Below are positions 1-64,000 of a DNA stretch of 64,000 nt, in pieces. The DNA comes from Fimbriiglobus ruber (lineage in GTDB: Bacteria > Planctomycetota > Planctomycetia > Gemmatales > Gemmataceae). The position numbers and the translations under genes are program-made. Location of the stretch: contig NZ_NIDE01000020.1 of assembly GCF_002197845.1 (NCBI RefSeq), positions 543,460 through 607,459 on the forward strand, given 5' to 3'. The notes under the pieces were generated by a model. That model had not been told where the DNA came from and made no database searches. It saw nothing but the letters and a program-made list of their open reading frames with translations. Each line of letters opens with the position of its first letter. The stretch's first letter is position 1.

Positions 1-406
1 ACGCGGTGACATCGACCGTGACCTTGCTCTCGGTGTTGTAACTCGGTGGAATCCGCTCCTTCGCCGGGGCCGACGCGCCGGCCGCGATCTGCTCCGGCGT
101 CCGCTGGCCTACCCCTTTCGGGGAACTGATCTGCACCCGGTACTTGCCCGGCTCCAGGCCGGCCGGCGACGCGATCTTGAACTTGCCGTTGGTGATCACG
201 GCCCCGCCCGCCGGGCCGGGCTGGTCGGTGTACAGGAACGTCACCGAGCCGGTATCCAACGGCTCGCCCTTGTACGTCACCGTGCCGGACACCGGCTTGA
301 GCTTGCCTCCCGAATCGCAGCCCGCCACGGAAATAACGACCACGGCCAGTACGACGAGTCGAAGCGGGCGCCGGGCGCCCGCCGTCGAACGGTGGAACAG
401 AGCCAC
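1..406 (-). CDS. small lipoprotein, carboxypeptidase-regulatory-like fold (3' end outside window)
   Basis: The reading frame starts at a GTG one base after the stop of the DUF1559 gene and runs off the left edge, so about 135 residues are seen. Residues 1-30 form a lipoprotein signal: Arg-rich start, hydrophobic stretch, then the lipobox VAGC with the lipidated Cys near residue 30. Next comes SGTVTYKGEPLDTGSVTF, the short beta-sandwich pattern typical of planctomycete carboxypeptidase-regulatory-like lipoproteins, then a KYRVQI strand. Such lipoproteins commonly follow DUF1559 genes in this phylum (family knowledge). The 1-nt spacing implies co-translation. The function is unknown; it is likely anchored in a membrane. 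Confidence 0.8.
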   Translation of the reverse strand, partial: MALFHRSTAGARRPLRLVVLAVVVISVAGCDSGGKLKPVSGTVTYKGEPLDTGSVTFLYTDQPGPAGGAVITNGKFKIASPAGLEPGKYRVQISSPKGVGQRTPEQIAAGASAPAKERIPPSYNTESKVTVDVTA

Positions 407-407
407 G

Positions 408-1340
408 TTAGTAGTCCCCCACCGTCTCGCCGCCCTGACTCGTGCTGAGTGCCTGCCAGGTGGCGGTTTGAATGCTGTTGGAAATGAAACGAATGCTGCC
501 GTCGCACAGGGCGACGTTCACGCCGCCCGTGTGCCGGCTGCGGGCACCGAAGACGTACACGGCACTGCGAAACGCGCACGGCGGGTTCGGGGCGTTCGTG
601 TCACACCACGAACTGTCTGTCCACGAGAGGTCGGGCGACGTGTCGTTGGGCCGGAGCGAGGTCTCGAACCCCGACCCGGTGCCCCACCACGTGCAGCCGC
701 GCAGGTCGTGCCGCTGACCCTGGATCACCTCGGAAACCATGAGCGTCATGCTCGTACCGTCCGTGATCAGGTTGAGTGCCTTCGGTCGGCCGCGGGTGAA
801 CGGTGCGCCCATGAAGGTGAGGCCGTTGAATGTTGCTACCTGCCAGTTGGCGGACTCGTCGATGCCCGTGTTCCCGAAGTTCACCACGTAGTTGTGGTAG
901 GTCGCGCTCTGGCCGTTCGCCGGGTAGCCGCCGGTGTTCGGGGTGTCGCTGGGGCAAAGGAGCGTGCTGACCTGCTTGCCCGTCGTGCCGCTCAGGTTCG
1001 CGGGGTCGGCATACGTGCGGCCGTTCGAAATGCCGTAATCGAGGTACATGTTGCGGAGCGCGACCTGCTCGATGAACGGAAGGATGGAGACCTGCCAGTT
1101 GCCCATGCCCCAGTAGGGTGTGGCGTCCGCGACGCCCGGGGGTAGTGTCCCGTTAACGTCGTGATAATTGTGCATACTCAGGGCGATCTGTTTGAGATTG
1201 TTGCTGCACTTGGCCCGGCTGGCGGCCTCGCGGACTTTCTGGACGGCGGGCAGCAGCAGCCCGATGAGGATCGCGATAATCGCGATGACGACCAACAACT
1301 CGATCAGCGTAAAACCTCGGCGGCGAATCGAATGAAACAT
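408..1340 (-). CDS. DUF1559 domain protein with type IV pilin-like N-terminus
   Basis: 310 residues. The start ATG at 1340 is preceded by GGGAG seven bases upstream; an earlier in-frame ATG gives only low-complexity sequence before the prepilin signal and was rejected. The N-terminus is a prepilin-type signal: short basic leader RRRGF, then [19 protein letters not shown], the cleavage and methylation motif of type II/IV pseudopilins. It is followed by the hallmark planctomycete stretch [17 protein letters not shown] and, near the C-terminus, the H-x-G-G-x-N-V-A-x-x-D-G-S motif ([16 protein letters not shown]). The family is greatly expanded in Planctomycetes and is presumed to form or decorate envelope fibres; its exact role is unknown. 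It forms a two-gene unit with the downstream lipoprotein. Confidence 0.93.
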
Positions 1341-1631
1341 CGGCGAACTCCCGGAGAATGGATGTCGCGCGAATTCACCCGGCCACGACCAATGACTTTC
1401 CGGTAGCGTGAGCGGGGGGCTCGGAAGACGCGAGGACGCGAATTCCTGTTCAGGACAGTACCCCATCGTACAGGCAAACGCAAGAAGATATTAAACAACA
1501 CTCTGTATCGCGAGTGCAGCAAGAACTGGTAATGCTTTAATTAATCATAACGGCCTGCGATTCTGCTTGTTTTTCGGTCCGGTTATCCGTGTTATATCGG
1601 TCGCTACGCCGCCGTTTGCGTGGCAAAAACC

Positions 1632-2045
1632 TCACTCGGCTGGCGTCTCGCCTCCACCCAGCAGGTCCGTCATCCGGGCGTCGACCCGGCGGGGCCGAAG
1701 GGTGGTCGCGTCGAGCAGCACCCAGACCGTCCGGCACTTCACCAAAAGCTGACCGTCGGCCGGGCGGCTGATCTCGGTAAACCGCTCCCAAGTGGCAGCC
1801 GACGGCTCCCCGACCCACGTCCGCGCTTCCAACTCGTCGCCCGGCAGACCGGGCCGCAGGTAGTCGATCTCGTGCCGGCGGACGACCCAGGTGAACGCCG
1901 CCTGCATGTCGGCTGGCGCGATTGCCCGCCAGTGAGCGACAGCCGTGTCCTGGACGTATCGGACGAAGGCCACGTTGTTGACGTGCTGCTGGCGGTCGAT
2001 GTCCTCGTCCGGAACGCGGAAGGTCCGGGTAAATACGACGGCCAT
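1632..2045 (-). CDS. acyl-CoA thioesterase, hot-dog fold (4HBT/FcbC-like)
   Basis: 137 residues from the ATG at 2045 (MAVVFTRTF); an upstream ATG would add 11 unlikely residues. Residues 8-30 carry the 4-hydroxybenzoyl-CoA thioesterase signature: VPDEDIDRQQHVNNVAFV with the catalytic Asp followed by HVNN. The second half has the IDYLRP and RTWVGE beta strands of the single hot-dog domain and is of normal family length. It would hydrolyse an acyl-CoA in the cytoplasm; the substrate cannot be read from sequence. It lies 46 bp upstream of nothing related: the amidase gene on the same strand is upstream at 2091-3800, so the two may be cotranscribed. Confidence 0.82.
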   Translation of the reverse strand: MAVVFTRTFRVPDEDIDRQQHVNNVAFVRYVQDTAVAHWRAIAPADMQAAFTWVVRRHEIDYLRPGLPGDELEARTWVGEPSAATWERFTEISRPADGQLLVKCRTVWVLLDATTLRPRRVDARMTDLLGGGETPAE

Positions 2046-2090
2046 CCGGTTGCCTCGAAATCGGGAGCGAAGGCACAAGAATCGTGCGGA

Positions 2091-3800
2091 CTACAGCCCC
2101 GCATTCTCTTTCGTGACCTTGTCCATCGGCGGCCGTTTCAGGTGGTGGCCGGTGGCGATCTGGTACGCGTGCGCGACGGCCAGCAATTCGCTCTCGCCGT
2201 AAAGTCGGCCGGTGAACGTCAGGGCTTTGGGGCGTAGCGCAGTACCCGCCTTCGTCGTGCCATTCGGCAGGCAGACGGTCGGGTGGCCCGTCAGGTTGGT
2301 GATGACCAGATCGTTTCCGCCGACGTAAACGTCGACCTTCTCCATGACTTTGGCCATGTCTTGCATCAACAGGGATCGCAGCCGGTTCGCGCGGAGATAG
2401 TCGACGGCCGTGATGAACTGGCCCTTGCGGAACGTCGTGCCCCACCGCGCCCCGATGCCGTCGCGGACACCCTGGCGGGTGAGGTCGTCGAACGCGGCCG
2501 CACACTCCACGTCCAGAATCATGGTCAAGGCGTTCACCGGCAGCGAGTCGGGTAATTCGATCGGGATCAGTTTCACGCCGAGGTCGCGGAGAACCTTGAG
2601 TTCCGCCCGATTGTCCTCGTCTTTCTTCTCGCCGACGTAACCGACGCGCAGGTCTTTGAGCGGGGTCTTGCAGGGCCAGTTGAACGGGCGGTCGACGGTT
2701 GTCGGGTCGTGGGCGTCCGCCCCGTGGATCGTGCCGAACACCAGCGCACAGTCTTCGACCGAGCGGGCGAGCGGGCCGAGCTTGTCCATCGTCCAGGTCA
2801 GCGCCATGCACCCGTGCCGGCTGACGCGGCCGAACGTGGGCCGCAAGCCGGTCACGCCGCAGCGGGTGGACGGGGAGACGATGCTGCCGAGCGTCTCGCT
2901 GCCGATCGCGAACCCGACCAACCCGGCCGCCACGGCCGCCGCGGACCCGGCCGACGAACCGCTCGACCCCTGCTTCACGTCCCACGGGTTCCGCGTCCGG
3001 CCGCCGAACCACTCGTCGCCCATCGCCAGCGCGCCGAGGGTGAGCTTTGCGGTAAGAACGGCCCCGGCCTCTTCGAGCAACCGGGCGACGGTCGCCGTGG
3101 TGTCGAGTGACTGGTTTTGAAAGTGCGCGGCGCCCCAGGTCGTCTTGTAGCCCGGGTACGAGATCAGGTCTTTCGCGCCCCACGGGATGCCGTGGAGCGG
3201 GCCGCGGTATTTCCCCACGGCAATCTCCTCGTCCGCCTTCTTCGCCTGCTTGAGTGCCAGTTCTTCGGTCAGCGACACGACGCAGAGCAGTACAGGGTCG
3301 TACTTCTTCAGGCGGTTCAGTGCGAGTTTGGTGAGTTCGGACGATGAGACTTGCTTGGTGCGGACGAGGTGGGCGAGTGAGGCTAGCGGGAGGAACGCGA
3401 GGTCGTCGTCGCCGGCGGGCTTTTTGAGATCAATGCCCGGCGGTTCGACCTTGCCGCGCGGACCGGTGTAAGGAGGCAACCCCGGAGCCGGGTTGAACTG
3501 GATAGCGGGGGCAACCGAGTTGGGCAGAGAGACGGTGCGGGCGATTTCGACGCCCCGGAGGGTCTGGGTAAGTGAATTCGCGACGGCCGTTCGCTCGTCG
3601 TCGGTCAACTCGATGCCCGCGACCCACTCGGCCTCTTCGATCATTTCGGCCGTCACGCTGACCGGATTGGCCGGCGCGGTGGCTGCTACCCGCGCCGCCT
3701 GCACGGTCGCGGCCCGATGGAAGGCCGCGGAACCGATGCCGAGCGCGGCGACGGCGCGAAACAACTGGCGGCGGTCGGGACTCTGGGGCACGTCGGTCAT
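2091..3800 (-). CDS. amidase (amidase-signature family), Tat-exported
   Basis: 569 residues. The N-terminus has DRRQLFRAVAALGIGSAAF, a twin-arginine signal, so export is expected. The amidase-signature core is clear: the catalytic Lys in GIPWGAKDLI, the Gly/Ser-rich loop QGSSGSSAGSAAAVAAGL, and GSETLGSIVSPSTRCG carrying the cis-Ser and the nucleophilic Ser. This is the Ser-cisSer-Lys triad of GatA, fatty-acid amide hydrolase and similar enzymes. An insert with many charged residues precedes the core (residues 40-150). Being exported, it is unlikely to be the GatA subunit of the aminoacyl-tRNA amidotransferase; an extracytoplasmic amide hydrolase is more probable. The substrate is unknown. Confidence 0.9.
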   Translation of the reverse strand: MTDVPQSPDRRQLFRAVAALGIGSAAFHRAATVQAARVAATAPANPVSVTAEMIEEAEWVAGIELTDDERTAVANSLTQTLRGVEIARTVSLPNSVAPAIQFNPAPGLPPYTGPRGKVEPPGIDLKKPAGDDDLAFLPLASLAHLVRTKQVSSSELTKLALNRLKKYDPVLLCVVSLTEELALKQAKKADEEIAVGKYRGPLHGIPWGAKDLISYPGYKTTWGAAHFQNQSLDTTATVARLLEEAGAVLTAKLTLGALAMGDEWFGGRTRNPWDVKQGSSGSSAGSAAAVAAGLVGFAIGSETLGSIVSPSTRCGVTGLRPTFGRVSRHGCMALTWTMDKLGPLARSVEDCALVFGTIHGADAHDPTTVDRPFNWPCKTPLKDLRVGYVGEKKDEDNRAELKVLRDLGVKLIPIELPDSLPVNALTMILDVECAAAFDDLTRQGVRDGIGARWGTTFRKGQFITAVDYLRANRLRSLLMQDMAKVMEKVDVYVGGNDLVITNLTGHPTVCLPNGTTKAGTALRPKALTFTGRLYGESELLAVAHAYQIATGHHLKRPPMDKVTKENAGL

Positions 3801-3872
3801 CGGCTTCGGTCCTGCTCGATTTCGGAAGCGAGAGGAACCGCCAGCGTACCCGAAGACCGACCGACCGGCCAG

Positions 3873-3980
3873 TTACCGCTTGCCTTTCTTGACGCCCCGG
3901 TTCTTGTACCGCAAGGCCCGGACCCGCTTCTTGTTCGCGTTCCGGAGAGACTTCCGCTTGTGTTGGATCGAGCGCCCCAT
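3873..3980 (-). CDS. 35-residue very basic protein (AURKAIP1/COX24-like?)
   Basis: A short complete frame, ATG at 3980 to TAA at 3873, encodes 35 residues of which about half are Lys or Arg, starting MGRSIQHKRKSLRNANKK and ending GVKKGKR. The arrangement S-I-x-x-K-R-K then clustered K/R then R-A-L-R-Y-K-N-R resembles the small AURKAIP1/COX24 (DUF1713) proteins, related to a mitochondrial ribosome component, and more generally tiny ribosome-associated basic proteins. The length and composition fit, but the resemblance is by eye. It lies between the amidase gene (same strand, 72 bp downstream) and a divergent methyltransferase gene. It could alternatively be chance, but the clean composition argues against that. 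Confidence 0.6.
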   Translation of the reverse strand: MGRSIQHKRKSLRNANKKRVRALRYKNRGVKKGKR

Positions 3981-4227
3981 GACATCCTCTTGCCGAAGAT
4001 TAAATACCCGCCGACCCACCCATCGGGCGTCGGGTCAGACGGGTAGTGTATGAAAGTTGAGGGCAGTAGTCCGAGGGTTATCGAAAGGTTGCGACAATGA
4101 CCGGGCAGTGTCGAAAATATGACACGCCGATGCTTCTCCGTCGGACCCTTCGAGGCAGTCCGAGCCCGTCCGCGCGCCAGCACTATAACCGATAACAGCG
4201 TCCCTCCATTCTCCCGAGGTACTCCCC

Positions 4228-5250
4228 ATGTCCGAACCCGCGCCCGGCCGGCCGAATCCCGAGAAGGTTCTCCAGTTTTCGTTCGCTTACGCGCCGCCGC
4301 TGATGATCGAGGCGGCGGTCAAATTGAAAGTGTTCGACGCCCTCGTAGCCGGTCCGAAGACGATCGAGCAACTCGCGAGCGAAACCGGCGCCTCAGACCG
4401 CGGGCTCCGCATTTTGCTGAACGGCCTGGTCGGTCTCGGGCTCCTCACGTCGTCCCCCACGGGATATGCGCTAACTCCCGAAGCGGACACGTTCCTGGTG
4501 TCCGGGCGGCCGAGTTATCTGGGCGGGTTCTTCCGTCACACCAGCACGCAACTCATTCCGAAGTGGCTTCAACTCACGGACATCGTTCGGACCGGGAAGC
4601 CCGCGATAGCCGTCAACGCGGAAGGGCAGGGGGCTGCGTTCTTCGAGCAATTCGTGGAAGACATTTTCCCACTCAGCCGCCCGGCCGCGAGTGGGCTGGC
4701 GGACCACCTCGGGTTGCCCGCGACGACCAAGCCGGTATCGGTCCTCGACCTCGCCGCGGGTTCGGGCGTGTGGGGGATCTCGCTCGCCGAGAAGTCGCCC
4801 CACGTCCGCGTCACGGCGGTCGACTGGCCCGACGTACTTCACGTAACTGAACGGGTGGCGAAGCGGCAGGGAGTCGCGGACCGGCTCACGTATGTCGCCG
4901 GCGACCTGAGCGTGGCCGACTTCGGTACCGGCCACCACGTCGCCACGCTCGGGCACATTCTCCACAGCGAGGGCGCGGACCGGAGCCGGGCGCTGCTAAA
5001 GAAGACCTTCGCGGCACTGGCCCCGGGCGGAACGATCGCCATCGCCGAATGGCTGGTCGACGACACCCGGACCGGGCCGCCGCCGGGCCTGATCTTCGCC
5101 GTGAACATGCTGGTCAACACGGACGCCGGGGACACGTTCAGTTTCGGTGAGATCGCGAAGTGGCTCACCGAAGTCGGCTTCGTGAACCCCCGCGTGGTCG
5201 AATCGCTCCCGTGTCCGTCGCCCCTGGTGCTGGCGACCAAGCCGGGGTGA
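4228..5250 (+). CDS. SAM-dependent O-methyltransferase (AOMT/hydroxyindole type)
   Basis: 340 residues. The N-terminal third is a winged-helix dimerisation domain (IEQLASETGASDRGLRILL), followed by the Rossmann methyltransferase core with motif I VLDLAAGSGVWGISLAE, an acidic residue after the second strand (VTAVDWPDVL), and the GHILHSEG post-motif region. This layout matches the acetylserotonin O-methyltransferase-like family, also found in polyketide and carotenoid tailoring. It is transcribed alone, with a divergent neighbour on the left, so no pathway can be inferred. A cytoplasmic enzyme acting on a small hydroxylated substrate is the best reading. Confidence 0.88.
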   Translation: MSEPAPGRPNPEKVLQFSFAYAPPLMIEAAVKLKVFDALVAGPKTIEQLASETGASDRGLRILLNGLVGLGLLTSSPTGYALTPEADTFLVSGRPSYLGGFFRHTSTQLIPKWLQLTDIVRTGKPAIAVNAEGQGAAFFEQFVEDIFPLSRPAASGLADHLGLPATTKPVSVLDLAAGSGVWGISLAEKSPHVRVTAVDWPDVLHVTERVAKRQGVADRLTYVAGDLSVADFGTGHHVATLGHILHSEGADRSRALLKKTFAALAPGGTIAIAEWLVDDTRTGPPPGLIFAVNMLVNTDAGDTFSFGEIAKWLTEVGFVNPRVVESLPCPSPLVLATKPG

Positions 5251-5356
5251 TTACACCGAAAACCACGTCGTTCCTCAATCACATTCCCAGTCCGCAGTCT
5301 TTGGGGTTGCGGGCTGGGAGTCCCGTCATTTCTGTGCGCGGATGTTGCATGCGCGG

Positions 5357-5446
5357 GATATGTGAGAGCCCGTCAGACTGATCTTGTGCCAGTTCTCGCG
5401 CTTGTTATTTTCCGCACTCCACTACGACCATCCCGGGGGACGGGAC
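5357..5446 (+). repeat. upstream block duplicated in front of the next paralogue (copy 1)
   Basis: About 55 bases starting GATATGTGAGAGCCCGTCAG are repeated with few changes at 6494-6550, in both cases just upstream of one of two paralogous genes. The block ends with TTGTTATTTTCC and is followed by a GGACGGGACATG start region with a strong ribosome binding site. The duplication unit therefore included the promoter and leader as well as the gene. It probably contains the promoter, but no confident -35/-10 pair can be named. Confidence 0.7.
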
Positions 5447-6190
5447 ATGAACCTGTTCGCTGTTGTGGCTGCCTTCGCGCTGCCAGGTATGGTGTCGTCC
5501 ACCGAGGTGAACTGGACGAACTGGACCGAAACGTCCACCCACAAGCTCACGTATATCGTCGCTGCAGACACAGCGCGAACCCTCGTCGGGCTCGCGGTGA
5601 CGAAGAAGCTGGCCGTAAAGGTTGTGGCCGAGCCGACATCCAACAGCGTCACACTTTCCGGGGAGTTGTCCGCGTGTCGCCATCTCGCCACCGTGCTGCA
5701 GAAGATCGACAAGCCGGCATCGACTATGGTCAAAATGACAGTTGTTGAAGTTCCGGCGGGGTTTGCCGAGGAGGCTGGATTGGCAGACGGGATAGAGTCA
5801 TCTTGGGTATTGGAGCCGCGAGAAGCCCGGATGCTGGCCGCGTCGATTCGCAACGACAAGAATCACAGATATTTAATCCGACCTGAGATGCTGCTGAACG
5901 ACAATCAAGAAGGGATTTCTCAAACCGAGAATGATATCCGCGCTATTTACATTAAGTTAACACCAAAAATCACTTCGGACGACAAAGCGGTGACACTTCG
6001 GATCGAAACCAATCTCAAGAATACACCCGCGAAAGGCAAGTGCGAAATCCGATCTGCAGCTCTCACACAGACCGTTCCTTACACTGGGACATTGGTATTC
6101 CGGGGAATGCGTTCAAAGACGCCGGATGGTGGTGCTGTGGAAGTGTTTATTCTGGCTTCGATAGAACGAGTCACACAGCCCGTTAAGTAA
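5447..6190 (+). CDS. secreted truncated-secretin-like protein, paralogue 1
   Basis: 247 residues. The start ATG at 5447 follows GGACGGGAC; the upstream ATG at 5384 lies inside the conserved untranslated leader shared with the paralogue. Residues 1-20 form a signal peptide. The middle contains VKVVAEPTSNSVTLSGE, like secretin N-domain strands, and the C-terminal half contains RPEMLLNDNQEGISQ, LTPKITSDDKAVTLRIE and VEVFILASIERV. These match the order of secretin-family landmarks (conserved Pro and Asn/Gly hairpin, v-P-x-I strand, terminal strand) but without the full pore domain. It is much shorter than a real secretin (usually over 400 residues). It is periplasmic or envelope-located by inference, and its role is unknown. 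It is tandem with the gene at 6584. Confidence 0.72.
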   Translation: MNLFAVVAAFALPGMVSSTEVNWTNWTETSTHKLTYIVAADTARTLVGLAVTKKLAVKVVAEPTSNSVTLSGELSACRHLATVLQKIDKPASTMVKMTVVEVPAGFAEEAGLADGIESSWVLEPREARMLAASIRNDKNHRYLIRPEMLLNDNQEGISQTENDIRAIYIKLTPKITSDDKAVTLRIETNLKNTPAKGKCEIRSAALTQTVPYTGTLVFRGMRSKTPDGGAVEVFILASIERVTQPVK

Positions 6191-6493
6191 TGAGTGAACG
6201 TCACAACGATTGTGGGGGCACGTTTCCAACGTGCCCATCCGCCACCCCTGCCCATCCACTACCTCGGCGCTCGGCACGGGTCCCCGACCTTGCCGTTCGG
6301 CTTGACCGCAGGTCTCCTCTCCTGACACTTGCCGCAAGGGATTGCATGCCGTTACCCCCGGCAACCGCTGCACCCAATCCCGCGCCCGATACCCGTCCAC
6401 CCCTACCAGCCGGGATGTTTTGCTACAGGCGTTTCACTTCGATCCAGAATTGTCGTCGCCCCCGCCACGGTTGCAAACGCACTTGCCGGGCCA
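6191..6493. other. intergenic spacer between the tandem paralogues
   Basis: About 300 bases with no convincing gene. It opens with the hairpin at 6216-6236 and is otherwise C-rich on the + strand without a clean reading frame. The last part precedes the second copy of the duplicated leader block at 6494. Confidence 0.5.
6216..6236 (+). terminator. hairpin after paralogue 1
   Basis: Perfect 9-bp stem GGGCACGTT / AACGTGCCC with a TCC loop, 25 bases after the stop codon at 6190. There is no T-run, so it may be a weak or Rho-assisted terminator or an mRNA-stabilising hairpin. Confidence 0.5.
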
Positions 6494-6583
6494 GATATGT
6501 GAGAGTCCGTCAGACTGATCTTGTTACAGTTTGCGCGCTTGTTATTTTCCCGCGGCTTTTACATTCGTACCCGAGGACGGGAC
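6494..6583 (+). repeat. upstream block duplicated (copy 2)
   Basis: Begins GATATGTGAGAGTCCGTCAG and matches the block at 5357 with scattered substitutions (for example CCC to TCC, GTGCC to TTACA). It keeps the same distance to the start codon and the same GGACGGGACATG ribosome binding site. This shows that the tandem duplication included the 5' leader. Confidence 0.7.
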
Positions 6584-7324
6584 ATGAACCTGTGTGCCTT
6601 CGTAGCCGCTCTCGCTCTGGCTGGCCCGGTGTTACCTGACCAGTTGAGTTGGACCGAGTCCTCCGTCCATAAGCTCAGGTATGCCGCCGCTGCGGACGCG
6701 GCCTGCGCCTTAACCGCGTTCGCGGGAACGAAAAAGATACCCGTTAAAATCGTGGCCGAGCCAATGTCAAACAGCGTCACGATCACCGGGGAACCCGCGG
6801 CGTGTAAGCAGCTCATCGACGTGTTGTCGTTACTCGATAAACAACCGCCGGCGGTCTGGGTCAGACTAACTTTCGTGGAGATGCCGGCCGGGTTTGCCGA
6901 TGAGATCGGGTTGGCGAGTGGGGCCGAATCGACGTGGCTTTTGAAGCCCCGCGAGGCCCGGATGCTGGCCGCCGCGGTTCGCAACGACAAGGACCGCAAC
7001 TTCTTATCCCGCCCCGAGATGATGGTGGCCGACAACCAGACGGGGATTTTCCAGACCGGGGACAACCGCTGCAACTTGACGGCCCGGGTGACTCCCCGGA
7101 TCGCCCCGAATGGTGAGCCGGTCACACTTCGGCTCGAGACCGAGATCAAGAGGCACGTGGCCGGAAAACAAACGAGCGAGATCCAATCCATTTACGTCAC
7201 CGAGACCATTCCACACGACGAGATGTTGGTAACGCGTGGAATGCGATCAAGGACGGCGGATGGCGGCGCCAAGGAGGTGTTCATTTTGGCGACCGTGGAT
7301 CGGATCACGCCGCCGGCCAAATAG
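6584..7324 (+). CDS. secreted truncated-secretin-like protein, paralogue 2
   Basis: 246 residues, paralogous along its whole length to the protein at 5447-6190: signal peptide, VKIVAEPMSNSVTITGEP, PREARMLAAAVRNDK, RPEMMVADNQTGIFQ, VTPRIAPNGEPVTLRLE and VFILATVDRI occur in the same order. This copy is more GC-rich in its third codon positions, as are its chromosomal neighbours, whereas copy 1 has drifted to more AT. This copy may be the one under stronger constraint. No secretion-system genes lie nearby, so a role as an orphan envelope protein is inferred; the function is unknown. Confidence 0.72.
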   Translation: MNLCAFVAALALAGPVLPDQLSWTESSVHKLRYAAAADAACALTAFAGTKKIPVKIVAEPMSNSVTITGEPAACKQLIDVLSLLDKQPPAVWVRLTFVEMPAGFADEIGLASGAESTWLLKPREARMLAAAVRNDKDRNFLSRPEMMVADNQTGIFQTGDNRCNLTARVTPRIAPNGEPVTLRLETEIKRHVAGKQTSEIQSIYVTETIPHDEMLVTRGMRSRTADGGAKEVFILATVDRITPPAK

Positions 7325-7347
7325 TCAGCGACCGCGACAGAACAGTG

Positions 7348-7372
7348 CCCCGGACGCGTCGCACGTCCGGGG
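7348..7372. terminator. bidirectional terminator hairpin
   Basis: Perfect 9-bp stem CCCCGGACG / CGTCCGGGG with a 7-nt loop, placed in the 72-bp gap between convergent genes ending at 7324 (+) and 7397 (-). Confidence 0.7.
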
Positions 7373-7396
7373 AATGGCTTGACACTGACAATTCTA

Positions 7397-8020
7397 CTAC
7401 GACTTTCGTCCCCGCCCCTGGTAGGCATTTTGTTCGGTCAACACCACGTCCATGAACACGTCGTGCGGGGCGACCGGGATCTCGGGAAACATCTGGCACT
7501 CGAACGCCAGCGCGACCAGCGGGGCGTCCGGCCTCGCCCGCGAGAGCAGGCGATCGTAATACCCCTTGCCCTGACCCATCCGGCCGCCGTTCACGTCGAA
7601 CGCGGTGCCCGGTACCATCACGAGGTCCAGGTTTTCCGGGGCCACCTTCTTTTGTGGCAGGCTGCGGAGTTCCTCTTTCGGCTCCAGGATCTTGTACGCG
7701 CCCTCGACCAGTTCGCTCATGTCTTCGAGCAGAAACAGTTCGAGTTCGTTCGTCTCGACGATGCACCACGGGACGACGATCCGCTTGCCGCCTTTCAGGG
7801 CGTCCGGCAGTAAGTGCCGGGTACGGACCTCGCTTCCGGCGTCCACGTAGAACATGACCGTCTTCGCGGCCGCGTAGGCCGGGAGGCCCATGAACGCGGT
7901 CACGATCTGCCGACTGATCTCGTCTTTGTTCTTCTGGGCGACGCGGTTCTTACGGGCCTGTTCGCGGATCGCGGCCTTGCGAGTCTGGGCGTCGTCGGCG
8001 TTCGCCGGGGTGGTCATCAA
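7397..8020 (-). CDS. 5-formyltetrahydrofolate cyclo-ligase
   Basis: 207 residues, normal length. It converts 5-formyl-THF to 5,10-methenyl-THF with ATP, in cytoplasmic one-carbon metabolism. The family landmarks are visible: the N-terminal basic helix (REQARKNRVAQKNK), FYVDAGSEVRTRHL, RIVVPWC and the signature GTAFDVNGGRMGQGKGYYDR near residue 150, which forms the ATP/folate site. It is a single gene with convergent neighbours on its 3' side. The ATG at 8020 is followed by a second Met; either could be used. Confidence 0.92.
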   Translation of the reverse strand: MMTTPANADDAQTRKAAIREQARKNRVAQKNKDEISRQIVTAFMGLPAYAAAKTVMFYVDAGSEVRTRHLLPDALKGGKRIVVPWCIVETNELELFLLEDMSELVEGAYKILEPKEELRSLPQKKVAPENLDLVMVPGTAFDVNGGRMGQGKGYYDRLLSRARPDAPLVALAFECQMFPEIPVAPHDVFMDVVLTEQNAYQGRGRKS

Positions 8021-8166
8021 GCGGCTCCATTCCCGGTCGAAAAAGGTCTAAAAAATCAGGCGGTTTCGGCCGCCCGGGGCGCGGCTACCAACCTCCGATC
8101 CGCTTCCCCGAACGGGTATAATTCCGGTAGGGAAACGGGTCATAAAAATTGTATGGGGAGGGGACA

Positions 8167-8484
8167 ATGAAGTTAGCTCAACCTCGGCCGGGGTACGCGG
8201 TTTTGAGCGTCTCCATGCCCGGTGCGGACCGGCGCCGCACCCTGGCGATGTACCAGTTTCGGACGACTTACCGCAACGCGAGCCCGACCGAACCGGGCTG
8301 CGTTATGACGTGGGAAGTCAGTGGCGGACGGCTCTCGTATCAGGTTGCCCTCGAACGCACGCCCGAAGGCCGGCTCGCGTGGCATTGTTCCTGCGCCGAC
8401 GCCGTTTACCGCGGCGAGAACAACGCCACCCACCGCTGCAAACACGTTCGCGGGCTGATCGACTGGATGCCGAAAGTGACGTAA
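8167..8484 (+). CDS. small SWIM zinc-finger protein
   Basis: 105 residues from the ATG at 8167, which follows AGGGGACA. The C-terminal half holds W-H-C-S-C-A-D-A then, about 13 residues later, H-R-C-K-H-V-R, i.e. C-x-C-x(n)-C-x-H, the SWIM zinc-finger pattern (a nucleic-acid or protein-binding module). The N-terminal half is beta-rich and basic with no recognised domain. SWIM domains are normally parts of larger proteins (SNF2 helicases, MULE transposases), so a free-standing one is unusual. The function is unknown, possibly DNA or RNA binding. Confidence 0.65.
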   Translation: MKLAQPRPGYAVLSVSMPGADRRRTLAMYQFRTTYRNASPTEPGCVMTWEVSGGRLSYQVALERTPEGRLAWHCSCADAVYRGENNATHRCKHVRGLIDWMPKVT

Positions 8485-8496
8485 CTGGTCGGGTCG

Positions 8497-8552
8497 TTGG
8501 AGTCCCGGCTTCAGCCGGTTCGAGGTCTGGTCGGCTGAAGCCGGAACTCCAA
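8497..8552. repeat. 21-bp near-perfect inverted repeat between convergent genes
   Basis: Left arm 8497-8517 (TTGGAGTCCCGGCTTCAGC...) and right arm 8532-8552 pair over 21 bp with one mismatch and a 14-nt loop. It sits between the SWIM gene (stop 8484) and the HlyD-like gene (stop 8560), so it can terminate both. The arm length is greater than a typical terminator and suggests a dispersed palindromic element. Confidence 0.75.
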
Positions 8553-8559
8553 CAGCCGA

Positions 8560-10104
8560 TCACGGCTTCTTTTCCGTCGCCGGTGCTGGGGTAATAGGTT
8601 CGTTTCTCGCGCGGAGGTATTGGCCGGCTTGCGGGCCGGTCGGTGCCTCGCGGACGAAGACGTAAGGAACCACGGACGTGCCGGCGAACAACGGTGCCTC
8701 CGGCGGCGGGGGTTCGGTCAGGTCGACCCGGACAGGCAACCGCTGGACCACCTTCACGAAGTTCCCGGTCGCGTTCTGGGGAGGCAAGAGGGAGAGGGTC
8801 GACCCGGTGCCGGTCGAGAACCCGGACACCCGCCCGGCGTACACCCGGCGGCTGCCGTACATATCCACATGCAGGTCAACGCGCTGGCCAATTCGGACGT
8901 CCGCGAGCTGTGTTTCCTTGAAGTTGCAGTCGATCCAAATATCGGTCAGCGATCGGATAGTCATGATTTGTTGCCCGGTGGTCACGTAATTCCCCGGGTT
9001 GATGTTCCGCCGGCCGATGACGCCATCGATCTCGGCCCGCACCTCGCAATAGCTGAGGTCGAGCTGGGCCTGGGCCAAATCCTTCTCGGCCTGAAGGACC
9101 TTGGCATTCGCCTGGATCACGGCCGGGGCCTTGGGGAGCAGGTCTCTGAGAACGCGGTCGACGTTGCGGCCCTGCATGTCCCGTTCGCGGAACTTCTCGA
9201 TGACGGCGATCGGGGTGTCCTCGGACAGGGGGAGGTCGAAGTCCGAACTGAACTGGGCAACGGTTTGCACCAGCTCGGCCAGCGCCTGCCGGACGCTGGA
9301 AAAGGTCTGATTCAGATTCGGCGGCGTCTGCATGAGTTCGGCCCATCCGGGCGCATCATCCGCCCAGTCGGCAACCTGATCCCAGCGGGTCGGCGTCGGT
9401 TTCAGGCCGAGCCCGACGCGGACTTGAGCCACTTCCTCCAGGGCTTGACGGAGTTGCGCATCCGCCACACTGACCACCTGCCGCCGCTGGTCGAGTTCTT
9501 CCTGGCTGATGGCACTCCCCGAGGCCAGCTTCTCGGACCGCTTGAAGTCGGCCCGCGCCCGCCGGAGCGTCGCCTGGTCGGCGCGGAGGGCGGCGACCCG
9601 GGCGCGGAGTAGCGCGACCTGGTTGTCGACCTGCTGCACGGCCGTTTCGAGCTTCCACCGCTGGCTGCGGGCCAGGGCCTCGGTCGCCTTCACCTGCGAC
9701 AAGGCGGCCGTCGCGTCGGCCCGGGCCGAGTCGAGTGCCGCCTGCTTGATGGCAACCTTCACGCGGTACGGCTCGGGGTCGAGCCGGACGAGGAGATCAC
9801 CTTTCGCCACCCGGTAATTGTCGTCGACGAAAACTTCCGCGACCTGACCCCCGACCCGCGGGGCCACGAACGTGATGTGGCTGTTCACGTAAGCGTCGTC
9901 GGTCGACACCGTGGTGAACGCCCGAACGGCCGTCGGGTACAGGAACCAGCCAAGGGCCACAACTACGAGGAGAGCAACGACCAGGAAAATCAGTCGGCGT
10001 CGGTGGCGCGGCTCTGGCGGGGGAGGGACCGCCGGGTCCGGAACGGGGGTGTGGTCAGTCGCCACGGCAGGGCCGGACGAAGCGGCAGGGGAAGCAGCGT
10101 CCAT
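8560..10104 (-). CDS. HlyD/EmrA-like membrane fusion protein
   Basis: 514 residues from the ATG at 10104. A Pro-rich cytoplasmic tail of about 35 residues precedes one membrane helix (LIFLVVALLVVVALGWFLY). Then come the beta-barrel/lipoyl half (TTVSTDDAYVNSHITFVAP), a long coiled-coil hairpin with heptads (residues 120-350, longer than in E. coli EmrA), the second lipoyl half (AEIDGVIGRRNINPGNYV) and the EmrA hallmark TGTGSTLSLLPPQNATGNF with VQRLPVRV. It is the periplasmic adaptor of a tripartite MFS or ABC exporter. No inner-membrane transporter or TolC-like gene is adjacent, so the partner is encoded elsewhere. Confidence 0.9.
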   Translation of the reverse strand: MDAASPAASSGPAVATDHTPVPDPAVPPPPEPRHRRRLIFLVVALLVVVALGWFLYPTAVRAFTTVSTDDAYVNSHITFVAPRVGGQVAEVFVDDNYRVAKGDLLVRLDPEPYRVKVAIKQAALDSARADATAALSQVKATEALARSQRWKLETAVQQVDNQVALLRARVAALRADQATLRRARADFKRSEKLASGSAISQEELDQRRQVVSVADAQLRQALEEVAQVRVGLGLKPTPTRWDQVADWADDAPGWAELMQTPPNLNQTFSSVRQALAELVQTVAQFSSDFDLPLSEDTPIAVIEKFRERDMQGRNVDRVLRDLLPKAPAVIQANAKVLQAEKDLAQAQLDLSYCEVRAEIDGVIGRRNINPGNYVTTGQQIMTIRSLTDIWIDCNFKETQLADVRIGQRVDLHVDMYGSRRVYAGRVSGFSTGTGSTLSLLPPQNATGNFVKVVQRLPVRVDLTEPPPPEAPLFAGTSVVPYVFVREAPTGPQAGQYLRARNEPITPAPATEKKP

Positions 10105-10381
10105 ACGAACGTATCCTCCACAGGGGCAGTCTCTTTCTCCCCAACATGATTTAGCGATACAGATTTTAGAGGCACGTAAACCCAGCAAGAATCCGGCCGG
10201 TTACCGTTTTGCGTGGAACGGTTTTGGTCGCAACCTTCGTGCTGGCCAGCGACAAGGACTCGTTAGCATTTCGGCAACGGGACGGTTTGCACGATTGCCC
10301 CTGTCCTTTCTTGCGGTCGGCACAACGCTTGCGGCATTTTCTCACCACATTTCGCCCGTACCTGCTGATTGAGGATCAATC

Positions 10382-11065
10382 ATGGTCGTGTTCGGAAACG
10401 CCTGGTTGGGCATTTGGGTCGGTGCCGTCGCCCTCGGAATCGTCGGCGGTTTGGCAGCCGTGGCGACCGCGGCAGAGCCCGAGGTCAAGGGGACAAGTCT
10501 GAAGGGCAAGCGGGTGGCTGTTCTCGTAACCGACGGCTTCGAGCAACCCGAGATGGTCGAACCCCGGAAAGCCCTGGACGCGGCGGGCGCGAAAACGGTC
10601 CTCGTGTCGCCCAAACCGGGTCACGTGAAGGCCTGGAACTCGACCGATTGGGGCGATCAATTCCCGGTCGACCAATCGCTGGACGACGCGAAGCCGGACG
10701 AGTTCGACGCCCTGCTCCTCCCGGGCGGGGTCATGAACCCGGACAAACTTCGCCTGAATCCCAAGGCGGTCCAATTCGTAAAAGCATTCGCCGAAGCCGA
10801 GAAGCCGATCGCGGCGATCTGTCACGGACCGTGGACGCTGATTGAAGCGGACGCCGTCCGCGGCCACACGCTCACGTCGTGGCCGTCGCTGCAAACGGAC
10901 ATCCGCAACGCGGGCGGAACCTGGGTCGACGGTGAAGTCGTGTCGGATCACGGGTTGGTCACGAGCCGAAAGCCATCGGACATACCGGCGTTCAACCGTG
11001 CGATGATCGAGAGCTTCGGCGGCTCGAAGAATCGACCTGCGGCGCCGCCCACGACCAAACGGTAA
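10382..11065 (+). CDS. DJ-1/PfpI-family protein with N-terminal signal or anchor
   Basis: 227 residues. A hydrophobic N-terminal segment (residues 4-32) ending ATAAEP looks like a signal peptide. The rest is a PfpI/DJ-1 domain: KRVAVLVTDGFEQPEMVEP, the LLLPGG strand, and the nucleophile elbow AAICHGPW with the conserved Cys followed by His. Members include general stress proteins such as YhbO, glyoxalases and deglycases, mostly cytoplasmic. An export signal on this fold is uncommon but seen in planctomycetes. The gene is divergent from the HlyD-like gene (278-bp gap without another gene). Confidence 0.85.
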   Translation: MVVFGNAWLGIWVGAVALGIVGGLAAVATAAEPEVKGTSLKGKRVAVLVTDGFEQPEMVEPRKALDAAGAKTVLVSPKPGHVKAWNSTDWGDQFPVDQSLDDAKPDEFDALLLPGGVMNPDKLRLNPKAVQFVKAFAEAEKPIAAICHGPWTLIEADAVRGHTLTSWPSLQTDIRNAGGTWVDGEVVSDHGLVTSRKPSDIPAFNRAMIESFGGSKNRPAAPPTTKR

Positions 11066-11110
11066 ATTCGCAACCAGGGTGAGTCTCGAACGAATCGTCA
11101 AATCGGCTAA

Positions 11111-12042
11111 GAAACCATCTCAGAAAGTATAATGTACCAGGGCAGGAGGTTACGGGAAATCGCGGAGCGAGTGTATGACGGCGGACAGAGAATCGATCCT
11201 TCCGACGATCTGGGAGGTATCCGATGATTTATGGGCGAGGATCGAACCGATCCTTGCGGCGGCCTGGCCTCGGCGAGACCCCCGTGGTCGGCATCACGCG
11301 GATTGGCGTAGGTGCCTGAACGGGATCATCTACCAGATGCGGACCGGGTGCCAATGGAATGCGTTGCCCAAGGTGCTGGGTGACGACAGCACGGTTCACC
11401 GTTGGTATCAACGCTGGTGTCGCTTGGGTGTGATGGAAAAGATCTGGGCGGATCTGGTCCAGACATGTGATGATCTGGGGCAAGTCCATTGGGACTGGCA
11501 GAGCGCTGACGGGTGCATGGGGAAGGCCCGTCACGGCGGCGACCACATCGGCAAAAACCCAACGGATCGAGGGAAAAACGGGACGAAGCGGAGCATCGTG
11601 GTGGACGAACAGGGTGGACCACTGGGGGTGGTCATTGACGGGGCGAATCGACACGATGCGAAGTTATTGAAGGCGACGATCGAGGCGATCGTCATCGAGC
11701 GGCCGGATCCCAAAGAACACGAGCAACATCTGTGTTTGGATAAAGCGTACGATAATCCGTCCGGCCAGTCTGCGGCGAGTGAGGCCCAATACACCCCTCA
11801 CATCCGCCGAATCGGCGAGGAGAAGACAACGGTCACGGCCAAGCACCCGGATGGCAAGCCGCGTCGTTGGGTGGTTGAGCGTACCCTGAGTTGGCTGAAT
11901 CGTTGCCGAGCCATCTTGGTCCGTTATGCAAAAAACGGAAAGAATTATTTGGGCTTAGTCCAGTTAGCGTGTTCCTTGATCTGGTATCGTAGACTCTTCC
12001 GCCTCAATGGGTTAGGTTGACGCCTATTTTGAGATGGTTTCT
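11111..12042 (+). mobile_element. IS5-family insertion sequence, complete
   Basis: 932 bp bounded by inverted repeats: left GAAACCATCTCA, right TGAGATGGTTTC. It is flanked by TAA at 11108-11110 and 12043-12045, a 3-bp TNA target duplication as in the IS1031 subgroup. It contains one transposase gene and appears intact. Confidence 0.88.
11175..12020 (+). CDS. IS5-family transposase
   Basis: 281 residues, full length. The N-terminal DUF4096-type region reads LWARIEPILAAAWPRRDPRG with GIIYQMRTGCQWNALP. The DDE catalytic domain follows, with the first Asp in WQSADGCMGK, the second in VVIDGANRHD / LCLDKAYD, and the Glu in RRWVVERTLSWLNRCRAI. It would cut and paste its own element. The host gene density on both sides suggests that it landed in an intergenic region downstream of the PfpI-like gene. 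Confidence 0.92.
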   Translation: MTADRESILPTIWEVSDDLWARIEPILAAAWPRRDPRGRHHADWRRCLNGIIYQMRTGCQWNALPKVLGDDSTVHRWYQRWCRLGVMEKIWADLVQTCDDLGQVHWDWQSADGCMGKARHGGDHIGKNPTDRGKNGTKRSIVVDEQGGPLGVVIDGANRHDAKLLKATIEAIVIERPDPKEHEQHLCLDKAYDNPSGQSAASEAQYTPHIRRIGEEKTTVTAKHPDGKPRRWVVERTLSWLNRCRAILVRYAKNGKNYLGLVQLACSLIWYRRLFRLNGLG

Positions 12043-12127
12043 AAGGCGTTCGGTAGTTGGCCCACTCCAACCAACCTGGGAAACTCCTCGCGACGCGACC
12101 TTCCAGGCCGTGCCGCGAGGCAGTTGA

Positions 12128-12272
12128 GCCGTGGTGCCTGGGAGCATTTTTTGCATTTATTGCGCTGAACCCCCCTGTTTTGAGACGGGCGCGTCTCCGC
12201 GACTGCTGGGCCGTGGCGCCTGGGAGCATTTTTTGCATTTATTGCGCTGACCCTCCTGTTTTGAGACGGGTG
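12128..12272. repeat. two direct copies of a ~64-bp intergenic repeat
   Basis: Copies at 12128-12191 and 12210-12272 share GCCGTGG.GCCTGGGAGC, ATTTTTTGCATTTATTGCGC and CCTGTTTTGAGACGGG with a few substitutions. They lie in the 370-bp gap between the IS5 element and the PQQ-repeat gene. No gene is visible in the gap. The unit looks like a dispersed intergenic repeat. Confidence 0.75.
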
Positions 12273-12336
12273 GGGAACCCCGGCTATCGAGGCGTAGCCG
12301 CACTCAGACACGGGACGAAATTTCGTTTGGTAGTGC

Positions 12337-12382
12337 CAAGAACGCCGCGGGCGTGGACTTGTCCACGCCCGCGGCGTTCTTG
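12337..12382. repeat. perfect 22-bp palindrome with 2-nt loop
   Basis: Arms 12337-12358 (CAAGAACGCCGCGGGCGTGG...) and 12361-12382 are exactly complementary with only TT between them. It lies 31 bases beyond the stop of the PQQ-repeat gene (minus strand, 12413), so it could end that transcript. The near-absence of a loop in DNA form is cruciform-like. No T-run follows. Confidence 0.8.
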
Positions 12383-12412
12383 AATGATTCCGCACAATTC
12401 CGGTCGAGGTAC

Positions 12413-13753
12413 TCACCGTTCTTCGATGGCGAACAGGTGTTTTTCCCCACGGAGGAACAGCGTTTTCCCCGCGATCGCCGGAGAGGCGTCGATGGGCTCG
12501 TTTAACTTGTTCGTGGCCAATACCTCCACCTCGGCCGCGGCCTTGATGACCAGGGTCGTGCCCAGCCGGTCGACAAAATAGAGACGGCCGGCGGCGGCGA
12601 CCGGCGATGCGTAAAACGACGACACGCCCGACAACCGCTCGCCCGCCAAAAGGGGTTTCCCGGTCTTCGCGTCGAGGACGGTCAGGATTTGCGTGTTGCC
12701 TTCCGTGAAATAGAGTCGGCCGTCGACGAGGATCGGGGAGGGCACGTAAGGCGTGCCCTTGCCGTATTTCCAAACCACCTTGCCGGCCGAGTCCGTCAGG
12801 TCGCCGGTCGCCCCGAGCGGGACGGCCACGGCGGCCGCCCGCTGGTAGCCGCTCACCACGTACGCGACCCCGTCTGCCGTGACCGCCGACGGGATGGCGT
12901 TCGTCGTCATCCCGCCCACTTCCCAGATCACCTTGCCGTCCGCCAGGTCGTGCGACCGGACCCGCTTGGTCCCGTTCACGATCACCTGGGTTTTGCCGTC
13001 GTATTCCACAACCAGCGGCGTGTTCCAGCTCGTCCTCTCGTCTCGCTTCGCCTCCCAGCGGGTCTGACCAGTGGCTGCGTCGAGGGCGATCAGTTTCGAG
13101 TCAGCTTCCTGGTCCCAGTTCAAAATCAGGTAGTCGCCGTGGACGACCGGCGTGACGGCTTCGCCCCACCCCAGGCGGGTGTTCATGCGGCCCAGGTCGC
13201 GCTTCCACAACAGATTGCCCGCCAGGTCGTAAGCGAAAATCCCGAAGGAACCGAACGAAACGTAGAGCCGCTTACCGTCGGTGGCCGGCGAGCCGGCGGC
13301 GTAGGAGTGGGTCGGGTGGTGCCCCTCGTGCGGGACGGCTTCGGTGGCCGTGTGCTGCCATTTCGTCCGCCCCGTTTGCCGGTCCAGGCTCATGACCTCG
13401 AACCGGTAGTAGTGCGTCGGCGGGCTCGTCTTGGTGTCAAACCGGGGGTCGCGCTTGGGCAACTCCTCGGGCTTCGCCTCCCGGTCGGTCTTCGCGGCGC
13501 TGACGACGAACACCTGGTCGCCCCAAACGATCGGCGACGCGCTACCGCGGCCGGGAAGTTCGACCTTCCACTTGATGTTGGTTTTCGCGTCCCACGTAAC
13601 CGGCGGGTTCGCGCCGGGCGGGGCGACGCCGACCGCGGACGGCCCCCGCCACGACGGCCAGTTCTCGGCCGCCGGCTGAGGCGGGGACGGGTCTGCCGCG
13701 ACGACGACCGCCGCGAGGGCAAACGCGGCCGCCAGTGACAGGGCTTTCCGCAT
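12413..13753 (-). CDS. secreted PQQ-like beta-propeller repeat protein
   Basis: 446 residues from the ATG at 13753. There is a signal peptide (residues 1-20, ending VVVAADP), then NWPSWRGPSAVGVAP, the conserved 'W-x-x-W-R-G-P' start seen in planctomycete PQQ-binding-like propellers. About seven WD-like blades follow with repeats such as VIWEVGG, KIVWKYGKG and TQILTVLDAKTGKPL. The family includes BamB and quinoprotein dehydrogenases; no catalytic Ca/PQQ residues can be pointed to, so a structural or binding role is more likely. It is monocistronic, with a strong palindrome after the stop. Confidence 0.85.
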   Translation of the reverse strand: MRKALSLAAAFALAAVVVAADPSPPQPAAENWPSWRGPSAVGVAPPGANPPVTWDAKTNIKWKVELPGRGSASPIVWGDQVFVVSAAKTDREAKPEELPKRDPRFDTKTSPPTHYYRFEVMSLDRQTGRTKWQHTATEAVPHEGHHPTHSYAAGSPATDGKRLYVSFGSFGIFAYDLAGNLLWKRDLGRMNTRLGWGEAVTPVVHGDYLILNWDQEADSKLIALDAATGQTRWEAKRDERTSWNTPLVVEYDGKTQVIVNGTKRVRSHDLADGKVIWEVGGMTTNAIPSAVTADGVAYVVSGYQRAAAVAVPLGATGDLTDSAGKVVWKYGKGTPYVPSPILVDGRLYFTEGNTQILTVLDAKTGKPLLAGERLSGVSSFYASPVAAAGRLYFVDRLGTTLVIKAAAEVEVLATNKLNEPIDASPAIAGKTLFLRGEKHLFAIEER

Positions 13754-13897
13754 CAAACGTCTCCTGAAAGGCGCGAGAACGGTCGGCAGACCTACCGGAT
13801 ACCGGCGCCCACATGAGCGGATCACGGCCGGCCGCGGTCTCAGTCCAATATAAGGAGACACCGCTTCGGTATCCCGTTGCGCCAGGTCAGAATGTCA

Positions 13898-14170
13898 CTA
13901 GCTCAGCAAGGATAGCCTGACGCTGTCCCGCGAAACGCGGGGCTTGGTATCGCCGGACGTTCCCCGGGCGAGTCGTTCTGCTATCCCCTCACTCTCGATC
14001 CCGGAGCGGACCAGGAGATTGACCCCGGGACGAGCGAGTTCCATCATTTCCCACTCGTCCTGATCGCAGACGCCGTTCGGACCGACCACTTCGCCACGGA
14101 GCCGGGTCTGGTAGATCACCCACGTCTCGGAGGCTCGGACCTGCGCTTGTTGCCGTTTAACCAGTTTCAT
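13898..14170 (-). CDS. hypothetical protein
   Basis: 90 residues. The start ATG at 14170 is preceded by GGGGAG. The sequence is mixed and charged (MKLVKRQQAQVRASETW start) with no recognised domain, signal or membrane segment. Its composition resembles neighbouring genes, so it may be real. It is separated from the ArsR-type gene by about 410 bases in which no convincing gene is seen. No function is proposed. Confidence 0.45.
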   Translation of the reverse strand: MKLVKRQQAQVRASETWVIYQTRLRGEVVGPNGVCDQDEWEMMELARPGVNLLVRSGIESEGIAERLARGTSGDTKPRVSRDSVRLSLLS

Positions 14171-14582
14171 ATCTCCCCATCCTCCGAAGGATTCCCGGGC
14201 CAACTGTTCATTGTCGTCTATCGGAGTGCGGCATGATATGACGTGTATTGAAATTTTTTACAGGTCGCGTTTCCTTCGACAGTTGGGCTCTCATCCGCTG
14301 TACGCCGCGGGCCCACGACGGGTCGGAGGAGATACCTCGTCGACGGAACGTCCATCCCGGTTGCTGGCACATCGTCCGCATTTTGAAGGAGTGCGGTCGA
14401 AGCCGGGCACTCGTCATGAACAGCCTGACCGTCGAGCAGCCCAGTCAGCTCGGACGACCAGGCGCTGAGCCATTGGCGCGGGGCCGCGGAGCCCCATGCG
14501 AGGGAACGTGCTGAGGTCGATGTGACTTGGGAAATCGTAGGCCGCGCCGTTGGGAGTCCCAACGGCCGCCTCACAAAACCCG
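14171..14582. other. spacer without a convincing gene
   Basis: Several overlapping frames are open on both strands, but none has a plausible start site, domain or codon pattern. One minus-strand frame downstream of the ArsR-type gene reads YDFPSHIDLSTFPRMGL and could be a gene remnant. Confidence 0.4.
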
Positions 14583-14891
14583 CTATTTCGCCGAGACGAT
14601 TTCGATGCGGCACCAGCCGAAGTCCAGAGAAATGGTCTCGCCGATCGAGAAGTACTTCGAGTCAAGGGAGTATTCGACGTGCCGGCCGTGCTTCTCGTTT
14701 ATGACCAATCCGGCTTGGCGGAGAATGCTCAGGTGATGAGAAACGTTGACGATCTCGATATTCAGGTGCCGGGCCAGTTCGGTCACATTCTTCTTGCCCG
14801 TGAGCAATAGTTCAATGATGCGGATGCGGGTCTGCTCGGCGATCGCCTGAACGAGTTCGGCGCAGATCTTCGCATTTTTATGATCGATCAT
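14583..14891 (-). CDS. ArsR/SmtB-type winged-helix regulator
   Basis: 102 residues from the ATG at 14891 (a GTG seven codons earlier is possible). The ArsR fold is clear: ICAELVQAIAEQTRIRIIEL, then the helix-turn-helix GKKNVTELARHLNIEIVNVS followed by HHLSILRQAGLV, and the wing EKHGRHVEYSLD. The metal-binding CVC motif of the ArsR class is absent at the usual recognition-helix position, so it may sense something else. It is likely a repressor of its own or a neighbouring gene, but no obvious target is adjacent. Confidence 0.85.
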   Translation of the reverse strand: MIDHKNAKICAELVQAIAEQTRIRIIELLLTGKKNVTELARHLNIEIVNVSHHLSILRQAGLVINEKHGRHVEYSLDSKYFSIGETISLDFGWCRIEIVSAK

Positions 14892-15562
14892 TTCGCGCGA
14901 GTCCTGTGGCACGTAGCAATGAGTTACGGACGACAGTCCAGGGCGCGGAAGCCGTATCCGAAAAGTAAATTTGTCAGCGACGCTTCGGGCATTTTATTGT
15001 TCCCGAGCGAAACAAAAGCGGATTTACCAGTTTTGCTCCCTCTCGTGCAATCACATCCCCCATCGCTTCGGCACAAACCCTTCCTCCAGATTGATGTCCG
15101 CGAACAGGCTACCCGCCGCTTCTCGCGCGACCGCCCTTTCTTTCACTTTACGTCACGCCGCCGCCTAATCCTTTACACTCCGCGGCTCGTAAGGTTCCGA
15201 CCCCGACCGGCACACTTCACGGTGCGCTCGATCCCAGCTGACGGGCCGCTTCTCGAACGAGCCGTCGCGGCTCGTTCGCCTTTTGAAAAAGCGGCTTTGG
15301 TGAAGATACCGGGGGAGTCGGGCGTCGAAATTTCCCCAGCCCGAATGCCCGTCCGCGGGTGACTACCACACAGGATAAATCGTTCCGGCGTTGAAACTGA
15401 AGCCTTACAACGTCTGGAGACGCGGGCCGCGCCGGAAAAATTGGCTCGCATAAACGCTTAATGCTAGTCTGATGGAAGCTCATAATTTCACTCGACGCAT
15501 GAGCTTATTGTAAGATAAATTTTATTGCTATTATTTCATATTAAAAATAATGGTACTGCCGG
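14892..15562. other. long intergenic region upstream of the sensor kinase
   Basis: About 670 bases without a supported gene. It contains the hairpin at 15254-15278 (11-bp stem CGAACGAGCCG / CGGCTCGTTCG, TCG loop). From 15480 onward there is an AT-rich stretch (ATAAATTTTATTGCTATT...) that contrasts with the surrounding GC-rich DNA and is the best candidate for the promoter of the kinase gene at 15563. Confidence 0.5.
15254..15278. terminator. hairpin in the pre-kinase spacer
   Basis: Perfect 11-bp stem with a 3-nt loop, followed on the + strand by CCTTTTG. Terminator-like, but no transcript obviously ends here. Confidence 0.4.
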
Positions 15563-16993
15563 ATGTGGGATTTTTTGAGTCGGTTGTTCGACCCGACCGG
15601 GTTCCCGCCCCGATGGCACTGCGGAAGCTGGACGCCCGCCCACGGCTGGCTGCATATCCTGTCCGACGCGAGCGTGTGCGCGGCCTACTTCGTGATCCCG
15701 TGCATCCTGACGTATTACTTGCTGCGGCAACGGGGTTGGCCGTTTCGCCGCATCCAGTTGCTATTCGTCGCGTTCATCCTGGCGTGCGGGACGACGCATC
15801 TGATGGAGGCGGTCATCTTCTGGTGGCCCGCCTACCGCCTGGCCGGTGTCCTTAAACTGTTGACCGCCCTCATTTCGTGGGCGACCGTGCTGGCCCTCGT
15901 CCGAGTCACGCCGGAGGTGCTGTCCCTCCGCTCCCCGCAAGAACTGGAAGCCGAGATCGCCGAGCGGAAGCGGGTCGAGGACGCCTTCCGGACGAGCGAG
16001 GAGCGCTTCCGCCACCTGGTCGAAGGGGTGGAGGATTACGCCATCTACATGCTCGATCCGGCCGGGAACATCGCCAGCTGGAATTCGGGGGCGGAGCGCA
16101 TCACCGGGTACAGTTCCGAGGAAGTCATCGGGCAGCACTTTTCCCGCTTCTACCTGCCGGAAGAGATCGCCATAGGCCACCCGCTGCGGGAACTCCGGGC
16201 GGCCGTCTCCGAGGGGCGGTACGAAGAAGAAGGGCGGCGGGTGCGCAAGGACGGCACGGTGTACTGGGCCGTCGTCACGATCACCCCCCTGAACGACCGC
16301 GAGGGCCGCCACGTCGGCTTCGCCAAGGTGATTCGGAACGTCAGCAAGAGGAAGGCGGCCGCGGAACAGATGGAGGCGTCGCTCCGGGAGAAGGAGGTGT
16401 TGCTCAAGGAAATTCACCACCGGGTCAAAAACAACCTGCAGATCATTTCGACCCTGCTCGACCTCCAGTCCGACCACACGACGGACCCGCAAGCCCTGGC
16501 GATGTTTAAGGAGAGCCGGGGGCGGGTGCGGTCGATGGCCCTGATCCACGAACGCCTGTACCGTTCACAGGACATGGCCCGCGTCGACTTTTCCGGGTAC
16601 GTCCGACAACTGGCCGACGACCTCTACCGCGGCTACAAAGCGTTCGGCGACATCGGCCTCGAACTCGACGTGAACGTCCCCCCCCTACCCATCGACGTCG
16701 CCATCCCGTGCGGGCTACTTTTGAACGAACTGATGTCGAACTGCTTCAAACACGCCTTCGCCGACCGACAAACCGGGTGCATTCGGGTGTCGCTGAACCA
16801 GGACGACGGCAAGACCAACGTCCTGGTCGTCGCTGACGACGGCCCCGGGTTCCCCGCCGGCGTCGATTTCCGCGATACAACATCATTCGGCTTGCAGCTG
16901 GTGAACACCCTCGTCCGCCAACTCGGCGGGGAGATCGAATTGATTACGGGACGGGGGACGACCTTTCGCGTCCGGTTCCCCGACAGGAAGTAA
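15563..16993 (+). CDS. histidine kinase with ethylene-receptor-like membrane sensor, PAS and HisKA_2
   Basis: 476 residues. Residues 30-120 form three membrane helices that resemble the ethylene-binding domain of plant ETR1 helix by helix: SDASVCAAYFVIP (Asp35, Tyr42, Ile46, Pro47), FVAFILACGTTHLMEAV (Cys75 and His79, the copper-binding C-x3-H pair) and LKLLTALISWATVLALV (Lys98). A PAS domain follows (about 140-265, NIASWNSGAERITGYSSEE). Then comes a HisKA_2-type phosphoacceptor helix with IHHRVKNNLQIISTLLDLQS (about residue 290) and a HATPase (LLLNELMSNCFKHAF, VADDGPGFP). It is a membrane sensor kinase, 20 bp upstream of the hybrid kinase gene at 17014 and likely cotranscribed with it. Confidence 0.93.
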   Translation: MWDFLSRLFDPTGFPPRWHCGSWTPAHGWLHILSDASVCAAYFVIPCILTYYLLRQRGWPFRRIQLLFVAFILACGTTHLMEAVIFWWPAYRLAGVLKLLTALISWATVLALVRVTPEVLSLRSPQELEAEIAERKRVEDAFRTSEERFRHLVEGVEDYAIYMLDPAGNIASWNSGAERITGYSSEEVIGQHFSRFYLPEEIAIGHPLRELRAAVSEGRYEEEGRRVRKDGTVYWAVVTITPLNDREGRHVGFAKVIRNVSKRKAAAEQMEASLREKEVLLKEIHHRVKNNLQIISTLLDLQSDHTTDPQALAMFKESRGRVRSMALIHERLYRSQDMARVDFSGYVRQLADDLYRGYKAFGDIGLELDVNVPPLPIDVAIPCGLLLNELMSNCFKHAFADRQTGCIRVSLNQDDGKTNVLVVADDGPGFPAGVDFRDTTSFGLQLVNTLVRQLGGEIELITGRGTTFRVRFPDRK

Positions 16994-17013
16994 CCCGAGG
17001 CAGGAACCGGCCG

Positions 17014-18936
17014 ATGTTACCGAGTACCATCCTCGTCGTCGAAGACGATCTGATCATCGCCCGGGGGATCGAGAAGCGGCTGAAGGCGCTCGGGTACCGC
17101 GTGGCCGGGCCGGTGGCGACCGGCGAGGAGGCCGTCCGCCGCGCGGCCGAACTCCGCCCCGACATGATCCTGATGGACATCAACCTCGGTGGCGGCATCG
17201 ACGGGGTCGAGGCGGCCGCGCTGATCCGCCGGCGGTCCGACGTCCCGGTCGTGTTCCTGACCGCCCACTCGGACGACGCCACCCTCCAGCGGGCGAAGGT
17301 GACCGAGCCGCACGGGTACGTACTGAAGCCGTACGAGGACAAAGACCTCTTCACCGCCATCGAGATCGGCCTGTACCGGCACCAGATCAACCGCCGCCTG
17401 CGGGAAAACGAGCGGTGGCTCGCCGCCACCCTCGACAGCATCGGCGACGGGGTGATCGCCACCGACGAGCGGGGGCACGTCCGGTTCATGAACCCGCTGG
17501 CCGAACACATGACCGGGTGGGCGCAGGCCGACGCGGTCGGCCGCGACATCCGGGAGGTGTTTCACATCGTCGGGGCGAAGACCCGGCGGCCGGTGACGAA
17601 CCCGGCCCTCGAAGCGCTGGCGACGGGCGAGCCCACGACCCTCGCCCCGGACACCATCCTGATCGACAGAACCGGCGTGGAGCGGCCGATCGCCGACAGT
17701 GCGGCCCCGATCCGCGAGGTCAACGACGGAATCACCGGGTCGGTTTTGGTGTTCCGGGACGTCAGCGAGCGTTGCCGGCTGGAAGAGAACTTGCGGCAGG
17801 CCCAGCGGATCGAGGCCATCGGAATGCTGGCGGGCGGGATCGCCCACGACTTCAACAACATCCTGACCGTCATTAACGGGTACGGCCAGCTCCTCCTCGA
17901 CGTCGACCTGTCCGAGGCCGACCGCCTGGATTTCGTGCAGAACATCGTTGACGCCGGCAAGCGGGCGGCGTTGCTCACGCAACAGATCATCGCGTTCAGC
18001 CGCAAACAGATTCTCGTCCCGTGCGTGCTCAGTCTGAATTCCGTCGTCCGGGACATCGGGGCGATGATCCAGCGACTGATCGGCGAGAACATCGAGTTCG
18101 TCACGGACCTGGCCCCGGACCTCGGCAACACGGAGGCCGACCCGACGCAGATCGGACAGGTGCTCTTGAACCTGGCGGCGAACGCCCGGGACGCCATGCC
18201 GAAGGGCGGGCGGTTGGCCGTCGTCACGTCGAACGTGGAATTGGACGAAAAAACGATTCCCCAGTACGCAGACCTGAAGCCGGGCCGGTACGTCCTGTTG
18301 TCGGTCACGGACACCGGGTGCGGAATGACCGACGAGGTCCTGGGTAAAGTCTTCGAGCCGTTCTTTACCACCAAGGGCGTCGGCCAGGGGGCGGGCCTCG
18401 GGCTCGCCACCGTGTACGGGATCGTGAAGCAGAGCGGGGGGCACATCGAGGTGTCGAGTCGCGTCGGCGAGGGCACGACGTTCCGGGTCTTCCTTGCCTT
18501 GGTCGACGAACCGCCGGCCGCCGCGGGCAACCGGGACGCCCAGCAAGCCGCCAGGGGGCACGAGACCATTCTGCTCGTCGAAGACGAGGCGGCGGTGCGA
18601 AAAATGACGAGCGACGTTCTCCGGCGGAACGGCTACGCGGTGCTGGAAGCCGCGGACGGGCTGGAAGCGGTGGCGGTCGCCGGGGAATACGCCGGGCCGA
18701 TCCACCTCGTCATCACCGACCTGATCATGCCCAAGATGTCCGGCCGCGAGGTGGCCGAGCAACTGGCCCATTCAAAGCCCGGAGCGCGCATCCTATTTAT
18801 GTCGGGGTACACGGAAGACGTCGTGGTGCGGGAGGGGGTCAAGACGGCGACCGTCGACTTCCTGGGCAAGCCATTCACCTTCGCCGACCTGACGCAAAAG
18901 GTGCGAGAAATTCTCGACCGCCCGACGGGCCAATGA
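17014..18936 (+). CDS. REC-PAS-histidine kinase-REC hybrid
   Basis: 640 residues, soluble. Order: receiver 1 (1-125, phosphoacceptor Asp near 55 in MILMDINLGG, Lys in YVLKPYED), PAS (about 130-250, DERGHVRFMNPLAEHMTGW), HisKA with GGIAHDFNNILTVINGYGQL, HATPase (VLLNLAANARDAMPKGG, DTGCGMTDEV, GAGLGLATVYGIVKQSGG), receiver 2 (515-640, VITDLIMPKMSG, FLGKPF). The kinase core is the NtrB/'blue-light-like' class. The first receiver probably accepts phosphate from the ethylene-receptor-like kinase 20 bp upstream, so the pair would form a phosphorelay. No DNA-binding output domain is present. Confidence 0.93.
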   Translation: MLPSTILVVEDDLIIARGIEKRLKALGYRVAGPVATGEEAVRRAAELRPDMILMDINLGGGIDGVEAAALIRRRSDVPVVFLTAHSDDATLQRAKVTEPHGYVLKPYEDKDLFTAIEIGLYRHQINRRLRENERWLAATLDSIGDGVIATDERGHVRFMNPLAEHMTGWAQADAVGRDIREVFHIVGAKTRRPVTNPALEALATGEPTTLAPDTILIDRTGVERPIADSAAPIREVNDGITGSVLVFRDVSERCRLEENLRQAQRIEAIGMLAGGIAHDFNNILTVINGYGQLLLDVDLSEADRLDFVQNIVDAGKRAALLTQQIIAFSRKQILVPCVLSLNSVVRDIGAMIQRLIGENIEFVTDLAPDLGNTEADPTQIGQVLLNLAANARDAMPKGGRLAVVTSNVELDEKTIPQYADLKPGRYVLLSVTDTGCGMTDEVLGKVFEPFFTTKGVGQGAGLGLATVYGIVKQSGGHIEVSSRVGEGTTFRVFLALVDEPPAAAGNRDAQQAARGHETILLVEDEAAVRKMTSDVLRRNGYAVLEAADGLEAVAVAGEYAGPIHLVITDLIMPKMSGREVAEQLAHSKPGARILFMSGYTEDVVVREGVKTATVDFLGKPFTFADLTQKVREILDRPTGQ

Positions 18937-19010
18937 ATATCGCGGGATATGACCGGCGTCGTCCATCGCCACGAGCCCGAACCGTTCCTGGGTTATCTTG
19001 GGTTTGAAAC

Positions 19011-20051
19011 ATGACGTTGCCCGACGCCGATCTCCTCGCACGTTTGCTGGACCGGGCCGAGACCGCCGACCGGCGGGCGGATTGGCCGGGCGATTCGTGG
19101 GCGGACCTCCGGGCGGCCGGCGTGACGGGGTGGTGCGTTCCGACCGCTTACGGCGGAGCCGGGCTCTCGCCGGTCGATTTGCTGCGCGGGAACGAAGCGC
19201 TCGGGGGAGCCTGTCTGACGACCGCCTTCATCCTGAGCCAGCGGGACGCGGCCGTCCGCCGCGTCCTGGCCGGTCCCGAACATTTGAAAACCCGATTCCT
19301 CCCGCCGCTCGCGGCCGGCGACCTGTTTCTGACCATCGGCGTTTCCCAGCTCACGACCTCCCGTCAACACGGCGGCCCCGCGCTGCTCGCACACCCCACC
19401 CCGTCCGGCGGGTTTCGGCTCGACGGCGACGTGCCGTGGGTCACGGGTGCGGACCGGGCTGCGGCGGTCGTCGTCGGGGCGACCTTACCCGCGGGAACGC
19501 AAGTCCTCGTCATGCTGCCGACGGATCGACCGGGGGTGCGCGTCGCGCCGCCGATGGAATTGAGTGCCCTGTGCGGCTCGCGGACGAGCGCGATTCACTG
19601 TACCGGAGTGGAGATCGGAGCCGACCTGGTGCTGGCCGGGCCGACGGAGTTCGTACTCGGGAAGGCCGGCGGGGGCGGGTTGGAAACGTCGTGCCTCGCA
19701 CTGGGGTTAGCCAGCGCGGCGATCGCGAATTTACAAACCGAGGCCGCGCGGCGGCCGGACCTCCGACCCGTGGCCGATCGGTTCGAAGCGGCCCGCGACG
19801 TGGCCCGCCGCGCCTTGCACGATCTGGCCGCGGGCACCAGCGGGTCGGACGCGGTCTTCTCTCTCCGCGCCGAATGTACCCGACTCGCCCTCCACGCCAC
19901 GCAAGCCGCCCTGACGGTTTCCAAGGGCACCGGCTTCGTTTCTCCGCACCCCGTGCAGAGGTGGGCCCGGCAGGCGCTCTTCTTCCTCGTCTGGTCGTGC
20001 CCGCGCCCCGTGGCCGACGGCGTGCTGGCCGGGCTCCTGCCCGATGCCTGA
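19011..20051 (+). CDS. acyl-CoA dehydrogenase family protein
   Basis: 346 residues, somewhat shorter than the usual 380. The N-terminal helical domain ends with WCVPTAYGGAGLSPVDLL, followed by the mid beta-domain (TIGVSQLTTSRQHGG, VPWVTGADRAAAVVVG) that contacts FAD, and a C-terminal helical domain containing LRAECTRLALHATQAALTVSKGTG. The usual catalytic Glu cannot be assigned by eye, and the E-x-x-x-G substrate motif is weak, so the activity may be divergent (FAD monooxygenase-like or nitroalkane-type members exist). It stands alone 74 bp after the hybrid kinase. Confidence 0.78.
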   Translation: MTLPDADLLARLLDRAETADRRADWPGDSWADLRAAGVTGWCVPTAYGGAGLSPVDLLRGNEALGGACLTTAFILSQRDAAVRRVLAGPEHLKTRFLPPLAAGDLFLTIGVSQLTTSRQHGGPALLAHPTPSGGFRLDGDVPWVTGADRAAAVVVGATLPAGTQVLVMLPTDRPGVRVAPPMELSALCGSRTSAIHCTGVEIGADLVLAGPTEFVLGKAGGGGLETSCLALGLASAAIANLQTEAARRPDLRPVADRFEAARDVARRALHDLAAGTSGSDAVFSLRAECTRLALHATQAALTVSKGTGFVSPHPVQRWARQALFFLVWSCPRPVADGVLAGLLPDA

Positions 20052-20303
20052 TCGCTCGTGACCCGAGATACCCCGGCACCGAAGCACAAAGTGCGCTCCG
20101 GTTGTCCGGCGAGACTGTAAGATAGATTTGGCACTGTCAAGAGAGAGCCGTAATCAAGGGCGTGCGTTGTCATTTTTCGAGACGAAATAATGGCGACGCG
20201 TGTCTTGCGGTAGCCGTGTGCCGGTGGTGGCAGTCGCTCTTGACCCCGGACGTAAATGAAGTCCGGTCCGCTGCTCGTTCGACATCCCGTTGCGGAGTTC
20301 GGC

Positions 20304-22109
20304 ATGACTTCGATTCGTCTCCCCCTGCTCGGCGCGGTCCTGGTGTTCGCCGCCTTCGACGCGATCCCGGCGGCCGCCCAGGTGGTCCAGCCCGTCCGGA
20401 TTCGGAGGCAGTTCGGCGTCGCGGACGAGCAACCAACCCCGCCGGTCGACCAGGCGACCGCCGACCGCAAGGCTCTGGAAGCAGCCGGGTTGAAGGCCGA
20501 TGACCCGGCCGGGTTGCTCGGGTACGTCCGCCTGCGGACGCTCAGCGACTCGGACTTGTCGCGGATTCAGTCGGTCATCAAGCGGCTCGGGGCGGACGAT
20601 TTCGAGGAACGGCTGAAGGCAGCGACCGAGGCCGAACAGTTCGGGCCGGCCGCGGTCGGCCCCTTGCGGGCCGCGGCCGCCCAGTCCGAGGCCGACCCGG
20701 AAGTCGCGTACCGCGCGAGCGAGTGCCTCCGGCGGATGGAAAAGGTGCCGCACTCGGCCGTGATGGCGGCCGTCGTCCGGGCGCTCGGCAAGAGTAAGCC
20801 GGCCGACACGGCGAAGGTGCTGCTCGGCTTCCTCCCGCTCTCGGACACGAACGGCGTCGCGGACGAGATCCGGACGACGCTCGTCGCCGTGGCCGCCCGG
20901 GACGGCCGGGCCGAACCGGCCCTCGTCGACGCCTTGGCCGACGCGAGCCCGATCCGACGGGCGGCGGCCGGGGTGGCCCTGATCGAGGGCAACCCGTCCG
21001 AAGAACGAATTCGCATCAAAGACGCGTATCCGAAGGTGCTGGCCGCCGCGACGACCGAGGTCGACCCCGAAACGAAATTCCAGATGCTCTACGCGATCCT
21101 GACCGTGGCCCACGATAAGAACGCGGTCGGCCAACTCATCGACCTGCTCCCGACCCTCCCGCGCGGGCGGTTGTGGCAGGCGGAAGACTTCCTGATCCAG
21201 TTCGCCGGTAAAGACGCCCCGAAGGCCATCTTCGGAAAGACCAAGGAGTCGCTCGCGAAGGCGAAGGACGCGTGGAAGGGCTGGTGGGAGAAGGCCGCCG
21301 GGGCGACCGACCTGGAGAAGTTCACGTACACCCCGCGGGTGACCGGCAAGACGGTGATCGTGATGACGGACTTCCGCTATGGGAACGTCGGCACGGTCAT
21401 GGAACTCGGGCCGGACATGAAGGAGCGGTGGAAGATCCCGGGTCTCCCGGGCGCGATGGACGCACAGTTCTTGCCGGACGGAACGATCGCGATCGCCGAA
21501 CAGAACTCCGCCCGCGTCACCATCCGGGACACCGCGGGCCGGATTCTCGGCACCCGATCGCTGAACGGTAACAACCGCGTTTACGGCAACCCGCAGCAGA
21601 TCCAGATCCTCCCGGACGGGAACATGTTAGTCGTCTGTCGAAATCTGATCGTCGAATTCAAGAAGGATAAAGACGAGCAGGTGATGACGTACATCCGCGC
21701 CAACCACGACATCAACGCGGCCAAGCGGCTCCCGAACGGGGAAACGATCGTCCTCTTCCAGAACGGCCCGAATCACTGCGGCTTTTTGGACGACAAGGGG
21801 AAGGACATTCCGAACAAGACACTCAAGGTCGGCATGCCGTTCTACCAGTCGCAAATTGCCGTCACCGCACCCGATCGGGTACTCATAACCGAAATGAATC
21901 AGATCGCCGAATACGATCTGAAAGACGGCAAGCTCGTCTGGTCGAAGGCGGTCAGCCAGCCCCGGTCCGTGCAACGCCTCCCGAACGGCAACACGCTCTA
22001 CGCCGACGCCCAAGGGAATCGCCTGATCGAAGTCACGCCCGACGGGGAAGAGGTTTGGAGCTTCCAGCCGACGAACGGGCTCCAGGTCTTCCGCGGCTAC
22101 CGACGGTAA
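20304..22109 (+). CDS. secreted protein: HEAT-like repeats plus beta-propeller
   Basis: 601 residues from the ATG at 20304, which begins a signal peptide (LPLLGAVLVFAAFDAIPAAAQ). Residues 50-330 are alpha-helical with HEAT-type pairs (FEERLKAATEAEQFG, VAYRASECLRRMEKV, IRRAAAGVALIEG). Residues 340-601 form a six- or seven-bladed propeller with repeats such as LPDGTIAIAEQNSARV, LPDGNMLVVCRN, LPNGETIVLFQNG and LPNGNTLYADAQGN, like PQQ/NHL or arylsulfotransferase-type propellers. It is extracytoplasmic; the partner or substrate is unknown. The nucleoside hydrolase gene follows after 51 bp. Confidence 0.8.
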   Translation: MTSIRLPLLGAVLVFAAFDAIPAAAQVVQPVRIRRQFGVADEQPTPPVDQATADRKALEAAGLKADDPAGLLGYVRLRTLSDSDLSRIQSVIKRLGADDFEERLKAATEAEQFGPAAVGPLRAAAAQSEADPEVAYRASECLRRMEKVPHSAVMAAVVRALGKSKPADTAKVLLGFLPLSDTNGVADEIRTTLVAVAARDGRAEPALVDALADASPIRRAAAGVALIEGNPSEERIRIKDAYPKVLAAATTEVDPETKFQMLYAILTVAHDKNAVGQLIDLLPTLPRGRLWQAEDFLIQFAGKDAPKAIFGKTKESLAKAKDAWKGWWEKAAGATDLEKFTYTPRVTGKTVIVMTDFRYGNVGTVMELGPDMKERWKIPGLPGAMDAQFLPDGTIAIAEQNSARVTIRDTAGRILGTRSLNGNNRVYGNPQQIQILPDGNMLVVCRNLIVEFKKDKDEQVMTYIRANHDINAAKRLPNGETIVLFQNGPNHCGFLDDKGKDIPNKTLKVGMPFYQSQIAVTAPDRVLITEMNQIAEYDLKDGKLVWSKAVSQPRSVQRLPNGNTLYADAQGNRLIEVTPDGEEVWSFQPTNGLQVFRGYRR

Positions 22110-22160
22110 GCGACCGGGAGGTTCTGTTCCGCACCACGGCGTATCTACCGGGAGCGAGTC

Positions 22161-23135
22161 ATGGCGGGTGCGTCCGGCGCGCGAAAACCCGTGGTCTACG
22201 ACACCGACATGGGTTCGGACGACTGGCTGGCCGCCCTCCTGTTACTGTGCCACCCGGCCGTGGACCTGAAGGCGATTACCGTCACCGGAGCAGGGTTGGC
22301 TCACGCCGAGTACGGGGTCAGGCACGCCCTGTCACTTGTGGCTCTTGCTGGCAAGCGAACGGTCGAGGTCGCACGCGGACGCGAGACTCCTCTGAAGGGG
22401 AGCAACGCATTCCCGAGCTCTTGGCGGGAAGAGTCGGACAACTTGGCCGGTCTAGAACTGCCGCCCGGAACACCGGCTTCCACGCGGTCGGCCGTGGAAA
22501 CGATCCTGTCGCTCTCTCACGAGCCGGGCGGGAAGTTGACCGTAGTCGCCACGGGGCCGTTGACCAACCTCGCCGAAGCACTGCGGGCGGACCCGACGCT
22601 GCGCGACCGGCTCGCAATGATCTACGTCATGGGTGGGGCGGTAGAGGTCGCCGGAAACGTCCACGCGACGTGCCCGGAGCTCCCGAACGGAACGGCGGAG
22701 TGGAACTTCTACGTGGATCCGGCGGCGGCGGCCGAGGTACTGGAATCGGGAGCGGCGGTCACACTGGTCCCGCTGGACGCCACGAACGCCGCCCCCGTCA
22801 CGCCCGACTTTTTCGACCGGCTGCGAGACCGTCGGACGACCCCGTCCGCGGAATTTGTCTTCAAGATCCTCCAGCAGCGCCACAAAGACATCGTGGCGGG
22901 AAACTACTACTTCTGGGACTCGCTCGCGGCGGCCGTCGCCATCGACGAGAGTTATAGCCCTCCAACGGAATTCTCGATCCGCGTGGAGCAGACCCCCGGC
23001 AACGAGGGGCAGACCAAGGTGGACGAGACCGGGCGCAAGCTGCGGGTGTGCCGGGGTGCGAACCTCGCGGCGTTCGAGCAATTGTTCTTGGGGGCGATCG
23101 CCCCCGTCGGGCCGACACCCGAGTCGGAGGGATGA
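22161..23135 (+). CDS. nucleoside hydrolase (IUNH family)
   Basis: 324 residues. The N-terminus VVYDTDMGSDDWLAALLLL carries the Ca2+-binding Asp cluster D-T-D-x-G-x-D-D of inosine-uridine nucleoside N-ribohydrolases. VVATGPLTNLAEAL and YVMGGAVEVAGNV follow, and near the C-terminus FWDSLAAAVAI replaces the usual HDPLA: the active-site His of classical members is not present there. It cleaves nucleosides to base and ribose (purine/pyrimidine salvage) or acts on a related glycoside. The start is the ATG at 22161. Confidence 0.88.
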   Translation: MAGASGARKPVVYDTDMGSDDWLAALLLLCHPAVDLKAITVTGAGLAHAEYGVRHALSLVALAGKRTVEVARGRETPLKGSNAFPSSWREESDNLAGLELPPGTPASTRSAVETILSLSHEPGGKLTVVATGPLTNLAEALRADPTLRDRLAMIYVMGGAVEVAGNVHATCPELPNGTAEWNFYVDPAAAAEVLESGAAVTLVPLDATNAAPVTPDFFDRLRDRRTTPSAEFVFKILQQRHKDIVAGNYYFWDSLAAAVAIDESYSPPTEFSIRVEQTPGNEGQTKVDETGRKLRVCRGANLAAFEQLFLGAIAPVGPTPESEG

Positions 23136-23394
23136 ACCGGCAGGAACTCGGGCCGGTAAGAGGCCGGACGATCAAAGCCTCCCCGGCGTCGTGCCGGGAA
23201 TACCGCCCGAGTGGACGTGTTCAAAAGTGGTGTCCAGGTCGTGATCCCGCTTTTTCGGTTGCTTGGGCGCGCCCGATCGCAGGTACTGCCGATGGCCTTT
23301 TACCCGCCCGTCACTTCTCGTTCGCCGGATCTCGGGTAAGTTTTCTCCGCCACAATGCTCACTGGCTCGCCCGCCGTGTTTGGGAACCTTCGTC

Positions 23395-24657
23395 ATGCCA
23401 ATGCCGGTCAAGTCGCTTCCGGTCGTTCAGAACTGGGACTGCCACGGGTGCGCCGACTGCTGCAAGACGTACGACGTGCCGGTGACGGAGGCGGAGCGCG
23501 CCCGCATCGAGGCCCAGAACTGGGCGGCCGACGCGGAGTTTCAGGCGGCCCACCCCGGCGTCGCCCCGGTCGTCGCCGACGATCGCGGTGGTGGGCACCG
23601 ACTGCAACATTCTGCGGACGGCACCTGCGTCTTCCTCGGCCCCGAACACAAGTGTCGGATTCACGCCAAATTCGGCGGCGCCGCCAAGCCCCGGGCGTGC
23701 CGGATCTACCCGTTCGCGCTGGTCCCGGCCGGCGACCACTGGCGGGTCGGGATTCGCTACGCCTGCCCGTCCGCGGCCGATAATCGCGGCCGCCCGCTGT
23801 CAGCCCACGCGGCCGACGTGACGGAGTACGCCGCCCTCCTGGCGGGCGACGCCGGCGTACCGACGGTCCCGCCCCCCCTCGCCCCCGGGCAGGTCGTGTC
23901 GTGGCCAGACCTGCTCCGGTTCGTGAAGGCGTTCGACGACTTCCTGGCCGAGCCGGGTATAACGATCGAGCACCGCCTGCGGCGCGTTCTCGCCCTCGCC
24001 TCCCAGTGTAAACACGCCCGTTTCGACACCATCAACGGCGCCCGGCTGACCGAGTTCCTGACCGTCATGAGCGCGGCCGTTGCGGACGAGGTGCCGGCCC
24101 GGCCGGACGACCTCCCGCGGCCCGGATGGGTCGGTCGGTCGATCTTCCGGCAGACCGCGGCCGTTTACGCGCGGAAGGACACGGGCCGGTTCGCCGGGGT
24201 CGCCCGGCAGGGTCGACTCACCCGCATCCGCGCCGCCTGGCAGTTTGCCGTCGGCATGGGTCCGATCCCGCGGCTCCACGCTCTTATCCCGGAGACGACG
24301 TTCGAGGCCGCCGACCGACCGACCGGCCCGCTGAGTCCGGAGGCCGACGCCCTGCTCACGCGGTACTTCCGGGTGAAGATCGAGTCCTTGCAGTTCTGCG
24401 GTGCGCCGAACTTCGGCCGTTCGTTTTGGGACGGGTTGGAATCGCTCGCCCTGACGTTTCCCGTCATCCTGTGGCTCGGCCGCGTGCTGACCACCGACGC
24501 CCGGCCGCGAGACGACGCGATCCGGCTGGCGCTGCAGATCGTGGACGACAGCTTCGGATACAACAAACTCCTGGGTGCGGGCCGTCAGTTGTGGGCGGTG
24601 ACGGCACTGGCCGAACGCGACGAGTTGCCGAAGTTGGTGGCGTGGTACGCGCGGTAG
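23395..24657 (+). CDS. YkgJ-type cysteine-cluster protein (Fe-S/Zn oxidoreductase-like)
   Basis: 420 residues from the ATG at 23395. The family Cys cluster is at the start: NWDCHGCADCCKTYDVPV (C-x2-C-x2-CC), with further ligands in CVFLGPEHKCRIH and KPRACRIYPF. YkgJ/DUF2318-like proteins use these to bind an Fe-S cluster or zinc. The long C-terminal part (residues 150-420) is helical and not recognised. It is followed after 43 bp by the metallophosphoesterase gene, probably in one transcript. Confidence 0.82.
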   Translation: MPMPVKSLPVVQNWDCHGCADCCKTYDVPVTEAERARIEAQNWAADAEFQAAHPGVAPVVADDRGGGHRLQHSADGTCVFLGPEHKCRIHAKFGGAAKPRACRIYPFALVPAGDHWRVGIRYACPSAADNRGRPLSAHAADVTEYAALLAGDAGVPTVPPPLAPGQVVSWPDLLRFVKAFDDFLAEPGITIEHRLRRVLALASQCKHARFDTINGARLTEFLTVMSAAVADEVPARPDDLPRPGWVGRSIFRQTAAVYARKDTGRFAGVARQGRLTRIRAAWQFAVGMGPIPRLHALIPETTFEAADRPTGPLSPEADALLTRYFRVKIESLQFCGAPNFGRSFWDGLESLALTFPVILWLGRVLTTDARPRDDAIRLALQIVDDSFGYNKLLGAGRQLWAVTALAERDELPKLVAWYAR

Positions 24658-24700
24658 GGACTTGTGAAATGACCCCGCCGATTACCGGAGAGGTGAACGC

Positions 24701-25582
24701 ATGGACGCGAAGCAACCACAGAAGCCGGTCGGCCTGACCCGCCGGACTTTCCTCCACCGGGTGGCCCGCACAACCGCGGTGGTCGCCGGGGCCGGCGGCC
24801 TGGTGACCGCTTACGGCTTCTGGGAAGCGTCGGACATCCGCCTCCGCAAGATCGACGTGAGCGTGGCACATCTACCGGGCGCGTTCGCCGGCAAGACCGT
24901 CGCCGTCCTGGCCGACATCCACCACGGCCCGTTCGTCGGCATGTCGTTCGTCCGCGAGGTCGTCCGCCTCACCAACGCGCTCGCCCCCGACCTCATCGCC
25001 CTGGTCGGCGATTACGCGCACAAGGGGACGCACACGACCGAGCAACTCCCGCCCTGCCTCGAAGCCCTGTCCCGGCTCACGGCCCCGCTCGGGGTGTTTG
25101 CGGTACCCGGCAACCACGACATGCAGAACCGCGGGCAGGTCTACCGCGACGTGATCGGCACGACGCCGCTGACGGACCTGACCAACCGCGCGGTCCGCGT
25201 GACCGCGGGCGGCGACCACCTCTGGCTGGCCGGCGTGGACGATTTGTGGTGGGGAAAGCCCGACCTGAAAGCCGCCTTGCGCGAGGTGCCCGAGTCGGTG
25301 GCCACCGTGCTGCTCGCCCACAACCCGGATTTCGCCGAGGAGAATCCGAGCGACCGCGTCGGCCTCGTGCTCAGCGGCCACACGCACGGCGGGCAGGTCT
25401 ATCTCCCGGGCCTGGGGGCGCCGTGGCTGCCGTCCCGGTACGGCGCGAAGTACCGTTGCGGGCTCGTTCAGGGGCCGGCGTCGCCCGTGTACGTGTCCCG
25501 CGGACTGGGCGAGGCCGGAATCCCCCTGCGGCTGAGTTGCCCGCCGGAAATCGTTCTCCTGACGCTGACACCTGCCGCGTAG
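24701..25582 (+). CDS. Tat-exported metallophosphoesterase (YaeI/calcineurin-like)
   Basis: 293 residues. Tat signal TRRTFLHRVARTTAVVAG at residues 14-31. The two-metal site motifs of calcineurin-like phosphoesterases are all present: VLADIHHG, LVGDYAHKG, VPGNHD, LLAHNPD and LSGHTHGGQ. YaeI-type members act on lipid-linked phosphates (UDP-diacylglucosamine or similar). It is located in the periplasm or membrane surface because of the Tat signal. Start ATG at 24701 after GGAGAG. Confidence 0.9.
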   Translation: MDAKQPQKPVGLTRRTFLHRVARTTAVVAGAGGLVTAYGFWEASDIRLRKIDVSVAHLPGAFAGKTVAVLADIHHGPFVGMSFVREVVRLTNALAPDLIALVGDYAHKGTHTTEQLPPCLEALSRLTAPLGVFAVPGNHDMQNRGQVYRDVIGTTPLTDLTNRAVRVTAGGDHLWLAGVDDLWWGKPDLKAALREVPESVATVLLAHNPDFAEENPSDRVGLVLSGHTHGGQVYLPGLGAPWLPSRYGAKYRCGLVQGPASPVYVSRGLGEAGIPLRLSCPPEIVLLTLTPAA

Positions 25583-25752
25583 ACGCTCAGCCGTCCCCGC
25601 GAGCGGGAACGTGGCGCGTGGGCGGAGCCACTTGCACTGTAAAGTTGGGGGTGGCTCGGAGTGCGGTAGGAAAGCCGTATTGTCGAGCGCAACACGTTAC
25701 TCGATCAGAATCGCAAGATACTCAAACGCGGCTCGTCCCGCTTTTAGGGCTA

Positions 25753-28458
25753 CTACTTCCCGCCGTGGTCGCGCTCTTGTTCCACCTCCCGGGCGTCGTT
25801 CGCGCGACCGGCAGCCCGATAAGCCCGGGCGAGCGTCCGGTATCGGTCGGTCAGCCAGCGCTTCGCGCGGGCGTCTTCCGGCCACGCCGCGACTACTGCC
25901 TTCTGGTGGTCGAGGGCGGTGCGGTAATACCGGATCGCGTCCGTCGGGTCGCCGCCGTACTCGATCGCCTTGCCGACCTCGTTCGCGGTCACGCTCACGT
26001 CGAGGCGGAGCTGGATGTCGGCCGGATATTTTTGCCACAAGTTCGTCCGGACCTCCAGTGCTTCCCGGTAGGTGGCCAGCGCGTCGGTAGGCCGCCTGGA
26101 GTCGCGGTACACGTTGCCAATGTCGTGGAGGCAGACGCCGACGTGACGGAGGTTCCAGACGTTGCCCGGGAACGCGGTGTCGAGCGCCCGCCAAAGGTCT
26201 GCCGCGGCCCGCAGCGCGGCGACCGAGTTTTCCGCCTGACCCAGTTCGCGGTACGTCTGCCCGAGTCGCAGACCCATTTCCGCTTCCATCGTGGACGAGT
26301 GCCGGTTGGCGATCAGTGGCCGGGATTCGCGGGCGGACGCGACTCCGGCCTGGAAGACTTCGCGGGCCCGGGCGGGCTTCACCTCGCCTTCGAGGAGGCG
26401 GCCCCAGACGAGGTAGCCGTGCAAGAGGTGGTAATGAACGTCGGCCGCATACCCTTGCTCGGGCGGCGCGCGGCGAACCCGGACCAGAAGGCCCGTCAAC
26501 GCGCCGACCGCGGCTTCGGCGCCCGCGACCGACCGGACTTCCTCGGCCAGGTTCAGAAGAAACGCACACCGGATCAGTTCCAGGCGCGACGGGAGTTCCG
26601 GCGGACCGGCGGCCCGCTCGAGGGCTTTGCGGATTACGGCGACGGTGCGCTGGCGGTCGCGACTCTCCTCGAACCGTCCCATCAGCTCGAGCGCCTGGAC
26701 TATCAGATCCCGCGGCGTATCCGGGGCTTCGACGAGGGCCGCGCAGCGACGGTCGCACTCGTCGCTCACACCGTCGCGGTCGGCAGTCCGCCCGGCCGCC
26801 CGGTACGCGAAGGCGAGTGTCCGCAGCAACCGGCACGATTCGACCGCGTCGGCGGGGTCATCGAGATTCCACCGGCCCTCGCCCGACCGGCGGGCGGCCT
26901 CGTACGCCGCCACAGCCTCATCAGTCCGGCCGCGTAAGGTCGCGAGTTGGCCGACGATCATGTGGGCCAAGTAGAGTTGTTCGCGGACCTTCGGATCGTC
27001 CCCGCGGTCGGCGACGAATTGTTCGTAGTAGGCCAGCACCCGGGCGGCGTGGGCCTCCCGGTCCGCCTGCGAGTCGGGGGTGTCGAGGGCTCGGTGCGAG
27101 ATCAGCTCACTGAGTTTGGTCACCGTCGCGAACGCGGACTCGAAGTCCGACTCGGCTCGCTGTCGGGCAACGGAGAGGTCGGCCGCCCGTGCTTCGGCCC
27201 GGTGCCACTGCCACCCGGCGACCCCCGCCCCGGTGATCAGGCTCCCGAACGCGAGCGCGAGTAGTGCGGCCGGGATTGGGTGCTGGCGCACCCACCGGCG
27301 GGTTCGGCCGGCCGGCCCGACCCGCCGGGCGGACACCGGCCGGCCGGCCAGGAACCGGTCCAAGTCGTCGGCCAGGTCGGCAGCCGACCGGTAGCGGTCT
27401 CGCGGATCGAGTTCCAGGCAGCGACCGATCACCACCCGGAGATCGGCCGGCAGGTCGGTGACTGGCACGTCGGGCCAGCCGGCCCGGATGCGCCGAATGA
27501 TTTCGGCCGGGGTTCCGTTGGCGAACGCCCGCTTTCCGGTCGCGAGTTCGAGCAGGATCAACCCGCACGCGCGGATATCAATGGCGGTCCCGATCGGGTT
27601 GGCGGCCAAGTCGAGCTGTTCCGGGGCCATGTAGGGGAGGGTTCCCACCGCCAGCTGTCCCGAACTGGACCCGGGCTGATCCAACAGCTTGGCCAGCCCG
27701 AAGTCGGTCACTTTCAGGCGCCCGTTCGCATCGACCAGAACGTTCGCTGGCTTGAGGTCCCGGTGGGCGACGTGCCGGTCGTGGAGGGCCTGGACGGCGC
27801 GAGCTAGATCCCGGGCCCACGCGACTGCCTGCCGGAGTGAGACCGGGGACGTCCGATCGGCTAGTGTTTCCCCGGAGACGTATTCCATCACCAGGTACTG
27901 GAAGCCGTTTACTTCCCCAAAGCCGTACAACGTTACGACGTTCGGGTGATCGACCCGGGCCGCCGCCTCCGCTTCGATACGGAACCGGCGTAGCTGGCTT
28001 TCGGTTAGGGTCCATTCCGGGTTCAAGACCTTGACCGCGACCGGGCGTTCGCGGGCCTCGTCGAACGCCCGGTACACGACGCCGGTCCGCCCGCGGCCGA
28101 TTACTTCAAACGACCGGAAGCCGGGTATGACCGGTGTCACCGTCAAAAGGGGCGCCCGCCCGTGGCCGGCCAATGATTCCAGCGTGAGCTGCTGCCGGAG
28201 GGCTTCGCCCGACCCGGGGAAGCGGAACTCGCACTCGGCCAGGAGATCCGGTGCGGCGCGGTCCAGGCGGGTGAAGAACTCGATCGCGACCACGTCCAAG
28301 CGGTACTCAGGGTGGGCGGCGATTTCGGGGTGCCGTGCGAAGACGTCTTCCGCGACTTGTGTTTCGCCGGCAGCCACCCGGCGTTCGACTTCCGCACAGG
28401 CCTGGTCGAGCGACTGTAGCCCGTCGGGCTGATCAGGTAGGAGGGGGGACATGCTCAT
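25753..28458 (-). CDS. Ser/Thr protein kinase with membrane helix and TPR-like C-terminus
   Basis: 901 residues from the ATG at 28458. An N-terminal extension of about 110 residues (helical, SLDQACAEVERRVAAGE) precedes the kinase domain (about 117-375): glycine loop IGRGRTGVVYRAFD, ATP Lys143, catalytic HRDLKPANVL (Asp234), DFG at 252-254, GTLPYMAPEQL. One membrane helix follows (ALLALAFGSLITGAGVAGW). The 470-residue extracytoplasmic part is made of TPR-like helices (LGQAENSVAALRAAADLW, RRPTDALATYREALEV). All catalytic residues are present. The gene is divergent from an ECF sigma gene 87 bp away, the standard planctomycete layout in which kinase and sigma factor work together. Confidence 0.94.
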   Translation of the reverse strand: MSMSPLLPDQPDGLQSLDQACAEVERRVAAGETQVAEDVFARHPEIAAHPEYRLDVVAIEFFTRLDRAAPDLLAECEFRFPGSGEALRQQLTLESLAGHGRAPLLTVTPVIPGFRSFEVIGRGRTGVVYRAFDEARERPVAVKVLNPEWTLTESQLRRFRIEAEAAARVDHPNVVTLYGFGEVNGFQYLVMEYVSGETLADRTSPVSLRQAVAWARDLARAVQALHDRHVAHRDLKPANVLVDANGRLKVTDFGLAKLLDQPGSSSGQLAVGTLPYMAPEQLDLAANPIGTAIDIRACGLILLELATGKRAFANGTPAEIIRRIRAGWPDVPVTDLPADLRVVIGRCLELDPRDRYRSAADLADDLDRFLAGRPVSARRVGPAGRTRRWVRQHPIPAALLALAFGSLITGAGVAGWQWHRAEARAADLSVARQRAESDFESAFATVTKLSELISHRALDTPDSQADREAHAARVLAYYEQFVADRGDDPKVREQLYLAHMIVGQLATLRGRTDEAVAAYEAARRSGEGRWNLDDPADAVESCRLLRTLAFAYRAAGRTADRDGVSDECDRRCAALVEAPDTPRDLIVQALELMGRFEESRDRQRTVAVIRKALERAAGPPELPSRLELIRCAFLLNLAEEVRSVAGAEAAVGALTGLLVRVRRAPPEQGYAADVHYHLLHGYLVWGRLLEGEVKPARAREVFQAGVASARESRPLIANRHSSTMEAEMGLRLGQTYRELGQAENSVAALRAAADLWRALDTAFPGNVWNLRHVGVCLHDIGNVYRDSRRPTDALATYREALEVRTNLWQKYPADIQLRLDVSVTANEVGKAIEYGGDPTDAIRYYRTALDHQKAVVAAWPEDARAKRWLTDRYRTLARAYRAAGRANDAREVEQERDHGGK

Positions 28459-28545
28459 AATGAAAACGTGAGAATGGAAAATGGGTGAGTTGCGGCGGGC
28501 GTTCCGGCATGATAAACTCCGGACCGACCTAACGCGAGACAATGT

Positions 28546-29118
28546 GTGACGCCACCACGCCCGTTTCCATCGCCAAGTCTTCCGAGCGAGCCTGAGGCGA
28601 TCCAAGCATTTCTATCCCAGCACGAAGAGGCATTGCGTCGGTTCGCCCGCCGCCATCTCGGTCGTCCATTGCGCCGGGGCCACGATACGCACGACCTGTT
28701 TCAATCGGTCGTGACCGACCTCTTCGGCCTCCTGCGTTCCGGGCGGCGACTGCCGGATGGGCCCCGGCTGGTGGGGTTCGTCCGGGTCATGCTCCGGCGC
28801 AAGATCGCACATTATTGGAGGAACGAGAAAAAACTGTCCGTTCTTCCACTGTCGGTCGGTCCGGACGCTCGCGACCGTGACATCGCGGATCCCACAGCCG
28901 TTTGCCCGGCAGTCGCCGCCGAACAGAAGGACGCGGTTCAACACTTGTTGGCTCAGATCGACCGCCCGACTGACCATCAGATTGTTATTATGAACTCCGA
29001 ACGGTTTACGGCGCCGGAAATTGCGAACGCTGTCGGGATGAGTTCGGTAGCCGTTCGTGTGCGGTTGATGCGCCTCAGACAGAAACTACAAGTCGTCTCA
29101 GCTCCAGTCATGGACTAA
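28546..29118 (+). CDS. ECF-type RNA polymerase sigma factor (kinase-associated)
   Basis: 190 residues from a GTG at 28546. Sigma-2 region: ALRRFARRHLGRPLRRGHDTHDLFQSV, FVRVMLRRKIAHYWRN. Sigma-4 region: FTAPEIANAVGMSSVAVRVR, a helix-turn-helix for -35 recognition. It belongs to the planctomycete ECF group whose members sit next to Ser/Thr kinases (ECF-STK groups), in which phosphorylation is thought to replace an anti-sigma factor. The divergent kinase gene 87 bp upstream fits. A likely target is the pair's own promoter. Confidence 0.9.
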   Translation: MTPPRPFPSPSLPSEPEAIQAFLSQHEEALRRFARRHLGRPLRRGHDTHDLFQSVVTDLFGLLRSGRRLPDGPRLVGFVRVMLRRKIAHYWRNEKKLSVLPLSVGPDARDRDIADPTAVCPAVAAEQKDAVQHLLAQIDRPTDHQIVIMNSERFTAPEIANAVGMSSVAVRVRLMRLRQKLQVVSAPVMD

Positions 29119-29268
29119 TTTTTTCTCGCGCCTACCGATTCTTGTAACACTTCGGACCGTCCGCGCACACTAATCGTCCGGCACGCGGCACACAGCCCAA
29201 TTTTGCCCGATTCGGGTCGGCTGCCGTCCGTCCTTATTCTTCCCGATGCCAACACCTTGAGGCTCGCC

Positions 29269-32200
29269 ATGCTCTTGCCCTTTTCCTCTCCTTCGCCCGG
29301 GAAACGTACTGGCGCGCGAAGAATCCACGCACGCTTCACGCCCGACCTGGTTCTTTTGGAGGATCGCAACGCCCCGGCAGCAGCTTCCACCGCTCTCAAC
29401 ACTCCGGGCTTCAACATCACCGGACTCACCGCGCTGCGCGCGGACCCAACCTACGTGGGCATCAACGGCGACACCTCCAGCGGCAAAATCGGCATCGCCG
29501 TACTCGACACCGGCGTCGATGCCGCCAACCCCGACCTCAGCGGCAACATCGTCGCGTATTACGATGTTTTCGCGCACGAGACCGATCAAAGTCCGAGTAA
29601 CCAGGCCGATTTGACATCCAACGCAACCGACCCGGAAGGTCACGGGTCGCACACTTCGGGAATCGCCGCTTCGACCAACCCGGGAATCGGCGTCGCTCCC
29701 GGAGCCGGGCTGATTGACGTCCGCGTCCAACCGGACGAGAACAACCCTTCCGAAGTGAACTACGCCAGTGATGGAGCAACCATCCTCTACGGGTTGCAGT
29801 GGGTGGACGCCCACATCACCCAGTACAATATTAAAGTCGTCAACATGTCTCTCGGGAACGACGGGAACTACACCACAACCACCACGCTGGTAACTAGCGC
29901 GTATTGGGAGGAAGTCGGGAACGTCATTCAGGAACTCAAAGACGCCGGAGTGACGGTCGTGTCGTCGGCCGGGAACAGCTACGCTGACTTCGGTTCCGCG
30001 GGCGCCGCGGCGCCCGCCGTCTACTCCAGCTTCGCGGTCGCGAATGAATGGGCCAGCAACGGCCCCGGTGATCCCTATGGATTCCCGAATCAGGGCGGTG
30101 AGAAAGGTGATCCGTATTACGCGGTTCAAAACCAGCCTGCGCCGGATCAACTCAGTGCCAACAGCCAGCGCACGGGCGCGTCGAATGGAATCGTTGCCCC
30201 GGGTTCGGATATTTACAGCACCTGGAACGGCAGTCCGGATATCAGTGGACAGCCCTCGCTGTACAACGTCGAATCGGGGACGAGCATGGCTGCCCCGTTT
30301 GTCGCTGGCTCCGTCGCGCTGCTTCAAGATGCCGCGTTCACTTACACGGGCCACTACCTGACGGAACCCGAAGTCGTGCAAATCATCCAGGAGACGGCCG
30401 ACACCATCACCGACAACGTCGATACCACCAAGGTTCCCGAAAGTAATAATCAAGTCGACGGTCCCGCCAGTCCGTTGCCGGCCACCGGGTTAACGCTCAA
30501 TCGCATCGACATCTACAAGGCAGTTCAGGCGGTCCACGCGGCATTCGCGGGCGGATCGACCGCGCCGACCGCCGCCGACACCAACAACACCATCGCCACG
30601 GCCACCCCGCTGCCGGCCGTCAACGGCCAAGTGTTCGACACCGAATCGGGAAACATCGGATTCGACGGCACGACCAACGTCGGCGCCAGCGACGTCGACC
30701 TCTACAAGGTCCAGGTCGACACTGGCGGAGCCTTCGGCGTCTCCGTGGTGGATTCGCAAAATTCCGGTACTTCGTACCTCGTCCAGATTTTCAACGCGTC
30801 CGGCGCCCTCGTCACGTCGGGCACGACCAGCGGTTCGTCGGGCATCGTCGATCTCGAACTGGACAATAGCCAGCCGATCACCCTCTACATCGGCGTGAGC
30901 AATCCCGGCAACTCGTCCTACAATATTTCCACCGGTACGGGAGCCGTCAACGGATCCGGGACCGGCGGCGACTACAAACTGGCGTACGGACTCGACAACG
31001 GCGACCCCAACGGCACCTTCGCAGGCGCCACCGACTTCGGAAACGCCGCGACTCTCTCAACTTACAATGTCGTACCCGGCACCGGTTACACCACGCAATA
31101 CGTCGCGGGAACCATCGGGTCGGATCCGGGCATCACCGACGCGAGCGGAAACCAGCTCTCCACCCGCACGGATGTCGGCCCTGGCGACGTCGACATGTTC
31201 GCGTACGTTGCTCCCGACAGCGGAAACATCCTCCTCGACGTCCTCACGAATCCAAGCACGCTGTACAACCCGGGCAACGCGGCCGAGTTCAATCCCGAAC
31301 TCGAAGTCTTCAACAGCGACGGTTCCCCCGACACCTCAGGCACGCAAAATAATTCCGCTCCGACCGGGAATATTTACGTCGCGCTCCCGGTCGTCCGGGG
31401 GCAGACCTATTACTTCGCCGTCAGCCAGGCGGCTTACGATTCGTACAACCCGTACACCACCACGACTTCCTCGGGCGTACGCGCCGGGGATAACGGCACG
31501 GCCCCGAACAACTACTACGAACTCGCCGTGACGCTGGTGAACGGCGACGTCAACGGCACCGCCCTGCAAACGTACGACACCGTGACCGACCCGGACGGTT
31601 TCTGGCGCAATTTTTACGGATCGGACGACTATTCCGAAATCCAGAGCCTGCTGACTCCCGCAATCGGGACGCAAGTCAACGGCGTCATCGGCACGGACTT
31701 CGGTGAATTTCAGGTCGGCGACACCAGCAATTCCGTCTCCCTCGACGTCGATTTCGTGATGGTCACTCCGAGTTCCTCGGGACTTCTGCAAGTCAACACC
31801 TCGGTCGCGACGGTTTCCGGCGTCACCAACGATCCCAATTTCCTTCCGTCCGCGACCGTCTGGGGATTCGACCCGAGCAACAACCAACTCATCCCGATTT
31901 CCACCGTCACCCCGTCGAGTACGTCGCTCGGCACTACCGCCATCGCCCAGGTGCAGGCGGGAACCGTCTACTTCATCTCGATCGCCGACCACAATAACAT
32001 CGATTATTCCCCCTGGTTGGACGCCAGCGGCTCCGGCGGAGCCAAAGGCGCGTACTCCCTCTCCACCCAACTCCTGACGGGTCAATCGCTCGCGGACTAC
32101 GAGCACGGGTCGGCTCAAGGCGGCGCGGGATCGATCCCGCTCACCCTGGGCGCCGTCACAACCGGAGATCTGGGCGTGACCACCCTCGCGGCCGGCACCG

Positions 32201-33867
32201 TCGTCGACGGCACCGCGCTCAGCAGTTCCACGACGATCATGGCCTCCGCCACCGACGCCAGCGGCAACACGCTCTACGGTCGATCGGGTGTCGACGTCTA
32301 CTCGTTCACCCCGACCAGCAGTGGCACTTTCACCGTCCTCGTCGACCCAACCGCCGATTCCATCAACGGCCAGCTCGATCCGGTGGCGCAAGTCTTCGAC
32401 TCCAACGGCAACGTCGTGGCCACGGGCGTCAACACCCTGGACGCGAACGGCAACCCCCTTCCCGACGTCACGGTGACCTTCAACGGCACGGCCGGACAAA
32501 CCTACTACATCGGCTTGACGGGCTACTCCGCCTCCGCCACGAGTTACAACGTCTTGACCGGCACCGGCGCCGCCTACACGACCCCCGCCCAGACCGGTCC
32601 CTACCAGATCCAGGTTCAGAGCGTCGTCTCACCGCCGACCTCGCCGGTCAGCCCGCCGCCGGGTCCGCCGGTCACTCCTCCCGTGACGCCTCCACCGGTC
32701 ACTCCCCCAGTGACGCCGCCGCCCGTCACTCCTCCAGTAACACCGCCGGTTGCTCCCCCAGTAACGCCGCCCGTCACTCCCCCAGTAACGCCACCAGTTA
32801 CTCCCCCCGTAACGCCGCCGGTCAGCCCGCCACCGCCGCCACCGGTCACGTACCAGACCGGACCGGCGGAGTTCGCCGTCGCGGCGGACGCGGGAGGCAA
32901 TGGCGTCGTCACCGCGTATAACGCCGACCAAACCGCAGTCTTCTCGTTCACGCCGTTCCCGGGTTTCACCGGCGGCGTTCGCGTCGCGACTTTCCAGACC
33001 GGTGGTGTGACCTACGTGGCCGCGGCGACCGGACCCGGTATCGCCAACGAAGTGGTCATCTACGACGGCGCGACGGGGCAGATCATCGACACCATCAACC
33101 CGTTCGAGGCGTCCTTCACCGGCGGCCTGTTCGTCGCCGCCGGCGACCTCAACGGTGACGGCGTCCCCGACCTGGTCGTCACACCAGACCAGTCCGGCGG
33201 GCCGGTCGTCTCGCTCTACGACGGCGCCTCGCTCATCGCCGGAAGCCCGTACCAGATTGCCCACTTCCTGGCCATTCAAGACCCCAACTTCCGCGGCGGA
33301 GCCCGCGCCGCCATCGGCGACATCAACGGCGACGGGTTCGGCGACCTGATTGTCTCCGCCGGCATCGGCGGCGGTCCCCGCATCGCCATCTTTGATGGCA
33401 AATCGGTGAGTACCGGGTCGCAATCGCCCGACAAACTCGTCCCCGACTTCTTCGCCTTCGAGAGTTCCCTGCGCGACGGCGCTTACGTGACGGCCGGCGA
33501 CCTGACGGGGAGCGGGTATGCCGATTTGATCTTCGGCGCCGGCCCCGGCGGCGGGCCGCGTGTCCGCGTGGAGAACAGCGCCGCCCTCCTGGCCGCCGGC
33601 GGCTTCTCGACGCTCGACGATGTCCCGACCGCGGACATCTCCGACTTCCTCGCCGGGGATGCAAGCAGCCGGGCTGGCGTTCGCGTGGCCGTCGCCGATC
33701 TGGATGGTAGCAATCAAGCCAGCCTGGTCACCGGGCCGGGGACCGGCGCCGGGGGGAACGTGACGACCTACACCGGCAAGGCCATCGGGGCGAACCCGTC
33801 CTCGCCCGCCATAGACTTCACCCTCGACCCCTTCCCCGGCTTCACCGGCGGCGTCTTCGTCGGCTAA
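29269..33867 (+). CDS. large secreted subtilisin-like protease with PPC, Pro-rich and FG-GAP regions
   Basis: 1532 residues; the ATG at 29269 has TTGAGG upstream and is preferred to 29203. An N-terminal RFTPDLVLLEDRNAPA motif, typical of large planctomycete surface proteins, replaces a classical signal. Peptidase S8 triad: Asp80 in AVLDTGVD, His125 in GHGSHTSG, Ser339 in SGTSMAAP; oxyanion Asn236 (SSAGNS). Residues 430-1110 contain several pre-peptidase C-terminal-like beta domains (for example VDLYKVQVDTGGAFGVSV, VDVYSFTPTSSGTFTVLV). Residues about 1125-1195 are a PPVTPP tandem repeat linker. Residues 1200-1532 hold FG-GAP repeats (AGDLNGDGVPDLVV, IGDINGDGFGDLIV). It is extracellular or surface-bound. 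It follows the ECF/kinase locus and may be under its control. Confidence 0.95.
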   Translation: MLLPFSSPSPGKRTGARRIHARFTPDLVLLEDRNAPAAASTALNTPGFNITGLTALRADPTYVGINGDTSSGKIGIAVLDTGVDAANPDLSGNIVAYYDVFAHETDQSPSNQADLTSNATDPEGHGSHTSGIAASTNPGIGVAPGAGLIDVRVQPDENNPSEVNYASDGATILYGLQWVDAHITQYNIKVVNMSLGNDGNYTTTTTLVTSAYWEEVGNVIQELKDAGVTVVSSAGNSYADFGSAGAAAPAVYSSFAVANEWASNGPGDPYGFPNQGGEKGDPYYAVQNQPAPDQLSANSQRTGASNGIVAPGSDIYSTWNGSPDISGQPSLYNVESGTSMAAPFVAGSVALLQDAAFTYTGHYLTEPEVVQIIQETADTITDNVDTTKVPESNNQVDGPASPLPATGLTLNRIDIYKAVQAVHAAFAGGSTAPTAADTNNTIATATPLPAVNGQVFDTESGNIGFDGTTNVGASDVDLYKVQVDTGGAFGVSVVDSQNSGTSYLVQIFNASGALVTSGTTSGSSGIVDLELDNSQPITLYIGVSNPGNSSYNISTGTGAVNGSGTGGDYKLAYGLDNGDPNGTFAGATDFGNAATLSTYNVVPGTGYTTQYVAGTIGSDPGITDASGNQLSTRTDVGPGDVDMFAYVAPDSGNILLDVLTNPSTLYNPGNAAEFNPELEVFNSDGSPDTSGTQNNSAPTGNIYVALPVVRGQTYYFAVSQAAYDSYNPYTTTTSSGVRAGDNGTAPNNYYELAVTLVNGDVNGTALQTYDTVTDPDGFWRNFYGSDDYSEIQSLLTPAIGTQVNGVIGTDFGEFQVGDTSNSVSLDVDFVMVTPSSSGLLQVNTSVATVSGVTNDPNFLPSATVWGFDPSNNQLIPISTVTPSSTSLGTTAIAQVQAGTVYFISIADHNNIDYSPWLDASGSGGAKGAYSLSTQLLTGQSLADYEHGSAQGGAGSIPLTLGAVTTGDLGVTTLAAGTVVDGTALSSSTTIMASATDASGNTLYGRSGVDVYSFTPTSSGTFTVLVDPTADSINGQLDPVAQVFDSNGNVVATGVNTLDANGNPLPDVTVTFNGTAGQTYYIGLTGYSASATSYNVLTGTGAAYTTPAQTGPYQIQVQSVVSPPTSPVSPPPGPPVTPPVTPPPVTPPVTPPPVTPPVTPPVAPPVTPPVTPPVTPPVTPPVTPPVSPPPPPPVTYQTGPAEFAVAADAGGNGVVTAYNADQTAVFSFTPFPGFTGGVRVATFQTGGVTYVAAATGPGIANEVVIYDGATGQIIDTINPFEASFTGGLFVAAGDLNGDGVPDLVVTPDQSGGPVVSLYDGASLIAGSPYQIAHFLAIQDPNFRGGARAAIGDINGDGFGDLIVSAGIGGGPRIAIFDGKSVSTGSQSPDKLVPDFFAFESSLRDGAYVTAGDLTGSGYADLIFGAGPGGGPRVRVENSAALLAAGGFSTLDDVPTADISDFLAGDASSRAGVRVAVADLDGSNQASLVTGPGTGAGGNVTTYTGKAIGANPSSPAIDFTLDPFPGFTGGVFVG
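32640..32850 (+). repeat. coding tandem repeat (PPVTPP linker)
   Basis: Imperfect 12-15 bp units such as CCCCCAGTAACGCCGCC and GTCACTCC repeat about fifteen times and encode P-P-V-T-P-P. A flexible, possibly cell-wall-spanning linker between the PPC-like and FG-GAP parts of the protease; the array length is probably variable between strains. Confidence 0.85.
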
Positions 33868-33880
33868 TACTACCCCACGA

Positions 33881-33912
33881 GCGGGCGGAATTTCCGGGGG
33901 GATTCCGCCCGC
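33881..33912 (+). terminator. terminator hairpin after the protease gene
   Basis: Perfect 11-bp stem GCGGGCGGAAT / ATTCCGCCCGC with a 10-nt loop, 14 bases after the stop codon at 33867. No T-run. Confidence 0.65.
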
Positions 33913-34114
33913 CCATGAGGTCGATCGGTTACACGTCAGGGCACCCGGCCATCGATACCAGACGGCCCCGGAGGTGGCCGACTCCGAACGGCGGCTGCGG
34001 TCCGGAGATTTCTACTTACTTCTACTTGGGCAGCGCCACTTTTTGGGTAGTAATCGAGGCAAGCTGTTGCGGAATATGTAGTTCGGCTTGCAAAGAATCG
34101 AAAAGGTGACGATC

Positions 34115-35631
34115 GGGTGTGTTCAAAGTTTGTCGGTAGGTTTTTACGCGGCCAACGTTTTGGGGGTTGCCGCCGGTCGTGTCCTCGGGTGGGTGGCCCA
34201 GAACCCGTCCCAGAACGCGGGGCCACTTTGGTAGATGGCCCGCAACGCGGCGACGGCCGCGGCCCCGTTCACCGTCCACCGCATCCCGGCTCCCTTCAAC
34301 CGGGCTCCGACGACTTTACACCCGGCTTCCGTCGGTCCACTCCCGAGGTCGTACCCGGCCGCACGGTACGCCGGGTAATCGGTCCGGTGAAGGGTTCCGT
34401 CGAAGTACCCGAGGAGTAATCGCCGGGCCTCGTCGGCCGCGTCCCCCGACGGCAACGGCTGGTCCCGAATCCACGCCACGAACCCGGCCCCACCGCGGTC
34501 GTACAACGTGCCCTTGGCCCGGTCCACCCACGACTCCCGCGTGGCCTCGTCGGCCCACACCGCCCGGGCATACGTGTGGAGGTGTTCGACCGCGTGATAC
34601 CAGTCCAGGATGCACAACAACCCGTCGTCGAAATGCCGCCGTAATCCGGCTTCCAACCCGTTCCCGGCGTCCGACACCGCGATCACCCGGTCGACGCGGC
34701 CGAACCCGCGGGCAATGGCCCGCTGACGCAACCCCGCACACACCTGGTCGAGGTTCCAATCCGTCACGTACTCGGTCCCCGTCTTGTCCGGCGTGTACAC
34801 CAGCCCGATGTACAGCATCCGGCTGTCCGCCTGCGTTCCGTCCGGGTGTTGGATCGGGACGCGGAACGCATCCAACCCGAGATACCCGATCGTCGTCGTC
34901 TGGTCCGGGGCGGTGAAATCCCAGGCCGGTTGGGGCGGGGACGGGACCACCACGCTCCCCGCCCGGGTCCGGGCGATCCACTCCTGGCCGGCCCGCTCGG
35001 TCGCCCGCCAGACGGTCCCGGCCGACACCCGCCGACCGGCGAATCGGCGGAGCAAGTCGTCGGCCCCGTCGGCGAACGAGGCCAGCACTCCGGCCAAGGT
35101 GACCAACGGCCGGAACCCCGGGCTGAGGGCGTCGGCTTGCAGCCCCAGGGTGGCGTCGGCCGGACACGTCCCGGTCTGACACGCCCGGCAGTGGTAGTAC
35201 GCTCGGGACACGTCGACATCCCCGGTCAAGGTCACGATCCGGCGGGACCGCCAGGCGTGGAACCGGGCGTCCGCCCGGCACTCCGGGCACACGATGCTCG
35301 ACCCCTGGTACCCCCTTTTTTCCGGGCCTCGAGCCCGGTCTGGTGGGCCGTCGTGGCCAGGTCATGGGCGGCGTCCCGGAGCCGATACTCGATGTCCCCG
35401 AACAGTTCGGTGTCCGGGCGATCGACCAACTGCTCGGCCATCCGCCGGAGAGCGTCCTCGGCCGCCGGGCGGAGTTGGGTCAGAAGAGCCTCGATACGGG
35501 CGTGGCGGTCGGGAGTCGGAGACATGGTGCCCATCCTGGTCGGAATGTCCGGCCCGGTCACGAGTTCGGGCCGCTTCCCCGAACGTACCCGACACCCATC
35601 CATTTTGCACCCACTAACTTGGAACACCCCC
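34115..35631 (-). mobile_element. ISKra4-type insertion sequence, copy 1
   Basis: 1517 bp. Terminal inverted repeats: left GGGTGTGTTCAAAGTTTGTC, right (reverse complement) GGGGGTGTTCCAAGTTAGTG, 22 bp with about four mismatches. Flanked by a perfect 9-bp target duplication GTGACGATC at 34106-34114 and 35632-35640. It lies in the gap after the protease gene. A second copy is at 56832-58347. Confidence 0.9.
34144..35525 (-). CDS. ISKra4-type transposase, two frames joined by -1 frameshift
   Basis: Frame A starts at the ATG at 35525 (MSPTPDRHARIEALLTQLRP) and encodes a helical N-terminus ending LEARKKG. The main catalytic part (34144 to about 35310) is in the -1 frame and has VCPECRADARFHAW, a zinc ribbon (CRACQTGTCPADA), then a DDE core with DQTTTIGYLGLDAFRVP, AVSDAGNGLE and WYHAVEHLHTYARAVW. 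The switch point is the run AAAAAAGGGGG near 35322. The same run and frame switch occur in copy 2, which favours programmed -1 frameshifting over decay. The C-terminus RPAATPKTLAA is intact in this copy, so it is probably functional. Confidence 0.85.
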
Positions 35632-35680
35632 GTGACGATCCTCCGTGTGCTAAAAAGTTCCTTACGGAACCACGAAGGAT

Positions 35681-37151
35681 CGTTATGATGACATTCCCCA
35701 AATCCGACGGATCGGCAAGGAACTCCACGCCTTTCTCGGGCTCTTCCGCGACTGCTTTCGTTCCCGGCCAGGGTTCGCTCTGGGATGCGTCTATGTCCAG
35801 GGATTACTCTCGGATCTGGGGCGCAAGACCGCGGAAACCATGGCCCTGAAATTCGGTACGAAACCGCGAACGCTTCAGCGTTTGCTCGAATCGATCCGGT
35901 GGGACGGCCCCGCTCTTCGCGACCGCTGCCAACAACTCATCGCCCACGAACATGCGCATCCCGAAGCGATTGGCTGCATTGATGAATCGGGAACCGCCAA
36001 GAGCGGTCATCACACCGTCGGCGTAACGCGACAGTGGTTGGGAAGTCGTGGCAAGGTCGAGAACGGAGTGGTCGGGGTTCATCTGAGCTACACCGCCCCC
36101 GGGTTTCGCGGCCTGCTCGATAGCGAACTCTATCTCCCCAGGACTGGGCGGGGGATCCCACGCGCCGAAAAAACACTACGTCCCGGACACGGTGGTCTTT
36201 CGCACCAAACCGGAAATCGCCCTCGCTCTGGTCGACCGCGCGCGGGCCAACGGCGTCCGCGTCCGCGCCTGGACGTGTGATGAGTTGTACGGACGTTCGT
36301 CGGCGTTTCTGGACGGCCTGGACCAACGCGGTCAGGTGTTCGTGGCCGAAGTGCCGACGAATTTCCACGGTTGGATGACGAAACCGCGGGTGCTTCGGAA
36401 GGGACCGACCCGCCCACGTCGGGGCCGCCCGAAAACGTACCCGCGGTTGGCGGCGAAGGCCTCGTCGTGCGAGGTGGGAAATCTGCTGCGGTATTCGCCG
36501 GTGTTTCGCCGACAGGCCTGGCGGCGTTATCGGGTCAAGGATACCACCCGTGGCCCGGAAGTCTGGGAGGTGAAATGGGCGGCGTTCGGGCGGAAAGCCG
36601 ACGACGGCTTACCGAGTCGTCGGCAGTGCCTGATGGTGATCCGGAACGTCGTGACCGGGGACGTGAAATACTTCGTATCGAACCGCGTGCCGGGAGACCC
36701 GGGGATTTCCTTGCGGTTCCTGCTGCGCGTGGCGGTGAGTCGCTGGTCGGTGGAGGATTGCTTTCGCCAGGCCAAGGAGGAATTGGGCTTGGATCATTAC
36801 GAGGTACGCGGTTGGCGGTGCGTGCATCGTCATTTTTACCTGACGCAACTGAGTCAGTTGTTCTGTGCCCGGTTACGGCAGACGTTCGCGGCTCAGAACG
36901 CCCGCGACGATTCGTTGGAACCACTCTCGGTGGAGGCCGTGCGGCGAGCGGTCAACGCGTGGTTGCAAGCCACAACGACGCCGACGAGCAAAACCGAGCG
37001 TCTGCAGAAGGAACTGAACGAGCAGCGGTACTACGAAAAGCGCCGGAAACAGGCGTGTCTGTCGCACACGAAAACGCGAAAGAAGCGGTTGAAAGAGCTT
37101 GGCATCGACCCCGACAGGATCCGAAGTTGCCTGCCTCCGTCGGATGGCTAA
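35681..37151 (+). pseudogene. IS701-type transposase, frameshifted
   Basis: The frame from 35681 reads IPQIRRIGKELHAFLGLF and continues through MALKFGTKPRTLQRLLESIR and IGCIDESGTAKSGHHTVGVT (first catalytic Asp) to LDSELYLPR near 36140. There one base too many moves the frame, and the rest (VPDTVVFRTKPEIALALVDR, CDELYGR, RWSVEDCFRQAKEELGLDHY with the catalytic Glu) is read from about 36160 to the stop at 37151. No good start codon is found in the first frame, so the 5' end may also be damaged. Family: IS701 (DDE superfamily endonuclease). The element ends could not be defined; CTAA near 35649 and 37147 might be target copies. Confidence 0.8.
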
Positions 37152-37402
37152 TTTGTACTCAATGCCTTGTCTTTACTGGCATAATGACGTTGCCACCGAA
37201 AAAGTGGCGCTGTCCAATTAAACAAGCGGGTTTTCTTACACATTTCGCACATTGATTCAGTCGACGAACTCCTCCGGAGCCCGCTATGGGTCGGGCCGGC
37301 ATCATGACGCGATTCGTAACTCCTGCCTCCCTTCCACCCCGTGACTCATTCGGCGTTTTCACGGATCGGGACATCCAGATCCCGACATCGATTCGCCCGG
37401 TC

Positions 37403-38932
37403 CTACCGCCGCAACCGATCGACCAGTCGGAAGAAGATCGCCAGGTGCGGATTCCAACTCAGCAGCCGGAGGATCAACCGTCGCCCGGACGTCACGACCT
37501 GGCACGGCAACGACACGAATGCGTTCACGAATGTCGGGAACTCCCACCGCAGCACCTGCCGCTTCTCATCCCGGTGCCGATCCCGCCACCGGCCCGTCGT
37601 GTCCGGTAGCATCAGCGCCCACCACGCCTTGAGAGACCACGCCAGGGCCGTCATCACCATGTACGCCCAGTTGCTCGCCAGCGTGTCCGTCGGGGCCGAC
37701 AGAGCCCGCACCCCGCCCTTCAGCTGGGCGATCCGGTTCTCCTGGTGGCACCGGTCGTTGGCCGAGAAGACGATCTCCGCCGGCGTCCACTCGCGCTCGT
37801 TCGTGATGTAAAAGAAGTACCGTGTCTCGTCGAACAACGCGCGCTGCCCTTTCGTCCGCTCGATGGTCTTGCGGACGACCACCATCCGGTACTCCCGATC
37901 GCACGCGGTCGGGCGGTACACGAATTCGGCCACGTCCTCGGACTGGAGCCGCAGGGTGTCGTATTCCCGGTCCCGGACGATCCCGTCCCGGATGTCGGCC
38001 GGCTTCTGCCGAGCCGCGGTGGCGACCGTGTACCGGGCCGGACGGGTCAACCGCTGCCACGCGGCCGCCGGCAGTTCCTCGGCCCGCGCGACCAGGTTCG
38101 GTTTGGCGTCGTACCCGAACACGAATCGCAGGTTGGCGATCGCGTTCCATCCGTCGAGGTACTCGGTCTGTGAGAAGTCGGTGTCCCCGCGGAACAGAAC
38201 CCGACGGAACCCGGCCTCCAGGCACAGAGTAGCCGCCCGGGTCAATTCGGCGGCCGCGCCCTCGTGCGACGGGCGGTTGCCGGGTCGGTTGACGAGGCTC
38301 AGAACCTCCCCGGTGTTGGCCAGGGAAACGATCAGCGGGTGGTATCCCCACCGCCCGTCGTACGTGATGTCCTGGCCCTGTTTGGACCGCCCGGCGGTCT
38401 CCACGATCGTGCCGTCGGCGTCGACGACGGCCAGGTCGAAGAAGGCGTCGGGTTGCTCGGCCCAGACGCGGCGGCGGGTGCGATCGAAGGCGTCGAGGAG
38501 GGCGCGGACATCCGCCTCCTCGAATCGTCGGCAGAAGTCGCCGGCGGTTGTCGGATCGGGTATGCGGACGGCCCCGAGGGCGTCGAGGACGGCTGTGTCG
38601 TTGCGAAGGCGGTCGATGTCCTGCAGGCAGGTTCCGCCGCACAGGGCGTTGTACGCGAGGGTCAGGACGTGGTCGGATTCGTGGTACGGGAGGTGGGTCT
38701 TGAGGACGTGGACGGCGTCATCCATGTCCCCCACGAGGCCGATGCGGGCGACGAGTTGGTGGATGAGTCCGATGCCCCCGCAGGGAATGGCGCGGGCCTT
38801 ATCGGCGACCTCGTAGTGAATCGTGTGGTCCGAGAGGACGGGCCGGGCCGGCGATCCGCCGGACCGCTTATTGAGACGGCGCTCGAGACGCGTCTTGTGT
38901 TTGCGGAACCAACGCTGGAAAATGGTTTTCAC
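37403..38932 (-). CDS. IS1380-family transposase
   Basis: 509 residues, full length. Features of the family: the N-terminal region with CGGIGLIHQLVARIGL, HESDHVLTLAYNALCGGTCL, IPDPTTAGDFCRRF, then the DDE core with VVDADGTIVET (first Asp), FRRVLFRGDTDFSQTEYLDG (second Asp) and RCHQENRIAQLKGGV with the catalytic Glu. All residues appear intact and no frameshift is seen, so the gene may be active. Terminal inverted repeats were not found by eye, so the element is represented only by its gene. Confidence 0.92.
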   Translation of the reverse strand: MKTIFQRWFRKHKTRLERRLNKRSGGSPARPVLSDHTIHYEVADKARAIPCGGIGLIHQLVARIGLVGDMDDAVHVLKTHLPYHESDHVLTLAYNALCGGTCLQDIDRLRNDTAVLDALGAVRIPDPTTAGDFCRRFEEADVRALLDAFDRTRRRVWAEQPDAFFDLAVVDADGTIVETAGRSKQGQDITYDGRWGYHPLIVSLANTGEVLSLVNRPGNRPSHEGAAAELTRAATLCLEAGFRRVLFRGDTDFSQTEYLDGWNAIANLRFVFGYDAKPNLVARAEELPAAAWQRLTRPARYTVATAARQKPADIRDGIVRDREYDTLRLQSEDVAEFVYRPTACDREYRMVVVRKTIERTKGQRALFDETRYFFYITNEREWTPAEIVFSANDRCHQENRIAQLKGGVRALSAPTDTLASNWAYMVMTALAWSLKAWWALMLPDTTGRWRDRHRDEKRQVLRWEFPTFVNAFVSLPCQVVTSGRRLILRLLSWNPHLAIFFRLVDRLRR

Positions 38933-39223
38933 TTGAAATCCTCTTGTGGGGCGGCGGTTCGGGTCGTGTGGCCATGATCAAAACAGCCGAAACGCAGGGG
39001 GATTTCAAGCTTTTCCCACTTCCCTCAAAAAATCATGGCTCGTAGTTCGCTTGGTTAAGGACTAAGGAAAGGGGTAGAGTTTCGGAAAAAAGAATTTCTG
39101 GAGGTGCTCGCGTAACGCTTGCATGTCACGGAACGTGCTGGGTACGAACAGTTGTCTTCCGAACCCCAGGGGTCAGTTTGACCTCAACACTCCTCCAAGC
39201 TCCAAGACCCGCTGAGAGAGTCT

Positions 39224-41322
39224 TTATCCTTGCTCAATGCGGTAAAGCCGCAAATCGCTGCCGCACGCGATCGCGAGCGTCATGGTGGCTGGGTGCCAGG
39301 CATACGGCGTGATGGCGTTGCTCGGGATCTCCGGCACCCAGCCCAAAACAACACCGCCGCCGTCGTCCGTCGCGTCGTCGGATTGGCGATTTGAAGACAC
39401 GCACGGTTGTTTCCATCGAACGATCAGCCGCCGCGCCAAGGTGTCGCTTCTCCGTCTCAGGTAACACCACCCCCATCCGTTCCAGTTCTGCTATCAGAAA
39501 TTCGGGATCTTCACCTGACACGAGGGAAATCATGAACTCGGGTTGGCCCCGACCGATTTTGGCAATGTGGCATAGGGTTCGGGCATCCCAAACTCGGATG
39601 GTGTGCGGACGGTGCGACATCGATCGCACGTCGGATTCGCCGGTAACGATGAACCTTCCGTCGATCGAGAATTTGGCGAGCGTGACTGGAAAACAATGCT
39701 CACAAAGAATTCCCGAATTCCCCTGCAGCGCCCGGTCTCGACTTCCCAGAGCCTGGCCGTGTAGTCGGTCGGATCTTTGGGTACTTGCGGCCGGCCCCGG
39801 TCAGGACCAGTCGTCCATCCGGCGAAAACCAGACCGTCCGAATCAGACACTCGTGGCCGTCTAGTGTCGCGATGGGCACCCCTGACTCAACGTCCCAGAT
39901 GCGCGGCGGATCATCCCAAGAGGTCGTCACGACCCGTCGGCCGTCGGGACTGAACTCGACGATGCGGATCTCTTGAGTGTGAGAAATGATCGGCTTCGTG
40001 TCCTGAACTCGGGAGCCGTCCCACGCCTGGACCTCACCGTCCCAGCAAACGGTGAAGATGATTCGCCCATTCGCGTCCGCACACGATCCCACGACCGCGG
40101 CCGACTGTCTTTCGAGGTTTGTGATCGGAACGCTGGTGTCGGTGTCCCACACGAATGCCGAATGCTCGGAGCCGTGTAGCCATCCGCCCGAGCAGCTCAG
40201 TATTCGACCGCCATCGTTGATGAATCGAACGGAATTCACCTGCTCACGGTGCCCTCGTAAGACGACAGCGTCTCGCTGGGCGCGGAGATCCCAGTGGTAG
40301 ACTAGGGCTCGCTCGGCTTGGTAATCGGGCCAAGAATCGAACTTCAGGCCTGAGTCGTACAAGTGCAATTCGTTAACACCCGTGCCGGCAAGAACGCGAT
40401 TCCCACGGATATCGACGGTGTTGACCGGCGCGGCAAGCTCAGAGAATCGCCGTTGGATTGTCCCGTCCCCCGCATTCCAAACCACCACGCCCGCATCGTC
40501 GCCCCCGGATACGACGAGATCGCCCGACCAGGCGACGCCGCGAACGAACTTCGCGCCGTGACCCTCCGCAAGCCATTTCACCGTGCCATTCTTTGCCGCC
40601 ACCACCTGAACTCGACCACTCTCAAGACCGAGGGCCAGAAAGTTACCGTCGGGAGAAAAGCACACGCGGTGAAACGCATCCTTTTCGGGCGCGCTGATCT
40701 GTAAGGCGTCCCCGGTTATGCCCCCGTCTTCATCGACGCCTTGAACTACGCATGTTTCACCAAAGACGAATGCGAGCGCTCCCCCGTCCGCCGTGGCGGC
40801 GAGGTCGAAGGGGGCCGATTGGAGCGGGAGAAAGTCCATCCGTCCGACGATTGGGAGCCAGACGCACGCACCCTTCGGCCTGTCCGTCCCGCCGCCTCCC
40901 GCCAAGGCCACCGGCGACCCGTCCCCGGCGCACGCGATACAGGTCGTGTTGGTCAGAGGGCCACGGATTGCGGCCCTGCTCGCGGACCCGAGACCTTGTG
41001 CGGGAGGGCGAAGCGAGCGGAGCCAGCGAAACTCGGGCGTAATCCTCGCCTTGTCCTGACGCCACTGATTGATCAATCGCGAAAGTTCGCCCGAGCGGGG
41101 AGCCGAGGCTTCACCCGGGTTGGCAAGATGACGACCGATTTCGGGGCTGTCCGCCCACCACCCGGTGTTCCACAGGCATTGGAATAGGGCGGTCGCATGC
41201 CGTCGGTGAAACACATGAGTTCGGTCAAGCACTTCGGCAACTCGCGACACATCTGCTCGGCGAGAGTGTGCCACTGGGAGGGCACGCTCTTGACGTCTGA
41301 ACTCGGCCAAAAGGTCGATCAC
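39224..41322 (-). pseudogene. WD40-repeat protein C of a tandem array, 3' end frameshifted
   Basis: Starts with GTG-ATC-GAC at 41322. Residues 1-115 form the N-terminal domain shared with arrays A and B (LLAEFRRQERALPVAH, TALFQCLWNTGWWAD, FRWLRSLRPP). WD40 repeats follow (FSPDGNFLALGLESGRVQVV, IRIVEFSPDGRRVVTTSWDD, VWFSPDGRLVLTGAG). After residue about 510 the frame breaks. The continuation DPTDYTARLWEVETG is in another frame, then RSMSHRPHTIRVWDARTLC in a third, and the natural C-terminus YAWHPATMTLAIACGSDLRL...YRIEQG in yet another, so at least three frameshifts have accumulated. The role of the array is unknown. Confidence 0.8.
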
Positions 41323-41329
41323 GGCGGTG

Positions 41330-41503
41330 CTACTCCAGAGGGTCTCTCCTGATCTCCAGGAACTTCAAGGCCGAACCGCCCTGCCAAATCACGAATCGAG
41401 TCGGGGTGACGGCTAGGATCCGCCGTCCCCTGCCGGGCCACCAGCCGATGAGGGAATGCTCGCGATAGTTGACACTATCCTGCCAGTTGTCGCAGAGTCG
41501 GAA
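41330..41503 (-). pseudogene. remnant of a WD40-protein C-terminus
   Basis: An open frame without start reads CDNWQDSVNYREHSLIGWW, then GRRILAVTPTRFVIWQGGSA and KFLEIRRDPLE before a TAG at 41330. It has the look of a last WD40 blade and ends eight bases before the GTG of gene C. Its frame differs from that of the piece at 41642, so gene B probably once ended here and has since been frameshifted. Confidence 0.5.
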
Positions 41504-41641
41504 TTATGGCTTTCAGTCGCACGGAGGCTGAAACAGAAATTGTGCCGCGTAGCGACACCATCTCGGCCCTACTACTTCCTGGGGCGGATTGGGGTAGTTT
41601 CCCTCCTATAGACTTGTAAGGCTGAGCCGCCTCTGGACGGA

Positions 41642-42863
41642 TCACTTTCTCGTTGAGTTTCCTAGGGTATCTTCAACGGTAACGAGTTCAATCGCGGCCC
41701 CCCTGCATACCGCCCATACAGGGAGGGAAGGGTGAGGCACGCGCCAGCCGTGAGGAAGATACGCGATCTCGCAGGCCGTCCCCGTGCTGAGGAGGGCGAG
41801 GTTGAGCGGGTGTGTGGGGCTGGCTTCTAGGGCGAAGCGAGATTGCTGCTCATTGGACAACTGAAATCTGTACCGGGCTCTGCCGACCTCCCACTCCTCG
41901 CGGAGTACCGGAATGGGTGAAGTGAACTCGGGAATATCGTGGTGGCAGACGGAGTTCGCCAACGCCTCGGCCCGTGCCGATTCGTCCAGATAAAGCGCGT
42001 TTACGTCCATGAGATACCACTGTCGACTGGTCCCGATGAGCAGGCGATTCCCTTTGTCAACAAACGCCACATATCTCACGCCGCCGATCCCGACCCGACA
42101 AACCTCCCGGCCGCTGTCGAGTACCCAGAGATGCACAAAGGTGTTTGTGCCGGCCGCTAGAAACCGGTCGTCCGGGGAAAAGGCCAAACAGTCCTTCGGG
42201 TTCTGCCCGTAAATGTCGGCCGGGCTTTCCAGATTCCGAAAGGAGCCGTCCCAGCAAGCGAACAAGCCCACACTATAACGCAAGGACACCCCGACATGGT
42301 TTCCGTCGTTGGAGAAGCTTAAGTGGTCAATCTCGTGACCCAAGTTGACCTCCCGGCACATTGCCTGGCCGTTATCGGTGAAAATATGTTTCAAGTTTCC
42401 CTTGGGATCACCGCTGACGAAGCCTTGTGTCGGGTGGACGGCAATCGCGCTGATTTGGGCCGAATGCAACGGGACGACTGCCGTAGTGGTCCCTGTTGAC
42501 GTGTTCATAAGTCGGACGCGGCCTTCCGCGTCACCGACGTAAAGCGTTTCCCCGTCGGCGGAGAACGCGATGGCGTGAATCCACGCCTCATCGGGGCGTT
42601 TCCAGGTCTTGTCCCACGAAGAGAGCTCGAGCCCTTGTCGCAATTCCTCGGTCACCCGCTGCCGGCCGTCGGCGAGAGAGTTCAGGAGCTCTAGGTCCAC
42701 ACAATAGACCGTCTGATCCAGTGAGCCGAGCGCGACGGCCCCCCGGATGGGGATGTAAGCGATCGAACGCATGACCCGCGCCCCGCATTGAAGGAAACCC
42801 ATGCGTGCCATGCTGAGCACGTCGCGCACGGCAAGGCGGTTTATCGACGCGAGATAAAGCGTC
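41642..42863 (-). pseudogene. WD40-repeat protein B, 3' half
   Basis: An open frame about 400 codons long begins directly at the right end of the IS1-like element with TLYLASINRLAVRDVLSMA. It continues through WD40-type strands (SIAYIPIRGAVALGSLDQTV, AWIHAIAFSADGETLYVGDA, DCLAFSPDDRFLAAGTNTFV) to a stop at 41642. The first ATG inside it (42829) is not at a natural domain boundary. Together with the frame at 44039-45193 it makes one WD40 gene interrupted by the IS: the joined reading ...WWCPFSIALG-TLYLASIN... is in frame if the flank of the IS is removed. Confidence 0.65.
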
Positions 42864-44038
42864 GGTGGTGACCTACTTCCGTTGCACAGCCGGGTAGGTC
42901 ATCCATTCGCTCACCGACCACACATGATCGGTGAGCCCCGCCGCCATCGCTGGGGTCCGCTTCTGCCATCGTCCGTCCGCATCGCGGACCCGGAGGGTGC
43001 GGACCGGCCAGCAGAAGTTGTAACTGTAATGGCTGAGCATCGTGGCCGCCCGGTGCGTCTCCCAGTCCTTCGAGAACGCATACGTCTTTCGCACCTTCCG
43101 ACTACACCGATTCCGGTCCGTCCCGTTGTGCCGCTCGACGAAGCAGGTGTTGACCACCCGGCTGACGGTCGAGACCGCTAACGCCAGAGCGACGGCCAAC
43201 ATCGTCCCGAACACCACCCGGGTGTCGACCTGGACCACCCGCCCGTTCTCCCGGACCTTGTGAACGGTCGCGTACGTGACCTCTGGCGGTAACACCGTCC
43301 GCGGTCCCGGTGGGCGACCCGGGCGACCCGTCGGGGGCGGCGTCACGGTCGTCCCGTACGCGGCCCGGATGGCCTCCGGGTACGCCGGGAGTTCGTCCGA
43401 TGTGATCAACCGCAGGACCCGCCCGCCGGTCCGCTGGTGGAAGTCCCGGACGACCGCCGACACGCTCTCGGACGTCCGCTTGCCGACCACCAGGCTCACG
43501 ATCAAGCGGGTCTCGGGGTCAATGGCCGTGTGGTCCCAGCAGTCCCCCCGGCGGACCTCGTCGGGGGCACAATTCTTCTCCTTGCGGTCGACGAACGACC
43601 ACTTCTCATCGAACTGGACTTCGGTCGTCCGAGGGGGAAAAAGCCACGAGTTCATCGTGGAGTTGTTCGGCATGGTGACCGGCCCGGCGGATGTACCGGG
43701 TGACCGTATCGGGGTGGACACCGGTCAATCGAGCGGTCTTCCGCGTGCCGATGCCCTCGGCCACATGAGCGAGGACCGACAGGGCTTTGTCGGCCGGCAA
43801 CCGGGTATCGAACAGGGGCGTCCCTTTCCGCTCCGAGAACCGCGTCCGGCAGGTCGAACACCAGAGCAGGCGGGTCTGGTTCGGCCCGTACCGCATGGGC
43901 ACGGTCAGATTCCCGTGGCCCCGCTTCCCGTGATCCCGGCACGTCTCGTTGAGGCAGCAGAACCGACTCAGGTCATCCATGACCCACCCACCCAGGACGG
44001 CGAATATCCGGACATCGGACGTAACTATTTACACCACC
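42864..44038 (-). mobile_element. IS1-like insertion sequence
   Basis: 1175 bp with ends GGTGGTG (42864-42870) and CACCACC (44032-44038), as in IS1, whose ends start GGTGATG. No perfect target duplication is visible. It interrupts a WD40 gene. Confidence 0.75.
42873..43980 (-). CDS. IS1-like transposase, two overlapping frames
   Basis: Frame 1 (ATG 43980 to 43606) is InsA-like: zinc-finger CCLNETCRDHGKRGHG, LLWCSTCRTRFSERKGTPL and a helix-turn-helix GTRKTARLTGVHPDTVTRYI. Frame 2 (to 42873) is the InsB-like DDE domain: TTEVQFDEKWSFVDRKEKNC (Asp), LRLITSDELPAY (Asp), NTCFVERHNGTDRNRCSRKV (Glu) and KTYAFSKDWETH. They overlap around TTTTTCCCCC near 43655, where a ribosomal frameshift would fuse them, as in IS1. 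Here the shift needed is +1 rather than the classical -1, so a real indel cannot be excluded. Confidence 0.7.
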
Positions 44039-45193
44039 TCAGGCTCCGAGTGCAATACTGAACGGACACCACCAAAGCGTCCTGCCGTCGGCATCGAAAG
44101 CCAGGGCCGACACGAAATTCAGTTCGTCCCACTTCGACGCACACACCAGGCCGGTCGAGTAGCGAAAGACGGTCACGGTCTGGCCCTCTGAGGTCGCAAG
44201 CCACTCCCCGTCCGGCGAGAAGCAGAGCGCCTGGCAGTCAGCGGCTACCGAGGCGACCAGATTTGATGTCCGCGTGTCGAACAAGTGCAGGTTGCCCCCG
44301 TAGCCTGCGGCAAGCAGATGGCCGCGAGGTGCCACGGCGAGGGTAATCTTCGTATAGGACGAGACCGTCTTTCCCGCCAAGGGAAGGCGGCCCTGGGACG
44401 GCATGTAAGGTGCGACCAGGGAGCGTATTTCCAGGCGCCCGGATTTACTCAGGATGGCCACCGCCTGGTCGTTTGGCAGAAACCGGAGGAGGTCGCCGTC
44501 GACTGTGTCGATGAGCGTCCCGTCGTCCGAGCGGCAGATAGCTATTTGACCGCGATTTGAGATGGCGAGGAGCGGATCGATCGGGGAGTGGGCCACGTCT
44601 TCGATCCACATTTTGTCCGCACCCAGGCCGATGGGGGAAGCACGGTAGTCGCTGTCCGACAGGAAATTTCCGTCAACCATATGCAGAGTGTGTAGCGGGA
44701 TTCCCTGTTCCATGTCCCATACGAAGACCGTCCCGTCGAAGCCGCCGGAAACGAGGAGGCGGCCGTCCGAGGAACAGGCGAGCGCGTTGATTTCGTGACG
44801 GTGGCCGGCGAGGCGCCGCGTGATCGGACTGTTCAAAGGAGGGCTGGGAGGCGTGAGCACGCGCAGCCAACTGAACCCGCCTGTCAGCGACTCCAGCGCG
44901 GCCCGGCACTGCTCGACCCAGTTGGCGAAGTCAAGCAGCGCCGGACGGATCGGCTGTGGCACGGCGGCCGCATTGTCCGCGGTCGCCGTGCCGTCGGAGT
45001 GCAGCGAGGGCAGCCTAGCGAGGTTCCAGATCGTTTGGAAGATCGCTTTTGGATAATCCCGCTCGTGTTCGAGGAGGAAAGTCAGGTCGCGGATGAGACA
45101 CCGATTCAGCAGCGTTAAGCGCTGGTGAAGGGGATGGCCGCTCGGGAGGTTGTCGAGGGTCGCCCGAATGTCGGCGAGGAGTTCGGGAATCAC
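44039..45193 (-). pseudogene. WD40-repeat protein B, 5' half
   Basis: Starts with GTG-ATT at 45193, which overlaps the TGA of gene A (GTGA), so it was translationally coupled. N-terminal domain: IPELLADIRATLDNLP, DYPKAIFQTIWNLA, FSWLRVLTPPSPPL. WD40 repeats: HRHEINALACSSDGRLLVSG, DCQALCFSPDGEWLATSEG, FVSALAFDADGRTLWWCPF. The frame ends within ten codons of the IS1-like element; its stop codon is made of flanking bases, so the gene is truncated. The continuation is at 41642-42863. Confidence 0.75.
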
Positions 45194-46349
45194 AGCACCG
45201 CCTCCACCTTGGCTTCCGGGAAGTGGATGTCGAGAAACAAATCGGTAGTCGCGACCTGGTGGGCTGATGGGCATCGTCCTGAATGGCGTCAAGCGAAGGG
45301 GCTCCCACGTCACAGACGCTGATGGATTGATCGACCGAACTGCAGGCAACGCTCTTGCCGTCCGGCGCCCACGCCAGATCCGTCACCGTGTCTTCGTGCC
45401 CCGCGAGTTCTCGCATCAAGGCCCAGGTGTCCCGGTCGTACAGGCACGGCACCCGATCGAACGCGATGACAAGTTTCCTGTTATCCGGGCTCCAGGCGAC
45501 GGCATCGGCGGTCAATCCCAAGCAGCTTAGTTGCTTCACACGCCGGTTCGACCTGCCGTCCCAAACCCTCGCCTTCGAGTCTCGCGACGTCGTGACGATC
45601 AAAGTGCCATCGTGAGACCACGATAACCCAGTAATTCGGTCGTCGTGGCATTTCCGGTTCGCAGTCACCACATAGGAAGTCGCGCTTCGTTCACAGACGA
45701 TTAGGCGGTGGTCTGCCGTCGCCACCGCGAGCCGTGCCTCGTCCGTGCTGAGAGTAGCCCGTGCCAGCCCGCGCGTCGGAATGACGAACGGCGGCCTGAC
45801 GACTTCGCCGGTCGGCTCGAGTTCGACGATTCGCCCATCGGCGCTGACCGCCAACAGAGTCTCCTCGGTCGTCCAGTGTAGCGAGACCGCGTAGGTGTCT
45901 GTCATCTTCGTCAGGAGGGCGACCGACCATCGCTCCGAGTCGGACAAGTAGATGGAGCCATCAACCGCTTCTGACGCGAAGTGCTCACCACCCTTGGACC
46001 AGGCGACACACGTCACTGGCCCTTGGTGTGCGCGGAGGACGCACCTCACAGCCGACGTAGGGGCGTTACGCGGAGGCGTCACGGATCGTACCAAGGGGGC
46101 GAGGTTCCCGGCCGCGCGCCTATCCGCCCCCATTGTGTCCAACAGGAGCCTAACGTCCGTTGCGTCATCGTCGGCGCAGGTGACGGTCCCATTCCATAGG
46201 CACTGGAACAACGCCGTCGGAAACTGGCGTAAGAAGTGTCGTTCTCTGTTGACGATCGATGTGATGTCCCCAACGGCGGTCACTCGCCGGTGAGCTCGTG
46301 GGAGACTCGCGAGCCCCTCGCGAAGGTCCTGTGATAGTTCGTCAATCAC
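45190..46349 (-). pseudogene. WD40-repeat protein A of the array, one C-terminal frameshift
   Basis: Starts with GTG-ATT-GAC at 46349. N-terminal domain: IDELSQDLREGLASLPRAH, FLRQFPTALFQCLWNG. WD40 repeats: QGPVTCVAWSKGGEHFASEA, DDRITGLSWSHDGTLIVTTS, HEDTVTDLAWAPDGKSVACS. Near 45265 (after LDAIQDDA) the frame leaves the natural C-terminus SAHQVATTDLFLDIHFPEAK...VL, whose TGA overlaps the GTG start of gene B. Adding one C in GATGCCCATC restores it. As it stands the protein would read on about 90 codons into gene B. Confidence 0.7.
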
Positions 46350-46623
46350 GGCTTCTGGTGCCTCCGCCGTGGTTTATAGGACAATGGGTTGGGACCACAC
46401 GGTAGTCCTTCCACCTGGAATGCAGCGACATCACCGGAATTCGTGGTTGCGGCGATGCAATTGCCTTCCGCTCCGTTGTTTGCTGCAAGCGCGATGACGG
46501 GCAGCGGGGGCGGTCATGCGAACCAGGTCGCGCTTGCGAACGCCCAGCCGGGGCCTCTGCGAGGAAGCGACTGATATCTTTGAGCAAATCGAGAGTCACA
46601 ACTGTTTCTCCGACTTGGCTCAT
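46346..46623 (-). pseudogene. short gene at the head of the WD40 array, frameshifted
   Basis: The start MSQVGETVVTLDLLKDISRF at 46623 is followed by an unnatural stretch. In another frame the peptide LPVIALAANNGAEGNCIAAT, GDVAAFQVEGLPCGPNPL leads to a TGA at 46346-46348 that overlaps the GTG start of gene A, the same GTGA junction as between A and B. A frameshift near 46520 best explains this. The family is not recognised. Confidence 0.45.
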
Positions 46624-46662
46624 AGGTTTGCAACGGCATCTCGGTGGTACGGCCGCTCCACA

Positions 46663-46908
46663 TCATGACTCCTCCGCGAAAAACTCGACGTAGTTCTTTC
46701 TCCGTCCCGCCCAGCAGGTGCCCTGAGGGTTGGACATCAGTTCGACGAACGTGTCCGGAAACCACAGGGCACCGGGGTCGGGGAATTGGCGCGCGACCCG
46801 TGACCCTTTTCCAGCATCAATGAGGTTCCTTTCTTTCCGGAATGCGTTCGACTGAATTAAGAGCCCATCTGCTCCTAAAAAGTCACGTTTTTCGGTCTTC
46901 CGTTTCAC
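46663..46908 (-). CDS. hypothetical small protein upstream of the WD40 array
   Basis: 81 residues from a GTG at 46908 (MKRKTEKRDFLGADGLLIQS) to FFAEES. It has a natural-looking composition but no recognised domain; aromatic-rich in its C-terminal third (ALWFPDTFVELM, NYVEFF). It is the first gene upstream of the WD40 array on the same strand and may have belonged to the same unit. No function is proposed. Between it and the IS5 element (46909-47098) the + strand has a short open tail (VPSSRIIAKVEETSPATVFL...) ending at 47085 that may be another gene fragment. Confidence 0.4.
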   Translation of the reverse strand: MKRKTEKRDFLGADGLLIQSNAFRKERNLIDAGKGSRVARQFPDPGALWFPDTFVELMSNPQGTCWAGRRKNYVEFFAEES

Positions 46909-47098
46909 AGTCGTTGTTTTAGTCTGCGCGCCTCCTGTTCTCCGGAATCACATCAAGCGGTCTGTTCTTGTTTTAAGGAACCGTCGGTGCCTTCGAGCCG
47001 AATCATCGCAAAAGTGGAAGAAACAAGTCCGGCCACAGTATTCTTGGAACTCGAAGAAGCAAAGTTGAAAAAAATGTCCGGATAGGTAGCGACAATAA

Positions 47099-48050
47099 GA
47101 GCCTGTCCAGGAAGTACTATTTTGATGCAACTATGTATTTGAATGTGGGATAACGCTCTTGCGGATCCATGCGATTGAGGATCAGTTGGATCGACCGCAC
47201 ACGGATCATGGATTCGCTGGAACTATTCAGTCGCTCGTAATTGCGACTCAACCGCCGGGCCCGCCCGAGCCACCCGAACGTCCGCTCCACGACCCACCGC
47301 TTGGGTAACAGGGTGAACCCCTTCGCCCCGTCCGGCCGGCGGACGATGACGAGTTCCCACCCGAGTTCCGGGTGGCCGTCTTTCCACCCGTTCAGGGCAT
47401 GGTTGTGGTACTTCCCGTCGGCCCACACGACCTTCAATCGCGGGTACGCGTCACGGTCCAACCCTTCGAGTACGGTCGGGGCCGCGGCCGCGTCGTCGAC
47501 GTGCCCGGCGGTCACCGCCACGACTATCAGCAGGCCCAGCGTATCGACCACGATCGACCGCTTCCGGCCCTGGATTTTCTTGCCCGCATCGTACCCGTTC
47601 CCGCCCGCGTGTTCGGTCCCTTTGACCGACTGGCTGTCGATGCTCGCGGCACTCGGGGTCCGCTCGTGACTCGGGGCGTGGACTTCCCGATACCCCTCCC
47701 GGAGGACATCCAGGAGTTCTTGCCAGGTGCCATCGTCCCGCCACTGGGCGAAGTATTCGTACACCGTACTCTTGGCCGGGAAGTCGTGCGGGAGCATCGA
47801 CCACTGACACCCCGACCGGTTCACGTACACGATCGCGTTCAGCACCTCCCGGAGGTCCACCGACCGGGGGCGTCCTCCGGGTCGGGCGGCCGGCAGGACG
47901 ACCTGGATGATCTCCCATTGGAGGTCGGTCAAATCGGTCGGATACGGTTTGCGAACGGTCGCATCCATGACTTCGCTCCTCGAGTACGAAGGAGCGACTA
48001 ACTTACAAGAGACGCACAACTTACAGCAAGGTCACTTTTCGGACAGCCTC
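47099..48050 (-). mobile_element. IS5-family insertion sequence (ISL2/IS1031-like)
   Basis: 952 bp with inverted repeats: left GAGCCTGTCCAGGAAGT, right (reverse complement) GAGGCTGTCCGAAAAGT, four mismatches. The flanks are TAA and TGA: both fit a TNA target but are not identical. It cuts off the 3' end of the DUF1376-like phage gene. Confidence 0.82.
47117..47968 (-). CDS. IS5-family transposase
   Basis: 283 residues from the ATG at 47968. DUF4096-type N-terminus (YPTDLTDLQWEIIQVVLPAA, GCQWSMLPHDFP), then the DDE core: SAASIDSQSVKGTEHAGGNG and GRKRSIVVDTLGLL, LKVVWADGKYHN (second Asp) and KRWVVERTFGWLGRARRLSR (Glu). No frameshift is seen and it is probably intact. It is distinct from the IS5-family element at 11111. 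Confidence 0.92.
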   Translation of the reverse strand: MDATVRKPYPTDLTDLQWEIIQVVLPAARPGGRPRSVDLREVLNAIVYVNRSGCQWSMLPHDFPAKSTVYEYFAQWRDDGTWQELLDVLREGYREVHAPSHERTPSAASIDSQSVKGTEHAGGNGYDAGKKIQGRKRSIVVDTLGLLIVVAVTAGHVDDAAAAPTVLEGLDRDAYPRLKVVWADGKYHNHALNGWKDGHPELGWELVIVRRPDGAKGFTLLPKRWVVERTFGWLGRARRLSRNYERLNSSSESMIRVRSIQLILNRMDPQERYPTFKYIVASK

Positions 48051-48419
48051 TGAGTCATCGTCCTCTATCATTTCTGCAGTAGAAGATGCAGAAGAAGATG
48101 CAGAAGCAGATGCAGGGGTTGGCGGAAGGTTATTCGGAAGGTTAACCTTGTTTGAAACCTTCGACTTATCCTTTAATGCAGGGTTGCCCCCAAGCTTTCC
48201 ACCAGAAGCTCTTGATTCTCTGACCAATTCGTCCTTTATCATGCGGCGTGAGAAAATGCACCCGATGGGATCGCGAGAAAACACGCCGGCTTCCTGAAGC
48301 TCCGCAAGCCAACCTTCTACTTCCGACAAGGATGCCCCGACGATGCGGGCGAGGTTTGCTGGAAGGATAACCTTTTCCCCAACCTTCAAGTACCCATACG
48401 GTGTGCCTTCATGCATTAG

Positions 48420-49787
48420 CAGTACAGCGCAGTAATTTAATAGGATGGGAGGGAAGGATTTAGGAGGAATCACATGACCGAGCAGGAAATCGTGGGCGTC
48501 GGCCCGGCGTTCGCCCGGTATCTGGGCCGGTATCGGGACGTGTTCCGGCAGGACCGCACGGCCGCCCACTTCGACACGTATTGTCGGGGCCTGTTATCCG
48601 ACCTGCCGCGGAAATCGATCGAACCGATCGCGTTGGCGAGCGGGACGACGGTCCGTACCCTCCAGTTGTTCGTGACGACCTCGGTGTGGTCGTACGACGA
48701 GGCCCGGACGCGGTTGCACCGATTCGTGGCCGATACGCTGGCCGATCTCCCGACCGATCCCGTCGGAACGGTCGGGGTGATCGACGAGACGAGCAGCCGG
48801 AAGTGGGGGATCACACTCCGGGCGTCCAACGGCAGTACCTGGGGTGTGTGGGCAAGGTCGACAATGGGATCGTGACCGTCCACGTGGGGGTCACCAAGGG
48901 CACCTTTCGTACCCTGTTGGACGCCGACCTGTTCCTACCCGAGTCGTGGGACGTGGACCGCGCGCGGTGTCAGGCGGCCGGCATCCCGGACACCGTCCGG
49001 CACCACCCGAAGTGGCGGCTGGCCCTCGACCAACTCCTCCGGGCGAACACGAACGGGATCACGTTCGACTGGCTGACGTTCGACGAAGGGTACGGGGCAG
49101 CCGTCCCGCTCCTGACCGTGTTGGGCGTGATGGGACAGCGGTTCGTGGGTGAAATCCCGACGAATTTCGCCGTCCGGGACGCGGCCGGGGGCCCCTCCGG
49201 CGGGCCGACGAGCGGTTGACCGGGGGTCACGCCGAGCGGGGGCGAGTGTACCGGTTGACCCGCCAGACGACCCGCCCGTCGGTCTGGCGGGTGGCCACCG
49301 CCATCGTCTGGGTGGCCGACCGCAAGCACACCCTGATGGTCGCCCGCAACGACGCGACCGGGGAGATCAAGTACTTCCTGACGAACGCCACGGCCGAGCC
49401 GGTGGCTCGGATTCTCGCCGTCGCCTTCCGCCGGTGGACGGTCGAGCATCTATTCCGGGTCGCCAAACAGGAAGTCGGACTGATGCACTACGAGGGGCGG
49501 GATTACACGGGGCTGATGCGGCACCTGACCCTGGCCGTGGTCGTCCTCGGATTCGTCGCCGCCCACACGGAGCGGCTCCGGGGGGAAAAACCCAGACGTG
49601 ACGATGGAGCAGGTGTGCCGGGCGCTCAACGTCCGGTGCGCGATCCTGTTCCGGCGGCGACGGGGAACCGGGGCCACCCAACATACCAGCGACGTAATTC
49701 AATACCACCAGCGGCGAAACAAGCAAGCCACCCGATCTCATAAGAAGCAGCGGCACAAACGTGTTACGTAAAATACGCGCTGTACTG
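48420..49787 (+). mobile_element. IS701-type insertion sequence
   Basis: 1368 bp. Inverted repeats: left CAGTACAGCGCAGTAATTTA, right (reverse complement) CAGTACAGCGCGTATTTTAC. A perfect 4-bp target duplication TTAG (YTAR, as known for IS701) lies at 48416-48419 and 49788-49791. The insertion splits the DUF1376-like gene. Confidence 0.88.
48474..49771 (+). pseudogene. IS701-type transposase with three frameshifts
   Basis: From the ATG at 48474: VGPAFARYLGRYRDVFRQDR, VGVIDETSSRKWG (first Asp). The frame then breaks near 48830 and resumes with NGIVTVHVGVTKGTFRTLLD and TFDEGYGAAVPLLTVLGVMG (second Asp). It breaks again near 49205 to VYRLTRQTTRPSVWRVATAI and RWTVEHLFRVAKQEVGLMHY (Glu), and a third time near 49585 to NPDVTMEQVCRALNVRCAIL ending at 49771. 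The element is therefore dead. It is a different lineage from the IS701-type gene at 35681. Confidence 0.85.
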
Positions 49788-49892
49788 TTAGGCAGATCAT
49801 ATCCATCCACAACCCTCTCGCACCGACTGAACACGCACGCAAATCAGTCGCTCTGAGCCAGTCGCCGGGGTAGAACTGGAATGACGGCCGCT

Positions 49893-50192
49893 TCAAGACA
49901 CCCTCGCTTTCTGAATGTTCGCTTCGATAAAGCGACGAACGGCTTCCGGCGTCGCGTCAAGTAGTTCACGTTTCAGGAATGCGGGGAACGCTCGGCACAC
50001 GCGCGTCTCCAAGGCGAATGCCTCTGCACGGGTCGGCATTGCGAACTGTGCCACGAACGATAGCGGACCGACGGCATAGTGCCCGAACGCCCTGTTCTTG
50101 TGGTTGACGGAAATGCCTACTTTGCAGCGCCGGTTGCCGTCAATGCTGGTGTGTGAGTAGAGGTACAGATAGGTGATTCGTTGCTCATTCAT
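49893..50192 (-). CDS. GIY-YIG-like (T5orf172/Mug113) protein
   Basis: 99 residues. The pattern ITYLYLYSHTSIDG then RCKVGISVNHKNRAFGHYA and AEAFALETRVCRAF corresponds to the short GIY-YIG-like fold of the Mug113/T5orf172 group: the Y-x-Y strand, the K-V-G-I-S strand with a basic residue after it, and the E of the helix. Such small nucleases are common in phage lysogeny and replication regions. It is the third gene of a leftward unit (start overlaps the previous stop by 8 bp). Its stop overlaps the TTG start of the DUF1376-like gene. Confidence 0.7.
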   Translation of the reverse strand: MNEQRITYLYLYSHTSIDGNRRCKVGISVNHKNRAFGHYAVGPLSFVAQFAMPTRAEAFALETRVCRAFPAFLKRELLDATPEAVRRFIEANIQKARVS

Positions 50193-50397
50193 GGGTTCCG
50201 CCTTCGGCTACTTCTGCACAGCTACTCCTGTCGGCCGGTGCGAGCCGTGATTCGAGTCCCTTGAGACGCTCGTCGTAGCGGTTACGGTCGTGCCAGTGAA
50301 GCTGGTTGAAATGATCGAGGACGGCGAAGAAGGCGTCTTCCTTCGGCATGCCCTTCTTGATGAATGAAAGGTAGAGTTGGCGAGATTCGTTAGCCAT
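50185..50397 (-). CDS. hypothetical phage-type protein
   Basis: 70 residues (MANESRQLYLSFIKKGMPKE start), charged and probably helical, with no recognised domain. It overlaps the repressor gene upstream by 8 bp and the GIY-YIG-like gene downstream by 8 bp, so it is surely translated in the repressor operon. The function is unknown. Confidence 0.6.
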   Translation of the reverse strand: MANESRQLYLSFIKKGMPKEDAFFAVLDHFNQLHWHDRNRYDERLKGLESRLAPADRSSCAEVAEGGTHE

Positions 50398-50572
50398 TCC
50401 CTTCCTCCGTGACCAACTTAGTCAGCTTGCTGAGTTGATCGAACTGAGGGTTCTTCCCCTGTCTCCACCTCCAAAGCGTAGTAGGGTGCACATTAATTGA
50501 TTTGCATATCTTTTCGTCATTGATGCCCTTGCTGGCTGCTAGTACGAGTAATTCTTTTGCGGTGATAAGCAT
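50390..50572 (-). CDS. small helix-turn-helix repressor (Cro/CI-like)
   Basis: 60 residues. LLVLAASKGINDEKICKSIN followed by VHPTTLWRWRQGKNPQFDQL is a helix-turn-helix of the phage Cro/CI class with a recognition helix around TTLWRWRQG. It has no dimerisation or protease domain. It is first in a leftward operon and divergent from the ERF recombination operon, with the operators TTGCA-N4-TGCAA in between, one of which covers its own start codon. It therefore probably represses both directions and itself. Confidence 0.82.
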   Translation of the reverse strand: MLITAKELLVLAASKGINDEKICKSINVHPTTLWRWRQGKNPQFDQLSKLTKLVTEEGNG

Positions 50573-50585
50573 TGCACTCTTGCAA
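50572..50585. promoter_or_regulatory. operator O1: TTGCA-CTCT-TGCAA
   Basis: A perfect 5+5 palindrome with a 4-bp spacer, overlapping the start codon of the HTH gene. The same palindrome is found at 50623-50636; the centres are 51 bp apart. Proposed binding site of the HTH repressor. Confidence 0.7.
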
Positions 50586-50622
50586 AAATAATTGTTGCGC
50601 GAAGTCTTTTACTCCTCTACGT

Positions 50623-50636
50623 TTGCATCATTGCAA
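50623..50636. promoter_or_regulatory. operator O2: TTGCA-TCAT-TGCAA
   Basis: A perfect palindrome of the same form as O1, 31 bases upstream of the ERF start codon. A possible rightward promoter TTGCGC (50595-50600) with TACGTT 17 bp later lies just upstream, so a bound repressor at O2 would block transcription start. Inference. Confidence 0.65.
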
Positions 50637-50667
50637 TTTGAATGTCAACAACTGAATGGAGTCAAGG

Positions 50668-51447
50668 ATGACAACAAGGGAACAGAAAGCCGAACCGCCT
50701 AAAGAGAAGCAGCCGCTAAACGTCTACCAAGCGATTGCCGAGGTCCAGGCGGAACTCGCGAAGAGCGGTATCAGCAAGAGCAACAAGAACAAGGAACAGG
50801 GCTACACGTTCCGCGGGATCGACGACCTGTACAACGCCCTGGCCAAATGCTTGTCCGAAACAGGGCTGTGCATCCTGCCTCGCATTTTGAGCCGAGAGAT
50901 GAGCGAGCGGAAAACTGCTAAAGGCAACCCGCTGTTCAGTGTGATTGTGGAAGCGGAGTTCGACTTCGTGTCTTCGCACGACGGGACCAAGCACACAGTC
51001 AGGATGTACGGAGAGGCAATGGACACAGCGGACAAGGCGACCAACAAGGCTATGTCCGCCGCGTACAAGTACGCCTGCCTGCAGACCTTCTGCATCCCGA
51101 CCGAAGGCGACAACGATCCCGACTCAACGACGCCGGAAGTCGCTCCCAAGACGGCCGGAGTGTTTTCTTCCCGTGAGGAGCTGGACTCTTTTGTCACCAA
51201 CTACCTTGATGCACTGAACAAAGCGACAACGCTTGAGCACGTCAAGGACCAGCGCGACTTGAACGCCGCGCGGGTAACCGCGATGAAGAACAGCCCGGTT
51301 GCAGAAGACCGGGAGGGATACCAGAAGATCATCACCGTTCAGAACGCACTGGTGACGAAGCTGAAAGAAAAGCCGACGACCGTCGATGCCGCGAAGCAGT
51401 CCGCCTCGTTGCCACCCGCGGTGGGCGACGACGAAATCCCGTTCTAG
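50668..51447 (+). CDS. ERF-family single-strand annealing protein
   Basis: 259 residues from the ATG at 50668, which has GGAG six bases upstream (an ATG at 50656 is less well placed). The ERF superfamily core is visible: NVYQAIAEVQAELAKSGISK, YTFRGIDDLYNALAKCLSET, SVIVEAEFDFVSSHDGTKHT, GEAMDTADKATNKAMSAAYK, LQTFCIPTEGDNDPD. ERF proteins pair complementary single strands in phage recombination. The C-terminus ends in VGDDEIPF, the acidic tip typical of SSB proteins, and the SSB two genes downstream ends in the same residues. First gene of the rightward operon. Confidence 0.9.
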   Translation: MTTREQKAEPPKEKQPLNVYQAIAEVQAELAKSGISKSNKNKEQGYTFRGIDDLYNALAKCLSETGLCILPRILSREMSERKTAKGNPLFSVIVEAEFDFVSSHDGTKHTVRMYGEAMDTADKATNKAMSAAYKYACLQTFCIPTEGDNDPDSTTPEVAPKTAGVFSSREELDSFVTNYLDALNKATTLEHVKDQRDLNAARVTAMKNSPVAEDREGYQKIITVQNALVTKLKEKPTTVDAAKQSASLPPAVGDDEIPF

Positions 51448-51456
51448 GAGGGCAAC

Positions 51457-51933
51457 ATGGACGCTATTCAGGAACACCATCAGAAGTTGCTCGCCGCCTT
51501 CGGGTCCGTTCTCGCCGCCGAGGAAAAAATCAGCGACGTTAAGACACGGCTCGACCAGGTAACAAATCTTCTCCAAGCGGAGAAGACCGCCGCCGAAACG
51601 GACTTGGCGTCGGCGTGGGAGCAGGTTGAGCAGCTCATGTCCGAGACCGGTGAGGTCGAAGTGCTTCTCCCAGGAGCCGTGACCGACTTCAAGATCGCCC
51701 GGAGCAACCCCCGCGAGACCGTCAAGGTCGAAGTGGAGGCGACGCCGGACGAGTTCTGCAAGATCGAACGGAAGCCACGCTTGAAGGAAATCGGAGAGCA
51801 CCTGAAGGGCCTCCGCGACGCCGGGTTACCGTTCCCAAACTGGGCCAGCTTCCAAGTCGGCACAGCAAAATTAAGCTGGAAGGCAGTCAAGAAATCAATG
51901 AAAACACAGGAGAAAGTATGTCAGGAAGCGTAA
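51457..51933 (+). CDS. Gp157-like phage protein
   Basis: 158 residues. The N-terminal two thirds are coiled-coil (AAEEKISDVKTRLDQVTNLL, QAEKTAAETDLASAWEQVEQ). The C-terminal part FCKIERKPRLKEIGEHLKGL and AKLSWKAVKKSM resembles the end of siphovirus Gp157-type proteins, associated with phage resistance or recombination modules. Its last codons overlap the SSB start by 16 bp. Role unproven; the call rests on order and pattern. Confidence 0.6.
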   Translation: MDAIQEHHQKLLAAFGSVLAAEEKISDVKTRLDQVTNLLQAEKTAAETDLASAWEQVEQLMSETGEVEVLLPGAVTDFKIARSNPRETVKVEVEATPDEFCKIERKPRLKEIGEHLKGLRDAGLPFPNWASFQVGTAKLSWKAVKKSMKTQEKVCQEA

Positions 51934-52355
51934 ACAAGGTCATTTTGGTCGGGAACCTTGGGAAAGACCCGGAAATCCGTTCGACCCAGGACGGACGGGA
52001 GATCGCGTCTTTTTCGCTCGCCACGTCCGAAGTGTGGAAGGATAAGGGGACCGGAGAACGTCGCGAAAAGACCGAATGGCACAACGTGGTGGTGTTCAAT
52101 CCGAGCCTCGTCGGCGTGGTAAAGAGCTACGTGAAGAAGGGAACGAAGCTGTACCTCGAAGGTTCCATGCAAACCCGAAAGTGGATGGACAAGCAAGGCA
52201 GCGACCGATACTCCACTGAGGTTGTGCTTCAGGCCTTCGGCGGGTCGCTGGTCATGCTGAACAAGGTTGAGCGTTCCGATACGGCAGGTGAACAACGCCA
52301 GTACACGGCCAACCAGCCAGCAGCCGAACTGCTTGATGACGAAATTCCGTTCTGA
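51918..52355 (+). CDS. ssb: single-stranded DNA-binding protein
   Basis: 145 residues. OB-fold signature: VNKVILVGNLGKDPEIRSTQ, ASFSLATSEVWKDKGTGERR, TEWHNVVVFNPSLVGVVKSY, LYLEGSMQTRKWMDKQGSDR. It has the C-terminal acidic tip LLDDEIPF that recruits repair proteins. It coats ssDNA for the ERF/NinB recombination functions encoded on both sides, and overlaps the upstream gene. A phage-encoded paralogue rather than the chromosomal gene is inferred from context. Confidence 0.95.
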   Translation: MSGSVNKVILVGNLGKDPEIRSTQDGREIASFSLATSEVWKDKGTGERREKTEWHNVVVFNPSLVGVVKSYVKKGTKLYLEGSMQTRKWMDKQGSDRYSTEVVLQAFGGSLVMLNKVERSDTAGEQRQYTANQPAAELLDDEIPF

Positions 52356-52357
52356 GC

Positions 52358-52786
52358 ATGTCGGACGTCCTCGAACTCCCCTTCATGGCCGCTGATGGCC
52401 GAATTCCCTCATCCGTCTGGGAACGCCTCGGTGACACGGTCTCCCGTCTTCCTGGGAAGCGTTTCGTCATCACATTGAAGGAAGTGAAGCGGAAGCGCTC
52501 TGTGAGTCAGAACGCTTACTATTGGGGCGTCGTCATCGCTGAGATCACGAAGATGTTCCGCGATCACGGCAACTACGTCGACGGAGAGGATGTCCATGAG
52601 TTCCTCAAACTCCGGGTGGCGAAGCTGTCGAGGATGATCGTCACGCCAGACGGCGAGGTTCACAAGTCTCTCGGCTCAACGACTAAGCTCTCGACGATGG
52701 AATTTGAAGTCTACCTCGAACGGGTGCGGGCATGGGCCGCCGAATACGGCTGCATCATCCCTCTCCCGAACGAGCAAGTCAGTTAA
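52358..52786 (+). CDS. NinB-like recombination protein
   Basis: 142 residues, two bases after the SSB stop. FVITLKEVKRKRSVSQNAYY with WGVVIAEITKMF is the central motif (R-S-x-x-Q-N-x-Y-Y-W) of NinB/Orf-type phage recombination mediators, followed by helices HEFLKLRVAKLSRMIV and a C-terminal EFEVYLERVRAWAAEYGCII. NinB (lambda Orf) helps load the annealing protein on SSB-coated DNA, which agrees with its position behind ERF and SSB. Confidence 0.8.
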   Translation: MSDVLELPFMAADGRIPSSVWERLGDTVSRLPGKRFVITLKEVKRKRSVSQNAYYWGVVIAEITKMFRDHGNYVDGEDVHEFLKLRVAKLSRMIVTPDGEVHKSLGSTTKLSTMEFEVYLERVRAWAAEYGCIIPLPNEQVS

Positions 52787-52808
52787 CCAACCAACGAAAG
52801 GAATCACT

Positions 52809-53333
52809 ATGACCAAAGCACTTATCGGAGGAAACTCAGTCGAGCAACTCAAATCGATCATCGCGCGGGTGGAAAAGCTCGAAGAAGAGAAGGCCGGAAT
52901 AGCCGCCGATATACGCGACATCTTCGCCGAAGCTAAAGGCAACGGCTTCGACGTGAAGGCCATCCGCTCGATCATCAAAATCCGCAAGATGGACGCCAGC
53001 GAGCGCGAAGAGGCTGAGACGGTGCTCGACACGTACCTCCACGCCCTCGGAATGGTTCCCGAGTTCGAAGCATTTGATGAAGCGAAGGAGCAGGCCGTCG
53101 AGAACGAATCAGCAGATCAACTCGCCAAACCCGATGGACATTACCTACAGGCGGTCACTCTCGTTGTCCTCGACCGCAACGCCTCCGCCAGCTATCTGCA
53201 GAGGCTGCTGAAAATCAGGTACAACCACGCAGCAGAATTGATCGAACGGATGGAACGCGAGGGCATTGTTGGCCCAGCCAATCACCTCGGTAAGCGTGAG
53301 GTATTGCGCAAGCCCGAAGGGGAGGCCGCATGA
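52809..53333 (+). CDS. DUF2312 (GapR-like) fused to FtsK-gamma winged helix
   Basis: 174 residues from the ATG at 52809. Residues 8-82 match DUF2312, the family of GapR-type DNA-binding proteins: SVEQLKSIIARVEKLEEEKA, IADIRDIFAEAKGNGFDVK-like, IRSIIKIRKMDASEREEAET. Residues 110-168 are an FtsK gamma winged helix: YLQAVTLVVLDRNASASYLQ, RLLKIRYNHAAELIERMERE, GIVGP and REVL. FtsK gamma reads short oriented DNA motifs; GapR-like domains bind overtwisted AT-rich DNA. The fusion of the two is unusual. Its stop overlaps the next start (ATGA). Confidence 0.8.
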   Translation: MTKALIGGNSVEQLKSIIARVEKLEEEKAGIAADIRDIFAEAKGNGFDVKAIRSIIKIRKMDASEREEAETVLDTYLHALGMVPEFEAFDEAKEQAVENESADQLAKPDGHYLQAVTLVVLDRNASASYLQRLLKIRYNHAAELIERMEREGIVGPANHLGKREVLRKPEGEAA

Positions 53334-54370
53334 AGGCGCGTCCGATTTTATTCTCATCTCCGATGATCCGTGCTCTGCTCGACGGCAGGAAGACGCAGAC
53401 GCGGCGAGTGGTGAAGGGCGAGTGTCAGCAGTTCCTCGTGAACGCCAATGGGATGGCAAAGGTTCTGGATGGCGTGGTGTACAACTACTCCTTTGAGGAG
53501 ACTTTGGGACGCTGCCCCTACGGCAAGCCCGGCGACCTGCTCATCGTCGCTGCACCGATCGAGGACTACCCGAATTACTGCGCCGGGACAAACGGGGTGA
53601 TCTACTCGAAGGCCCGTGGTAGCTGGCGTCCGCTGCGAACTTGGGAGCCGGAAGATGGATACCCAAGCGTCACGGTGATGCTGAACGGTAGAAAAACCAC
53701 CCGAAGCGTCCATTCGCTCGTCTGTTCCGCGTTCTATGGCCCGCCGCCATTTCCGGGCGCTCAGGTTCGACATCTCGACGGCAATTACAAGAACAGCCAG
53801 CCGAGCAACTTGGCTTGGGGGACACGGCAGGACAACTGGAGAGACCGCCGCGCTCACGGCAACGGCGCGGAAGGCGAGAAGCACCACCACTCGAACTTCA
53901 CGGACGAGGAACGGGGACACATCAGGTGGGCCGTCGGAAAGGGACTGGCCAGTGGTAGGCACGCGGCTCGCGTGCTCGGTGTATCGCAGTGCTCTATTCT
54001 GGGCATACTGCAAGGCAACGAAACGCTGGCCGTCGACCAGGACCTTCCTGCCAACCGGATCCCGGTGATGACGCTGGAACTGACGGAGGTGCGGGTGAAA
54101 AGGCTACAGGACATCAGTGAGGCAGACGCGATCACCGAGGGGATCGAACCTGTCCTTACTGGAACTGGCGAGCAGTGCGGTTGGCTGAACTACGACCACG
54201 AGGGCGATGGCGTGGGGTACTGCACGAAGCCGGTAGACAGCTACGCGACCCTCTGGCGTCGCATCAACGGCCCGGATGCTTGGGACGAGAATCCTTGGGT
54301 GTGGATTCCGGCCTTCCGCGTCCACCAGCAGAACGTCGATGCCTTCCTCGCGGCGAAGGGGGCGGCATGA
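53330..54370 (+). CDS. ASCH/PUA-like phage protein interrupted in frame by an HNH endonuclease domain
   Basis: 346 residues. Residues 1-73 (ARPILFSSPMIRALLDGRKT, QTRRVVK, CPYGKPGDLLIV) and 240-346 (MTLELTEVRVKRLQDISEAD, WRRINGPDAWDENPWVWIPA) are the two halves of a common phage ASCH-like protein. Between them, residues about 76-235 are a NUMOD4/HNH-type homing endonuclease: IEDYPNYCAGTNGVIYSKAR, VHSLVCSAFYGPPPFPGAQV, RHLDGNYKNSQPSNLAWGTR (H-N-H residues), GEKHHHSNFTDEERGHIRWA and an HTH-like SGRHAARVLGVSQCSILGIL. No intein splicing residues are seen, so it reads as an in-frame fusion. Confidence 0.78.
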   Translation: MKARPILFSSPMIRALLDGRKTQTRRVVKGECQQFLVNANGMAKVLDGVVYNYSFEETLGRCPYGKPGDLLIVAAPIEDYPNYCAGTNGVIYSKARGSWRPLRTWEPEDGYPSVTVMLNGRKTTRSVHSLVCSAFYGPPPFPGAQVRHLDGNYKNSQPSNLAWGTRQDNWRDRRAHGNGAEGEKHHHSNFTDEERGHIRWAVGKGLASGRHAARVLGVSQCSILGILQGNETLAVDQDLPANRIPVMTLELTEVRVKRLQDISEADAITEGIEPVLTGTGEQCGWLNYDHEGDGVGYCTKPVDSYATLWRRINGPDAWDENPWVWIPAFRVHQQNVDAFLAAKGAA

Positions 54371-54894
54371 GCAAAAGCCTGATAGATGAGCGCAGAGGCA
54401 CGGACTACGTCATCGACCCTGAGGTGGCAAAGGATCTGATGGGCGCGGTGCAGTTTCCCAACGACATCCGGCTGGAGGTGCTTCAAGCGATGCAGCGCAG
54501 GCTCGGTTCGGACGCGACACTGGCCCTCTTCTCCCAGTTCATCGGTATGGCGAACTCGGTCGTCGCCAACTGTCACGAAGCGTTGGAGGTTTTTCTCATT
54601 GTGGAAAAGGGCTGGCACCCACATGAAGCCGAAAAGTTGAACTTTCCGACTTTGTTCGGAGCGCTAAATGGGATCAAGCTGGCGCAGGGCGTGAACCAAC
54701 AGAAAACCTGTCACGGATGCGCGTGTCGCCTTGGGTCGCTTGCGAATCAGTCTCCAGCCACGACCTGCGACGTGGATTACTGCTTGGCGGGCGACGACAA
54801 GTTTTGGTGTCACGAAGAGTTGAATGACGATGGCACCCCTACGAAACGCTGCATTGGCTTCCAGACCCACTTGAAGAAGCGTGAGACCGCATGA
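54367..54894 (+). CDS. hypothetical phage protein, Cys-rich C-terminus
   Basis: 175 residues; start ATGA overlaps the previous stop. The N-terminal part is helical (NDIRLEVLQAMQRRLGSDAT, QFIGMANSVVANCHEALEVF). The C-terminus has spaced Cys/His (CHGCACRLG, CDVDYCLAG, WCHEEL, CIGF) suggesting a zinc or Fe-S site. No family is recognised. The overlap arrangement shows it is part of the rightward operon. Confidence 0.6.
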   Translation: MSKSLIDERRGTDYVIDPEVAKDLMGAVQFPNDIRLEVLQAMQRRLGSDATLALFSQFIGMANSVVANCHEALEVFLIVEKGWHPHEAEKLNFPTLFGALNGIKLAQGVNQQKTCHGCACRLGSLANQSPATTCDVDYCLAGDDKFWCHEELNDDGTPTKRCIGFQTHLKKRETA

Positions 54895-55289
54895 CCATAG
54901 TCAGTCCAACGACTCTGTATTGCTGCGGCTGCCAGAAGGACGTTCAGGCCCGACTGACCGATGGCCGCGAGGTGTACCCGCACCGTCCCGACCTCTTCGG
55001 CCTCCCATACTGGAAGTGCGACACCTGCGGCAATTACGTCGGCTGCCACCACAAGACGAAGGACCGCACCCGGCCTCTCGGCAACATCCCCACAAAGGAG
55101 TTGAAGAACGCGCGCCAGCACATCCACCGGATTCTCGACCCAATCTGGCAGAACGGGAAGATGCCACGAGGGAAGGTGTACGCGGTGATCGCCTCGCAAC
55201 TGGGGATCGCCGAGTACCACACCGCCGAGATTAAGACGATCGAGGATGCTCGCCGTGTTTACGCAATCGTGAAAGGGCTCGCCGCATGA
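54891..55289 (+). CDS. DUF3268-type zinc-finger protein
   Basis: 132 residues. LYCCGCQKDVQARLTDGREV, YPHRPDLFGLPYWKCDTCGN and YVGCHHKTKDRTRPLG reproduce the DUF3268 pattern (two C-x2-C pairs, Y-P-H-R-x-D-L, Y-V-G-C-H). The C-terminal helical part follows (RQHIHRILDPIWQNGKMPRG, KVYAVIASQLGI). The family is common in phages and prophages; its function is unknown. The start overlaps the previous stop by 4 bp. Confidence 0.78.
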   Translation: MTIVSPTTLYCCGCQKDVQARLTDGREVYPHRPDLFGLPYWKCDTCGNYVGCHHKTKDRTRPLGNIPTKELKNARQHIHRILDPIWQNGKMPRGKVYAVIASQLGIAEYHTAEIKTIEDARRVYAIVKGLAA

Positions 55290-55483
55290 CTGAAGCCATC
55301 GAGCAGGGCAACCGACGCGCGGAGATCGAGGACGGGTTTGTCGTCTTTCTCCGCATGTCCGGGAACGTCAGGCGGTCAAAGCAGCCAGTATGGTTCTGCC
55401 CGTGCGACAAACCGAGACGTGCCCGATATTTGGCAAGACGCTGGGTCGTCGAAGGAAAACTCGGATTACCGGTGCTGCACTGA
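55286..55483 (+). CDS. hypothetical small phage protein
   Basis: 65 residues, start ATGA overlapping the DUF3268 stop. It contains VWFCPCDKPRRARYLARRWV, a possible half zinc site. It is the last gene of the rightward run; 6 bp separate it from the convergent gene ending at 55490. No family recognised. Confidence 0.5.
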   Translation: MTEAIEQGNRRAEIEDGFVVFLRMSGNVRRSKQPVWFCPCDKPRRARYLARRWVVEGKLGLPVLH

Positions 55484-55489
55484 CGAAAG

Positions 55490-56296
55490 CTAGCCGCCCT
55501 CACACAGCTCATGCACGATGTCCCTGGCGTCATAAAGGCCCATATCGAGGCGCTCCCTCAGAAGTCGCATCGCAGCGATCTTGCCACTGTTCGCGAAGAC
55601 AGCCCGGATCTCGTCTTTCAAGTCATGCGACATGGCCTCGACCCTCGCACGATTCTCGCACACGCCACAGATTTCCGAATGGGGCTCCGTTTTCAAAATT
55701 CGCACAGTGCTCCCGCAGCGCGAGCACTGGTAGTCCGCGTAGCGATCGAGGCACGTCAGGCACGCATGCGACTCGCCCATCTTTCCCTTCGCTGGGTTGC
55801 CGCAGATGTGGCATCGCGGTCCCGCCCGTTCTTCGGCGGTCCATTGCGACTCCTTCTTTTCTCGCTCCTCTTTCAGGTGGCAGAAATAGCACACGCCCCG
55901 CCACGGGCACGGGTCGTGGTTCTGGAGCAACGGGACGCCGCACCTGCGGCACGGAGTGCCTTGGTCGCGTTCCCACCAATGCGGGCAGTCGGTTTCCGGT
56001 TGCTTCGGCGATGGGAAGTAGAAGGGCACGCCGAACTTGGCGGCGACTTCCTCGCCGAATTGCTGCGCCAGCACCGCTTCACCCCAAGGGGGCACCTGGC
56101 CGTTGAACAGCCGGATGTCGCCCCCGTCTTGAAGGAGCAAGAGGTGATTCCCTTCGTGTCCGGTGTCGGTCTTCAAGACTGCGGTGAGGCAAACGTACCA
56201 CCCATCCGTGTCGCCGTCCCACATCGCCTCGATCGCGACTGGAGGGCGCGGAATCGCATCTACCTTCTGCTGAAGCTGTTCACGGCTCGGAAGCAT
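55490..56296 (-). CDS. multi-zinc-ribbon protein with L7/L12-like C-terminal helix pair
   Basis: 268 residues. A middle region carries at least four Cys knuckle pairs: TDCPHWW..TPCRRCGVPLL, CPWRGVCYFCHLK, CHICGNPAKGKMGESHACLT and CSRCGSTVRI..ICGVC. The last 40 residues, IRAVFANSGKIAAMRLLRER and LDMGLYDARDIVHEL, look like the ribosomal L7/L12 C-terminal fold (K-I-x-A-x-x-x-L-R-E then G-L-x-x-A-x-x-x-V). The N-terminal 90 residues are beta-rich and unknown. Leftward, alone, in the phage region. It may act as an adaptor that binds translation or transcription factors, which is speculative. Confidence 0.6.
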   Translation of the reverse strand: MLPSREQLQQKVDAIPRPPVAIEAMWDGDTDGWYVCLTAVLKTDTGHEGNHLLLLQDGGDIRLFNGQVPPWGEAVLAQQFGEEVAAKFGVPFYFPSPKQPETDCPHWWERDQGTPCRRCGVPLLQNHDPCPWRGVCYFCHLKEEREKKESQWTAEERAGPRCHICGNPAKGKMGESHACLTCLDRYADYQCSRCGSTVRILKTEPHSEICGVCENRARVEAMSHDLKDEIRAVFANSGKIAAMRLLRERLDMGLYDARDIVHELCEGG

Positions 56297-56382
56297 GGCT
56301 CATTCCCTAACGGACCTGGCACTCTGAATTTCAGGGTATGCGCAAACGAACGGGAGAAAGAGGGTCGCGGAGAACAGGAGGT

Positions 56383-56592
56383 TCACTTCGTGAGCAATTC
56401 TACGAAACGCTCTCGCGCGGCATTCCGCCGGTCAATGGCGTCCCGGAACCGCCTGTCATGGTCGGCGTTCCCTGCAATGCGGTGCTGGCAGACTTCGCGG
56501 AAGTGGTCCTTCGCCGCTTCGTACTCCTGCCGGACGACTTCCGACTGGTTGTGCTGGTGGGTGAAAAAGCCGGAGATCACTTCCGCGTTCAC
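56383..56592 (-). CDS. hypothetical small phage protein
   Basis: 69 residues from a GTG at 56592 that overlaps the stop of the next upstream gene (GTGA). Charged and helical (SEVVRQEYEAAKDHFREVCQ, DRRFRDAIDRRNAARERFVE). No family recognised. Confidence 0.5.
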   Translation of the reverse strand: MNAEVISGFFTHQHNQSEVVRQEYEAAKDHFREVCQHRIAGNADHDRRFRDAIDRRNAARERFVELLTK

Positions 56593-56687
56593 GATTCGCC
56601 TTTCTGCTGCTGCCGCTTCCACACGATCCGAGCGAACTGCACGCGGGTCAGGTACTGGCCGCGGTAAAGAACCCACTTCCGTTTCAT
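56589..56687 (-). CDS. 32-residue basic peptide
   Basis: ATG at 56687 overlaps the stop of the truncated gene upstream (ATGA); its own stop overlaps the next GTG. Basic: MKRKWVLYRGQYLTRVQFAR and KRQQQKGES. The double overlap supports translation. Function unknown. Confidence 0.5.
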   Translation of the reverse strand: MKRKWVLYRGQYLTRVQFARIVWKRQQQKGES

Positions 56688-56831
56688 GGCTGCACCTCGA
56701 ATCGCCACTTCCTGATGTTCTTCTCGATGGCTTGCGGAGACTCGCGCAGGAAAAATGCCCCTCCCGTTAGGTTTGCCAATTCTTGAGGCGCGTACCACTT
56801 ACCTTGTTCCAGCTTGGCGACACCTGCCTCG
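56684..56831 (-). pseudogene. 5'-truncated phage gene cut by ISKra4 copy 2
   Basis: The open frame begins at the IS end with EAGVAKLEQGKWYAPQELAN and ends NIRKWRFEVQP with a TGA overlapping the next ATG. It resembles the C-terminal part of a small DNA-binding or excisionase-type protein (WYAPQELANLTG..ESPQAIEKNIRKW). Its N-terminal part is not found on the far side of the IS, so the flank has been rearranged. Confidence 0.55.
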
Positions 56832-58241
56832 GGGTGTGTTCAAAGTTTGTCGGTAGGTTTTTACGCGGCCAACGTTTTGGGGGTTGCCGCCGGTCGTGTC
56901 CTCGGGTGGGTGGCCCAGAACCCGTCCAGAACGCGGGGCCACTTTGGTAGATGGCCCGCAACGCGGCGACGGCCGCGGCCCCGTTCACCGTCCACCGCAT
57001 CCCGGCTCCCTTCAACCGGGCTCCGACGACTTTACACCCGGCTTCCGTCGGTCCACTCCCGAGGTCGTACCCGGCCGCACGGTACGCCGGGTAATCGGTC
57101 CGGTGAAGGGTTCCGTCGAAGTACCCGAGGAGTAATCGCCGGGCCTCGTCGGCCGCGTCCCCCGACGGCAACGGCTGGTCCCGAATCCACGCCACGAACC
57201 CGGCCCCACCGCGGTCGTACAACGTGCCCTTGGCCCGGTCCACCCACGACTCCCGCGTGGCCTCGTCGGCCCACACCGCCCGGGCATACGTGTGGAGGTG
57301 TTCGACCGCGTGATACCAGTCCAGGATGCACAACAACCCGTCGTCGAAATGCCGCCGTAATCCGGCTTCCAACCCGTTCCCGGCGTCCGACACCGCGATC
57401 ACCCGGTCGACGCGGCCGAACCCGCGGGCAATGGCCCGCTGACGCAACCCCGCACACACCTGGTCGAGGTTCCAATCCGTCACGTACTCGGTCCCCGTCT
57501 TGTCCGGCGTGTACACCAGCCCGATGTACAGCATCCGGCTGTCCGCCTGCGTTCCGTCCGGGTGTTGGATCGGGACGCGGAACGCATCCAACCCGAGATA
57601 CCCGATCGTCGTCGTCTGGTCCGGGGCGGTGAAATCCCAGGCCGGTTGGGGCGGGGACGGGACCACCACGCTCCCCGCCCGGGTCCGGGCGATCCACTCC
57701 TGGCCGGCCCGCTCGGTCGCCCGCCAGACGGTCCCGGCCGACACCCGCCGACCGGCGAATCGGCGGAGCAAGTCGTCGGCCCCGTCGGCGAACGAGGCCA
57801 GCACTCCGGCCAAGGTGACCAACGGCCGGAACCCCGGGCTGAGGGCGTCGGCTTGCAGCCCCAGGGTGGCGTCGGCCGGACACGTCCCGGTCTGACACGC
57901 CCGGCAGTGGTAGTACGCTCGGGACACGTCGACATCCCCGGTCAAGGTCACGATCCGGCGGGACCGCCAGGCGTGGAACCGGGCGTCCGCCCGGCACTCC
58001 GGGCACACGATGCTCGACCCCTGGTACCCCCTTTTTTCCGGGCCTCGAGCCCGGTCTGGTGGGCCGTCGTGGCCAGGTCATGGGCGGCGTCCCGGAGCCG
58101 ATACTCGATGTCCCCGAACAGTTCGGTGTCCGGGCGATCGACCAACTGCTCGGCCATCCGCCGGAGAGCGTCCTCGGCCGCCGGGCGGAGTTGGGTCAGA
58201 AGAGCCTCGATACGGGCGTGGCGGTCGGGAGTCGGAGACAT
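56767..58241 (-). pseudogene. ISKra4-type transposase, copy 2, C-terminal frameshift
   Basis: Identical by translation to the transposase at 34144-35525 (same start MSPTPDRHARIEALL, same AAAAAAGGGGG switch) up to YQSGPAFW. One base is missing near 56928 (CCGTCCAG against CCGTCCCAG). The last 22 residues change to TGSGPPTRGHDRRQPPKRWP..., and the frame runs out of the IS to a stop at 56767. The catalytic core is untouched, so activity may persist, but the element differs from copy 1. Confidence 0.82.
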
Positions 58242-58347
58242 GGTGCCCATCCTGGTCGGAATGTCCGGCCCGGTCACGAGTTCGGGCCGCTTCCCCGAAC
58301 GTACCCGACACCCATCCATTTTGCACCCACTAACTTGGAACACCCCC
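56832..58347 (-). mobile_element. ISKra4-type insertion sequence, copy 2
   Basis: 1516 bp, same ends and sequence as copy 1 except for a 1-bp deletion. Unlike copy 1 it has no target duplication: the left flank ends CCTGCCTCG and the right flank begins GCTACCTCC. The two flanks belong to different genes (a leftward small gene and DUF6166). Confidence 0.88.
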
Positions 58348-58462
58348 GCTACCTCCTTCCACCGCGATTCGATCTTCGGAATCACTCTCCTGACGGCTAT
58401 AGTGGACCCCGAAAACTAGACCGCCAGTTAAGATACACTGGCGGCTTTTCGAGGGTATCTGG

Positions 58463-59660
58463 ATGGCGACGAAACGAAAAACACACACGGCGGCGTTCAA
58501 GGCCCAGGTCGCACTGGCAGCGATCAAGGGGGATCGGACCATCAACCAGGTGGCTTCCCAGTACGATGTCCACCCGACCCTGATCCACGCCTGGAAGAAG
58601 CAGTTACTGGCCGGAGCGGAGACGGTGTTCGCGTCCGGGGTCAAGCCGACCGGACCGCCGGACGACAAGACCGACGAGTTGTACGCGCAGATCGGGCGAC
58701 TCAAGGTCGAACTCGACTGGGTGAAAAAAAAATCTGCCGCCCTCGGTTGACGCCCGGCGGGCTCTGATCGACGACGATCACCCCGCGCTGAGCATCCGTC
58801 GGCAGTGCGCACTGGTCGGCCTGAACCGGTCGACCCGGTACTACGACCCGGTCCCGGAGACGGCCGAGAATCTCCGGCGGATGCGGTGGATCGATGAGCA
58901 ATACACCCGGTGCCCGTTCTATGGCAGCCGGCGGATCACCGCGTGGCTGGCGGGTCAGGGCCATGAGGTGAACCGCAAGCGGGTCCAGCGGCTCCTGCGG
59001 ATCATGGGGTTGGAAGCCATCTACCCGCGGCCGAAATTGTCCGCCGGGCCGGCCCATAAGGTGTACCCATACCTACTCCGGGGCGTCGCGATCGATCGGG
59101 TCAACCAGGTCTGGTCGGCCGATATTACATATGTCCCGCTGCCGTCCGGGTTCATGTACCTGGCCGCGACGATTGACTGGTTCAGCCGGTCTGTCATCGC
59201 CTGGCGGTTGTTGAACACGCTCGACGGGTCGTTCTGCCAGGACATGCTGGACGACGCGTTGGGCCGGGGCACGCCGGAGGTGTTCAACACCGATCAGGGC
59301 GTCCAGTTTACGGCCCGGAGTTGGATCGACCGGGTGGAGACGGCCGGGGCGTCGGTCAGCATGGATGGTCGCGGGCGGTGTCTAGATAATGTATTCGTCG
59401 AACGGCTGTGGCGAAGTGTCAAATACGAAGATGTGTATCTACGGGGGTACGAGTCGGTGTCGGCGCTGACGAGCGGGTTACGGTCGTACTTCGCGTTCTA
59501 CAACGGGCAGCGGTTGCATCAGTCGTTGGACTACCGGACGCCCGCGGCTGTGTACGAGGGGACGTCGGGGGATGAGGAAAGGGTTTTCCGCCCCGAAGCC
59601 CTCCGCGGGGTGAAGGGCTTCGGGGCGGAAAACCATCCGGCAGAACGGATCGACGAATGA
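58463..59660 (+). CDS. IS3-family transposase OrfAB with -1 frameshift
   Basis: OrfA (58463-58750) has the helix-turn-helix TAAFKAQVALAAIKGDRTIN, VASQYDVHPTLIHAWKKQLL and a leucine-zipper-like end. At the run of nine A (58724-58732) a -1 shift leads into OrfB: ALIDDDHPALSIRRQCALVG, FYGSRRITAWLAGQGHEVNR, then the DDE core VWSADITYVPLPSGFMYLAA, EVFNTDQGVQFTARSWIDRV and NVFVERLWRSVKYEDVYLRG. The A-run shift is the standard IS3 strategy. The last 20 residues come from a palindromic insert (59582-59634). The element looks functional. Confidence 0.88.
59582..59634. repeat. perfect 21-bp palindrome inside the IS3 transposase gene
   Basis: Arms 59582-59602 (GGTTTTCCGCCCCGAAGCCC...) and 59614-59634 pair without mismatch around an 11-nt loop. 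It is read in frame as FRPEALRGVKGFGAEN at the extreme C-terminus of OrfB. It looks like a small palindromic element that entered the end of the coding sequence. Confidence 0.75.
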
Positions 59661-59937
59661 GACCGCCCCCAAAAAGTGTAGCTAAGGACGGCGGTTTTTT
59701 GGTCTAGACAATGGGGTCCACCATAGGCTTTAATTGGGGTTATTCAGGATCGGGACCGAGCCAACTCGCACTCGCACTTGTTGCCGATGCTCTGGGCGAC
59801 GACGACCGTGCTCAGGAGCATTACCAGTCATTCAAGTTTAAGGTAATCTCTCGGCTCGAAGGCGACCGCTTCGAGCTCAGCGAGGATGGGATTCGCAAGA
59901 CGGTTGCCGCACTGGAAGCCGAGCGTGGGAGGGGGCG

Positions 59938-60477
59938 GTGAGCGGGTCGGGGGAGAAGCGGTGTCAGCACTGCGGATGGCCTATCGTGCCAGAAGGTGAG
60001 GATGGTTGCTGGGAAAGCAATTGCTCGATGCGCACGATGCCCGCAGTAAACCAAGTCGCGTCCGACCAATCGCAGATCCTGCCTTTTCAAGAGCGGGTAC
60101 AGCCGTGGATGATGGCGTGCTTCGGACAGGCGATCGCCGACGACCGAATCGAGCGCAACCATCGGTTCCTCGAAGAAGCGCTGGAACTGGTTCAAGCCTG
60201 CGGCTGCACGCGCGAGGAGTGCCTGCAACTCGTCGATTACGTCTTCGGCCGGGCCGTAGGTGAACCGCCGCAAGAGGCAGGCGGGGTCATGGTCACGCTC
60301 GCCGCGCTCTGTCTGGCAAACGGCCTCGACATGCACGATGCGGGCGAAATCGAACTGTCTCGCGTGTGGGGCAAGATCGAGCAGATCCGTGCGAAGCAGG
60401 CGGCGAAGCCACGCGGATCTGTGCTCCCTGTTGCGCCGAGCTATTCAGCGGTCGAAGAAGATCGGGACAAGCCGTGA
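59938..60477 (+). CDS. MazG-like nucleotide pyrophosphohydrolase (phage type) with N-terminal zinc knuckle
   Basis: 179 residues from a GTG overlapping the DUF6166 stop (GTGA). N-terminus: CQHCGWPIVPEGEDGCWESN, a treble of Cys (zinc knuckle). Residues 45-150: FQERVQPWMMACFGQAIADD, ERNHRFLEEALELVQACGCT, VMVTLAALCLANGLDMHDAG, the all-alpha NTP-PPase/MazG-like pattern with the E-E-x-x-E helix and the later V-x-x-x-L-A-A-x-C helix. It may hydrolyse non-canonical or signalling nucleotides during infection. Confidence 0.75.
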   Translation: MSGSGEKRCQHCGWPIVPEGEDGCWESNCSMRTMPAVNQVASDQSQILPFQERVQPWMMACFGQAIADDRIERNHRFLEEALELVQACGCTREECLQLVDYVFGRAVGEPPQEAGGVMVTLAALCLANGLDMHDAGEIELSRVWGKIEQIRAKQAAKPRGSVLPVAPSYSAVEEDRDKP

Positions 60478-60833
60478 CCGAGCTCGCGCAAACCGCCCTT
60501 AACTTCGTCCGCGAGTGTCTCGGGTGGGAGGACATCGAGCTTGGTCGTGAAGGCGACGCTCACGTCTACGAATACGAGCGATGGGGGCAGGGCCGCAGGC
60601 CGAGGCAGGCGATGAAGTTCACCGACCTGAACGCCGTCATGGCCGCAGTGCGGGGATGGTGCGACGCTAAAGATGCTGTGGTCGCGTTCGGCTACTATGG
60701 GTACATTCCGGGCGAGTGGGAGGTCCGGGTCTTCACGCCGACTTCGATCTCGCCCATCGTCCACTCTGACTTGTGCTACGCCCTTCTCGCTGCCTGTCTC
60801 GAAGCCAGTCGAAAGTTGTTGGTGCCAGCATGA
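60474..60833 (+). CDS. hypothetical phage protein
   Basis: 119 residues from a GTG overlapping the previous stop (GTGA). Contains FVRECLGWEDIELGREGDAH and CYALLAACLEASRKLLVPA. No domain recognised, though the composition resembles small phage proteins with a cysteine-containing helix near the end. Part of the DUF6166-MazG run. Confidence 0.55.
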   Translation: MTELAQTALNFVRECLGWEDIELGREGDAHVYEYERWGQGRRPRQAMKFTDLNAVMAAVRGWCDAKDAVVAFGYYGYIPGEWEVRVFTPTSISPIVHSDLCYALLAACLEASRKLLVPA

Positions 60834-60982
60834 GGTGGCTGGTGAACTACTTCCGCCAGTGCTTCTGCAAGCACGAGTTCGAGCGGGAAGAAGGGTATTG
60901 CAAGGGCAATTTTCAGTCGGGCGTCCGCATCAGCCTGCTCTGCACTAAGTGTGGTTACCACCGCTCCTTCTGGAAGTTTTGA
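60830..60982 (+). CDS. 50-residue zinc-site phage protein
   Basis: Start ATGA at 60830 overlaps the previous stop. MRWLVNYFRQCFCKHEFERE then LLCTKCGYHRSFWKF: a C-x-C-x-H / C-x2-C-x2-H set that could hold one zinc. Similar tiny zinc proteins are frequent in phage operons. Last gene before the convergent integrase. Confidence 0.6.
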   Translation: MRWLVNYFRQCFCKHEFEREEGYCKGNFQSGVRISLLCTKCGYHRSFWKF

Positions 60983-61018
60983 TAGCTCGCTGACGATCGA
61001 GCCGCCCCTCTCCTGAAC

Positions 61019-62260
61019 TCACTTCAGCCCCAGCCCCTCCATTGCCTTGATGATCGGCTCCAACTCCAAAAAACTGGCGTCGTCGTAGGTCGACATCGTA
61101 AGACGGATATCCGAGTGACGCATGAACAACTGACGAATCCTCGCCGGGATACCCGCCTGCCCGAGCATGACGTTCGAGGTCATCCGCAGCGAGTGGAAGT
61201 CGGCGTCACCCTGCGACGTCCGATAGGGGATGCCCGCGAACTCCAAATCTTTCTGCATGATCTTCACCGAACCCTGCGGAACGTGAAACAGCGGGTCGTC
61301 GGCCTTCTTGCCCGTGTCCTTGATCCACGCGGCCAGCTCCTCGGCGAAGCTCGGCACGAGGAGCAGCCGGGCCTGCTGGTCGTTCTTCGTCAGCACGCCG
61401 GGGATCTCCAGCCGGGGGAACGGCTTCTTGTCGAGTTCGAGGTGGCAGGGGCGGAGCGAGGCGATTTCCCCGAGCCGAAGCCCGGTGTACACCGCCGTCT
61501 TGTAGACCAGTGCCCGCTCCCTGCCGAGGGCGATCAGTGCCGCCGTGGCGGTGTCCCGTTTCTTCTGGGCACGTTCCCGCTGCCGCACTCCCGGCCCGAC
61601 CTCCGTCCCGTACCGCTCGTGGAACGCCGCCAGCGGCCGGGCACGGGCCGCGTCGAGCAGCTTCTGGATGAGCAGCACCGGGAGTGCCCGCCGCGTCTTC
61701 GCCTTCTTCCCGCCGGTCGGCAGGTCGATCCGGTCGAGTGGGTTGATCGCGATGCGGTCCTTCCGCAGCAGCCACTCCACCCACACCGAAATCGCGGACA
61801 GGTGCTTCTTCCGGTTGCCCGACGAACCGGGCACCCCCACGAGGTAGGCGTCGACGGACTTCGTGGTCAGGTCCGACAGCGACTTCAGCTTCTCGACGAA
61901 CGTCCGGAGGATCGCTTCCTTCCGGTCCTTGTCCTTCTCCGACTTCCCCTTCGCCCGCATGACCGGCAGGAACTCGTCGAGGTGCTCGACCGCACTCCGT
62001 TCGAGGTGGACCTTCCGGGGGTCGGTCATCCCGGCCTCGCCGCGTTCGAGGGCGGTGTTCAGCTTCGCCAACTCGGAGAGGGACGCGGCCTTGTCGGTGA
62101 ACAGCCGCACCTTGATCTGCTTCTTCCCGTCCCGGCGGTAGGCGTACCAGTGGCGGGATTCCTCGCTAACCTTTACTGCGCCGGGGGTTGTGGGTTTGAC
62201 GTGCTTCTTCCCGACCATGTACCGGGTGCGGGTGATTTTGAGCAGGGTGAAGAGTGCCAT
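61019..62260 (-). CDS. tyrosine site-specific integrase
   Basis: 413 residues from the ATG at 62260. N-terminal AP2-like/SAM-like core-binding region: SRHWYAYRRDGKKQIKVRLF, FLPVMRAKGKSEKDKDRKEA, NRKKHLSAISVWVEWLLRKD. Catalytic domain: Arg I in VYTGLRLGEIASLRPCH, H-x-x-R in DADFHSLRMTSNVML, the second His in QLFMRHSDIRLTM, and the nucleophile Tyr at about 392 in MSTYDDASFLELEP. All five conserved residues are present. It would integrate the element at the tRNA-Ser-like core at 62451, which lies 190 bp upstream of its start. Confidence 0.93.
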   Translation of the reverse strand: MALFTLLKITRTRYMVGKKHVKPTTPGAVKVSEESRHWYAYRRDGKKQIKVRLFTDKAASLSELAKLNTALERGEAGMTDPRKVHLERSAVEHLDEFLPVMRAKGKSEKDKDRKEAILRTFVEKLKSLSDLTTKSVDAYLVGVPGSSGNRKKHLSAISVWVEWLLRKDRIAINPLDRIDLPTGGKKAKTRRALPVLLIQKLLDAARARPLAAFHERYGTEVGPGVRQRERAQKKRDTATAALIALGRERALVYKTAVYTGLRLGEIASLRPCHLELDKKPFPRLEIPGVLTKNDQQARLLLVPSFAEELAAWIKDTGKKADDPLFHVPQGSVKIMQKDLEFAGIPYRTSQGDADFHSLRMTSNVMLGQAGIPARIRQLFMRHSDIRLTMSTYDDASFLELEPIIKAMEGLGLK

Positions 62261-62400
62261 CGGGGGCTCCGGGTAAAGGACGCCCCATTCTTCGGTGTAG
62301 CAGTTGGTGTAGCAAATGGTGTAGCAACCCCGGTCTCGGAGGGTCCGGGAGCGGCTCAGCGTGTCTCGCAGTGGCGGGGGTTTCGAGATGACTGGACACG

Positions 62401-62427
62401 AAAAAACCCCTAGACTTCTAGGGGTTT
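62401..62427 (-). terminator. Rho-independent terminator on the minus strand
   Basis: Stem AAACCCCTAGA / TCTAGGGGTTT, CT loop, followed on the minus strand by six T. It stands 24 bases past the tRNA-Ser-like sequence in the tRNA direction, as expected for a tRNA terminator carried by the att site. Confidence 0.7.
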
Positions 62428-62450
62428 CGTCGCGATTCTTCATCGTTTCA

Positions 62451-62470
62451 GCGGAGAGGGCGGGATTCGA
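62451..62470 (-). other. putative attachment core: 3' end of tRNA-Ser
   Basis: On the minus strand TCGAATCCCGCCCTCTCCGC equals the T-arm and acceptor 3' strand of a bacterial tRNA-Ser. Upstream sequence does not complete a tRNA: no anticodon arm or variable arm and a mismatched T-loop. It lies next to the integrase. Likely an att core; whether this is attP-like, attL or a damaged junction cannot be decided from the window. Confidence 0.45.
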
Positions 62471-62690
62471 GTCCCGGCCATTTTCTAATCCCATAACTGG
62501 CAACAATTTCGGTCTTAACCATCGATTGGGCAAACTCTTCGGCAATTCTGGTCGCTCCCCGTTGTTACCGGTTGTTACCGGTTGTGGAGGAGCCGCACCG
62601 GGACAAATCCGGGACAACGCCCCGCGCGCGGAACGAAAGACCCACGCCCGTGGGTGGGGGATCGCGAGCGTACTTCTTTTCGGCCTCGGA

Positions 62691-64000
62691 ATGCTGGCCG
62701 TGGCCGCGGCTTCGTCCCCGGCTTCAGGAGCCCGCGAGCGCAATGAGGAGGAGCGGCAGGCCAAGCTGGCGCGAGCGGAGGAGGATGTCCGCCAGATCGT
62801 CGCCGAGTTCCACGCCCGTTCTCCGTCGAGGCCGGGTCAACCGATCGGGGCCGCGTACGCCCGGTATTCGACCAAGCACCAGGACTCCGTTGCCGACCAA
62901 ATCCGGGCCATCTTCGCCGACGCCGCCCGGAAAGGCGTCTCCATCCCGCTCGGACATGTGTTCTTCGATTTGGGCGTCCGCGGGTGCAAGAACGAGCGCG
63001 CGGGATTGAACGCCTTGCGGGAATGCCTGGGGGCCAAGCGTGCCCAGGTCGCGTTCTTCTTCGCTACCAACCGATTGTTCCGGAAGACGTACCGGTCCCT
63101 CCAGTTCGTCGAGGAAGAGATTGTCGACCGGGGGCTCCGCGGGGTGTTCGTCAAGTCGGGGGTCGACACCGCGGACGAGAGGCGGTGGCGGAGCCTTCTG
63201 ACGATGAACGCGATGATGGACGAGTTGGTCGTCGGGTCGTCCGGGGAGCACATCCGGGCGGCCCACGAGGGACTCATCGAGAAGGGATTCGTGTGCGGAC
63301 CGATCGCGTACGGGTACGCGGGCGAACCGGTCCCCAGGGCCGTCACCCGCCGCGGCCTGCCGCGGACCGTCCTGGTCCCCGACCCGGTGACCGCGGGCGT
63401 CGTGCGGCGGGTGTTCGGGTGGTTCGTCCACGACCGACTGACGGTGATGGAGATCGTTCGCCGGCTGAACGACGACACCGACATCCCCCTCCCGCCGCGG
63501 TCGAAGACCGGGGCGTGGACCCGGGAGGTGGTCGCCCGCGTCCTCCGGAACCCGCTGTACCGCGGGTGGCTGCGGTACGGGGTGACCGAGTCGGTGTGGG
63601 TTTCGTCCAAGGACTACGCGCGGAAGAAGCGCCGCCCGGAGCCGCTCAAGGAGCAACAGGTCGAGAACCTGCGGTTGGTCCCGGATTCCGACTGGCACGC
63701 GGCCCAAGTGCTGATCCGCGAGGAGGCTGCCAAGGTGGTCGGGCGGAAGCCGCGGGACGAGAACGCGTCATTCCTCCCGCGGGTTCTCAACGGCCTGTTC
63801 CGGTGCCCGGTGCACGACCGCCGGCTGTACGTCGGAGGGGGGGGCGGGAAATACCTGGTGTGCAAGGCGTGTCTGGGGGTGTCGGCCCCCGCCCGGCCGT
63901 TGTATTCGCAACTCCCGCGGGCCCTGGCCGTCCGGATGACGTGTGAGGCCCTCGCCGCGGCCGTCCGGCGGGACGGCGAGTTGGTCGAGCGCGTCATCGT
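62691..64000 (+). CDS. large serine recombinase (3' end outside window)
   Basis: About 437 codons are visible. The catalytic N-terminal domain begins near residue 55: GAAYARYSTKHQDSVADQIR with the nucleophile Ser in R-Y-S-T, followed by AFFFATNRLFRKTYRSLQFV and DERRWRSLLTMNAMMDELVV. The recombinase domain follows: HEGLIEKGFVCGPIAYGYAG, VRRVFGWFVHDRLTVMEIVR, WTREVVARVLRNPLYRGWLR. A zinc-ribbon starts NGLFRCPVHDRRL and CKACLG. Before the catalytic part lies a hydrophobic segment and an acidic helix (RNEEERQAKLARAEEDVRQI) not usual for the family. The ATG at 62691 is uncertain because the frame is open further upstream. Confidence 0.85.
   Translation, partial: MLAVAAASSPASGARERNEEERQAKLARAEEDVRQIVAEFHARSPSRPGQPIGAAYARYSTKHQDSVADQIRAIFADAARKGVSIPLGHVFFDLGVRGCKNERAGLNALRECLGAKRAQVAFFFATNRLFRKTYRSLQFVEEEIVDRGLRGVFVKSGVDTADERRWRSLLTMNAMMDELVVGSSGEHIRAAHEGLIEKGFVCGPIAYGYAGEPVPRAVTRRGLPRTVLVPDPVTAGVVRRVFGWFVHDRLTVMEIVRRLNDDTDIPLPPRSKTGAWTREVVARVLRNPLYRGWLRYGVTESVWVSSKDYARKKRRPEPLKEQQVENLRLVPDSDWHAAQVLIREEAAKVVGRKPRDENASFLPRVLNGLFRCPVHDRRLYVGGGGGKYLVCKACLGVSAPARPLYSQLPRALAVRMTCEALAAAVRRDGELVERVI

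Follow-up and report, generated by a model that had tools for sequence, protein, structure and literature searches.

A two-gene operon of Fimbriiglobus ruber, a planctomycete described from a Sphagnum peat bog, probably encodes a bacterial sensor kinase of the ethylene-receptor type together with its own phosphorelay partner. Because the ethylene-binding domain (EBD) is common in Planctomycetota and the closest tested relative of the kinase is AzoEtr1 of Azospirillum brasilense, the protein is a bacterial ethylene-receptor kinase rather than an import from plants. The genes lie in a stretch of 64,000 nucleotides, hereafter the window, within an assembly of 12.364 Mb, and their features are listed in Table 1.

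Results

The gene pair and its domains

A preliminary description of this DNA had placed the two open reading frames on the same strand with 20 bp between them, the first encoding a membrane part followed by PAS and HisKA_2 domains and the second a REC-PAS-HK-REC hybrid, and both the ORF calls and the Pfam matches agree with this layout. It had also put forward comparison with an ethylene-binding profile as a check, and the match to Pfam ETR1_N proved to be strong, with 111.5 bits where the gathering score is 27 (E 2.5e-32), values at which a chance origin is excluded. The EBD is fused to a histidine kinase in which the histidine and ATP-binding motifs are present (HisKA_2 5e-30 and HATPase 3.1e-13, with a motif check). 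The kinase core resembles PhyK (NCBIfam, 2.3e-38), residues 4-122 of the hybrid match the PhyR model and residues 247-635 match NCBIfam CckA (6.7e-128), each of these matches being below the curated cut-off.

Table 1. Features of the sensor kinase and hybrid genes, in window coordinates
Feature	Position	Strand	Basis
Sensor kinase gene, 476 aa, EBD-PAS-HisKA_2-HATPase	15563..16993	+	ORF and Pfam
Ethylene-binding domain (EBD; Pfam PF25487, ETR1_N), residues 27-122, three predicted membrane helices	15641..15928	+	Pfam 2.5e-32; AF2 helices
Asp35 (= ETR1 D25)	15665..15667	+	Alignment with AzoEtr1 and 60 planctomycete EBDs
Cys75-x3-His79, predicted Cu(I) ligand pair (= ETR1 C65/H69)	15785..15799	+	Alignments; ligand role: PMC6586836, PMC11819568
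Lys98 (= ETR1 K91, output-linked)	15854..15856	+	Alignments; role: PMC11819568
PAS domain of kinase, residues 147-258	16001..16336	+	Pfam 6.3e-16
HisKA_2 dimerisation/phosphoacceptor domain, residues 283-356, HHRVKNN from 285	16409..16630	+	Pfam 5e-30; motif positions
HATPase_c catalytic domain of kinase, residues 385-475	16715..16987	+	Pfam 3.1e-13
Hybrid partner gene, 640 aa, REC-PAS-HisKA-HATPase-REC	17014..18936	+	ORF and Pfam
N-terminal receiver of hybrid, residues 6-117, acceptor Asp55, predicted HisKA_2 kinase target	17029..17364	+	Pfam; PhyR-model match; motif positions
PAS domain of hybrid	17422..17763	+	Pfam 2.8e-11
HisKA (His278) and HATPase_c of hybrid, CckA-like	17824..18501	+	Pfam; NCBIfam CckA
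C-terminal receiver of hybrid, acceptor Asp569, boundaries approximate	18568..18918	+	Two Pfam Response_reg stretches; motifs at 522, 567, 617

No output domain, whether DNA-binding or enzymatic, was found in the kinase or the hybrid, and comparison of the operon with Rfam showed no regulatory RNA. Scans for promoters and terminators yielded nothing usable, their counts being near those of shuffled sequence. Upstream of the kinase lie a divergent gene for an ArsR-type regulator at a distance of about 650 bp (window 14583-14912, minus strand) and, some 3.5 kb away, one for an IS5-family transposase (window 11175-12020, plus strand).

Binding residues and predicted fold

In ETR1, a cysteine and a histidine of helix 2 hold Cu(I) and the copper binds ethylene, with D25 and K91 coupling binding to output (PMC6586836, PMC11819568). 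By alignment, ETR1 residues D25, Y32, I35, P36, I62, C65 and H69 correspond to D35, Y42, I45, P46, I72, C75 and H79 of the window kinase, and all are present. The residues that had been named as defining the domain thus stand in the cases of D35, Y42, C75, H79 and K98, but the isoleucine and proline given as Ile46-Pro47 are actually I45 and P46. Comparison of identical alignment columns in 61 planctomycete EBDs collected by profile, the window's included, showed the aspartate in 61/61 and the tyrosine, isoleucine, proline, cysteine and histidine in 60/61 each, and the equivalent of K98 is kept in 59/61; only the second EBD of the window's own genome departs at the binding positions.

An AlphaFold2 model of the EBD, computed from a five-sequence alignment and of modest confidence (pLDDT 73, pTM 0.57), places helices at residues 25-55, 61-85 and 89-121. 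The first carries D35, Y42, I45 and P46, the second C75 and H79, and the third K98, which is in keeping with the earlier claim that each key residue lies inside a matching helix. The fold had likewise been named as a check on the cysteine-histidine pair, and in the model the two residues are one turn apart on their common helix. With this and the strong profile match, neither of the results that the preliminary description had named as refuting was obtained. Neither sequence nor profile comparison matched the EBD to a solved structure.

Altered domains in the same group

The second EBD protein of the window's genome is encoded on contig C4 (L140:5178-8213, minus strand) and comprises 1011 residues with the layout ETR1_N-DUF4118-PAS-HisKA. 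In its EBD, the positions of Y, I, P, C and H are occupied by C, L, S, V and V, respectively, and Asp35 and Lys98 are kept. Another genome, G485, holds an EBD with isoleucine in place of the cysteine, and the two altered domains cluster in the EBD tree (94/91). At the G485 locus (L208, G485:C4:86000-104000), an intact EBD gene and the Cys-to-Ile one are about 8 kb apart. The residues of the altered EBDs rule out copper binding of the known kind and make these domains natural negative controls.

Distribution and descent of the domain

PF25487 was found above cut-off in 42/392 genomes sampled across Planctomycetota and in 35/95 genomes of Gemmataceae. HisKA_2 occurs in 0/20 other planctomycete EBD proteins sampled and HisKA in 17/20, so the HisKA_2 form is a minority among planctomycete EBD proteins. 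In the EBD tree, which has 132 columns, 86 rows and many weak forks and from which plant sequences were left out, nearly all planctomycete EBDs form their own branch, split from six cyanobacterial and proteobacterial ones (100/99). Within it, the EBDs of the window and of the relatives G479 and G417 make up one clade (100/87), with that of G455 apart.

A recent origin from proteobacteria was rejected, since the tree sets the planctomycete EBDs apart. Recent transfer from cyanobacteria was rejected as well: the best full-length match outside the family, L062, filed under Brasilonema bromeliae, is probably contamination, its contig having 70% G+C and a coverage of 3 and its EBD falling inside the planctomycete EBDs. 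Two further placements deserve mention. A MAG filed as Akkermansia muciniphila contains an EBD protein (L071:5618-6181) that stands among the planctomycete EBDs and is a candidate for either a wrong bin label or transfer, and three planctomycete EBDs of family f47 (L003, L004 and L006) cluster with proteobacterial ones (99/97), a grouping that is a candidate case of gene transfer.

A co-inherited cassette with exchangeable sensors

The best matches of the hybrid were sought in 95 family genomes and the upstream region was examined for 31 of them. Of the hybrid orthologs, 25/31 have a related HisKA_2 kinase as their immediate upstream neighbour, at most about 200 bp away, and at a 26th locus (G479) the EBD kinase and the hybrid are separated by a REC-PAS-GGDEF gene; an upstream HisKA_2 kinase was not found at 5/31 loci, and many of the relatives are draft genomes, so that in some cases a neighbour may seem to be missing where a contig ends. 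Pairwise distances of kinases and hybrids are correlated with a mirror-tree r of 0.89, compared with a maximum of 0.40 over 2000 permutations (n=27), a correlation that reflects shared descent of linked genes too and not contact alone. Kinase and hybrid are a co-inherited two-gene cassette in Gemmataceae, and the conserved adjacency and co-inheritance lend support to the initial proposal of an EBD sensor kinase adjoining its hybrid partner.

The N-termini of the cassette kinases vary, comprising DUF4118, MASE1, REC-PAS-GAF, multi-PAS and EBD types (Pfam-checked for ten kinases; two of the four MASE1 tree labels, L190 and L192, were assigned by eye). EBD and cassette occur together in the window, G417, G479 and G455, and these four EBD cassettes are not one clade on the kinase and hybrid trees. 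At least two exchanges of sensor have thus taken place on the cassette. That the EBD-bearing cassette kinases form a single clade was not supported, with four changes for four rows and 0% of bootstraps with one. As the EBDs of the window, G479 and G417 are one clade, an ancestral EBD that was later lost from some cassettes and replaced there is as good an account as repeated gain, with G455 as a separate pairing.

The intervening gene of G479 (L181:5722-7053, G479:C172; GGDEF 1.5e-45) follows the EBD-HisKA_2 kinase and precedes the hybrid, and in its REC-PAS half it matches the hybrid in type. We would guess that, with a diguanylate cyclase in the operon, c-di-GMP and attachment are one output in this relative. 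The window's genome also holds a hybrid paralog, 65% identical, without an adjoining HisKA_2 kinase (L177, G000:C17:1668495-1670405).

Discussion

EBDs have been reported in cyanobacteria and proteobacteria with widely varied output domains (PMC7700396) and have also been ascribed to "other bacterial phyla" (PMC11819568). AzoEtr1, encoded on a plasmid of A. brasilense Sp7 (L171:3001-4578; the recovered protein has 525 residues, the published length), has an EBD 38.7% identical to that of the window, with D35, Y42, I45, P46, C75, H79 and K98 numbered identically, and likewise consists of an N-terminal EBD, PAS and then kinase, with a receiver gene just downstream. Its residues 1-130 bind ethylene, and D35A and C75A forms have been tested (PMC11819568). 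The two systems differ in the kinase core, which is HisKA in AzoEtr1 and HisKA_2 in the window, and in the partner, AzoRR-etr1 being a stand-alone receiver of 135 aa whereas the window encodes a hybrid of 640 aa. SynEtr1 (slr1212) of Synechocystis PCC 6803 is a further bacterial EBD kinase, paired with slr1213, for which signalling by phosphotransfer to a response regulator has been reported (PMC11819568); according to literature descriptions, however, it receives two signals, ethylene and light, and has other middle domains and another downstream regulator.

The plant receptors ETR1 and ERS1 have an ethylene-binding domain with the essential residues, but signal mainly without histidine-kinase activity, to a Ser/Thr kinase (PMC11819568). 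The HisKA core of the ETR1 subfamily is absent from the window kinase, which has HisKA_2 and no Pfam HisKA match, and its EBD is followed by PAS at residues 147-258 and by no GAF match. Plant ethylene receptors carry GAF, not PAS. The label of a plant ethylene-receptor-like sensor overstated the oddity of the protein, as EBD kinases of cyanobacteria and proteobacteria are published and such proteins are widespread in Planctomycetota.

Phosphotransfer may be compared with the PhyK-PhyR and CckA systems, to which the kinase core, the first receiver and the kinase half of the hybrid are respectively alike, although all three matches are sub-threshold. An anti-anti-sigma part is missing, and the pair is therefore not the general stress pathway. 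PhyK-type HisKA_2 kinases phosphorylate PhyR-type receivers. We propose that the three-helix N-terminus dimerises in the membrane, where Cys75 and His79 would hold Cu(I) and Asp35 would position the histidine, and that the copper binds a small olefin, most likely ethylene. The signal would pass from helix 3, with Lys98, through PAS to the HisKA_2 kinase, whose autophosphorylation at the HHRVKNN box it would alter; if ETR1 and SynEtr1 are a guide, the effect of ethylene is probably a drop in kinase activity. Phosphate would then be transferred to Asp55 in the N-terminal receiver of the hybrid, which would set the CckA-like HisKA/REC half. That the first receiver of the hybrid takes the first step is suggested by the combination of PhyK-like core and PhyR-like receiver, and the CckA-like second half makes it likely that the relay continues to a phosphotransfer protein whose gene is unlinked.

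Conserved residues are no proof that the ligand is ethylene. They fix a Cu(I) site and not the identity of what it binds, so that a copper-bound sensor of the EBD fold might naturally respond to another alkene, CO, oxygen or copper itself; the wide occurrence of EBDs in planctomycetes, many of the sampled groups having no known plant contact, would fit such a role, and no ethylene-related gene was seen adjoining the kinase-hybrid pair. Nevertheless, all ethylene-essential residues are kept, including I45, P46, I72 and Y42, which are not ligands, and ethylene binding has been shown for the EBDs from plants, from a cyanobacterium and from A. brasilense that were tested (PMC11819568), which makes a different natural ligand unlikely. 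It is far harder to believe that the EBD has become a relic membrane anchor for the kinase that no longer binds ligand. Such loss does occur, as seen from the second EBD of the window's genome, devoid of the Y, I, P, C and H residues, but every key residue is kept in the window EBD and in the closest ones, those of G479 and G417.

Each of the three families, of kinases, hybrids and EBDs, is large, and the true partner could lie elsewhere. An intact EBD kinase might signal mainly to receivers other than the adjacent hybrid, for example to a REC-PAS-GGDEF protein such as that of G479, where this gene comes before the hybrid, and the window's genome does contain orphan hybrids, among them the paralog on C17. 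We consider this improbable in view of the immediate adjacency at most loci and the parallel kinase and hybrid trees, and an ethylene-receptor-type kinase paired with the neighbouring hybrid is the reading that we prefer. More tentatively, Gemmataceae planctomycetes may sense ethylene via an EBD on a conserved cassette of HisKA_2 kinase and CckA-like hybrid whose sensor is repeatedly exchanged, alongside a small parallel EBD lineage that lacks the copper cysteine and must sense something else or nothing.

Our literature search, outside which key subscription-journal surveys fell, returned no paper that joins ethylene receptors and planctomycetes in substance. This kind of receptor is already known in bacteria and, with published surveys reporting bacterial EBDs with many output domains, the finding was to be expected; what is uncommon here is the kinase core and the partner. 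The cassette allows one kinase-hybrid pair to be compared under four sensors, a comparison by which the input of the sensor and the output of the kinase could be told apart. For soil bacteria that are not photosynthetic, the demonstration of ethylene sensing is recent and concerns Azospirillum, and a planctomycete receptor with all binding residues, whose domain is present in about a third of the family, would, if functional, extend ethylene sensing to another phylum.
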